Shown piece after piece: positions 1 to 27,404 of a stretch of 27,404 bases of DNA; position 1 is the first letter of the stretch; the number at the start of each line of letters is the position of its first letter. The position numbers were made by a program, and so were the translations under genes. The stretch covers positions 1 through 27,404 of IMG/VR virus record IMGVR_UViG_3300031673_000384; one strand, given 5' to 3'. Below the pieces are notes generated by a model. The model ran no database searches. It was not told where the DNA came from and saw only the letters and a program-made list of their open reading frames with translations. The DNA comes from a virus.

Positions 1-180
1 CTCCGCATTCAACATAATGTTACGAAGCTTCATGGTCAGGGGAGAAAGAGGAGTTCCAGGTTCTTTAGTTTGTAGAACTGAGTAACCTTGTTTCTTAAGA
101 TAGTTTACTAAAGTTACAGTCTGTGTAGTTTTTCCTACACCCTCTGTTCCCTCTAATACAATGTAACGTGCTTTCGACAT
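1..180 (-). CDS. tmk: Thymidylate kinase, N-terminal part (runs off left edge)
   Basis: Only the first 60 codons lie in the window; the 3' end is beyond base 1. The translation opens with a beta strand and P-loop (YIVLEGTEGVGKTTQ, residues 6-20) followed by a TKEPGTP segment, which is the usual thymidylate kinase start: P-loop, then the E-P-G motif that contacts dTMP. The enzyme phosphorylates dTMP to dTDP with ATP for dTTP supply. The ATG at 178-180 follows GGAG at a normal distance. The gene lies just past the capsid terminator, so it probably has its own promoter (a TATAAT lies 34 bases upstream). A second, more divergent P-loop kinase lies at 5254-6120. Family assignment is firm; completeness cannot be judged. 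Confidence 0.88.
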   Translation of the reverse strand, partial: MSKARYIVLEGTEGVGKTTQTVTLVNYLKKQGYSVLQTKEPGTPLSPLTMKLRNIMLNAE

Positions 181-213
181 AATTAATCTCCATATGATAT
201 ATCTAACATATAG

Positions 214-222
214 ATTATACAA
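214..222 (-). promoter_or_regulatory. Candidate -10 promoter element before tmk
   Basis: On the minus strand a TTGTATAAT stands between the capsid terminator and the tmk start, in a very AT-rich stretch. There is no good TTGACA-like hexamer 16-18 bases upstream. The same TTGTATAAT occurs at 6151-6159 before another gene, and position directly after a terminator is what a new transcription unit would need. Confidence 0.4.
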
Positions 223-265
223 ATATATTTAAGGAGGGAGAGTTGTAGGTCGTTGACATCTTAAT

Positions 266-300
266 ACAAAAAGAAAAGGGACAACCGAAGTTGTCCCTTA
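266..300 (-). terminator. Intrinsic terminator after the major capsid gene
   Basis: Read on the minus strand, a perfect 10-base-pair stem (arms 290-299 and 276-285) closes a UUCG loop with the stabilising C-UUCG-G context, followed by a T-rich run interrupted by one C. It begins 25 bases after the capsid stop codon, so it ends the head operon. Confidence 0.93.
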
Positions 301-324
301 ACTGTTTGGAATTAATTGGGGTTT

Positions 325-1779
325 TTATTTCCCGATGTTTTTCCAGTAACCGTTGAACCGAGGAGTGTATACGAAGAGGGCTCCGTATAGAACTACTGCA
401 AACTCAAGAGCAGTTGTGACGATTGCGAAGTTGATCTTGCTTAGAGGCGAGAGCTGCTTGAATCGCATGCATTCAGCGGTAAGGTCAAGCATGTATGCTT
501 CACCTAGACCAGGTCGCTTACGGCCAGCATCACGGATAGTGGCTGATGGCTTGTAGTTACCAATGAACTGCTCAGTACCAGCGGCTCCACCAGCTTCTGT
601 TCGGTAGAGTTTAAGATACTTAGTTTCAGCAGGAACAGTAACCGTAAGATCAACCGCATCAGTACCAGTGGTAACAACAGTAGTTGTAAAAGATGCAGAA
701 GGTGCACTTTCACCGAAGTCGTTAACAGCAGTAATTTTGTAGAAGTATCCGCCAGCAGCTGCTGCATCAAGTGCACCAGAAGCAGCAACCAATGCGTCAG
801 CAGTAATAGCTGGAGCAGCAGGTGTTTTAGCGTTTACAGCCTTAGGTCGAGCACGAGCTCTTGATCGCAAGAACAAGTTTGGCTTAAGATCCATTGAACC
901 AGCAGTTGTTTGGACCTTACTTACGTCATAACCAACTGTTTGATTGGCAAGACCTGGAGCAGATCGGAACTGAGGGTAAAACTGTCGAACAAACTTAGAT
1001 AGAACCAAAGGCTCTAGGTGAATCTGATCTGGTTGACCGAAGTTCTCAAGAAGGATAACGGAGAGTTCTTCAACGTCGTCTTGAGAGATGGCAGCACCAT
1101 CAAGGTCACGGGCGATTGACTCGAAGTCGCCGAAGCCTTCGAAGTCTCCAGAGCGTTGTTGCTCATCGGTATCACCGCGAGTAAGCTGCTGAAGAAGGCC
1201 GTTCATAGCGATTGAGCTAGAAGGAAGGTCAGAATTAAGACCAGTTTGTGAACCATCGACTGGGTTAGTAAAGTGACCGTGGCCCCAATACATTTCACGC
1301 TCGATGTTCTTAAGAAGGTGCATAGTACCTTCTTTTGCCTGTTGAGCAACGACGTCACCAACAGTTGTTCGGACCAAAGTCATCTGGTGCGATACTTTCC
1401 TACGAGTACCGAAGAAGACGATCCTTTGTCCGTCTCGGATGTAAGTGCTATCTTCTTCTTGTGGAGCACCACCTTCTCCGATATAAGGAGAAGAATCCGA
1501 ACCATAACTAGTCAAGCGATTGTACTGCTCGAACAGGTTGTAGGCTTTGTCGATTGAGATCGCAGGCCAAAGCTTGAGATTCTTCATATCGAAGGTTACT
1601 GACTTGAGAGTGGTTTCAAGACTCTCTGACTGAATGACTCCACCATAGGTGAGGTCTGTTGGCTTACCGGCTCCACCATAACCAGCGGTAATGGCTTTTT
1701 GTAGGTTTTCGACTTCTTCAGGACTAACAATGCCCTGTTCGATACCCTGCTGGATGTTATTTACTGCTTCGTTAAACAT
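325..1779 (-). CDS. Major capsid protein with N-terminal targeting segment and inserted beta domain
   Basis: This 484-residue protein is the likely HK97-fold shell subunit. It follows protease and scaffold-like genes, the canonical head order, and is the last gene before a strong terminator. Residues 1-55 are helical and then Gly-rich (TAGYGG at 31-36) and look like the delta/targeting segment removed by the prohead protease. Residues about 320-420 form a separate beta-rich Ig/FN3-like stretch (YFYKITAVNDFGESAPS, LKLYRTEAGG) inserted before a hydrophobic C-terminal strand region (VVLYGALFVYTPR). This layout, including the TGYG-like motif, resembles capsid proteins of SPO1/Twort-type phages as I remember them; no search was run. 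The ATG is preceded by AAGGAG. No HK97-type crosslinking residues could be assigned. Confidence 0.87.
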   Translation of the reverse strand: MFNEAVNNIQQGIEQGIVSPEEVENLQKAITAGYGGAGKPTDLTYGGVIQSESLETTLKSVTFDMKNLKLWPAISIDKAYNLFEQYNRLTSYGSDSSPYIGEGGAPQEEDSTYIRDGQRIVFFGTRRKVSHQMTLVRTTVGDVVAQQAKEGTMHLLKNIEREMYWGHGHFTNPVDGSQTGLNSDLPSSSIAMNGLLQQLTRGDTDEQQRSGDFEGFGDFESIARDLDGAAISQDDVEELSVILLENFGQPDQIHLEPLVLSKFVRQFYPQFRSAPGLANQTVGYDVSKVQTTAGSMDLKPNLFLRSRARARPKAVNAKTPAAPAITADALVAASGALDAAAAGGYFYKITAVNDFGESAPSASFTTTVVTTGTDAVDLTVTVPAETKYLKLYRTEAGGAAGTEQFIGNYKPSATIRDAGRKRPGLGEAYMLDLTAECMRFKQLSPLSKINFAIVTTALEFAVVLYGALFVYTPRFNGYWKNIGK

Positions 1780-1790
1780 TTAATTACTCC

Positions 1791-2624
1791 TTAGTTAATG
1801 CTATATTTTTCAGCGATTTTAGCAAGCTCAGCAGGGTTGCCCAGCTCGACAGACATTATGTCTAATGTATCTACAGATGTTCCTGATTTCTTCAATTCAA
1901 AAAGCTTATTCACTAGTGTTGACTTGTTCAAGGGTTCAGTACCTTCGTCTGCGCTCTTCTGAAGCGGTGTTAGACTCTTGTATGAAGATCCTTTAGAAGG
2001 AACTGGTGCATCAGCAATATCTTTTACGATATCGAACATCTTTTCAAATTTGTCCTCGAAAGAGGAGAGGCGTGTGTCAATGTATGACTTCATGAGATCC
2101 TGTGAATCATCGATTGACTTCTTGAAGGGGTTTTCACCTTTTTTCTTCTTTTTCTTGTCGTCATCATCATCACAATCTTCGTCATCATCATCACAATCTT
2201 CGTCATCATCGGCTTTGGCCACAGGTTGATGCTTGCCGCCATTTGGATCAGCTTGACGGTTTTGACCATCTGCCTTATCCATGTCGTCATCCATCTTATC
2301 CATGTCGTCGTCAGCCTTAGCTACTGGCTGATGCTTTCCACCGTTTGGATCTGCTTGACGATTCTGACCATCTGCTTTATCCATGTCGTCATCGTCTTTG
2401 TCTTCGTCTTCTTTCTTGTCATCTTCATCTTCATCTTCGTCGTCAGCCTTTTTAGCATCAAGCTTACCATTAGATGGTTTGCCTCCGATACCTTTACCAG
2501 GACCTTCGATTTTGATTTCAGACGCGGAAAAACGGTTGGACTTTTTAAGTTCCTCCAGTTCATCCATGGTCTCGTCGATAAGTGCAACCAAACCTTTTTT
2601 CATCTCTTCTGTAATATAGCTCAT
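1791..2624 (-). CDS. Acidic repeat protein, probable scaffold or internal head protein
   Basis: 277 residues. The N-terminal helix (1-30) leads into a highly acidic low-complexity region (about 57-156) with many Asp, two identical 22-residue segments (83-104 and 117-138) and a DEDCDDD duplication holding two Cys. A Lys run (157-162) and helical C-terminal half follow (about 165-277). Position directly upstream of the capsid gene and the acidic, helical make-up fit an assembly scaffold or core protein, which would act inside the prohead and be degraded by the protease. That role is inferred from context only; no scaffold family motif is recognised. The start is supported by GGAG nine bases upstream. 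The long plus-strand frames here are composition shadows of the Asp codons. Confidence 0.72.
   Translation of the reverse strand: MSYITEEMKKGLVALIDETMDELEELKKSNRFSASEIKIEGPGKGIGGKPSNGKLDAKKADDEDEDEDDKKEDEDKDDDDMDKADGQNRQADPNGGKHQPVAKADDDMDKMDDDMDKADGQNRQADPNGGKHQPVAKADDDEDCDDDDEDCDDDDDKKKKKKGENPFKKSIDDSQDLMKSYIDTRLSSFEDKFEKMFDIVKDIADAPVPSKGSSYKSLTPLQKSADEGTEPLNKSTLVNKLFELKKSGTSVDTLDIMSVELGNPAELAKIAEKYSIN
2161..2202 (-). repeat. 21-base perfect tandem duplication (2 copies)
   Basis: Two adjacent identical 21-base units (2161-2181, 2182-2202) encode DEDCDDD twice in the acidic protein. Perfect identity suggests recent slippage, unlike the older diverged repeat nearby. Confidence 0.85.
2211..2378 (-). 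repeat. Two 66-base coding repeats, identical in protein, diverged in DNA
   Basis: Copies at 2313-2378 and 2211-2276 encode the same 22 residues (KADGQNRQAD...HQPVAKA) with a 102-base offset. By hand comparison they differ at 13 of 22 codons, all synonymous. Confidence 0.9.
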
Positions 2625-2649
2625 TCGCTATCTCCAAGTTAAAGGTTGA

Positions 2650-3048
2650 TTACTCACCAAGTCCCATTAGGTGGGCGTGTCCAGCAACTCTTTCGTCGCC
2701 AGCAGATGATTCTAATACGATATCATTTGCAAAGCCAGCAGCTTCTGCAAAAGCAGTTATCTTGTCAGCAGTATCAAGTACGGCGGCAAGTGCAACAGCA
2801 GGAGTTGACATTCTAATAGATCCGGCACCGGCTTTTCCAATACCAAGGTAAGGAGAAGCTGTGTCTTCAACACCAGTCATTGGGTTGTTTGAAGTAGGAA
2901 AGCTTTCCTTGGCATCATAAGTTATGACCAAAGCAGTTCCATTTGTAATGGTAATTGTGTTGGCATCAGTTCTGACCAAGTTTGCAGCTTGACCTCGCTG
3001 TTTCATATTTCTCTCGATCTTGTCGAGAATTTGTACGCTATTAGACAT
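2650..3048 (-). CDS. Head-region protein of unknown function (132 aa)
   Basis: I do not recognise this protein. After a short basic N-terminal helix (1-20) it has beta-type segments (TITITNGTALVITYD, 31-45), a central Gly/Ala-rich part and a C-terminus ending GHAHLMGLGE. No signal peptide, membrane segment or Cys motif is seen. It is the first gene after a good promoter (3097-3124) and precedes the scaffold-like and capsid genes, so abundant expression with the capsid is likely. A capsid decoration or head-stabilising protein would fit the location and size, but that is inference only. Start ATG follows AAGGAG with normal spacing. Confidence 0.7.
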   Translation of the reverse strand: MSNSVQILDKIERNMKQRGQAANLVRTDANTITITNGTALVITYDAKESFPTSNNPMTGVEDTASPYLGIGKAGAGSIRMSTPAVALAAVLDTADKITAFAEAAGFANDIVLESSAGDERVAGHAHLMGLGE

Positions 3049-3096
3049 TTATAAGCTCCTTAATAGAATGTCAGTTAATTCACTAAAGCAATTAAT

Positions 3097-3124
3097 ACTA
3101 TACCATAAAGCTGTACTTAAACAA
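3097..3124 (-). promoter_or_regulatory. Promoter for the scaffold-capsid genes
   Basis: On the minus strand TTGTTT (3119-3124), 16 bases, then an extended -10 TGG-TATAGT (3097-3105). It lies in a 112-base gap just upstream of the 132-residue gene and would give the three capsid-end genes their own transcript. The TGGTATA(A/G)T block recurs before the SSB gene at 15279-15287. Confidence 0.62.
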
Positions 3125-3160
3125 GCAGTTGATATCACTAAGTTTTATTGAGTTAATTTA

Positions 3161-4207
3161 TTAGAGCATTACGCTTAAAAGCTTCTGTAATGACTGATGT
3201 TTATTGCATTTTCTGCATTTTACTTGGTGTTTCATGTAGACTTGTTCATGACCGCAGTCTCCGCAAGTCATGTACTTCATTCCCTTTTCCAGAGACTCAG
3301 TCTTCTTCTTTTTCTTCTTCTTTTTCTTTTTAGGTCGACCATCATCTAAGGATTCAGACTGAAGTACTGATCCACCTGTCTGAGAGGTTGGAGCACCTCC
3401 GCCACCATATCCAGCAGTAAGGGCCTTTTTAAGATTTTCAGGCAATCCTTTAACCAACTCGTGAATCTTCTGAATATTACCATGTATTTTCATCTCTAAA
3501 GCTTCTTTTATTAACTGTTCTGGGGTAAAGGCTTTGACTAATTCTGTTCCTAAACCTAGTTCTGCAGCAATCTCTCTAATCTTCTCCATATTCTGGTAGA
3601 TCTTCTCTGCTTGGGCATTTCTAGTAATAGCTCTGAAAGAAGGGATATCTGTTTGTGCCAAGTGCATGACAGACTTAATTAGGAGCATATCAGCCTCTGT
3701 GTCTGCTGACTTCTCCATTTGATATGGTTCTACTAGTGTGGCATTATTGGCTGGAGTAAAGGTAAGAGCTACAGAGTGTATCTTGGTTCTAGCAAGCAGT
3801 GTCTCATCTTTGAGACCACGTTGAACAACTCCACCTTCGACTGAGGCTTTTAATTTCAGGGGCGTATCGGATTTGTGTATATTTCTAAGGATAGCGGCTG
3901 CTGCCTTAGCATTGCCATGATCCTCATCATCATATAAGTATCCTCTGACATAGATATAGGGAGCTTTAACTTTGTCCCAAAAGTATTCATGCCTAGGATC
4001 AGTGAAATCATCTGGGCCATATATCTTCTTGGCACTAGTGACTCTACCTACAGAGTTGAAGAAACCTTTGCCGTGATTATCATTGAAACGACCTCGCCCA
4101 GCTTCTAGTTCCGAAATGTCGGCGCCCTCAACAGAGAGCATCTCTCCCTGAGTATCCCGCAGCTGACTACCGGCTATCATATCAATTTCTAAAGGTTTCT
4201 TCGCCAT
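3161..4207 (-). CDS. Prohead protease with capsid-like C-terminal segment and zinc ribbon
   Basis: 348 residues. Residues 1-165 look like a prohead maturation serine protease: a candidate catalytic His45 (NDNHGKGFF), Ser122 in LKASVEGG and the following HSVALTFTPANNATLVEP strand, the pattern expected for phage capsid proteases. It should cleave scaffold and capsid N-termini in the prohead. Residues 170-257 are helical. Residues 258-288 match capsid protein residues 25-55 without gaps. Then come ten consecutive Lys (293-302) and a CxxC-12-CxxC zinc ribbon (C315, C318, C331, C334) ending at 348. The tail beyond residue 165 may be a built-in targeting and self-cleavage region. The catalytic assignment is by motif only. 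The start codon is within a hairpin (4203-4224) and follows AGGAGG. Confidence 0.85.
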   Translation of the reverse strand: MAKKPLEIDMIAGSQLRDTQGEMLSVEGADISELEAGRGRFNDNHGKGFFNSVGRVTSAKKIYGPDDFTDPRHEYFWDKVKAPYIYVRGYLYDDEDHGNAKAAAAILRNIHKSDTPLKLKASVEGGVVQRGLKDETLLARTKIHSVALTFTPANNATLVEPYQMEKSADTEADMLLIKSVMHLAQTDIPSFRAITRNAQAEKIYQNMEKIREIAAELGLGTELVKAFTPEQLIKEALEMKIHGNIQKIHELVKGLPENLKKALTAGYGGGGAPTSQTGGSVLQSESLDDGRPKKKKKKKKKKTESLEKGMKYMTCGDCGHEQVYMKHQVKCRKCNKHQSLQKLLSVML

Positions 4208-4224
4208 AGGTTTCCTCCTATGAC
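4203..4224 (-). promoter_or_regulatory. Hairpin masking ribosome binding site and start codon of the protease
   Basis: On the minus strand CATAGG-AGGAAA-CCTATG forms a perfect 6-base-pair stem with a 6-base loop; a G-U and a G-C pair extend it to eight. The SD AGGAGG is half in the 5' arm and half in the loop, and the start ATG is the end of the 3' arm. It could limit protease translation relative to neighbours. Confidence 0.6.
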
Positions 4225-4254
4225 ATTATACTACAAGTCTGACTGAAGTGACGA

Positions 4255-4644
4255 TTAGTCTATATTGTTAGTTATTACAGCGTCTTGACCATATTCTTCA
4301 GCTATCTCTTTAAGATCATCAGTTTCTTTGAGCTTCTTAATAGAGTTTTTTTCAATATGCTTGACAGTATCTATGGAGAGATTACAGAGATGGGCCACTT
4401 CCATATCGGAGGCGGATTTCTTATCGGTGGGATATTGTGAAATGTAGTTGAAAAAGCAGTAATTTGCAAGTTGATGTGATATAGCCCAGGGACAACCAGG
4501 TAAGAGGGCTTCTTCCTCTTCTGTTAGTTCTCTACCGGCATACCTAAGCGCCTTGAGGCGCTGAACAGCCAGGGGACAAAACCTGTCTGGCTGTTCAGAT
4601 AGCTTAAGTGGACAACGGTCATCCATTTTCTTAGGCTTCGACAT
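4255..4644 (-). CDS. Cys-containing protein with sigma region 4-like helix-turn-helix
   Basis: 129 residues, function unknown. The N-terminal half carries four spaced Cys, three as CPL/CPL/CPW (C11, C23, C51) plus C63, which could bind a metal. Residues about 78-106 (SDMEVAHLCNLSIDTVKHIEKN) look like a sigma-70 region 4-type helix-turn-helix with the usual small residue-turn-recognition helix pattern. A DNA-binding or RNA polymerase-associated role is inferred. It overlaps the preceding gene by 14 bases and sits in the head operon just before the protease, an odd place for a regulator, so timing of late genes or a DNA-contacting head role are both open. Another region 4-like protein is at 10675-11094. 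Confidence 0.72.
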   Translation of the reverse strand: MSKPKKMDDRCPLKLSEQPDRFCPLAVQRLKALRYAGRELTEEEEALLPGCPWAISHQLANYCFFNYISQYPTDKKSASDMEVAHLCNLSIDTVKHIEKNSIKKLKETDDLKEIAEEYGQDAVITNNID

Positions 4645-5257
4645 TCTCTGAGGTTACCTCTGTTTTGACAGTATCGATATTTACTTCTTTTAGTAGATCT
4701 GGAGCTGGAGCTTTTCTGACACCAATAATTTCAATTTTGTGACTAACTCCATTAATCACATGATCGATGAATTCACCTGGCTTGGCACCCAGTAGTGCAT
4801 CTCTTAGATCTGGAAATTGAATATCAGACAATAACATCTTAGATCGTAAGATTCCTTTGTCAGATTCTTCTTTAGGAGTTGTTGAGGTGAAGATAACTGC
4901 ACTATCCTCTGATACCACATCAACAGATGTATACTTGAGCTCTGCATCTTCTTTGTCAGAGGTCTCATCGAAGTCCTTGATCTGAAGGTTTACAGATAGT
5001 TCTTGAACCTTAGCAGAATCCAAGGAAGTAAGTTCCTGGAAAGCTAGAGCACGATACTGTAGATCTCTCTGACGTAGAGCCAGTTCATTGAGATCGGTCT
5101 TCATAGGTTGCATGTTCTCCATCAATTGACGAACTAGCATCTGACTTACCTGTAGGCTCATTTCTAAACTCTGAACCCTCTTATCTAGGTCCTGTACGAT
5201 TTTTCCTTTTGACGGCTTCACTTGTTGTACGCCTCTTTTACCTGCACCACTACTCAT
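4631..5257 (-). CDS. Coiled-coil protein with possible PPIase-like C-terminal domain
   Basis: 208 residues. Residues 18-75 are heptad-like (DLDKRVQSLEMSLQVSQMLV) and should form a coiled coil. Residues about 104-188 faintly resemble the FKBP domain of trigger factor: an ELKYTSVD strand, then FPDLRDALLGAKPGEFID, a final beta strand KIEIIGVRK and a P-x-P-x-L exit. If correct it would be a folding helper for head proteins; a GreA C-terminal domain shares the LLGxKxGE pattern and is an alternative. Neither is certain. It overlaps the upstream kinase-like gene by ATGA (translational coupling) and the downstream gene by 14 bases, so it belongs to the same head transcript. Confidence 0.75.
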   Translation of the reverse strand: MSSGAGKRGVQQVKPSKGKIVQDLDKRVQSLEMSLQVSQMLVRQLMENMQPMKTDLNELALRQRDLQYRALAFQELTSLDSAKVQELSVNLQIKDFDETSDKEDAELKYTSVDVVSEDSAVIFTSTTPKEESDKGILRSKMLLSDIQFPDLRDALLGAKPGEFIDHVINGVSHKIEIIGVRKAPAPDLLKEVNIDTVKTEVTSENVEA

Positions 5258-6120
5258 TTTTGCTCCTTCTGTCTATTCTTTAAGGTATTAACGAACACTT
5301 TCAATATTTCGACTTCCTCGTTAGAGAAATTGTCTTCTGTTTCTTCACCTAATAAGGTACTCAACCTACTCTTGAGGAAGTTCCTTACGTCAGATTCAAT
5401 ATCCTCAAACATAGAACCTTTGATTCTTATGATCTTAGATGATAGTACTTTGTTTATAGCATTAGCTCTCTCTAATCTAACTACTGGGTCATATATTTCT
5501 GCATGAGATTTCTCAACCTTAGATCCAGCACTAGCCGCAAGAGCAGATTTGTCATCCTTAGGTTCTGTTTGAGAGATCTCTTCGGTGCTATCGACAGAGT
5601 CTTCAGGTTTGCTATCATCAGGCTCTTCTTCTGCTTTTCCAATAAGATCTTTCCAATCATCTAATTGCCTAGGTATGAAGTTATGTTGATGGGCTATTTT
5701 ATTAAATAGAATACCTGCTTGATGAAACTGATGCTTGTTCATGTCCTCTTTATTGTCTACACATCTTTGCCAGTGCGCTTGACGATTAGGATCTATCATG
5801 AGGAACTTCTGCACCTCGTTGGCAGTTTCATATTCCTTTAGAACATCTAAATCTTCTGTGGTTAAAAGAGACGTTCTACCGTAGACAGTAGGCCAAACTA
5901 GTTCACCATATGGAGAACGGTCAAAGATAACATCCTTACCGTCAAGTTCCATATATAGCTCCATCATCTCATCTAAGTAAGATGGTCCAGTGTAACCTTC
6001 TGTAGAGTATTTTTTATCAGGTGCGCTCATATGATACTGAACGTAACCTTTTTTCTCATAGGCTTTTGCCACGGTAGATTTACCCGTGCGATCCAAACCT
6101 TCAAGTATAATCCATGCCAT
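5254..6120 (-). CDS. Nucleotide kinase-like P-loop protein with long C-terminal extension
   Basis: 288 residues. Residues 1-155 look like a thymidylate kinase-type P-loop kinase: GLDRTGKS (8-15) after a hydrophobic strand and DRSPYGELVWP (67-77), the DR motif of (deoxy)nucleotide kinases. An acidic, Ser/Glu-rich linker (about 162-203) joins it to a C-terminal helical domain (206-288) that I do not recognise. Substrate is unknown. Its position between portal and protease genes, away from other nucleotide genes, suggests the extension has a head role or that the kinase was recruited into the operon. The start has CGGAG upstream; a TATAAT lies 31 bases before it. The stop overlaps the next start by four bases. 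Confidence 0.8.
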   Translation of the reverse strand: MAWIILEGLDRTGKSTVAKAYEKKGYVQYHMSAPDKKYSTEGYTGPSYLDEMMELYMELDGKDVIFDRSPYGELVWPTVYGRTSLLTTEDLDVLKEYETANEVQKFLMIDPNRQAHWQRCVDNKEDMNKHQFHQAGILFNKIAHQHNFIPRQLDDWKDLIGKAEEEPDDSKPEDSVDSTEEISQTEPKDDKSALAASAGSKVEKSHAEIYDPVVRLERANAINKVLSSKIIRIKGSMFEDIESDVRNFLKSRLSTLLGEETEDNFSNEEVEILKVFVNTLKNRQKEQK

Positions 6121-6150
6121 TCAAATCTCCGTGTCAGAACGTTCATGGAT

Positions 6151-6159
6151 ATTATACAA
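6151..6159 (-). promoter_or_regulatory. Candidate -10 element between portal and kinase-like gene
   Basis: The 51-base gap holds TTGTATAAT on the minus strand, the same string as before tmk, with an ATG-like T-rich context. No clear -35 is seen. It could boost transcription of the protease-side genes. Confidence 0.4.
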
Positions 6160-6171
6160 TTTTATTACGTT

Positions 6172-8145
6172 TTAGGTGTCGTCAGCATTATCAGAATTCA
6201 GTGGATTAGCTACTACTTTTCCATTAATGATCAGAGGCTTTGATGCAGCTCCTACATCCTTAGCTATATCCTGTAGTGACTTATGGTTGACAACATTGTG
6301 AGCTTGCTTAGCTTTAGCTTCTTCCATTTCCATATCATGAGCTTCATTTTGACGGTCATGATCCTGTTGGTCTTGTGACTGCTGTGCTTCGGCTTGCTTC
6401 TGTTGATTCTCAGCTTCAGCTTGTTGTTGCTGAGATTCTTGTTCCATTTGTTGTTTCTGCATTTCAGACTGTTTCTTCTGTTGATCCATAGTCATCAACA
6501 TCTGTTGCCATCCCATGAATGCTTGATCCATAGGAAGATATTGGAGTTCTCTTTTCTTCTCTGCACCCTTATCGTTAAAGAACTGTGCCCGGATTTCTCC
6601 ACGTGTCATGTTCTTCTCTACTAATTCCCAGTAAGCCTGGTTTAGTGGAAGATCAGCAGACACATGATCAATCTTCTCTCTACCAGAGGCTTTTAGGAGA
6701 TCGTTCATTGAGGAGTATACAGTCATCTCAGCCTGAAGCTGGGCTACATTAGATTCTGGAGTTGTATCATCATAACCTGTAAACTTGAACTTGAATTTCT
6801 TTGCTATCTCTGGGTCTATGGCTGGGAGGATACTAGAATTCATCATGTCTTCGAACATCATGAGAAGGGGATATAATCCCTTTTCTCTAGATTGAGTTAT
6901 CTTCCACTCATTTGTACCAGTCTGCGTAGAAGGTCCTGATTTACCTCCACCACTTAGATTGTCTAAGCCTAATTCGATTGGATCGATTTGGAACTGAGAA
7001 CAGATTGCTCGCATCACATGGTTGTTGAATTCTAGGTATTCCATCTCTTTAGAGTTGCCAGCTAGTCCTATCCACTGAACATCATCTAGTCCTGCGATGA
7101 TAGGTGTTCGCCATGCATGTTGTGCGCCTGAGATAGTATTATAGAACTGACGTCTAAATGCTGTCAAGTTAGTCTGCGATACTGTACCTTTGAGGTGTAA
7201 GATGCCTTTGGCCGCATAACCATGTGTGAAAAAATTGGAATTGTAATTCTCTACATTCATATGGTTTGTAATATTTACGATTGCCATTTCTAAAGGCGAA
7301 TAACAGTATCCCATTGAGTCAGCGAAATTTTGGGGATTAAATAACTTGAAGACCATGTCTTCATCACCGAAAGCTGTCATGACTCTGTTGTCATATGACA
7401 TCTGAACCCATTTGTAATACTCAATATCAGGCTCATTCACTACTTGTTCATCTTCAGGTAATTTGGCGCCTACGGTTTTCTGCTTACCTTTATAAGATGC
7501 CTTGGCAGCTTCTAGTTCCTTCTCTAAGGTTTTCCTGTCTGCCTTCTCATTTACAATATAAATAGATTCTGCAGGAAGTGGTCTGAAGCGGTGTAGGCCG
7601 CCTCGTCGTGTCTTGATTTTCTCAACCGCAACATGTCCAAAGGTTAGAGCATCACGGGCTGAGAGTTTCAAGAACTCACCTAGTAACATCTCTTCACCTG
7701 GAGGTGTATTCTTCTTACGACCGCAGTTGTAGATGAAATCTTCTACGTCAGCTATTAGTTCCCTGTCTTCTTTATTGATCTCATCCTTCTCATTCTTAAG
7801 GCAGATCTTGAAGCCCATATCAAACTTATTCTGTTGAGGTCGGGCGAATCTAAGGAGCGTATCTGATCTTGCCTGGATAATGGATGATACCAGCCAATCC
7901 CTAACAGATGTATTCTTAAGGGTCTTGTTTGTGATCCTGGACATCTTATTCTTGAATAGGAAATGTTGATGCACCTGATCAAAGTATGGATCATCGATTA
8001 TCGCCTTACGACCAATTGCACCTTTATTCTCAGGCATATCACTTGGGTTTTCCGTAAGCTGATCGCCGTCACTCTTTAAGAGCCTGTCGATATCACCCTT
8101 TAGGCGGTTTTTGATGTTATTACCGATGTCGTCAAATATGCTCAT
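6172..8145 (-). CDS. Portal protein
   Basis: 657 residues, directly after the large terminase gene as is usual. It forms the dodecameric ring at the capsid vertex through which DNA is packaged and to which the tail joins. Evidence: size and position; an N-terminal helical region; a central portal-type stretch with FTHGYAAKGILHLKG and, later, the YLEFNNHVMRAICSQFQIDP segment typical of SPP1/HK97-like portals, in which a phage-capsid-wall helix is followed by the I-D-P-x-x-L/I turn. The C-terminal part is unusual: residues about 553-600 are very rich in Gln and Glu and predicted to be one long helix, followed by a basic and polar tail. Start ATG follows AGAGG. Identification rests on motifs and synteny. 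Confidence 0.88.
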   Translation of the reverse strand: MSIFDDIGNNIKNRLKGDIDRLLKSDGDQLTENPSDMPENKGAIGRKAIIDDPYFDQVHQHFLFKNKMSRITNKTLKNTSVRDWLVSSIIQARSDTLLRFARPQQNKFDMGFKICLKNEKDEINKEDRELIADVEDFIYNCGRKKNTPPGEEMLLGEFLKLSARDALTFGHVAVEKIKTRRGGLHRFRPLPAESIYIVNEKADRKTLEKELEAAKASYKGKQKTVGAKLPEDEQVVNEPDIEYYKWVQMSYDNRVMTAFGDEDMVFKLFNPQNFADSMGYCYSPLEMAIVNITNHMNVENYNSNFFTHGYAAKGILHLKGTVSQTNLTAFRRQFYNTISGAQHAWRTPIIAGLDDVQWIGLAGNSKEMEYLEFNNHVMRAICSQFQIDPIELGLDNLSGGGKSGPSTQTGTNEWKITQSREKGLYPLLMMFEDMMNSSILPAIDPEIAKKFKFKFTGYDDTTPESNVAQLQAEMTVYSSMNDLLKASGREKIDHVSADLPLNQAYWELVEKNMTRGEIRAQFFNDKGAEKKRELQYLPMDQAFMGWQQMLMTMDQQKKQSEMQKQQMEQESQQQQAEAENQQKQAEAQQSQDQQDHDRQNEAHDMEMEEAKAKQAHNVVNHKSLQDIAKDVGAASKPLIINGKVVANPLNSDNADDT

Positions 8146-8157
8146 TATATTACCTCT

Positions 8158-10116
8158 TTAAAAGCTCCAAAGGAAGCCGCCGTCACCACTTATGTCTAAA
8201 TCTTCTTCAGCCTCAAGTTCGCTTAGAGTACCTATCTTACCTAGACTGCTCTCATTTACTTCGTTTGCATTAAAAGTTATTCCCTGATTGATAGAAAACT
8301 CTTCTGCAGAAGGACTTCTTATAAATGCACCTGTTGCATCTACAGCTTTGTCTATTTCAAAGTCTACTCCAATTCCACCAGATATAAACGTAGACTTACC
8401 GAACAAGGCATATAGTCCATATCTCAGTGCATCCAACCAGTGATCAAACTCTTTAGATGGTTGATCTGTTGTGTTCCCTGCAGCATCTGTCTTATAGTGA
8501 TACATACCCATTTCTTCTACAATGGGTTGACAGGTTTCTTTGGCAAAGAATAGTTTAGGCTGTGGATTACCAAATACCCTGAGATACTTCTTCACAGTCT
8601 GTATACCACTCTCTACATCTTTATCTACCTTAGTTGGACAAGGTAAACCGACCTGGCGTAAGGTTACCCCGTCTCCAGGGTTTGCCAGGTCGGCAAAGTA
8701 AAGTTGGCATCTATATAAAGAGTGCCATTTACTCTTTATTATCTTAGCCCAAGATGGGTTGTTGGTATATGTTTGGCCTTCACATCTTACCACGTAAATA
8801 TTTTCCCTATCATCAACGAAGAAATAAACCACTGTGCTAGGGTTGGACCAACCCCAGTCAATCCCTGCATAACACTGTAGTTTCATACTGTGACATTTTC
8901 TAACGAACATGTCATGACTACATACGCCTGGATATTCCCTACCTGTGAGGATAGTCCACATCTGGTTCCAATCCTTAGAGTGGAGACGTTCCTCAAATTC
9001 CTTATATATTATCCCCTCGACGGATGGTTTTAGGTTCATGAGCTGGGATAATGCCCAATCTGGTCCGTTTTCTATCGTCTTCTTAATGATATCTGTTATC
9101 GGCTTCAACATGAATGATTTTGAATTCTGATTTTTTGCATCACCTAGACAGATAGGGGCGATAGGACACTTCTTGCAACCTTCACCAGGGAATGTCTCCT
9201 TAAAGTAATCATTCTGCTTCTGACGATCTAGTTGTTCGTATTTCTCTTCACTCAGTGAAACCATATCGTTTTGGTTTACATAGAAATCTACCTTGTCTGT
9301 ACCAGACCTGCTATCTGGACATCTCTCTGCAAACTCGAATGCTGTCCATCTCATGACAGTACGTCCGCCGGCGCCAGCACTTTCTATCTGCTGGTTCATA
9401 AGACCATATCTAGTCTTACGGGTAGAGATACCAACTCTCAAAGCCAGTTTATCTCCTCTTGAGTCAAGCATACCTGAAATATCTTTGAAGGCCTTCAATC
9501 CCTCTCCCGAGACGGTGTCAATCTCATCAACTACAACCAGTGGAACGTGAGGGCCGTTGACAGACTTAAGAGTACAAGGCAGTACTTCTAAGGAAACTTT
9601 GTTTATAACATTCTTGCTATCCAATAGATTGAAGTTGGATTTCTCCATGTTCATCTTTTCTAGGAACTTAAATTGAGATGTTGTATCACTAGGGTCTGTT
9701 CTAGATTTGTTTAGAACTGATTTCAATTTATCATTAAGCATGAAACCGACTTGGTACTCATAGCAACGTTTTGCCTGACTTAAGATTGCTCCCACATGGA
9801 CAACATCTCTCTGATCATGTAACATAACTAGGAGTTCAGCAATCGCCACACCTAGAGTCTTACCAGAACCTCGACCAGCAACGTACAGTAGTTCGTGTAC
9901 TTCATCTGGGTTATCCTTAAGTACACAGATCCTATATATCTGCCATATTGCATCCAATGGATTAGTATCTGCATACCTAGATACAGTATCATCAGGGAGA
10001 TGAAGGCCCAAATGGTACTTTATCCAATTGCTCATTTCTTTCTTAGACTTACATGGAGTAAGCAAGAGAGCATCGGCAACTAGTGGATCTATCTTTTTAG
10101 CATTAACCTTAGCCAT
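8158..10116 (-). CDS. terL: Terminase large subunit (packaging ATPase and nuclease)
   Basis: 652 residues. The N-terminal ATPase has Walker A GRGSGKT (81-87) and Walker B with catalytic Glu, VPLVVVDE (191-198). The C-terminal RNase H-fold nuclease shows Asp420 in GIDWGWSNP, Asp476 in YFADLANP and Asp558/Asp562 in DHWLDALRY, all expected metal ligands. The enzyme cuts concatemeric DNA and drives it into the prohead through the portal encoded next. Between the domains is a Cys cluster (C314, C317, C323; GCKKCPIAPIC) that could bind a metal, less usual for terminases. It overlaps the small-terminase candidate by eight bases. An SD-like GGAG lies upstream. Assignment is very secure. Confidence 0.96.
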   Translation of the reverse strand: MAKVNAKKIDPLVADALLLTPCKSKKEMSNWIKYHLGLHLPDDTVSRYADTNPLDAIWQIYRICVLKDNPDEVHELLYVAGRGSGKTLGVAIAELLVMLHDQRDVVHVGAILSQAKRCYEYQVGFMLNDKLKSVLNKSRTDPSDTTSQFKFLEKMNMEKSNFNLLDSKNVINKVSLEVLPCTLKSVNGPHVPLVVVDEIDTVSGEGLKAFKDISGMLDSRGDKLALRVGISTRKTRYGLMNQQIESAGAGGRTVMRWTAFEFAERCPDSRSGTDKVDFYVNQNDMVSLSEEKYEQLDRQKQNDYFKETFPGEGCKKCPIAPICLGDAKNQNSKSFMLKPITDIIKKTIENGPDWALSQLMNLKPSVEGIIYKEFEERLHSKDWNQMWTILTGREYPGVCSHDMFVRKCHSMKLQCYAGIDWGWSNPSTVVYFFVDDRENIYVVRCEGQTYTNNPSWAKIIKSKWHSLYRCQLYFADLANPGDGVTLRQVGLPCPTKVDKDVESGIQTVKKYLRVFGNPQPKLFFAKETCQPIVEEMGMYHYKTDAAGNTTDQPSKEFDHWLDALRYGLYALFGKSTFISGGIGVDFEIDKAVDATGAFIRSPSAEEFSINQGITFNANEVNESSLGKIGTLSELEAEEDLDISGDGGFLWSF

Positions 10117-10720
10117 CTATTACTTCTCCACTTATAATGGAGGCTGCAGTTACTGTTTTGATCTGCTGCTCTGGTTCTTGGTTCTTAATAGGTCTGCTTA
10201 ATGTCTCAAACATAGCACCACTAGTCTTATTCTTACCTTGAGCTCCAGCTACTAGTTTCTGTAATGTCTCTGCTACTTCTTTATAATCTTTTATGGATTC
10301 AATCTTTAATGTGGGAGCTGTGACATTCTCAGGATCGGCTATATACTTCTTCATTGAGGATAGGTGTTCTGCATTCGTGACTGATAGCATAGTGGTCAGT
10401 AGTTCCACTTGTTCCATGACTGCCTTGACGACTTTAGCTTGGACCATATCTTGAAGAGATCCCATCATCTTCTCTCTGTCCATTGCCCATTTCTTTAGGG
10501 CAGCGGTTAGAATGATCTGGGCTACATTATACTGGGGGTATTGTGTATGTATTTCATAGAAGCTACAGCCTAACATGAACATTTCATATAGCTTGTAGCT
10601 TTCTGGGGCCTTTACGGCACCAGCTGTCTTGTATTTCCTTAGATACTTTTCACCCTGTACGGTCTCTTCTTTGGTTAGACCGATCTTTTCTTCACTGGTA
10701 AAGTATTTCTTAAGAGCCAT
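10109..10720 (-). CDS. Putative terminase small subunit
   Basis: 203 residues immediately upstream of and overlapping terL. Residues about 41-78 (YKLYEMFMLGCSFYEIHTQYPQ) look like the N-terminal helix-turn-helix by which small terminases recognise packaging DNA; residues 80-170 are mainly helical, suitable for the oligomerisation core, and the C-terminus is polar and flexible, as where TerS contacts TerL. No family motif is diagnostic, so the call relies on context plus architecture. It overlaps the preceding gene by 46 bases. AGGA stands seven bases before the ATG. Confidence 0.7.
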   Translation of the reverse strand: MALKKYFTSEEKIGLTKEETVQGEKYLRKYKTAGAVKAPESYKLYEMFMLGCSFYEIHTQYPQYNVAQIILTAALKKWAMDREKMMGSLQDMVQAKVVKAVMEQVELLTTMLSVTNAEHLSSMKKYIADPENVTAPTLKIESIKDYKEVAETLQKLVAGAQGKNKTSGAMFETLSRPIKNQEPEQQIKTVTAASIISGEVIDG

Positions 10721-11094
10721 GGAGAATCCTGTATTTTCTTACCTACATTATTAATTATACGCTGAACGCATACTTGACTAATACCTTTATACCTACTGAC
10801 AGCAGATATGTCCTTACCAAGCATTAATAATAGTATTACATAACGATCACTCGTTGGCAAATCTTGTAGTAATTCTAATAGGTTGGGATTGTATTGTGAC
10901 ATTAAATGCCATAATTGAGAAAATAGGTAACTTTGATGGTCTAAATGTTCTTTTTTATTAAGGAAATCAGGAAAGAGTTTGAATGGCAGGCCGGACAGAT
11001 AACAAACCCATAGATCTTGTCTATAGTCCTCGTTATCCGTCAGAAGGTTTATCACCTCCTGCGCTATCTGTAACTGTTGATTCTTCCTTTTCAT
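10675..11094 (-). CDS. Helix-turn-helix protein, sigma region 4-like
   Basis: 139 residues, overlapping the previous gene by 62 bases and the next by 46. The C-terminal half (82-120: LPTSDRYVILLLMLGKDISAVSRY then GISQVCVQRIINNVGKK) has the form of a sigma-70 region 4 helix-turn-helix. The N-terminal half is helical and unrecognised. A DNA-binding role near the terminase genes is likely: regulator, or accessory packaging factor. The ATG at 11092-11094 has no good SD. A perfect SD decamer lies at 11051-11060 inside the overlap, with only a CTG (Leu18) placed for it, so the true start is uncertain. Confidence 0.68.
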   Translation of the reverse strand: MKRKNQQLQIAQEVINLLTDNEDYRQDLWVCYLSGLPFKLFPDFLNKKEHLDHQSYLFSQLWHLMSQYNPNLLELLQDLPTSDRYVILLLMLGKDISAVSRYKGISQVCVQRIINNVGKKIQDSPWLLRNTLPVKKRSV

Positions 11095-11491
11095 TTTCTA
11101 AATCATCTCTATATTTATCAATACTTATTAGGTCTAGGGTGGCACTCCAAGTGTTGCCACAATAATCTTGTACAAACTGGTTAATCATGAAGTCGAAATT
11201 CAAGTTGCCCGCTTTCTTAAGGAAGTTCTTAAACTTCCATAGTCCATACATAGAAGAGTCGTTCCTTAGTCTGTTGTACTTGTCAACAGTGGTAAGCAAC
11301 TTGTTAGAGACGTATATTGTGTATTCCACTACCTTATTTGGGTGATCGACTTTAGTATACACTGCTTTAACGTCTTCATGTATTAATGATCCATAATTAT
11401 GTAGGTTATCTTTAGCAAAATCATTAATTATGCCTTGTTTGAGCAGCCATTGTTGGTAAGCCATGTGTTCTATGGTATCAATCTTGTCCAT
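11033..11491 (-). CDS. Unknown protein (152 aa)
   Basis: I do not recognise this gene. It encodes a soluble, mixed alpha/beta protein with aromatic residues concentrated at 80-125 (MYGLWKFKNFLKK, FVQDYCGNTW) and an acidic, Ser/Gly-rich, probably disordered tail (about 129-152). No Cys motif or membrane segment is seen. The start is well supported: GAGGAG six bases before ATG. It is the first gene after the 62-base gap following the Mre11-like gene and leads the packaging cluster; its end overlaps the following helix-turn-helix gene. A packaging-associated role is possible only by location. Confidence 0.7.
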   Translation of the reverse strand: MDKIDTIEHMAYQQWLLKQGIINDFAKDNLHNYGSLIHEDVKAVYTKVDHPNKVVEYTIYVSNKLLTTVDKYNRLRNDSSMYGLWKFKNFLKKAGNLNFDFMINQFVQDYCGNTWSATLDLISIDKYRDDLENEKEESTVTDSAGGDKPSDG

Positions 11492-11553
11492 ACCTAACTC
11501 CTCATACAGTAAAATGGTATCATGTAGATGTGCTTAAACATGGGCTTTATTGC

Positions 11554-12546
11554 CTATTTGTTTAATATTTCTAATGCCTTAGTGTGGATTGCACTTTTGT
11601 CTATGGAACCTGAATATACCTTATCTAGATATCCACTAACTATCCCATCAACAGTAACAGCCTTAATCTCGATCTTCTGTTTCTGCTTATCAGAATACTC
11701 TCTCCTGAATTCTACAGATTTACCGTCTCTTATTCTTATACATCGGTCACTGTCTATATAGCTGTCGATATCTGTTTTAGTACCTTTGATAGACACAATC
11801 CAATGGTTCGTATCGTCTAAGGTATTATCTAGATGACTATGAACAGTATCAGGCGTGTCACTGTCTGTGAGATCAAACTTCAAACCTCGCCATCCAGGAA
11901 GTGGGCATTCGATGAATGAATATTCATAAGTGTCTGTGTCGAACATCATCAGGCCTTTGGCTTCATCGATGTCGTTGACCCCTTGAGCGAAGGGTGTGCC
12001 TGGATATATTACCTTGCCAAACATCTGTCTCTTGTGAAGATGGCCAGAGATGATGATCTCTGCGTTCGTCTTATCGGCATCTGTACCAACATCAGGACGA
12101 TAGAATCCGTAGTCACATCCTACGAACTGTTGGTGGGCAATACAGATAGGGAGAGTTTCCAATGGAAACTCGTGGAAGTTGTGGATATAAGGAACCATGG
12201 TCATATTGAGATGTTCTATATCAGTTCTCTCATCTATGACATGGAAGTTCTTGAAGTCAAAAGACTGTAAGGCATGATACTTACTATCATCTGGCTTGAA
12301 CTGATCATGGTTACCTAGGACATAGTAATATGGTCTAGTCATGGCAATGCCATAAGCATGATTCCAGAACTCTGTGATAAGTTCAGATCTTAGGATTGCA
12401 TGATTATGGAAGGTATCACCTAGATTAATCACTATGTCAGGTTGTTCCTTAAGAACAACCCAGTCAACCCAGGCAAGAAACTTCTTACATAGGTCGAACT
12501 TGGTTATCTTAAGGTGAGGATCTCCAATGAGGAGCACTTTAGCCAT
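11554..12546 (-). CDS. Mre11/SbcD/T4 gp47-like nuclease subunit
   Basis: 330 residues, calcineurin-type metallophosphoesterase. All metal-binding motifs are present in order: GDPHLK (Asp9, His11), NLGDTFHN (Asp44), LGNHDQ (Asn79, His80), a central His138 (CIAHQQF) and ISGHLHKRQ (His169, His171). With a Rad50-type partner (the gene at 22318-24075) such enzymes trim DNA ends and produce 3' single strands for RecA-mediated recombination. The C-terminal 120 residues should hold the capping and partner-binding parts. It is coupled to recA by a TAATG overlap, so recombinase and nuclease are made together. In T4 the two subunit genes are near each other; here about 10 kb separates them. Confidence 0.92.
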   Translation of the reverse strand: MAKVLLIGDPHLKITKFDLCKKFLAWVDWVVLKEQPDIVINLGDTFHNHAILRSELITEFWNHAYGIAMTRPYYYVLGNHDQFKPDDSKYHALQSFDFKNFHVIDERTDIEHLNMTMVPYIHNFHEFPLETLPICIAHQQFVGCDYGFYRPDVGTDADKTNAEIIISGHLHKRQMFGKVIYPGTPFAQGVNDIDEAKGLMMFDTDTYEYSFIECPLPGWRGLKFDLTDSDTPDTVHSHLDNTLDDTNHWIVSIKGTKTDIDSYIDSDRCIRIRDGKSVEFRREYSDKQKQKIEIKAVTVDGIVSGYLDKVYSGSIDKSAIHTKALEILNK

Positions 12547-13667
12547 TAAAGATCTCCAAAATCTACATTCTCATCACCAGTTGCCTTCATAAACTCTTTA
12601 CTGCTCTCTTCTATGACATCGTTATTATCCACGTTGTAACAGGCTTCAGTAATGTCTTTCCTGAGACCATCATCGACTGCTATACGATCTATCATATTCT
12701 GTTCACCCTTAATCTGTACATCACCAAAGGCCCAGACTACATTACTAGTCTTTCCTGTTTCTGGATTGGTTGGGTGATATACGACCTTGAGTGATTTAGC
12801 TAAATCAAAGACCTCGTCAGCAACATTGATTATTCCGTCTGTGTAACTTAGAGTAAAAAGAGCAGTACGAAAAGGAGCACCAACGCGATTCTTCTTACCA
12901 CGTACCCGGACCTTGTGACCGATCTGGTGAGCACTTCCGTAAATGTCTTTTCCTCCTTCTACACGACCATCTTTCTTGTCTACACGAGTTACTTCTAACA
13001 TGTAATCACAGAAGTGCTTGAGAGCACGTCCATCTGGAACAACGAATGGATTAAGCATCTTCTTGTACTCGTCCATTTCTTCGTATACCTGCTGCACTAG
13101 CAAGGTAGTGATGTTGTGTTCCCTGATAACAGGAGTAACGTGCTTGAGAGCAGACCCTAAATAAGCAGCTCCTCCACCGCCCATTGTTTGCTTGGTAGAC
13201 TCTTTCTTCATATCCTTAGGGTAGAGGATGTTCTTGACTGAGTCAATTGCGATACCCACAACTGGACAGCCATCTTGAACCATCTCTAACATCTCACCAT
13301 AGATATAGTCAAAGATCTTAAGAGGATCATTAGATTGCCTGACGATCATTCTCTTCATATCTTCTTCACCAAACCCACTTAGCTTCTGAAACCATCCTTT
13401 GTTAAAGGAGTATTCAGTATCGAACCAGATAAAGAATGCGTCTGGGTTGTCCTTTAGAAGCTGAACTGCAACCAGTTGAGCAACAAGAGATTTACCTGCA
13501 GATTCTGGACCATAGAAACAAACAGCCTTACCTACAGTAATGCCTCCATTACCAACCACATAGTTGAGAGATGGTGATGGCATTGCTACCACTTTATCTG
13601 TTGGCAAAGGCATATCCTCTGCAGCCTGACCTACATCCTTAGTTAGTTTTGCAAACCATTTAGACAT
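12546..13667 (-). CDS. recA: RecA/UvsX-type recombinase
   Basis: 373 residues. Walker A GPESAGKS (53-60) and the catalytic Glu in FDTEYSF (Glu85) are clear; the Walker B strand is VVGIAIDSV (Asp142). Loop L1/L2 regions are represented by the Gly-rich MGGGGAAYLGSALKH (162-176) and following segments. The acidic C-terminus (ENVDFGDL) is typical and modulates DNA binding. The protein forms filaments on ssDNA, performs strand exchange and supports recombination-dependent replication, with the SSB encoded two genes upstream. TAATG overlaps join it to both neighbours. The sequence is closer in style to phage UvsX-type recombinases than to host RecA (divergent N-terminus, no LexA-related features to judge). 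Confidence 0.95.
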   Translation of the reverse strand: MSKWFAKLTKDVGQAAEDMPLPTDKVVAMPSPSLNYVVGNGGITVGKAVCFYGPESAGKSLVAQLVAVQLLKDNPDAFFIWFDTEYSFNKGWFQKLSGFGEEDMKRMIVRQSNDPLKIFDYIYGEMLEMVQDGCPVVGIAIDSVKNILYPKDMKKESTKQTMGGGGAAYLGSALKHVTPVIREHNITTLLVQQVYEEMDEYKKMLNPFVVPDGRALKHFCDYMLEVTRVDKKDGRVEGGKDIYGSAHQIGHKVRVRGKKNRVGAPFRTALFTLSYTDGIINVADEVFDLAKSLKVVYHPTNPETGKTSNVVWAFGDVQIKGEQNMIDRIAVDDGLRKDITEACYNVDNNDVIEESSKEFMKATGDENVDFGDL

Positions 13668-14149
13668 TACATTCCCTCGTTAGGTGTGTTGTTTTGGTAG
13701 TCGTTTGCGTAAGCTATCTTCTTGACATCGTCATGAGCTAGTCTAAACGTAAACATCTTGTTTCTAAGGAAAGAGACCATTGATTCTGTTTGGGCCTTAA
13801 GGTCATATGCCTTTAAGACATTTTCATCGAGTGGTACGTATCTCTTCCTTGCTTCTGCTGTATCTTTGATCTCTTTACTACGCAAATAGTCACCTGCGCG
13901 GTCGAGATAAGCTAGGGATTCCTGATTCTTAACTGCTGCTGCAGCCTGTAAATCTGTTTTAACTGCTCTTGCGAGTAGAGAATTTGTCACATCTATAGCC
14001 ATGATGAAATCTCGCAGATATATCGGGGCTAACATTGTGTTAAACCCCTTTGATATATCTGGAATTTTCTTCGTATACTCAATTATCCGAGTAAGGTCTA
14101 TAGACTGAACTAACCCCCTCTCGACTTGTAAAAGTCCAGGGTGTGTCAT
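13667..14149 (-). CDS. Helical unknown protein between SSB and recombinase
   Basis: 160 residues, unrecognised. The sequence is almost wholly alpha-helical and Ala/Lys/Leu-rich (LLARAVKTDLQAAAAVKNQ at 58-76; ESMVSFLRNKMFTFRLAHDDVKK), without Cys, signal or membrane segment. It sits between the gp32-like SSB gene and recA with a TAATG overlap to the latter. T4 UvsY, the mediator that loads UvsX on gp32-coated DNA, is of similar size (137 residues) and helical, so a mediator role is a reasonable guess, without sequence proof. The ATG is preceded by GGAGAG. Confidence 0.72.
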   Translation of the reverse strand: MTHPGLLQVERGLVQSIDLTRIIEYTKKIPDISKGFNTMLAPIYLRDFIMAIDVTNSLLARAVKTDLQAAAAVKNQESLAYLDRAGDYLRSKEIKDTAEARKRYVPLDENVLKAYDLKAQTESMVSFLRNKMFTFRLAHDDVKKIAYANDYQNNTPNEGM

Positions 14150-14158
14150 TCTCTCTCC

Positions 14159-15223
14159 TTAACCGTTGATAAGATCTTCAGCCATTTTAAAGATATCGTC
14201 TTCTGGTGCCACGATATTGACCGTTGCACTGTTGACCACATCTTCTACTCTAGTAGTAGCAGTAGTAGACACAACTGGGGCATCTTCGCCCTCATCATCT
14301 CCACCAATCTTTAGAGTTACAGGCTTCTTACCTTGAGGCACTACTGTAGTTGTTGGCTCTTCTGACACTGCTTCCTGGGTAACAGGTGCTACTGAATCTA
14401 GGAATGAAGGAATGATAAGATCTGGAATAGCTCCAAACTTATCATTACCATTCTTAGCTAGAAGTTTGATGTTAGCCACCAAAAGATCCTTGAGCTCATT
14501 ATATGTTTTAATGGTGTAGATCGAAGAAAGATCGTAAGCCATCTTAGCATAGTTATTGACGATGTTTTCACTCAATGGAGATCTATCATCTCGTCTCAAC
14601 TTACCAAGTTCAGGGTGATTGACCATTACACTGTTGAATTCAGTCGTATATTTAGTATCTTTCCCAAGACCTGCACGGTTAATATTGATCCAAACACCAG
14701 AGTTATCTTTCTCAGAAAGAAGCTCTGTAGGATCTTGGGAATAGTCTGCAATGTATTTAATCATACTAGCTTTTACACCATCATGAGCTGTTTTCTTGAT
14801 CTCTAAAAGACCTAAGACACCAGCTTTATCACTGACATTATAAGCGAAAGTATGGTTTAGTTTTAGACGCCATTGCTCAGATCTAGCTGGAGCTAAACGG
14901 GCCTTGATATCCTCATCACTTGCTCCACTGGCTTTCAACTCAGCTTCTAGATCTTCAAGCTTAGTTTTGAGTAGATCAGCATATTCCTTAACCGGACACT
15001 TGTCTTCACCAGCGCAATATGGACTAGCAAAAGGCTTGCGTTTTCCACTACTTGGGTCGATTAACCAGATTGTTGACCATTTTCTGTAGGCATAACCATT
15101 GTGGACTTCGGGGTCTCCGAAGGGAGGGAGGAAGCGGAAGGTATTTATTCCATCTGCTACTTTGTGACGTTTCCAGTCACGGCTTGCTTTTAACGATTCT
15201 TGATTGATTTTGATGTCAGCCAT
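14159..15223 (-). CDS. gp32-like single-stranded DNA-binding protein
   Basis: 354 residues. N-terminal residues about 10-60 (DWKRHKVADGINTFRFLPP ... YRKWSTIWL) start the OB-fold seen in T4 gp32-like SSBs; C70 and C76 (SPYCAGEDKCP) and a later LNHTFAYNV strand fit that family's metal-binding region. The C-terminal 75 residues are acidic and flexible, ending DDIFKMAEDLING, like the acidic tail with which SSBs bind partner proteins. It coats ssDNA in replication and recombination beside polymerase and RecA genes. A promoter with an extended -10 (15279-15287) and a dyad around the expected transcript start precede it, so it begins its own unit and may be regulated. SD GGAG is well placed. Confidence 0.85.
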   Translation of the reverse strand: MADIKINQESLKASRDWKRHKVADGINTFRFLPPFGDPEVHNGYAYRKWSTIWLIDPSSGKRKPFASPYCAGEDKCPVKEYADLLKTKLEDLEAELKASGASDEDIKARLAPARSEQWRLKLNHTFAYNVSDKAGVLGLLEIKKTAHDGVKASMIKYIADYSQDPTELLSEKDNSGVWININRAGLGKDTKYTTEFNSVMVNHPELGKLRRDDRSPLSENIVNNYAKMAYDLSSIYTIKTYNELKDLLVANIKLLAKNGNDKFGAIPDLIIPSFLDSVAPVTQEAVSEEPTTTVVPQGKKPVTLKIGGDDEGEDAPVVSTTATTRVEDVVNSATVNIVAPEDDIFKMAEDLING

Positions 15224-15257
15224 CTTTATCTCCTTGTGTGCCCGTAGGCTAATTGTG

Positions 15258-15271
15258 TGTCAACATTGACA
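15258..15271. promoter_or_regulatory. Palindrome at the start of the SSB transcript (operator or hairpin)
   Basis: TGTCAA-CA-TTGACA is a perfect inverted repeat. It starts about one base after the transcript start predicted from the -10 at 15279-15284. It could be an operator or a short 5' hairpin; the plus strand also reads TTGACA as a consensus -35. Confidence 0.5.
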
Positions 15272-15278
15272 TATATAT

Positions 15279-15287
15279 ATTATACCA
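15279..15287 (-). promoter_or_regulatory. Extended -10 promoter for SSB-recA-nuclease genes
   Basis: The minus strand reads TGG-TATAAT, a full extended -10. The best upstream match is TTGTCT at a long 19-base spacing, so recognition would rely on the extended -10. It lies in the 65-base gap before the SSB start. Confidence 0.62.
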
Positions 15288-15288
15288 T

Positions 15289-15783
15289 TTAATCATCTGA
15301 TTTAGACAAAATCTTCTTTTTTCTAGTGCCTAGAAATGAGTCAATTTCCTTCTGTTTGAGCTCGTCAATTCCATTGACAGTAAACTTGGTGGTGTGGAGA
15401 TGGTCTCCCAGAAAGTAGATGAGTTTGACTCCATCCGGTCTCTGCTTGATATGATAATCTACATAAGCATCCAGTACATCCGGTACACTCTTGAGCATCA
15501 TTTTAGTGACAACATCATTCATCTGTTCAGGCGAGACAATATCTATTCCCCTATATCTACTCACGTTCATATGAGTAAGTGTATTGAAATCTTCTGTTAA
15601 ATATCTGTCTGCAACTGCTGCCGCAATCTCCATCATATAATTAGGAGAAGTATGACCACTTCTAGGTGCCTTATTCTTACAGGCCAAGATCTCCGTGATG
15701 AAATTTGGTGCAGGGATAACGAATTCTTCCGCTGATAATTCAGTTGGAAGGTCTGCCTCTTTTACTTTTACGAACTTTGTCAT
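15289..15783 (-). CDS. Unknown protein after the polymerase gene (164 aa)
   Basis: Not recognised. It is soluble, with an acidic N-terminus (EADLPTELSAEEF), a central helix-rich part (MMEIAAAVADRYL), a beta-type segment (KLIYFLGDHLHTTKFTV, about 119-135) and a basic tail (GTRKKKILSKSDD). No catalytic motif is evident. The start overlaps the polymerase stop by ATGA, and AAAGGAA upstream serves as SD, so it is translated with the polymerase and may be an accessory replication factor; this is inferred from position alone. The gene ends just before the SSB promoter. Confidence 0.72.
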   Translation of the reverse strand: MTKFVKVKEADLPTELSAEEFVIPAPNFITEILACKNKAPRSGHTSPNYMMEIAAAVADRYLTEDFNTLTHMNVSRYRGIDIVSPEQMNDVVTKMMLKSVPDVLDAYVDYHIKQRPDGVKLIYFLGDHLHTTKFTVNGIDELKQKEIDSFLGTRKKKILSKSDD

Positions 15784-18700
15784 ATTGTTTCCTTTATTCT
15801 ATCAATCTCATTGGCTGTTATACTAACGGGAATCTTAAACCCGGTTTGTAATGTTCCTTTAATGTAAACAAGACTGTTAGTTGCCCAACCTAGTGCCTTC
15901 TCTACTCCCCATATGGTACAAGAGATAGGGCCGAAGCCATCTGATAAGGTCACTTCAACCAGATCATATTCCTTGCCTGTCTTTTTTGATTTAATCTTTT
16001 TATGTTTGGAAGATTCGTATAACAATATCATTCCAACTTCTTTATCAACACCTTTCTGCAACAACTTCTCCGCAATACCTACTCCACCTAGAACTGGTAT
16101 GTTACCAAGTGTAAATGGTATTCCTATTTTACCTGTCTTCTTCAGACCTGGCCAGTAACCTGACAGTATAGATTCTATACCAGGATAGTTAAGTAGGGTT
16201 TTGGCAAAACACTTGTTAGTGTCTCTTTCCATCATGAACATATTGAGAGGTGAAGTATCTTTTATTTCATCAGTGAAATCCCTGCACTTACGCTTCTTTA
16301 CATAAGTGTCCATTAATTCTTGTCTAGCTTCTTTGTAAGGTCTTTCCGTGTCTAAGAAATCATCTATAGCTCTTCCTTTGATAGCTGCTGAGAACACACC
16401 TATGTTTACCTTACTATGATTAACTCTCTTGATATAGTCTTCTATATCTGTGAATGGTCCTTTGGATGCTAGTTCTGCAACAGCCTTTGCCCCACACTGC
16501 TTCAGTACTGATAAAGGTGCCACGATACTCTTATCTAGAATCTGGAATTTATTAGAAGGTTTCTTCAGTGATGGGGGCTTGACAACATCACTCAATAGAG
16601 TCATAAAGAATCTAAGCTTCTGCTCTGCTGCCGATGATGTCTTACCATCATTCGTTGTATTGAGTGTAGCTGTCCACCATTCTAATGGATAATGATGCTT
16701 GAACCACATAGTGATATATCCAAGCTCTGCGTAACAGCGAGAGTGAGACCTGTTAAAGGAATAACGTGCAAATGCAGCTATCTGTTGGCAGATGGCATCT
16801 ATCTGTTCTTCTGTCCACTTGCGCTTTGTGCAGTTGATCTTAATCTTGTCGAAGGCTTCTTTCATGATATCTAGCTTCTTCTTAGCTATTGCACCACGAA
16901 TACGGTCAGATTCTTCTAACGTATATCCTGCAATGTCAACCAGGAAGGCCATGACTGATTCCTGGTAAGCCAATACTCCTTCGGGTGCATAGGGTTGCAT
17001 ATCAGGATGAATCCATGATAGAGGCCTCTTACCGTTCCTAACGTCCATGTAATATTGGGTGGCAGATACGCCGTCTGCTTCGACAAGCTCATCATTCACA
17101 ATCTTTGCATCCATTGCACCAGGTCGAGCAAGGGCTGTAAAGAGAGATAGGTCTTCTCTCTTCATTGGTCTGAACTGTTGCACGTATCCTTTAATCAAAC
17201 CAGTATTGAACTGGAATGATGAATCAGTTTTCTTATCATAGAAATCTTGATATACCTTCTGATCTTCAGGGAGACGATATACCAATGCCACACCATTCTC
17301 ATCTTCATCTAAGAAGTCTTTACCAGTTCTCTCTCTTATGAGATCTATACACTCAGATATTGCTTGAATAGTAGTCACACCCAAGATATCAGCCTTGACT
17401 AATCCACGCTTCTCTACCATCCAGGCCTCGAACTGGGTCACTCTGACTTTGTTCTTATCTTTGTCTGTCATTATCATGGTTGGACAACGATTGTGTGCTA
17501 GATCTAAGGTTGCTATAACATAAGCAGAAGCATGTCTACCAAAACTACGTGGCAAACCTATCAGTCGATCTACCATTTGTTTTATATCAGGATAATATTC
17601 GAAGAAGTTGGATAACAGCTTATTGTCATCAACAATCCCTGTGAACTCTACACCTTCTTTATCGGTATATCCATATAAGAACTTCTTCTCACTCAATCCC
17701 TGTGGCGAATCAGGAATAGTCTTACAGACCGTATCGATCTCACGATCATTCCTATTTCTTCCTCTCAATGCAGAGGCAGCTAACTTGATTGCGTTCTTTA
17801 CCTTCATCCTTTGAACTGTACCAATCTGGGCGAACCCAAGACCATATTTCTTTGCGATATAGTCTATGATAGGTTGTCTGTTACCGAAATCGTTGTCAAT
17901 ATCTGGAAATGACATTGCATTAATACGTGCATGGGATAAAAATCGCTCAAACGGTAGATCTGCCTCTATTGGATCTATCTGAATTATTTTCAGATAATAC
18001 GATACTATGGAACCTCCAGCCGAACCACGACCGATGCCTCCTAATATACCTTTAGATCTTGCATAAGAACATAGATCTTCATATAGAAGAAAGTAAGGTA
18101 TGAAGTTCAGTTGACTGTTCTTCATAATCACATCGATCTCTTTCTTAAATCTTGCGACATATTCTGGAGAATCGTTCCATCTTCCGTGCTTTTTACATAA
18201 TTCCACTAGATAGTAGAATGTCTGCATGTCATAGTCTTCAATTTTATCTTGAATATGTTGAGGAATATCGATCTTAGGCATAATGAAATCTGATTCAAAA
18301 GTAATCTCCTTCGCCTCTGTGACAATCTCATGAGTTGTAGTGATCCATTCAGAGAACTTGCCTTCTGTCAACCAATCTCCAAGATGCCCTTTCAATCCGA
18401 GGTATATCTCTTTGGCCGTTCGTGCCTGATACGATTCTAAATAGCAGCGACCACTGTCATAGGAATCTTTGGCTAAACAATCGTGAACTAGTTTATCACC
18501 TGGCTTAATAAAATGGGCTCCTGTTGACGGAATTGCCAACAGCTGATATTTATCTACCATGTCAGCCATGAACAGACAGAAGGCCTTATTTAGGTCTCCA
18601 TCTTTAATTAGTGAATTTCTCTTTATCTTTTGAAACCCACCTTTCTTTGAGAACTTATACGTTATCGCGATTGGATTGAATTCAAATACAAGCTGATGAT

Positions 18701-19781
18701 CTAATATTTCTACTAGATTTTCAACTACTGCTGTGGCCTTCTCTAAGTCACCATCTTCTATATGCTGACCAATACCTCCATAAGCATCTGCTGTACCAAA
18801 TAGAATTCCATCCATATACTGACTAAGTTCTTCTCTAGTTAGTATAGGTGTATTGATACCATCAATCTCTCTAGCGCGATCATGGCCAAGAGATGCTAGT
18901 TTCATTAGATTCACATAGCCTTGTGTTTGTGTAGCCCAAGCATTGAGACTATAGATCTTGTCAAATCCTTCCAACTGCAGGAATAATCCCATACCTGGAA
19001 CTCTTACTGGATCTCCTTCTTTGCCTGTTGGCACCATGTCATAGAGGGACAATGCAACACCTGGATCACAGACAGAGAACCCTGGAACATCGTTTTCCTT
19101 ACACCAGTCAGACCAATCATCGATTGTAGCCACTGATTCGACCATACTGAATGAGGAATGAAGATGAAGTTGTGCAGGTTCTGGAAATACAAAGTCTGTC
19201 TCATATTGACCAATGACAATACCAACTGCCAGAGTGGCTTCTTCACCTAACAGAAGACCTATTTCCTTATCAACCGCTATGGTTGCATCTATATCAGATA
19301 AGGCATCGTGGGCTACAATTGGAATATTGTAGTGCTTTGCCAAGGTTGCGAGTTTAAGATTCTCAGTATGAAGTTGAGACTTGACCTCTTTAGCTCTAGC
19401 ATACGTATCATGAATATTGAGTTCGAACAAATCAAAGAAGTGAGACGAGACGTTGTGCTTGGTAAAGAAAGATGCGGTAAATTTCTTATCAAAGCCTACA
19501 TTATAACCTGCGATAATAAATCTTGTGTTAAACGATTCTAAGTATTTGACCAGCTTATCGAGCAACTCTGGGGCAGTCTGGAAGTTCTTCATCCTGCCTC
19601 TGGTAATACCGTGAACCCTAATGGCACCATCTTCTATGGCTTCCCAGTTTACTGGTTGACAGAATTCATTGAATGGTTTCTGCCTAACGCCATTGATGAC
19701 TGGAATACATGCTAATTGCACAACATCGTGTTTGTCTGCATATAGACCAGTTGTCTCAACGTCGATCCATAGAAAGTTCAT
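15780..19781 (-). CDS. dnaE: C-family DNA polymerase (DnaE-type) with fused N-terminal proofreading exonuclease
   Basis: 1333 residues from the ATG at 19779-19781, chosen because GGAG lies correctly upstream, the DnaQ-type fold starts at once (NFLWIDVETTG), and 20 extra upstream codons would be encoded across an intrinsic terminator. Residues 1-180: DEDDh exonuclease (D7, E9, D98, H158, D163). Residues 204-400: PHP domain starting LHLHSSFS, but the next metal motif reads SVCDPG, lacking the expected His. Residues about 540-1040: polymerase core with GRGSAGGS (585-592), catalytic PDIDND (D629, D631) and KADILG (D798), plus the FNRSHSRCYA fingers motif. Residues about 1247-1310: OB fold. It replicates phage DNA. 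Exonuclease before PHP differs from PolC, where it interrupts PHP. Confidence 0.95.
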   Translation of the reverse strand: MNFLWIDVETTGLYADKHDVVQLACIPVINGVRQKPFNEFCQPVNWEAIEDGAIRVHGITRGRMKNFQTAPELLDKLVKYLESFNTRFIIAGYNVGFDKKFTASFFTKHNVSSHFFDLFELNIHDTYARAKEVKSQLHTENLKLATLAKHYNIPIVAHDALSDIDATIAVDKEIGLLLGEEATLAVGIVIGQYETDFVFPEPAQLHLHSSFSMVESVATIDDWSDWCKENDVPGFSVCDPGVALSLYDMVPTGKEGDPVRVPGMGLFLQLEGFDKIYSLNAWATQTQGYVNLMKLASLGHDRAREIDGINTPILTREELSQYMDGILFGTADAYGGIGQHIEDGDLEKATAVVENLVEILDHQLVFEFNPIAITYKFSKKGGFQKIKRNSLIKDGDLNKAFCLFMADMVDKYQLLAIPSTGAHFIKPGDKLVHDCLAKDSYDSGRCYLESYQARTAKEIYLGLKGHLGDWLTEGKFSEWITTTHEIVTEAKEITFESDFIMPKIDIPQHIQDKIEDYDMQTFYYLVELCKKHGRWNDSPEYVARFKKEIDVIMKNSQLNFIPYFLLYEDLCSYARSKGILGGIGRGSAGGSIVSYYLKIIQIDPIEADLPFERFLSHARINAMSFPDIDNDFGNRQPIIDYIAKKYGLGFAQIGTVQRMKVKNAIKLAASALRGRNRNDREIDTVCKTIPDSPQGLSEKKFLYGYTDKEGVEFTGIVDDNKLLSNFFEYYPDIKQMVDRLIGLPRSFGRHASAYVIATLDLAHNRCPTMIMTDKDKNKVRVTQFEAWMVEKRGLVKADILGVTTIQAISECIDLIRERTGKDFLDEDENGVALVYRLPEDQKVYQDFYDKKTDSSFQFNTGLIKGYVQQFRPMKREDLSLFTALARPGAMDAKIVNDELVEADGVSATQYYMDVRNGKRPLSWIHPDMQPYAPEGVLAYQESVMAFLVDIAGYTLEESDRIRGAIAKKKLDIMKEAFDKIKINCTKRKWTEEQIDAICQQIAAFARYSFNRSHSRCYAELGYITMWFKHHYPLEWWTATLNTTNDGKTSSAAEQKLRFFMTLLSDVVKPPSLKKPSNKFQILDKSIVAPLSVLKQCGAKAVAELASKGPFTDIEDYIKRVNHSKVNIGVFSAAIKGRAIDDFLDTERPYKEARQELMDTYVKKRKCRDFTDEIKDTSPLNMFMMERDTNKCFAKTLLNYPGIESILSGYWPGLKKTGKIGIPFTLGNIPVLGGVGIAEKLLQKGVDKEVGMILLYESSKHKKIKSKKTGKEYDLVEVTLSDGFGPISCTIWGVEKALGWATNSLVYIKGTLQTGFKIPVSITANEIDRIKETI

Positions 19782-19795
19782 ATTTGCTCCTGAAT

Positions 19796-19830
19796 AGAAA
19801 AAATCCCAATAGGGAAGGCCTATTAGGATT
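19796..19830 (-). terminator. Intrinsic terminator upstream of the polymerase gene
   Basis: On the minus strand a 12-base-pair stem (arms 19819-19830 and 19802-19813, one G-U pair) with a 5-base loop is followed by six T, one C and a T. It ends transcription after the 110-residue gene at 19856-20188. Only about 15 bases remain before the polymerase start, too few for a normal promoter, so the polymerase relies on read-through or antitermination. Confidence 0.9.
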
Positions 19831-19855
19831 CTACAAAACAACGATTTTGATTAGT

Positions 19856-20188
19856 TTAGAAGGTAAAGTTTAGATCAACTTGGAATGTCGATACGTCACC
19901 ACAATTTTCAGCAACTGAAACTTCGGAAGAGATTACATCTTCAGAATATAATGCCTCTTCCATGCCAGACTTGAAAGCCAGCCATTTAGGTCCAAGTAAC
20001 TTAAGATCTGCAGGATCATAAGTTGGTGCGAGGGTGATAGTGAAGATCTTCTTACCTGCTGCCGAGGCTGCAGCTAGTTCAGCTGCAATAGTTACGGCAC
20101 TAGTTACTAGTAAAAAGTCATTACCAGCAGTCCTGGCGGCATTCATTACGACATCAAATGCATCGGTATAGTCAGTTCTTAAGCTCAT
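19856..20188 (-). CDS. Unknown protein before the terminator (110 aa)
   Basis: Not recognised. An Ala-rich helix (TIAAELAAASAAG, 33-45) is followed by a beta-type C-terminus with KIFTITLAPTYDP, GPKWLAFKSGMEEALYSED and a final strand FQVDLNFTF. The beta end and phage context suggest a small structural or assembly protein, but no motif supports a role. SD GGAG with six-base spacing lies inside the last codons of the HNH gene, whose stop is directly adjacent. It is the last gene before the terminator at 19796-19830. Confidence 0.72.
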   Translation of the reverse strand: MSLRTDYTDAFDVVMNAARTAGNDFLLVTSAVTIAAELAAASAAGKKIFTITLAPTYDPADLKLLGPKWLAFKSGMEEALYSEDVISSEVSVAENCGDVSTFQVDLNFTF

Positions 20189-20680
20189 TTAGGTCTCCAA
20201 ATTCTCTTTTATAGTTTTCTCAAGATGATCTTCATACCAAAGTGGTTGTAGATTTGTATAATGGCTGGCTTTCTCAAACTCTTTAGTATTAGACAGATTA
20301 AAATCTGCCAATCTCCTAATGTGGTCAATGTGCCAACCAGTTGGTGAATGATTATTCCAATTCATACCTGGTTCAAATTTAGAAATCTTATTACATTCTA
20401 ATGAACAAGATTTAGAATTGTGACTCTTTGGCATAAAAGAACTACCACACATTACACATATCTTATCAGATAAAATACCTAACCCACTATTAATTCTATG
20501 TGTACGATTAGATTCAGCTTTTGCCTTCTTGGATCTTTTAGAAGAATGGAGTCTAGCTTTTGCTCTGTGATATTCTTCTTTAGAACTATCTTTGACTACA
20601 GATCTACATTTATTTGAACAATATAGAGCATTTGGGGCTTTAGATTCAAACCCCTTCTTACAAAGACTACACTGATGCAT
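20189..20680 (-). CDS. HNH endonuclease with zinc fingers, probable free-standing homing gene
   Basis: 163 residues from the ATG at 20678-20680 (a longer frame exists upstream but lacks an SD, and the protein fold starts at MHQCSLC). Two Cys-pair modules come first: CSLC...YCSNKC (4-26) and CVMC...SCSLEC. The C-terminal HNH domain reads GWHIDHI, then NLSNTKEF, TNLQPLWYEDHLEKT, the layout of HNH enzymes with the H-I-D-H-I and N-L-Q-P-L-W motifs. It would cut DNA at a specific site. It is clearly AT-richer than its neighbours (about one third G+C in the lines I counted versus 40%) and overlaps the previous gene by 14 bases, consistent with a mobile insertion between two small genes. Confidence 0.85.
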   Translation of the reverse strand: MHQCSLCKKGFESKAPNALYCSNKCRSVVKDSSKEEYHRAKARLHSSKRSKKAKAESNRTHRINSGLGILSDKICVMCGSSFMPKSHNSKSCSLECNKISKFEPGMNWNNHSPTGWHIDHIRRLADFNLSNTKEFEKASHYTNLQPLWYEDHLEKTIKENLET

Positions 20681-20963
20681 CTGGATTAACCGAACCGTCT
20701 TGGATTTCATCAATCTTTTCAAGCAGATGCTGAATTTTAGCTTCTTCATACTTCATTACAGAAGTGTAGGCACCTTTTAGGTCCTTAACAACTTGCATGG
20801 CTCCTGAGAGATCTTCATCATTTTCCATTTCATTCCTGAGCTCTCTAAGCTTCTGCTCAGACCTGACGATCAGAGCTCCTGCTTCGTCTTCTGCGATATC
20901 TGTGACATTATCTAGAAATGCCTGATTGAGAACCTTTTTTGCTTTACCGATGTCAACTGCCAT
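20667..20963 (-). CDS. Small helical unknown protein after ruvC (98 aa)
   Basis: Not recognised. Entirely helical and charged (SEQKLRELRNEMENDEDL; YEEAKIQHLLEKIDEIQD), likely a coiled-coil dimer. AAGGAG in the end of ruvC serves as its SD, three bases separate the genes, so it is co-translated with the resolvase. Its last 14 bases are shared with the HNH gene start. Confidence 0.7.
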   Translation of the reverse strand: MAVDIGKAKKVLNQAFLDNVTDIAEDEAGALIVRSEQKLRELRNEMENDEDLSGAMQVVKDLKGAYTSVMKYEEAKIQHLLEKIDEIQDGSVNPDASV

Positions 20964-20966
20964 GTC

Positions 20967-21602
20967 TTACTCCTTAGTGTATTTAAACATTACTTTTGGG
21001 GCTTTTTTAAACTCGAAATCATCTGGACATATTACGTCGCATGCGATATTCGATACGTTCAGGAATATTTTACAATAGAATATCCCTTGCGAGACGGCAT
21101 CCACAACGTCATAGCGGAACTTGATAGGCTTTCCAGTTTTTAAAGATAGGGAGTGATTGGGGAATCTGATATTGTATTTTTCCCACAGAGCTAGTTGCAT
21201 CATGAGTTTCTTTGCAGGATCTTTTCCCCATTTCTTCTTCTGTTCTTTAGTAGGGGTTGATCTTCCCGCCGTGAATTTCTTCCATAAGGATATATTCAGG
21301 ATTTCATATGGGAGATTTAATTCTCTTAGCTTGATATGGATGGCAGTTCTAAAGGCAGCATTCACATCACAGCCGTTGGCGAACTTGTTACTGAAGAAGT
21401 AGTCTTCTATGCACACGTCATCTATATTATGCTCGTGTACTAGTTTTTCTACATTATTCATCATCTCTATACAACGGTCGCCATTGTACTTGTGCTCACC
21501 AACTTCAATGAACCCGTATTTCACAATCGAAGCAGTGTCGTTCTTAATGGATAAAATGCAATATCCTGTAGATATTGCTGGATCCAATGCTAATATATTC
21601 AT
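20967..21602 (-). CDS. ruvC: RuvC-like Holliday junction resolvase
   Basis: 211 residues. The four acidic residues of the RNase H-fold resolvase are visible: Asp7 in ILALDPAISTG, Glu66 in VCIEDYFF, and Asp165/Asp168 in RYDVVDAVSQG. It would resolve branched DNA before packaging, as T4 endonuclease VII does by another fold, and completes the recombination set (SSB, RecA, Mre11/Rad50). The ATG at 21600-21602 is chosen over a GTG two codons upstream because AAGGAGG is five bases before it. That SD lies in a 7-base-pair hairpin at the end of a long structured leader, so translation is probably regulated. Insertions near residues 110-160 (basic, KKEQKKKWGKDPAKK-like) distinguish it from host RuvC, which is shorter. 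Confidence 0.88.
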   Translation of the reverse strand: MNILALDPAISTGYCILSIKNDTASIVKYGFIEVGEHKYNGDRCIEMMNNVEKLVHEHNIDDVCIEDYFFSNKFANGCDVNAAFRTAIHIKLRELNLPYEILNISLWKKFTAGRSTPTKEQKKKWGKDPAKKLMMQLALWEKYNIRFPNHSLSLKTGKPIKFRYDVVDAVSQGIFYCKIFLNVSNIACDVICPDDFEFKKAPKVMFKYTKE

Positions 21603-21603
21603 A

Positions 21604-21622
21604 CTCACCTCCTTAAGGTGAG
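21604..21622 (-). promoter_or_regulatory. SD-sequestering hairpin before ruvC
   Basis: Minus strand CTCACCT-TAAGG-AGGTGAG: a perfect 7-base-pair stem with a 5-base loop. The AAGGAGG ribosome binding site of ruvC spans the loop and the 3' arm. The 5' arm shares four bases (21619-21622) with the closing helix of the leader RNA, so both cannot form at once. Confidence 0.7.
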
Positions 21623-21770
21623 AGGCCTACCGGTTACCCCAACCCGGCTCCCTACTTCCGCGGACTCTTTTTCATCCAACCTATTGGAACTAGGCTAACT
21701 TGCCTGTGAGTTTAAACTGCGCATATAGCCCAGTCATCCAACCGCACACTCATCAATCCCTGACCTCTCA
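21619..21770 (-). ncRNA. Putative structured leader RNA / riboswitch-like element upstream of ruvC
   Basis: About 152 nt, roughly 52% G+C by hand count against about 40% around it, non-coding. The ends pair as a 9-base-pair closing helix (21762-21770 with 21619-21627, one G-U). Internal helices visible on the minus strand: ACUG-G-GC / GC-G-CAGU with a UAUAU loop; AGGC-AAGUUA-GCCU; UCCAA-UAGG-UUGGA; and a CCGG/CCGG hairpin near the 3' end; UGAGU/ACUCA could enclose the first. I do not recognise an established class (no match to cobalamin, lysine, SAM, glutamine or RNase P core motifs that I know). A 13-codon frame (21712-21753) is a weaker, leader-peptide alternative. The predicted transcript start coincides with its 5' end. 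Confidence 0.6.
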
Positions 21771-21776
21771 AAAGAG

Positions 21777-21805
21777 ATTATACCGGATCGACGTCATCTT
21801 GTAGA
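21777..21805 (-). promoter_or_regulatory. Promoter for the leader RNA and ruvC unit
   Basis: Minus strand TCTACA (21800-21805), 17 bases, TATAAT (21777-21782). The expected start, 6-7 bases beyond, is 21770-21771, exactly where the leader's closing helix begins. Confidence 0.6.
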
Positions 21806-21812
21806 GTATGTG

Positions 21813-22082
21813 CTAAAGTTTGAGACTCCATTGTCCATCTTTAGAAATATTTAGTTTATTCTTATTCTTAGATGCTACCTTGGTAGCAGAGGCTTTCATC
21901 TTGGGATCAGCTATCTGCTCAGTCACTTTATTAGCATCTTTCTTAGATGCCTGACCAGGAACAGGTGGCCTAGGTTTATCTACACCGATATCAACCTTCG
22001 GGGCTTTTGGTGCCTTAGGGGACATTCTCATGTTCTTTACAGAACTTGATAGTGCTTTTATCTTTTTTATTAGTTCTTCCAT
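21813..22082 (-). CDS. Small basic Pro/Lys-rich unknown protein (89 aa)
   Basis: Starts at the ATG 22080-22082 (TAATG overlap with the upstream gene; the longer frame has no SD and overlaps that gene deeply). A short N-terminal helix (EELIKKIKALSSSVKN) leads into a basic, Pro-rich, probably disordered stretch (KAPKAPK, RPPVPGQASKK) and ends in SKDGQWSLKL. The NGQW/DGQW-x-L motif also appears near the N-terminus of the upstream neighbour. Function unknown; composition suggests nucleic-acid contact or a flexible linker. It is the last gene before the ruvC promoter. Confidence 0.62.
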   Translation of the reverse strand: MEELIKKIKALSSSVKNMRMSPKAPKAPKVDIGVDKPRPPVPGQASKKDANKVTEQIADPKMKASATKVASKNKNKLNISKDGQWSLKL

Positions 22083-22318
22083 TATTTCAAGTTCTTTACA
22101 TGTTCTTGATGGGCTGGAGATAGTTTGTCCATCATGGTCCATTTCTTACCATCTTGGATTGCAGTCGTGGCTTGCTTACGATTCATTCTCGAGGCACCAC
22201 CGTCAAATACATGAACATAGCCACCATCTGGATGCTTGGTGATATGACCCTCTGAATCGCTACCTTTCTCAAGAAGCTCCCATTGTCCATTCTTATGGGT
22301 TTTAAATAGTTCTTCCAT
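22082..22318 (-). CDS. Small unknown protein (78 aa)
   Basis: Not recognised. A short beta-type start (THKNGQWELLEKGSDSEG), then HPDGGYVHVFDGGASRMNRKQA and a helical end (SPAHQEHVKNLK). Its beginning MEELFK and the NGQWEL motif echo the next gene (MEELIK, DGQWSL), so the pair may be related fragments. It overlaps the Rad50-like gene by TAATG and has GGAG upstream, so it is translated after it in the same operon. Confidence 0.68.
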   Translation of the reverse strand: MEELFKTHKNGQWELLEKGSDSEGHITKHPDGGYVHVFDGGASRMNRKQATTAIQDGKKWTMMDKLSPAHQEHVKNLK

Positions 22319-24075
22319 TAAGCTATCTCCGAGATACCGTTCTTCTTCACTACCTTAATTATATCAGAAAACATACTCTTAGCTTCTGAAGCATGATCAA
22401 TTACTATAATATTACGGTCTACTGCCAATTTCTCTAATAATTCTACTACCTTTTCCCTATTTGTGGCATCTAAACCCTCAAAAGGCTCATCCATTATGAT
22501 AGGATTCAAGCGTGTACCAAACATATTCTGTAGGACATCGACAACCGCGAAGTCCATTGCCAGAGATAGACACTTGTGCTCACCTCCAGATAAGCTGCCT
22601 ATGGACATATTCTCACCGTTTATCATAAGATTCTGGGAGAATTTTGCCTTTATTTCCTTATCCTTATTGACCTTACTTGTTGTAATCTGATATAGGGCTC
22701 TGGGCCATATCAGGTTTATATAGGTTTCCATCTTCTCATTGAAGATATCTACTATTGAATCCATGACATAGGCAGGAGCACCTGTGGGTGAGAACATCTG
22801 AGATACCTCCCTGTAGACATCTACTTCAGCCTTCTTAGCTCCATGTAGTCTCTTGAAATGATCCATTTTTGACTTACAATCTTTGATGCTAGTTTTTATG
22901 GTCGTGTTTTTATCCAGTGCGAGTCTCAAATGATTCAAACTAGTCTTATCTGATTCATACTGTATTTTAAGTCCACTTATTTGCTCATTTGCGGTACTAT
23001 AAGTACTAAATTCAGCTTCTCTCTTAGTATCTATGTCTAATCTGATCTTTTTCAACTGATTTCTTTGAGGCTCATCATCAGGAATAAGGGCCAGTTGAGA
23101 TCTTACATCGAGTATATTGGCATTCACCTCAGCAACCTTATCATCATGCTGCTCTATCATTGTTTGCATTGTATAGGCACCAGATGATCCCATGCCAAAA
23201 CTCTTAGTGCAATGTGGACATTCAACTTCATTAGGGAATGAGTGGACATGACTGCTTAGTCTGGTAAACTCTTGCTCTAATCTAGATTCTTGAGTTTGTA
23301 GGGTAGATTTCTTATTAGCACTAACATCAAGAAGTCGTTCTTTTTCATACAACTTGTGCTGTATGTCTGTATATTTAGACATATCTGGTGCCTTAATTTT
23401 CTGGAGCTCCGTAATTTGATCCAGGGTTGGCTGTAATGATATCTTTGATATCTTGCCTTGCACAGAATCCTCGTCCACCAGATGGGCCGTATCGGCCTCT
23501 ACCTTTGCTTTTAGAGAAATGAATTCACGCTCTATCGTACCCATCTCTTCTAACAAAGCCTTGATGGATGTCTCTGCCGACTTCCTGGCATCTGTAAACA
23601 TATCTAAGTTCATGAGTTGTAAGAAGAAATCCTTGATCTGTGAGTCATTCTGGCTAATCAGTTTCTGTGACTCTACTTGGGAAGAGTACATTGATATGAG
23701 GAATTGTGAGTAGGACATTAGATGAGATTCTAACTCAACCTGGGTCATCTCAACTTCATCTCCATTCTTAAAGACCTTGAATCCTTTGGGACGACTTCTC
23801 TCAATGATCCATTCAACTCCCTTGTTCTCGACACAGATCTTGACCTTGCCCTTTTTAGCACCCTTTCTTAAAATATCACTTGCTGTTATTTTTCGGGGGA
23901 TTTTATTAAATAGGCCAAACGATAGTGCATTAAGGAGTGATGACTTACCTGCGCCATTTGCGCAATCGTCATCCATGTTCCAACCATCTATTAAAGTTAA
24001 ACCCGCCTCTTTTAGATTGAGACGGGCTTTTCCGATACTTAATATGTCTTCTACTTCAAACCACTTAACTTGCAC
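22318..24075 (-). CDS. Rad50/SbcC/T4 gp46-like recombination ATPase
   Basis: 585 residues from a GTG start (24073-24075), chosen because GGAG lies five bases upstream and the ABC-type N-terminus begins there (VKWFEVEDILSIG); the longer frame overlaps the FmdB-like gene deeply. Walker A NGAGKSS (40-46), a CPHC zinc hook (C286, C289) in the middle of two coiled-coil arms, ABC signature SLSGGE (494-499), Walker B NPIIMDEP with the D-loop GLD, and IDHAS switch His complete the Rad50 pattern. It works with the Mre11-like nuclease at 11554-12546 to process DNA ends. The coiled coils are short, as in phage gp46 proteins. Family assignment is firm. Confidence 0.93.
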   Translation of the reverse strand: MQVKWFEVEDILSIGKARLNLKEAGLTLIDGWNMDDDCANGAGKSSLLNALSFGLFNKIPRKITASDILRKGAKKGKVKICVENKGVEWIIERSRPKGFKVFKNGDEVEMTQVELESHLMSYSQFLISMYSSQVESQKLISQNDSQIKDFFLQLMNLDMFTDARKSAETSIKALLEEMGTIEREFISLKAKVEADTAHLVDEDSVQGKISKISLQPTLDQITELQKIKAPDMSKYTDIQHKLYEKERLLDVSANKKSTLQTQESRLEQEFTRLSSHVHSFPNEVECPHCTKSFGMGSSGAYTMQTMIEQHDDKVAEVNANILDVRSQLALIPDDEPQRNQLKKIRLDIDTKREAEFSTYSTANEQISGLKIQYESDKTSLNHLRLALDKNTTIKTSIKDCKSKMDHFKRLHGAKKAEVDVYREVSQMFSPTGAPAYVMDSIVDIFNEKMETYINLIWPRALYQITTSKVNKDKEIKAKFSQNLMINGENMSIGSLSGGEHKCLSLAMDFAVVDVLQNMFGTRLNPIIMDEPFEGLDATNREKVVELLEKLAVDRNIIVIDHASEAKSMFSDIIKVVKKNGISEIA

Positions 24076-24076
24076 G

Positions 24077-24436
24077 CTATCTCCTGTGTGGAGGTTTATC
24101 TTGGATATGCATCTCTTTCTTATCATCGAAGTAGATCCATCCATTCTCCAGCATGGTCTCCATCGTATAAGTGCCAGTAGCAACCATTCTTGGAACTTCA
24201 ACAGTCCAATAATATTCTTGTTTCCTAGCCTTCATTATTTTACCATGATCATTTTTATGCTGGATGTTTGTGTATTTGTCTACAGTTTCCGAGACATCAG
24301 ATGAACCAGCCAGGTTGGGCATCTGTCTATTCATAACTCCCTTGCACATGGGACACTCTGTTGTCTTGACTGTTGAAATGCAGTAAAACTGTTCCTTGAT
24401 TTCGCACTTACTGCATTTATACGTATATTTTGGCAT
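24077..24436 (-). CDS. FmdB-type zinc ribbon protein
   Basis: 119 residues. The start MPKYTYKCSKCE with C8, C11 and CPMC (C28, C31) is the FmdB/CxxC-CxxC zinc ribbon, small proteins of unclear role often called putative regulators. Residues 40-119 add a polar extension with an aromatic-rich helix (QEYYWTVEVPRMVATGTYTM). It would bind zinc; the partner is unknown. Directly follows the preceding gene's stop (adjacent codons) with GGAG as SD, and is followed by the Rad50-like gene one base later, so it is co-transcribed with recombination genes. Confidence 0.85.
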   Translation of the reverse strand: MPKYTYKCSKCEIKEQFYCISTVKTTECPMCKGVMNRQMPNLAGSSDVSETVDKYTNIQHKNDHGKIMKARKQEYYWTVEVPRMVATGTYTMETMLENGWIYFDDKKEMHIQDKPPHRR

Positions 24437-25138
24437 TTAAAACTCCAATCCAAGGCCTACACGCACATCCCCTAGCTCATTATCTTCGAAAGGATCGTAT
24501 GATCCTCCTGCACCAACTATGATTGGTCCCCATAATTGATATGAAGTATGGATGTAAATGTCTTTGTTACTAGTGATACCGATTTCTGGTCGTAGATTCT
24601 TCTCATTGATCTTGATGGTTTCTTTCTCTTCTGTAGTCTTCTTCTCTTCCTTGATCTTCTTTAGTTTCTCTTCGTATTCCTTTTTAAGGGATTTAACGTG
24701 TTTTGTATGAACTTTTTTCCACCTAGTCTCAATTGACTTGACTTTCGTATCAAACTCTTTGCGGATCTTAGTTATGATCTTAGTAGACTGCTGGGTATCA
24801 GATTCTTCCCATTCCTTTTCAACAATGGTACCATCTGGTTTAATTAGCTTGAACTTACGCTTCTTAACCTTCTTACGTAACTGTGTATTGACAGTGGTTA
24901 AGGAATCAATCTTGGTTGAAGTTGTCTTTTCATATTCTTTGTGTGATTTTTCCTGTTTTGATTTTTCCTCAGTAACCTTCTCTATTTCTTTGGCATGAGT
25001 TTCTCTAACCTCTGTTAGTTTAGATTGATACTCTTCCTTGAATTCTCTTTCAATAGATTTGGTAGGGAAAAAGGAATATCCTAGGAAACCTCCTAGGATG
25101 AATGCGCCAACTATATAGCCTATAAGTTTCTTATTCAT
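24437..25138 (-). CDS. Membrane-anchored coiled-coil protein with beta C-terminus
   Basis: 233 residues, not assignable to a named family. Residues about 4-23 (KLIGYIVGAFILGGFLGYSFF) are one membrane-spanning helix or uncleaved signal anchor; there is no lipobox Cys. Residues 30-180 are highly charged (E/K-rich) long coiled coil, broken at about 96-112 by a short PDGTIVEKEWEE segment. Residues 183-233 turn to beta strands (EIGITSNKDIYIHTSY, GPIIVGAGGSY, VRVGLGLEF), ending in Phe as many outer-membrane proteins do. The layout suggests a protein reaching from the inner membrane across the periplasm, such as a spanin-like or envelope-adhering factor; unproven. SD GGAG sits in the groEL end. Confidence 0.75.
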   Translation of the reverse strand: MNKKLIGYIVGAFILGGFLGYSFFPTKSIEREFKEEYQSKLTEVRETHAKEIEKVTEEKSKQEKSHKEYEKTTSTKIDSLTTVNTQLRKKVKKRKFKLIKPDGTIVEKEWEESDTQQSTKIITKIRKEFDTKVKSIETRWKKVHTKHVKSLKKEYEEKLKKIKEEKKTTEEKETIKINEKNLRPEIGITSNKDIYIHTSYQLWGPIIVGAGGSYDPFEDNELGDVRVGLGLEF

Positions 25139-25140
25139 TA

Positions 25141-26886
25141 TTACTCCTGAGCTGAGGCCATCATCTGGTCAAAGGCTTGCTTGCCTAATGCCATCTGTGT
25201 CTCCATTTCTGGGTTGGAAGGTGTCACCACGATGCCTCCTAAGGTAATCAATAATGCCGCTACAGATAATGCATTACCAATACTAACCCTAACAACCTTG
25301 CTTGGCTCAATTATACCTGCCTCGAAAGGATTCACGAAGCAGTGTCCGCTGGCATCAAACACCAGAGCTGGTAATTCAGTACTAACTCCATATTCATCAG
25401 ATAGCTTACATAGAATTTGCTGCTCATCTTCACCGCAATTCTCTAGTAGGCGTAAAAAGGGTGCCCTTAATGCCTTTGCCAGCAGAAGCCAAGATGATTT
25501 TGTTTCATATGCAACTGCCCCATTGGGTGAAACTTCTCCAATTGGACTGCCTCGTTCTAACATAGCTGCCATGATCAGATGAGTACTGCATCCACCAGTT
25601 ACTATGCCTTCTGCAATTGCAGACCTGACAGCCTCTACAGCATCCTCAGTCCTATCTTTCTTCTCTCTAATCTCAAGATCCGATGAACCACCAACTAAGA
25701 TACTAGCAATACCACCAGATAATCTGGCAATGTGGGCCTTTAGATGAGACTTGTCATAATCACTGAATGCGTCAGATAAGATTGATCTCAACTCTGTGAC
25801 CCTGGCCTGTATATCTGATGGTGCAGGGTCTGATGTGAGGAAGGTTTCATAGGTATTGATGATGACTTCTGTGAACTCGCCGATACCAAAATCTGAGATC
25901 TGATCGATTGTCCCTGGATCATATACTTCTGCTCCAGTATAGGCAGCCAAGTCATCTAACATGATAGAAGCACCGTTTGGAAGTCCTGATCTAGGAGTTT
26001 TAACAGGCACGATCATTAGACCTCCTTTTGAAGTCTTTGCAAAAGCATCCAGTACAGAATCGGCAAAATCATGCGCTACAACAATGATTGGCTTGCCATC
26101 TGACTGAACACCACCCTCATCTGTGACGACATCTTGAATTCTTGCAGGAACTGATAGATCGTTTAGTCTTCCGTTATATAGGAATACGTGGCCGTTGTCC
26201 ATTCTTGTTTTCTGACCTGCCTTGTCGTTGATAAAGACTGGACCAATTTGACCTAGATCCTTTAGGCCACTAGTTAGTACAAAGCTCTTGACAGTATCTA
26301 TCTTAGTTTCCCTACCTTGACCCTCGAGAATCTGAATGTGTCCATCATCTCCCGCTTCCATGATGGCGGAAACTACAACGTTAGCAATCTCTTTATCTCC
26401 ATTACAGGAGATAGTTGCCACATCTAATAGAAGCTCTTCTGTGTTGGCTTCCATAGAAACATCTTTTAAGAAAGGAACGATGACTGTATTGTACGCATCG
26501 TGTAATTCATTGACCAGTCTCTGTGGATTGTATTTTGGGTTGTCTCTTAGAAACTGCTGCCCCATATCAACAAGGGCGTTGGCCAATACAATTGCTGTTG
26601 TAGTTCCATCACCAGCTTCTGCTGCAGTATTGATGCAAATCTCTTTGGCAGCATCTACTACGATATTGTGTGCAGCATTGCCCATACCTAAAGACTTAGC
26701 AACCGTCACACCATCTTTGGTAACTAGTGGTGCAAGTCCTTCTCGTTCTATTAGAACTGGTCGACCACCTGGACCCAAGGTTGCACCTACGATTGTGGCC
26801 ATGGAGTTAAGTGTCTCAGACACTGTACTGATCAGCTTGTCCTTGTCAGACATGATCTCTTTTGCCCGTGACTTTTCGTATATCAT
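25141..26886 (-). CDS. groEL: GroEL-type chaperonin (Cpn60)
   Basis: 581 residues against about 548 for bacterial GroEL. ATP-binding motifs are intact: TLGPGGRPVLIE (36-46), TKDGVTVAK (56-64), and EAGDGTTTAIVLA (90-102, Asp93). The IREKKDRTEDAVEAVRSA segment keeps the catalytic Asp corresponding to E. coli D398. There is no Gly-Met tail; it ends SAQE. Phage chaperonins of this kind exist in Pseudomonas phages such as EL and may fold phage capsid or other proteins; no GroES-like gene is visible in this window, so it may act alone or use the host co-chaperonin. The ATG at 26884-26886 overlaps the methyltransferase stop by ATGA, with GGAG upstream. The longer N-terminus aligns with the start of host GroEL. 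Confidence 0.95.
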   Translation of the reverse strand: MIYEKSRAKEIMSDKDKLISTVSETLNSMATIVGATLGPGGRPVLIEREGLAPLVTKDGVTVAKSLGMGNAAHNIVVDAAKEICINTAAEAGDGTTTAIVLANALVDMGQQFLRDNPKYNPQRLVNELHDAYNTVIVPFLKDVSMEANTEELLLDVATISCNGDKEIANVVVSAIMEAGDDGHIQILEGQGRETKIDTVKSFVLTSGLKDLGQIGPVFINDKAGQKTRMDNGHVFLYNGRLNDLSVPARIQDVVTDEGGVQSDGKPIIVVAHDFADSVLDAFAKTSKGGLMIVPVKTPRSGLPNGASIMLDDLAAYTGAEVYDPGTIDQISDFGIGEFTEVIINTYETFLTSDPAPSDIQARVTELRSILSDAFSDYDKSHLKAHIARLSGGIASILVGGSSDLEIREKKDRTEDAVEAVRSAIAEGIVTGGCSTHLIMAAMLERGSPIGEVSPNGAVAYETKSSWLLLAKALRAPFLRLLENCGEDEQQILCKLSDEYGVSTELPALVFDASGHCFVNPFEAGIIEPSKVVRVSIGNALSVAALLITLGGIVVTPSNPEMETQMALGKQAFDQMMASAQE

Positions 26887-27404
26887 TTTATTTCTCCTGT
26901 GTCCTTGAACTTATTAATAGTCTTCTCGTATTTTACCAACTTCTTCGGATCTTTTTCAAATCCGTAGAAAGAATGACCTAATTTCATAGATGCCTTAAGA
27001 GTAGATTGATTTCCCATGTTAGGATCGAATACTATCGAACCAGGTAATGCATCTGTCATTCTCAATAGAAGTTCTGCCAGATCATAGGGAATGGATTCAT
27101 CTAAAGAACCGGTGAAGATCTCCCAAGTGTTACCTGGACACGATGGCTCATCCTCTATCTTCATATATTCCCTGATAGGCAATCTATCAAGCTTCCAAAC
27201 TCCGCCGTTGCAGAAGTGAAGCACATACTCATGAGAGTTGACTAGATTGACTTCAGATCTCTTTCCAGGGAACCATGACTTCTTAACAATGATATTGTCA
27301 ATATGATTGAATCCATTATCCACCATGAGATTAGATACCTCGAATGGACGTCCTTTAGACTCAATAGGTGCATAACAGACTAGGAACACAATCCCGTTCT
27401 GGAC
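26883..27404 (-). CDS. DNA methyltransferase-like protein, C-terminal part (runs off right edge)
   Basis: The frame is open to the window edge and no start is assigned (a GTG at 27389 is unlikely to be it). The segment resembles the C-terminal half of N4/N6-type DNA methyltransferases with motif IV missing upstream: a strand and NGFNHIDNIIVKKSW, then HEYVLHFCNGGVWKLDRLPI, then the SAM-binding motif VFDPNMGNQSTLKASMKLGHSFYGFEKD. The usual DPFxGSGTT is altered to DPNMGNQST, so SAM binding could be weakened or the role non-catalytic. Phage methyltransferases protect DNA from restriction or tag it for packaging. It ends in an ATGA overlap with groEL. The rest of the gene is needed to judge it. 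Confidence 0.72.
   Translation of the reverse strand, partial: VQNGIVFLVCYAPIESKGRPFEVSNLMVDNGFNHIDNIIVKKSWFPGKRSEVNLVNSHEYVLHFCNGGVWKLDRLPIREYMKIEDEPSCPGNTWEIFTGSLDESIPYDLAELLLRMTDALPGSIVFDPNMGNQSTLKASMKLGHSFYGFEKDPKKLVKYEKTINKFKDTGEIK

Follow-up and report, generated by a model that had tools for sequence, protein, structure and literature searches.

In the large SPO1-type phages, it is still poorly understood how a few protease molecules are brought into the procapsid, silenced and later activated. The locus described here encodes a head maturation protease that carries a close copy of a segment from the N-terminal part of the capsid protein. The window (the whole stretch of viral DNA that was analysed; positions 1 to 27,404 of the IMG/VR record IMGVR_UViG_3300031673_000384) is a 27.4 kb virus fragment. 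Its head genes lie on the minus strand and encode terminase, portal, protease, a 132 aa protein, an acidic scaffold and capsid (Table 1). A sequence-only reading of this DNA had pointed out the similarity and proposed that the segment is of the delta type and could let the protease co-assemble with capsid and scaffold and mark cleavage sites in both proteins.

Table 1. Head genes of the window and the parts of their products discussed in the text
Feature	Position	Strand	Basis
Major capsid protein, SPO1 gp6.1 type, 484 aa	325..1779	(-)	phrog_752 major head protein, E 4e-62
Predicted capsid propeptide, residues 1-28, removed at K28/A29	1696..1779	(-)	Alignment to phage K, in which S25, the residue following K24, is the first of chain 9row_B
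Capsid copy of the module, K28-E55 (cut-site Lys and start of the mature N-arm)	1615..1698	(-)	Protein alignments
Acidic putative scaffold, 277 aa, without the module	1791..2624	(-)	Sits between protease and capsid, as SPO1 gp3.3 does
132 aa protein of unknown function, between scaffold and protease	2650..3048	(-)	ORF
Head maturation protease, 348 aa	3161..4207	(-)	phrog_1028 head maturation protease, E 3e-11
Protease catalytic domain, residues 1-160	3728..4207	(-)	Invariant H45 and S122; confident beta-rich model
Helical linker, residues 161-257	3437..3727	(-)	AF2 helices 170-183, 191-216, 229-253
Protease copy of the module, K261-D288, predicted self-cleavage at K261/A262	3344..3427	(-)	Alignments; predicted disordered
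Linker with a run of 10 Lys, residues 289-308	3284..3343	(-)	Sequence
C-terminal zinc-ribbon-like module, CxxC...CxxC, residues 309-348	3161..3283	(-)	Invariant Cys columns in relatives; pLDDT about 90

The head proteins of the window and their shared segment

The window capsid is an SPO1-type capsid protein by homology. It matches the solved SPO1 Gp6.1 chain 9vel_C with an E value of 1.5e-58, and it is 29-32% identical to the capsids of the SPO1 group. The putative scaffold had no match in the family library, and no family match was obtained for the 132 aa protein. The same fragment carries a GroEL-like chaperonin gene at 25141-26886, as read from the sequence only.

By profile similarity to phrog_1028, the protease is a caudovirus prohead protease (S78/U35, herpesvirus-protease-like fold). 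The window protease itself had no match in Pfam; the SPO1 and phage K homologues do match PF04586. H45 and S122 do not vary in any of the aligned homologues and are likely the catalytic residues. The AF2 model has a mean pLDDT of 79, and its best structural match is T4 gp21 (5jbl; Z 9.2, 125 residues, rmsd 2.8), with herpesvirus proteases ranking next. A plain Foldseek search with this model gave nothing under E 0.001. Residues 266-307 have a pLDDT under 50 and are predicted to be disordered. In the model, the shared segment sits in a disordered stretch between the helices and the confidently modelled zinc-ribbon-like C-terminus, for which the Pfam zinc-ribbon matches are weak only. A lysine run similar to that preceding this C-terminal module occurs in one relative (L006) and is not conserved among the others.

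Protease residues 258-288 (DNA 3344-3436) align without gaps to capsid residues 25-55 (DNA 1615-1707), and 21 of the 31 positions are identical, in agreement with the original hand count. When the whole protease was compared with the whole capsid by blastp, a single significant block was returned (22/32 identities, E 2e-10). The ungapped BLOSUM62 score of the segment is 114, and the maximum among 2000 shuffles was 53. Searching the window with the segment returns the same second site, in the capsid. At the DNA level 58 of 93 positions are identical, and different codons are used at 14 of the 21 identical residues, so a recent duplication does not account for the similarity.

The similarity has its left border at K261 of the protease and K28 of the capsid. 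Further left the identity is at background, with the one exception of a hydrophobic residue two places before the lysine. To the right, the similarity ends about 28 residues beyond these lysines. From the alignments, the shared unit appears to be a 29-residue module made of the maturation cut site (the P1 lysine) and the first 28 residues of the mature capsid N-arm.

A tail shared between protease and scaffold was also considered. The window scaffold has no match to the segment, and its sole match to the protease tail is the lysine run, so the two do not share a tail in the window. Among the isolates, the capsid arm has no match in the scaffold except in Revolver and MA9V-3, whose weak alignments score close to shuffled sequences. 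A tail common to protease and scaffold was therefore ruled out.

The predicted cut site

The capsid chains of phage K-type virions (9row, 9rox and 9roz) begin at Ser25, directly after K24, as read from the deposited chain sequence. The HK97 capsid is cut at K103/S104 (PMC10275583). Because the module lysine adjoins the start of the phage K chain, the shared unit is the cut site together with the start of the mature N-arm, and not the propeptide. Within the window clade, every protease (63/63) and every capsid (63/63) has the P1 lysine. By alignment, we infer cuts at K28/A29 of the capsid and K261/A262 of the protease.

The proposal that the segments mark a cut in both proteins is thus plausible, given the invariant lysine at the border, the phage K start and the HK97 precedent. 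The delta-type label has to be given up. A delta domain, or propeptide, precedes the cut made at maturation, and in this region the two window proteins show no similarity; the segment begins at the cut-site lysine and runs downstream into the mature N-arm. The unrelated upstream parts rule out a duplication of the delta domain. The sequence-only reading had also staked itself against a mature capsid that keeps its first 55 residues. By homology the prediction is divided, as residues 29-55 would be kept and residues 1-28 lost. A cut towards the end of the segment, behind QSE or SLE as a T4/phiKZ-like Glu rule would suggest, was dropped because the phage K 9row chain starts at the Lys/Ser border, where the segment begins.

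We noted that the scaffolds of several phages are rich in minimal sites of the form K-[SA]-hydrophobic. The observed and expected numbers are 9 vs 1.1 in SPO1, 9 vs 1.1 in EalM-132, 7 vs 1.0 in LysYB1, 7 vs 1.2 in phage K and 5 vs 0.7 in Touem01, and the AVP scaffold is likewise strongly enriched. The portal, sheath and terminase of phage K show no such enrichment. These counts fit a protease that would cut K-[SA]-hydrophobic sites and whose own copy would be a self-cleavage site. The window scaffold is not enriched (2 vs 1.0 expected), which weakens the cut-site step for the window clade.

The module could then be a cleavage site and nothing else. The length of the similarity would reflect an unusually extended substrate groove, and the uncut tail would act as a pseudo-substrate that silences the enzyme until it is inside the shell. 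The border of the similarity falls exactly at P1, and the scaffold sites are of a similar kind. T4 gp21 (PMC9958956) and SPN3US gp245 (PMC10052503) are zymogens activated by self-cleavage. The same scaffold sites tell against this explanation, since they consist of K-[SA]-hydrophobic only and a short motif thus seems sufficient for cutting. We regard it as a possible but somewhat doubtful account, for further reasons that follow from the variation among relatives.

Distribution and covariation of the two copies

The relatives sample comprised 80 IMG/VR capsid relatives, with both genes readable in 63. One entry (L087), which is the window itself with a capsid assigned in error, was excluded. 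The sequence-only reading was to be refuted if homologous proteases were without the segment; the segment is present in 63/63 close relatives and in most distant ones. The insert before the arm ranges from 0 to about 650 aa, and the piece from the module lysine to the C-terminus is approximately 70-80 aa with few exceptions. The arm was lost in L128 and is degenerate in L172.

Each with its own matched version, the module is also present in SPO1, EalM-132, LysYB1, Alsa_1, SIOphi, Mater, Listeria phage AG20 (A511-type), Brochothrix A9, P59, Enterococcus Revolver and phage K, which are Herelleviridae or Herelleviridae-like. The clearest example is A9, with KSMTTGYEHGGTDQTDGSALRRQSLA in the protease and KSMTTGYNHGGTDQFNGQALRRQSLA in the capsid. 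Outside the Herelleviridae it was found in Myxococcus Mx1 and Pseudomonas Touem01; an IMG/VR search with the Mx1 capsid found no relatives. AVP and Thermus Lalka8 gave a weak module match, and the segment profile detected no module in DAC16, MA9V-3 or Lalka8. The protease-capsid pairs of HK97, D3, T4 and T5 showed no significant module match, ruling out a module common to all prohead proteases. When the segment profile was run on 16 whole phage records, exactly two sites were found in each, protease and capsid (16/16). With just two copies per genome, a general tag for internal proteins, such as the T4-type capsid targeting sequence, was ruled out.

The two copies covary. Own protease-capsid pairs have a mean score of 101.8 against 64.5 for swapped pairs, and 0/20000 permutations reach the own value; the capsid arm is nearly invariant inside the window clade, so that the test is powerless there and the covariation is visible only between clades. 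Across 98 non-redundant phages, the cross score drops from 102 to 44 with growing distance between the capsid bodies (Spearman -0.79, 0/500 permutations). At the variable positions between +1 and +28, identity is higher in own pairs than in swapped ones. At position +24, which is E or Q, the residues match in 0.95 of own pairs and in 0.31 of swapped pairs. The covariation along this stretch suggests that one surface would have to recognise both copies along their length during shell assembly.

The similarity might have been a neutral leftover of an old duplication, or the product of gene conversion between neighbouring genes, as the two genes lie close together in one gene block. Among identical residues, the same codon is shared at 136 of 307 against 139.5 expected from codon usage, so there is no trace of conversion, and recent duplication or gene conversion is ruled out. 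Sharing at this level means that selection on the protein keeps the copies alike; copying of DNA is neither needed nor seen. An old duplication followed by drift would make each protease copy equally similar to all capsids, and the higher similarity of own pairs contradicts it. We consider a neutral or conversion origin very improbable.

Several relatives carry further domains in the protease. In L035 (5023-6708) and about 25 related window-clade proteases (alignment A3), an insert of approximately 150-260 aa precedes the arm. It has a predicted lytic transglycosylase-like fold (best Z about 12 to Slt-type enzymes) with ESSGG and GGMFGMMP motifs; such a cell-wall enzyme, built into the maturation protease, may be a packaged cargo. 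The proteases of L008, L016, L017 and L084 are 930-1010 aa long and contain extended arrays of HEAT-type repeats (Pfam HEAT E 5e-17 for L008). The array lies between the catalytic domain and the arm; in L017 it follows the arm and precedes the zinc ribbon. A 702 aa protease (L043:2354-4459, minus strand) has a GNAT acetyltransferase-like insert (Pfam E 2e-4). The annotated prohead protease of Myxococcus phage Mx1 (L001:11962-15681) is 1239 aa long. It extends approximately 900 residues further beyond the arm and has a kinase-like motif that falls below the cut-off (PI3_PI4_kinase, E 0.015). In L172, L112 and MA9V-3 (L091:4267-5865), the protease is followed by a long acidic scaffold-like region in one reading frame, an apparent fusion. 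The fate of the arm in these fusions is mixed: it is lost in MA9V-3, degenerate in L172 and kept in L112.

Recognition of the arm and comparison with known systems

We think it probable, from sequence comparison, that the protease module combines two roles. It would be a self-cleavage site, and it would also mimic the capsid N-arm and be recognised like it, for recruitment or for timing. Cutting alone and recruitment alone are narrower forms of this combined model, and the weight given to each overlaps with the weight given to the whole. The protease would enter the forming shell with its C-terminal tail still attached, the arm being a disordered stretch between the catalytic part and the small C-terminal domain. 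A component of the procapsid, either the capsid lattice or an extended protease surface, would recognise this arm as it does the capsid arms. The protease would then cut itself at K261/A262 and the capsid at K28/A29, and the catalytic domain would be parted from the tail. Co-assembly by way of the segment, as first proposed, is plausible.

Several published observations bear on these steps. The SPN3US protease removes its own 64-residue C-terminal propeptide with the specificity that it uses on head proteins (PMC10052503). The N-termini of T4 gp23 are disordered in the prohead and become N-arms upon expansion (PMC9958956). Peptides of the prohead protease were detected in Bc431v3 virions (PMC3601020).

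Both the length of the covarying stretch and the high variability of the linker make it more likely that recognition extends past the active site. Against cutting alone, the covariation is strong 24 residues beyond the cut, which is past a normal active-site cleft, and a fixed fit in cis is unlikely given the 650 aa spread in the length of the linker that precedes the arm. The AF2 protease models show disorder only and no docked arm. This absence of cis docking speaks against cutting alone, and it counts against the combined model as well.

Under recruitment alone, the arm would dock at the capsid N-arm site, or at the same partner, and carry the protease and whatever cargo is fused to it into the procapsid; cleavage there would be secondary. 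The whole arm covaries, and its C-terminal placement resembles the C-terminal region of the HK97 protease, which is reportedly capsid-targeting. The proteases of MA9V-3 and L172, in which the arm is lost or degenerate, are fused to scaffold-like regions. However, L112 has such a fusion and keeps the arm, and DAC16 has neither arm nor fusion. The N-arm is flexible in Prohead I of HK97 and D3 (PMC10275583, PMC12749128), which may mean that a docking site is absent until maturation. We regard recruitment alone as unlikely, though worth keeping in view. A more speculative idea, to which we give little credence, is that the tail is a product mimic. The C-terminal piece left after self-cleavage would bear a mature-capsid N-arm and take an N-arm position in the shell, and the window clade would also use this address to carry fused cargo (lytic transglycosylase-like, GNAT-like and HEAT-repeat) into the head.

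Across phages whose hosts differ widely, a 28-residue stretch of the module changes in step in enzyme and substrate, which singles out the residues to mutate in easily grown model phages. From the module, the position of the capsid cut can also be predicted throughout the family, and the module is a candidate packaging address.

The T4 capsid targeting sequence is a short peptide tied to head entry and cut by the prohead protease (PMC9958956), but it occurs on several cargo proteins, whereas the module is in protease and capsid only. SPN3US gp245 also autocleaves a C-terminal propeptide at the head-protein specificity (PMC10052503), a step that is predicted from sequence here; it cuts after Glu, and the available part of that report describes no extended copy of a capsid arm. 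HK97 gp4 and its capsid share with the present system the protease fold class and, by prediction for the window, a cut between Lys and a small residue that frees the capsid N-arm, but the HK97 and D3 proteases carry no significant copy of the capsid N-arm. The SPO1/phage K type proteases of the Herelleviridae, such as SPO1 gp3.2, have a module matching their own capsid between the catalytic and a small C-terminal domain. This domain is small and helical there, whereas it is a zinc ribbon in the window clade, and the herelleviruses examined lack the large protease inserts. In the open-access literature we found no description of the protease-capsid similarity, including for the SPO1/K type; subscription papers were mostly outside this search, so the similarity may have been noticed already. 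In herpesvirus and lambda-type protease-scaffold genes, the protease tail bears the sequence of a co-assembling partner together with a cut site, and this partner is the scaffold. Here the scaffold is without the module, and the partner is the mature arm of the capsid. A protease tail shared with an assembly partner is thus known for scaffold proteins, and the sharing of the capsid mature arm appears to be new.

Follow-up and report, generated by a model that had tools for sequence, protein, structure and literature searches.

Translational control by leader RNAs in phages

Phages must delay the enzymes that cut branched DNA. In T4, the Holliday-junction resolvase is the gene 49 product, endonuclease VII, which belongs to a family unrelated to RuvC. 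In T4, start-site hairpins with an internal promoter are reported for e, soc, 49 and I-TevI (PMC3014915; PMC2988022). The locus described here resembles gene 49 in that the controlled gene is a phage Holliday-junction resolvase, and resembles the T4 type generally in that the Shine-Dalgarno sequence or start codon is predicted to be occluded in read-through RNA, with a promoter of the gene's own nearby. The resolvase is of the RuvC family here and is endonuclease VII in T4; the likeness is one of working principle. The promoters also differ, a late promoter being used in T4 and a sigma-70-like GTATAAT being found in the phage group studied here. The operators of T4 genes 43 and 32 likewise place a leader RNA structure before a phage DNA-transaction protein, but unlike our leader they are mapped protein-binding sites. 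Translational riboswitches share with the locus a closed domain near the transcription start (+1) and a closing helix (P1) that overlaps a stem hiding the Shine-Dalgarno sequence; unlike them, the domain described below has neither an Rfam family match nor conservation.

The gap upstream of ruvC

The locus lies in a stretch of viral DNA of 27,404 nt (IMG/VR record IMGVR_UViG_3300031673_000384), referred to here as the window. The same phage DNA encodes a cpn60/GroEL-family chaperonin (25141–26886) and a DnaE-type DNA polymerase III alpha with an N-terminal exonuclease domain fused to it (15780–19781). A preliminary description of the window had singled out its longest non-coding gap, and the 210 nt between 21603 and 21812 do hold that place, the second-longest intergenic gap measuring 112 nt. 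All features of the locus are on the minus strand, with the ruvC start codon at 21602:

20967–21602, minus strand: RuvC-family Holliday-junction resolvase, 211 aa, ATG start
21604–21622, minus strand: 8-bp hairpin CUCACCUUAAGGAGGUGAG covering the ruvC Shine-Dalgarno sequence
21619–21627, minus strand: P1 3′ strand GGCCUCUCA, of which 21619–21622 are common to the preceding hairpin
21619–21770, minus strand: closed domain of 152 nt, whose lowest-energy fold has P1 and three internal stem-loops; none of the relatives found has it
21630–21647, minus strand: internal hairpin CCGGGUUGGGGUAACCGG
21712–21753, minus strand: possible upstream ORF of 13 codons (MSVRLDDWAICAV) with a weak Shine-Dalgarno sequence, read from the sequence; may be chance
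21715–21735, minus strand: internal hairpin GACUGGGCUAUAUGCGCAGUU
21762–21770, minus strand: P1 5′ strand UGAGAGGUC
21765–21776, minus strand: inverted repeat CTCTTTTGAGAG spanning the predicted start point; only read-through RNA would contain its 5′ half
21777–21783, minus strand: −10 element GTATAAT, a motif also seen ahead of genes elsewhere in the window and in relatives
21800–21805, minus strand: −35-like hexamer TCTACA
21813–22142, minus strand: upstream gene, protein C-terminus DGQWSLKL; several relatives have the same neighbour

The promoter consists of TCTACA (21805–21800), a 17-nt spacer and TATAAT (21782–21777), with 10 of 12 matches. Placed by the 6-nt spacing observed in relatives, +1 falls at 21770, which is the first base of P1; both the TATAAT promoter and the coincidence of the predicted transcript start with the first base of a 9-bp helix had been proposed from the sequence alone, and both are borne out. 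GTATAAT recurs before genes in intergenic gaps of the window (21783, 15285, 6157, 4231 and 220). Its presence at gene starts here and in relatives supports the earlier proposal that ruvC is preceded by a leader with a promoter of its own, and further evidence is provided by relatives in which the same promoter stands directly at the ruvC start codon. We consider a promoter and leader at this position very likely.

The nine pairs of P1, one of them U.G, join UGAGAGGUC (21770–21762) to GGCCUCUCA (21627–21619), so that the closed domain of about 150 nt and the several internal hairpins of the preliminary description are recovered as 152 nt and three stem-loops. Its G+C content of 0.52 compares with 0.39–0.40 in the flanks and 0.41 in the window, and is matched or exceeded by merely 0.4% of 152-nt windows; the earlier figures of about 52% against about 40% hold for 21619–21770, while the range for which they were given (21619–21805) has 0.50. 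The advantage of the whole domain's fold over dinucleotide shuffles is moderate, at z −3.07 (0/200) and, in a separate run, z −3.28 (7/1500), a first estimate of −3.77 having failed to recur with more shuffles and being left unused. The interior without P1 is not clearly better than shuffles (z −1.86, 31/500), and the calculated probability of P1 in the RNA born at the promoter is about 0.4–0.6. Some 12 of 682 tiled segments of the window, mostly coding, score a z of about −3.8 or lower; taken by itself, fold energy is therefore no proof, and its support for a structured RNA is weak.

These values bear on the possibility that the gap is largely a non-functional spacer acquired by recombination, folding as its composition predicts, with selection acting only on the promoter and the Shine-Dalgarno hairpin. 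The interior fold, the several coding segments that fold equally well or better, the lack of conservation and the position of the switch calculations within shuffled controls (see below) all fit such a spacer. Against it stand the length of the gap, the longest in the window although phage genomes are compact, together with the whole-domain fold, the unusual G+C content and a 9-bp helix that begins exactly at +1. On balance, we regard a spacer as unlikely.

Relatives of the ruvC locus

Viral contigs and a single genome contig supplied the RuvC relatives. Homologues of the leader were sought upstream of their ruvC genes, as had been envisaged; about 27 non-redundant loci could be compared, and none carries the domain. 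Most of these relatives share 45–60% RuvC identity with the window, and a distant locus (L024) shares 33%. A gap of similar size is missing from all of them: at most a few dozen bases lie between ruvC and the end of the upstream gene.

In ten relatives, GTATAAT or GTATAAC lies 6–7 nt before the ruvC start codon, and in two more 17–18 nt before it; the start or spacing was set by eye for L059, L062 and L097. Of 69 GTATAAT occurrences at the loci examined, 17 are followed by ATG at a distance of exactly 6 nt, any other distance being represented 0–5 times. As 6–7 nt is the usual distance from −10 to +1, the ruvC mRNAs of these relatives are predicted to be leaderless, and most motif-bearing relatives would differ from T4 in this respect. 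The 6-nt layout from promoter to ATG occurs upstream of ruvC in L004, L046/L049, L063, L090, L095, L097, L099 and L101. TATAAT, mostly as the extended −10 TGATATAAT, also precedes the ATG of another gene by 6–7 nt in L048, L063, L067, L090, L095 and L099; in several cases this is the gene just upstream of ruvC, which is likewise predicted to be leaderless. L118 and L121 show other genes with TATAAT, 6 nt and ATG in this arrangement. Leaderless mRNAs are thus predicted, from sequence, for ruvC and several other genes of the phage group.

Hairpins at the start codon are a second feature of these loci. Opening the start region is calculated to cost 6–11 kcal/mol in the read-through RNA of 9 of 13 relatives and 0–1.7 kcal/mol in the promoter-born RNA, and for seven of the nine no more than 3 of 100 shuffles give a higher read-through cost. 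Because the 5′ arm of the relatives' hairpin overlaps the −10 region, their promoter-born RNA lacks that arm. In 7 of the 13 relatives, a hairpin spanning promoter and start codon should block translation of read-through RNA and leave the promoter-born RNA free. Promoters inside the hairpin are found in relatives such as L004/L058, L005/L059, L062 and L097, and the T4-type layout is matched closely by the relatives of the window.

L062 (60% RuvC identity) is the closest relative found among those whose upstream region is complete. Its start region, GTATAACCTCTCAATAGGAGGTTTTATG, resembles GTATAA plus CCTCTCACCTTAAGGAGGTGAGTATG of the window, where the domain lies in between. On the simplest view of this resemblance, the domain is an addition that came to lie between promoter and start hairpin, both of them conserved, its loss in the other lineages being the alternative. 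The window also contains a T4-like layout at another gene (4231–4190, GTATAATGTCATAGGAGGAAACCTATG), where a hairpin CATAGG/CCTATG covers the start codon in read-through RNA and the promoter-born RNA is without most of the 5′ arm; opening this start is calculated at 10.5 kcal/mol in read-through RNA and 4.7 kcal/mol in promoter-born RNA.

Searches for the domain and for known RNA classes

Rfam covariance models gave no match to the domain at the gathering score or at E values up to 10, in agreement with the earlier remark that no known class was recognised, and ARAGORN found no tRNA or tmRNA. Searches with blastn in phages and plasmids returned just short chance matches. DNA patterns recovered 0, 18 and 13 stretches from viral contigs, none of which, when read or model-scored, was alike beyond the pattern. 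A covariance model built from the single sequence matched only itself among the related contigs and 296 genomes of one phylum. Such a model is insensitive, many of the related records are fragments and the collections may omit close kin; the domain thus appears specific to the lineage of the window, though its absence elsewhere is not proven. It is known from one sequence only.

Several other candidates were discarded. A 30-nt match of 83% in L010 is attributed to chance, as it lies on the other strand of ruvC coding sequence and its covariance model score is nil. Derivation of the leader from a degenerate duplication of the ruvC start was no better supported than in shuffles. Resemblances to tracrRNA, omega RNA and ribozymes were considered and set aside for want of any Rfam match.

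A stand-alone phage small RNA, or a DNA element inserted before ruvC by chance with P1 as its terminal helix or terminal inverted repeat, would account for a G+C content in the top 0.4% of the window, a lineage-specific occurrence between conserved neighbours and a 5′ end at the terminal helix. The domain is, however, a single copy in the window, was not found in other phages, plasmids or the sampled genomes, shows no clear target-site duplication and has bases in P1 that also belong to the ruvC start hairpin. Nor does an intrinsic terminator separate the domain from ruvC, the sole terminator-like site in 20500–23000 being at 21578–21558, inside ruvC. An independent small RNA or insertion seems rather unlikely to us. 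The site inside ruvC is a perfect 9-bp hairpin, GCAATATCTACAGGATATTGC, followed by ATTTTAT within the first ruvC codons (21558–21578).

Access to the Shine-Dalgarno sequence

The ruvC Shine-Dalgarno sequence AAGGAGG (21614–21608) lies within the 8-bp hairpin at 21622–21604, an important part of the locus that the range of the preliminary description leaves out. This hairpin and P1 have 4 nt in common, and the hairpin is cut to 5 bp once P1 forms. The −10 element sits about 155 nt upstream, so that, unlike in T4, the hairpin is wholly downstream of the promoter with a domain of about 150 nt between the two, and the promoter-born RNA keeps both arms.

Opening the Shine-Dalgarno sequence is calculated to cost 3.6 kcal/mol in promoter-born RNA, 6.2–7.4 kcal/mol in read-through RNA and 8.9 kcal/mol without the domain. 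For the ruvC start region in read-through RNA the cost is 8.8 kcal/mol, against a mean of 4.75 kcal/mol for 21 other genes, of which one is higher. In promoter-born RNA it amounts to 3.6–4.1 kcal/mol, which is intermediate when set beside the 0–1.7 kcal/mol of the relatives. The higher cost in read-through RNA arises, in the calculation, from pairing of upstream sequence with the P1 5′ strand. Shuffling the upstream sequence gives about the same rise in cost (123 of 400 at or above the observed value) and 51 of 400 shuffled domains keep the Shine-Dalgarno sequence equally open, so the switch specific to the window is within chance. Specific pairing between upstream sequence and leader was accordingly rejected as the basis of a switch.

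When the first 9 or 60 nt of the leader are blocked, Shine-Dalgarno opening comes to 7.3 kcal/mol. This value and the start of the possible ORF just after the AGAGGUCAGGG stretch at the P1 base would suit translation-coupled attenuation, in which translation of the ORF (21753–21712) would disrupt P1 and strengthen the hairpin, and ribosome supply would set the RuvC level. An ORF of 13 codons is expected by chance, though, its ribosome site is weak and there is no conservation by which to test coding, and we hold attenuation to be highly improbable.

A sensing leader, the ligand- or protein-binding reading raised in the preliminary description, would use the same 4-nt overlap, in that a metabolite, or RuvC itself if the branched RNA mimics its DNA substrate, would bind and so alter P1 and with it access to the Shine-Dalgarno sequence. 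A closed multi-branched domain that starts at +1, an overlap between P1 and the Shine-Dalgarno hairpin as in translational riboswitches, and a high G+C content are what such a leader would be expected to show. Riboswitch aptamers are usually conserved widely, whereas this domain is missing in every relative found, lacks an Rfam match even at E values up to 10 and has an interior fold not clearly above shuffles; a sensing leader is accordingly improbable. The comparison with relatives speaks rather for translational control of ruvC through a hairpin at its start site, in the manner of T4 late genes. The evolutionary form of the idea, that a lineage-specific domain inserted between a conserved leaderless promoter and ruvC senses RuvC, as a junction mimic, or another signal and toggles the hairpin, is quite improbable. 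If true, a domain sensing RuvC or another signal would be a regulatory leader of a new class, with a recombination nuclease under its control.

A possible variation on a phage strategy

The explanation that we tentatively favour, as possible but short of probable, is that the gap is a ruvC leader that tunes translation through the Shine-Dalgarno hairpin, a known phage strategy in a form peculiar to this lineage. A 5′ leader of 168 nt would be transcribed from the gene's own GTATAAT promoter and would end in the hairpin over the ruvC Shine-Dalgarno sequence. In the relatives, the hairpin overlaps the promoter, which should leave promoter-born RNA open and read-through RNA closed, and the resolvase would be delayed until transcription begins at its own promoter, in the manner of T4 genes 49, e and soc. 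In the lineage of the window, about 150 nt of structured sequence lie between promoter and hairpin. By calculation, P1 would take four bases of the hairpin's 5′ arm and leave the Shine-Dalgarno sequence partly open in promoter-born RNA; in the assumed read-through RNA, upstream sequence would capture the P1 5′ strand and the hairpin would close fully. We infer that the domain may act as a modulator, and hypothesize from the folding calculations a leader with two states, partly on when transcribed from its own promoter and off when part of read-through RNA.

Sequence comparison supports the predicted promoter, the putative leader, the hairpin and the layout of the relatives. The setting is the firmer result: in this phage group, ruvC often appears to have a promoter at its start codon and start-blocking hairpins, and the lineage of the window would have added a long leader to these. 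RuvC phages unrelated to T4 appear to share its strategy, often with a predicted leaderless mRNA, which suggests that they arrived at it independently. The lineage of the window would show how a leaderless gene gains a long structured leader.

Follow-up and report, generated by a model that had tools for sequence, protein, structure and literature searches.

A candidate transcript-start-dependent translational switch in the leader of a phage ruvC gene

In two reviews of bacteriophage T4 (PMC3014915, PMC2988022), genes e, soc, 49 and I-TevI are described as having the Shine-Dalgarno sequence (SD) or the start codon sequestered in longer early or middle transcripts, and late promoters immediately upstream as giving RNAs that lack the 5′ part and leave the ribosome binding site exposed. 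For gene e, they report a 100-fold effect. Here we describe the leader of a ruvC-like Holliday junction resolvase gene on the minus strand (20967–21602; ATG at 21602–21600) of a record of 27,404 bases from an uncultivated phage, which as a whole is referred to as the window. On the strength of modeled RNA structures, we consider it an even call that this leader is a transcript-start-dependent translational switch.

The ruvC product matched the RuvC domain PF02075 with 31.4 bits (cut-off 22.2; Pfam RuvC 2.1e-7) and phrog_159 at 1.2e-17. One relative, L001, is 53% identical. No named relative of RuvC was found in the phage collection, and named relatives of DnaE and GroEL were only distant matches (<60% identity); a scan of viral_contigs with SbcC gave no relative. 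The ORF program listed the ruvC frame with an upstream GTG at 21608 as its start. Other minus-strand genes of the window encode GroEL, an SbcC-like protein, a PolIIIalpha-type DNA polymerase, an SSB-like protein, a UvsX-like recombinase, terminase, portal, head protease and major head protein. A scan for tRNA and tmRNA found none. An HNH/NinG-like ORF (20189–20749, minus strand; Pfam NinG under cut-off), which by sequence looks like a free-standing homing-type nuclease, overlaps the conserved 98-aa ruvC neighbor (20667–20963, minus strand). On the upstream side, an ORF of 109 aa (21813–22142, minus strand; partial match in L003) is a possible source of read-through RNA. Its stop at 21813 is separated from ruvC by a 210-base spacer, and the terminator scan found no terminator-like site between the two genes. 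Within the start of ruvC (21558–21578, minus strand), a terminator-like stem-loop of 9 bp is followed by a T-rich tail; the scan that picked it up returned 2 sites versus 2.4 expected by chance.

The SD, AAGGAGG (21608–21614; minus strand, as are all features below unless stated), is read directly in the sequence 5 nt before the ATG. It is part of a hairpin, CUCACCU/AGGUGAG (21604–21622), in which CTCACCT (21622–21616) pairs with AGGTGAG (21610–21604), U21615 and G21611 form an eighth pair, and the AGG of the SD is buried. A second helix, P1, has its 5′ strand UGAGAGGUC at 21762–21770, beginning with the predicted transcript start, and its 3′ strand GGCCUCUCA at 21619–21627, so that TGAGAGGTC (21770–21762) pairs with GGCCTCTCA (21627–21619) over 9 bp. 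An earlier, sequence-only reading had proposed that the CTCACCT arm facing the SD shares 21619–21622 with the 3′ strand of P1, and we found both helices as it described them, their overlap being limited to these bases. Its view of the two helices as fully mutually exclusive was rejected. The minimum free energy (MFE) structure contains both: P1 has 8 pairs, a remnant of 5 bp is left of the SD hairpin, and SD bases 21611–21608 are mostly still paired. For the RNA 21769–21590, keeping all 7 hairpin pairs costs just 1.4 kcal/mol more. Because the hairpin has an energy of −9.6 kcal/mol when full and −2.5 kcal/mol once trimmed to 21619–21607, and because the remnant persists, P1 weakens the SD mask in these models without removing it, making the SD easier to open, not free.

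P1 closes a leader domain of 152 nt (21619–21770), which folds with −54.5 kcal/mol versus −42.5 ± 3.9 kcal/mol for shuffled sequences (z −3.07; 0 of 200 as stable). A longer leader of 223 nt gave z −2.6 (4 of 200 shuffles) and its plus strand z −2.5 (3 of 200), which means that a surplus of structure is not enough to tell which strand is the coding one. The domain contains two exact copies of the 10-nt repeat GGTTGGATGA, at 21734–21743 and, 62 nt away, at 21672–21681. The hexamer TTCCAA between the copies could pair with either.

The candidate promoter of ruvC is a GTATAAT box at 21777–21783. In the related loci, an ATG frame begins exactly 13 nt after the box GTATAA[TC] at 42 of 240 distinct sites, with 6 sites at 14 nt, 0–9 at every other distance, and 0 at 13 nt in a reverse-orientation control; the box-site surveys were made without L100–L121, which are pattern hits and not relatives, and the 240-site count also without L024 and L099. 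Among 41 clade boxes with full context, T occupies −2 in 36 and C or T precedes the ATG in 37; a conspicuous −35 element is not seen. The ruvC box of the window has C at −2 and is without the T-rich stretch. A sigma-70 scan also reads TCTACA-17-TATAAT at this box, but its total of 12 sites is close to the 10.0 expected by chance. The usual distance from a −10 element to the transcript start is about 7 nt. The 13-nt clade spacing places +1 of the window gene at 21770, and the usual −10 spacing points to the same base. Judged by its sequence, the clade box with its 13-nt spacing would look like a promoter for leaderless RNA, and the ruvC box is presumably a promoter, probably with late timing. 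At the head maturation protease gene (3161–4207), too, a GTATAAT box precedes the ATG, by 24 nt, and an SD-containing inverted repeat extends across the predicted +1 (region 4232–4182); the computed read-through masking is 10.6 versus 4.3 kcal/mol (1 of 60 shuffles). The box upstream of this gene only suggests late use.

The cost of opening the SD was computed for RNAs with varied 5′ ends, using nested-structure thermodynamics in which pseudoknots are forbidden. Between 21640 and 21980, most 5′ ends gave a cost of 5.3–9.0 kcal/mol, least at 21718–21736 and 21776, whereas 5′ ends at 21769–21775 gave 3.4–4.2 kcal/mol, with the minimum at 21770. The cost of opening the region from SD to AUG changed from about 8 to 3.9. 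The drop was robust to three 3′ ends, to 37 °C and 20 °C and to the removal of dangles, and it was kept with the Turner1999 and Langdon2018 parameters. The earlier proposal that formation of the domain frees the SD thus holds in direction, the opening cost going from ~7 to ~3.5 kcal/mol, but not in degree, as the 5-bp remnant stays; the companion proposal, that loss of the domain masks the SD, is borne out in computed energies, where RNAs unable to form P1 keep the full hairpin. In the SSB-like gene of the window (14159–15223), the box is present, yet opening does not depend on the 5′ end. In the leader of that gene, a frame of 7 codons has a GTATAAT box 13 nt ahead of its ATG (region 15286–15230) and is, by its sequence, a possible leaderless upstream peptide.

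The alternative that survives best is a plain SD-masking hairpin behind an incidental leader, which would do nothing other than lower RuvC output, the overlap with P1 being a by-product of a GC-rich insert. It agrees with the persistence of much of the hairpin in both states and with the absence of the leader from relatives, and the Andronescu2007 parameters give almost no change, the drop being only about 0.4 kcal/mol and the cost about 6 kcal/mol at all ends. It does not account for the coincidence of the cost minimum with the independently predicted +1, or for the outcome of shuffling all sequence upstream of 21623, after which the gain was equalled in 1 of 200 cases and the cost at 21770 in 4 of 200. 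We regard this explanation as unlikely, while giving it real weight.

RNAs that begin farther upstream are predicted to contain a further helix, P0, whose 5′ arm (21785–21793) lies upstream of the box and is missing from promoter-started RNA, and whose 3′ arm (21751–21759) lies within the leader domain. For 5′ ends at 21800–22142, the pair probability of P0 was mostly 0.92–1.00 (outermost pair 0.39–0.94) and that of P1 was 0.00–0.02; at 5′ end 21770, all but the outermost pair of P1 reached 0.7–0.99. In the same longer RNAs, the computed probability of the SD hairpin was 0.6–1.0 (mostly >0.8) and the opening cost about 6–9 kcal/mol. RNAs begun just upstream of the box contain an anti-SD stretch (21771–21778), absent from the +1 RNA, which pairs with 21607–21614; the probability of pairing between 21778–21771 and the SD was 0.89–0.95 at 5′ end 21784. 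The predicted promoter-started RNA is without the 5′ arm of P0, but keeps the SD hairpin's own 5′ arm. Nested folding may overstate the exclusion between P0 and P1, as P1 could pair from the P0 loop as a pseudoknot, weakening the effect.

We propose that the ruvC leader would act as a switch in the following way. Read-through RNA from the upstream genes, which we presume to exist, would carry sequence 5′ of the ruvC promoter and form P0 across the start site. By occupying the 5′ part of the leader, P0 would exclude P1, leaving the full SD hairpin in place and little RuvC made (OFF). As P0 would be complete long before the 3′ strand of P1 is made, the order of transcription should favor the OFF state in read-through RNA. 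RNA initiated from the GTATAAT box would start at ~21770 with the 5′ strand of P1, allowing P1 to close the 152-nt domain, to strip the outer 3–4 pairs of the SD hairpin and to reduce the opening cost by about half, so that RuvC would be made when the promoter fires (ON), probably late. This scheme is built on three computational observations, namely the helices, the effect of the RNA 5′ end on SD opening, and the box that recurs across the clade at its 13-nt spacing; a change in translation would be expected to follow from them.

The sequence-only reading had called the arrangement a translational switch and named no trigger. The notion of a switch is partly supported, and the evidence favors the transcript start, not a ligand, as the trigger, there being no Rfam match. 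A ligand- or protein-sensing switch, in which the domain would be an aptamer whose folding stabilizes P1 and exposes the SD, is an improbable alternative. The domain is unusually stable and large, with a closing helix that overlaps the SD hairpin, as would befit an aptamer. Against this, no Rfam family matched at gathering score (0 matches) or credibly at E up to 5, the domain had no relatives in the loci and collections searched, and in the models P1 is already highly probable without ligand in promoter-started RNA. The Rfam search gave only two chance-level snoRNA matches (E 2.5 and 4.2), and a known riboswitch or other ncRNA was rejected for lack of a credible match. Least probable of all is that the spacer holds an inserted DNA element of ~150 bp, with TGAGAGGTC...GGCCTCTCA as its terminal inverted repeats, or a domain processed into a separate small RNA: the terminal inverted repeats are there, no relative shares the 210-nt spacer, the genes of relatives otherwise sitting close, and GC is 0.53 in 21600–21699 versus roughly 0.34–0.40 in 21500–21599, 21800–21899 and most of ruvC, but no second copy was found in the window, in the related loci or, with the exact patterns used, in two collections, and no terminator follows the domain before ruvC.

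Related phage loci were gathered with RuvC, DnaE and the 98-aa neighbor as queries, and ruvC was present in 63 loci, or 22 distinct groups; the loci overlap and are related, so that counts among them are not independent. The homologue check covered these 22 groups, one of them cut off upstream, and L170, a Flavobacteriaceae MAG contig found later, in which the box stands at 13 nt and the ruvC start is spanned by an inverted repeat of 7 bp. The sequence-only reading had held beforehand that homologues lacking either pairing would count against it, and this holds in part. The leader domain occurs in 0 of the readable ruvC groups and not in L170, although in many of them another inverted repeat, far shorter, covers the start region. 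Searches with blastn and nhmmer against 98 and 168 loci gave nothing with E <0.05 for the 152-nt leader, L170 being blank as well, and exact patterns from the leader were found 0 times in viral_contigs (17 bases) and 0 times in genome_contigs (20 bases). The leader domain, being in no relative, offers no covariation. The spacers of ruvC in readable groups are short or the genes overlap, the longest reaching about 145 nt to the nearest listed ORF (L090 group). The GGTTGGATGA repeat pair was found in 22 stretches of viral_contigs, none of them leader-like; they are mostly common CRISPR-like repeat arrays and the remainder other repeats or coding-like. Viral contigs with such arrays (L100, L102–L107, L109, L110, L112, L115, L117, L118 and L121) share a repeat of ~36 nt beginning GTTGGATGAGGT.

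Folding of the start region was stronger in 18 relatives plus the window (mean z −0.99) than in 48 control gene starts (mean z 0.12; Mann-Whitney p 0.0019), with ruvC of the window itself at z −0.07. Read-through masking of ruvC was compared in 19 of the 22 groups, leaving out L006, which nearly duplicates L007, L023, whose upstream part is cut off, and L024, at 33% identity, with the box pattern widened post hoc to GTACAAC, which admits L022. Among the 10 boxed relatives, masking reached p ≤ 0.05 in 6 (0.020, 0.020, 0.033, 0.040, 0.046, 0.046, 0.073, 0.073, 0.225 and 0.649; Fisher 3.4e-5), and the 9 unboxed relatives showed no masking beyond shuffles (Fisher 0.38). Significant masking was absent in boxed L056 (p 0.65), L026 (0.23) and L170 (0.23). 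On the L001 contig, ruvC was unmasked when a narrow opened region was used (60 of 60 shuffles) and masked with a wider footprint (p 0.040, as L063), a contrast showing that the measure of opening matters. Boxed genes generally, at the 70 of 72 sites that were long enough, showed a modest masking trend in three distance classes (KS p 0.019, 0.014 and 0.088). At the position of the relatives' ruvC, L003 carries an HNH-type ORF (1726–2145), on its sequence a possible replacement of the resolvase; directly ahead of it lie GTATAAC and a short inverted repeat that contains an SD. In L057, L059, L062, L070, L073–L076, L079–L081 and L086, the dnaE match extends over about 4.6–5.4 kb versus about 4.0 kb, an excess suggestive of inteins, introns or insertions of another kind in this gene.

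As in T4, promoter-started RNA of the relatives would simply be without one arm of the short inverted repeat. The 152-nt insertion of the window would have made a relay of this, in which P0, if transcribed, removes P1, and free P1 trims the SD hairpin. We put forward only tentatively the wider proposal that a clade of uncultivated phages unrelated to T4 uses transcript origin to time RuvC and, probably, further late genes: a late box exactly 13 nt before the starts would give leaderless or short-leader RNA that escapes a start-masking read-through fold, and the window phage would have three helices in relay (P0, P1 and the SD hairpin), with the 5′ end of the mRNA itself opening the SD. Were this so, two unrelated phage groups would have independently put a Holliday junction resolvase under transcript-origin translational control, suggesting that resolvase made early does harm, or is a waste, while the phage replicates. 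A promoter motif of fixed spacing would make gene timing in uncultivated phages predictable from sequence, and the leader would offer a simple RNA design whose 5′ end senses its own promoter.

Translational riboswitches use alternative helices that overlap an SD. The ruvC leader of the window resembles them in this respect and differs in that it matches no known aptamer and that its predicted trigger is the 5′ end of the RNA. No account of such an arrangement at a phage ruvC, or of a leaderless late promoter of this form, was found in a literature search that left most subscription journals outside its reach. The relatives invite comparison with leaderless mRNAs (PMC4633059 and PMC3160421), since their box lies 13 nt before the start codon and the transcript is expected to start at or next to the codon; unlike leaderless mRNAs, the ruvC RNA of the window is predicted to begin with about 168 nt of leader and contains an SD. 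The likeness to T4-type control is drawn by analogy, not as demonstrated membership. Unlike the T4 cases, the window, where the case is a computed one, has its masking hairpin wholly downstream of +1, trimmed by a long-range helix from the RNA's 5′ end; it has an inserted 152-nt domain, and its resolvase is of the RuvC type, not endonuclease VII. As described for T4 e, soc, 49 and I-TevI, a promoter-like box lies just upstream and the longer RNA is predicted to mask the SD or start; the RNA from the near promoter would be without an upstream arm, here that of P0, while keeping the SD hairpin's own 5′ arm. The product of T4 gene 49, like that of ruvC, is a Holliday junction resolvase.
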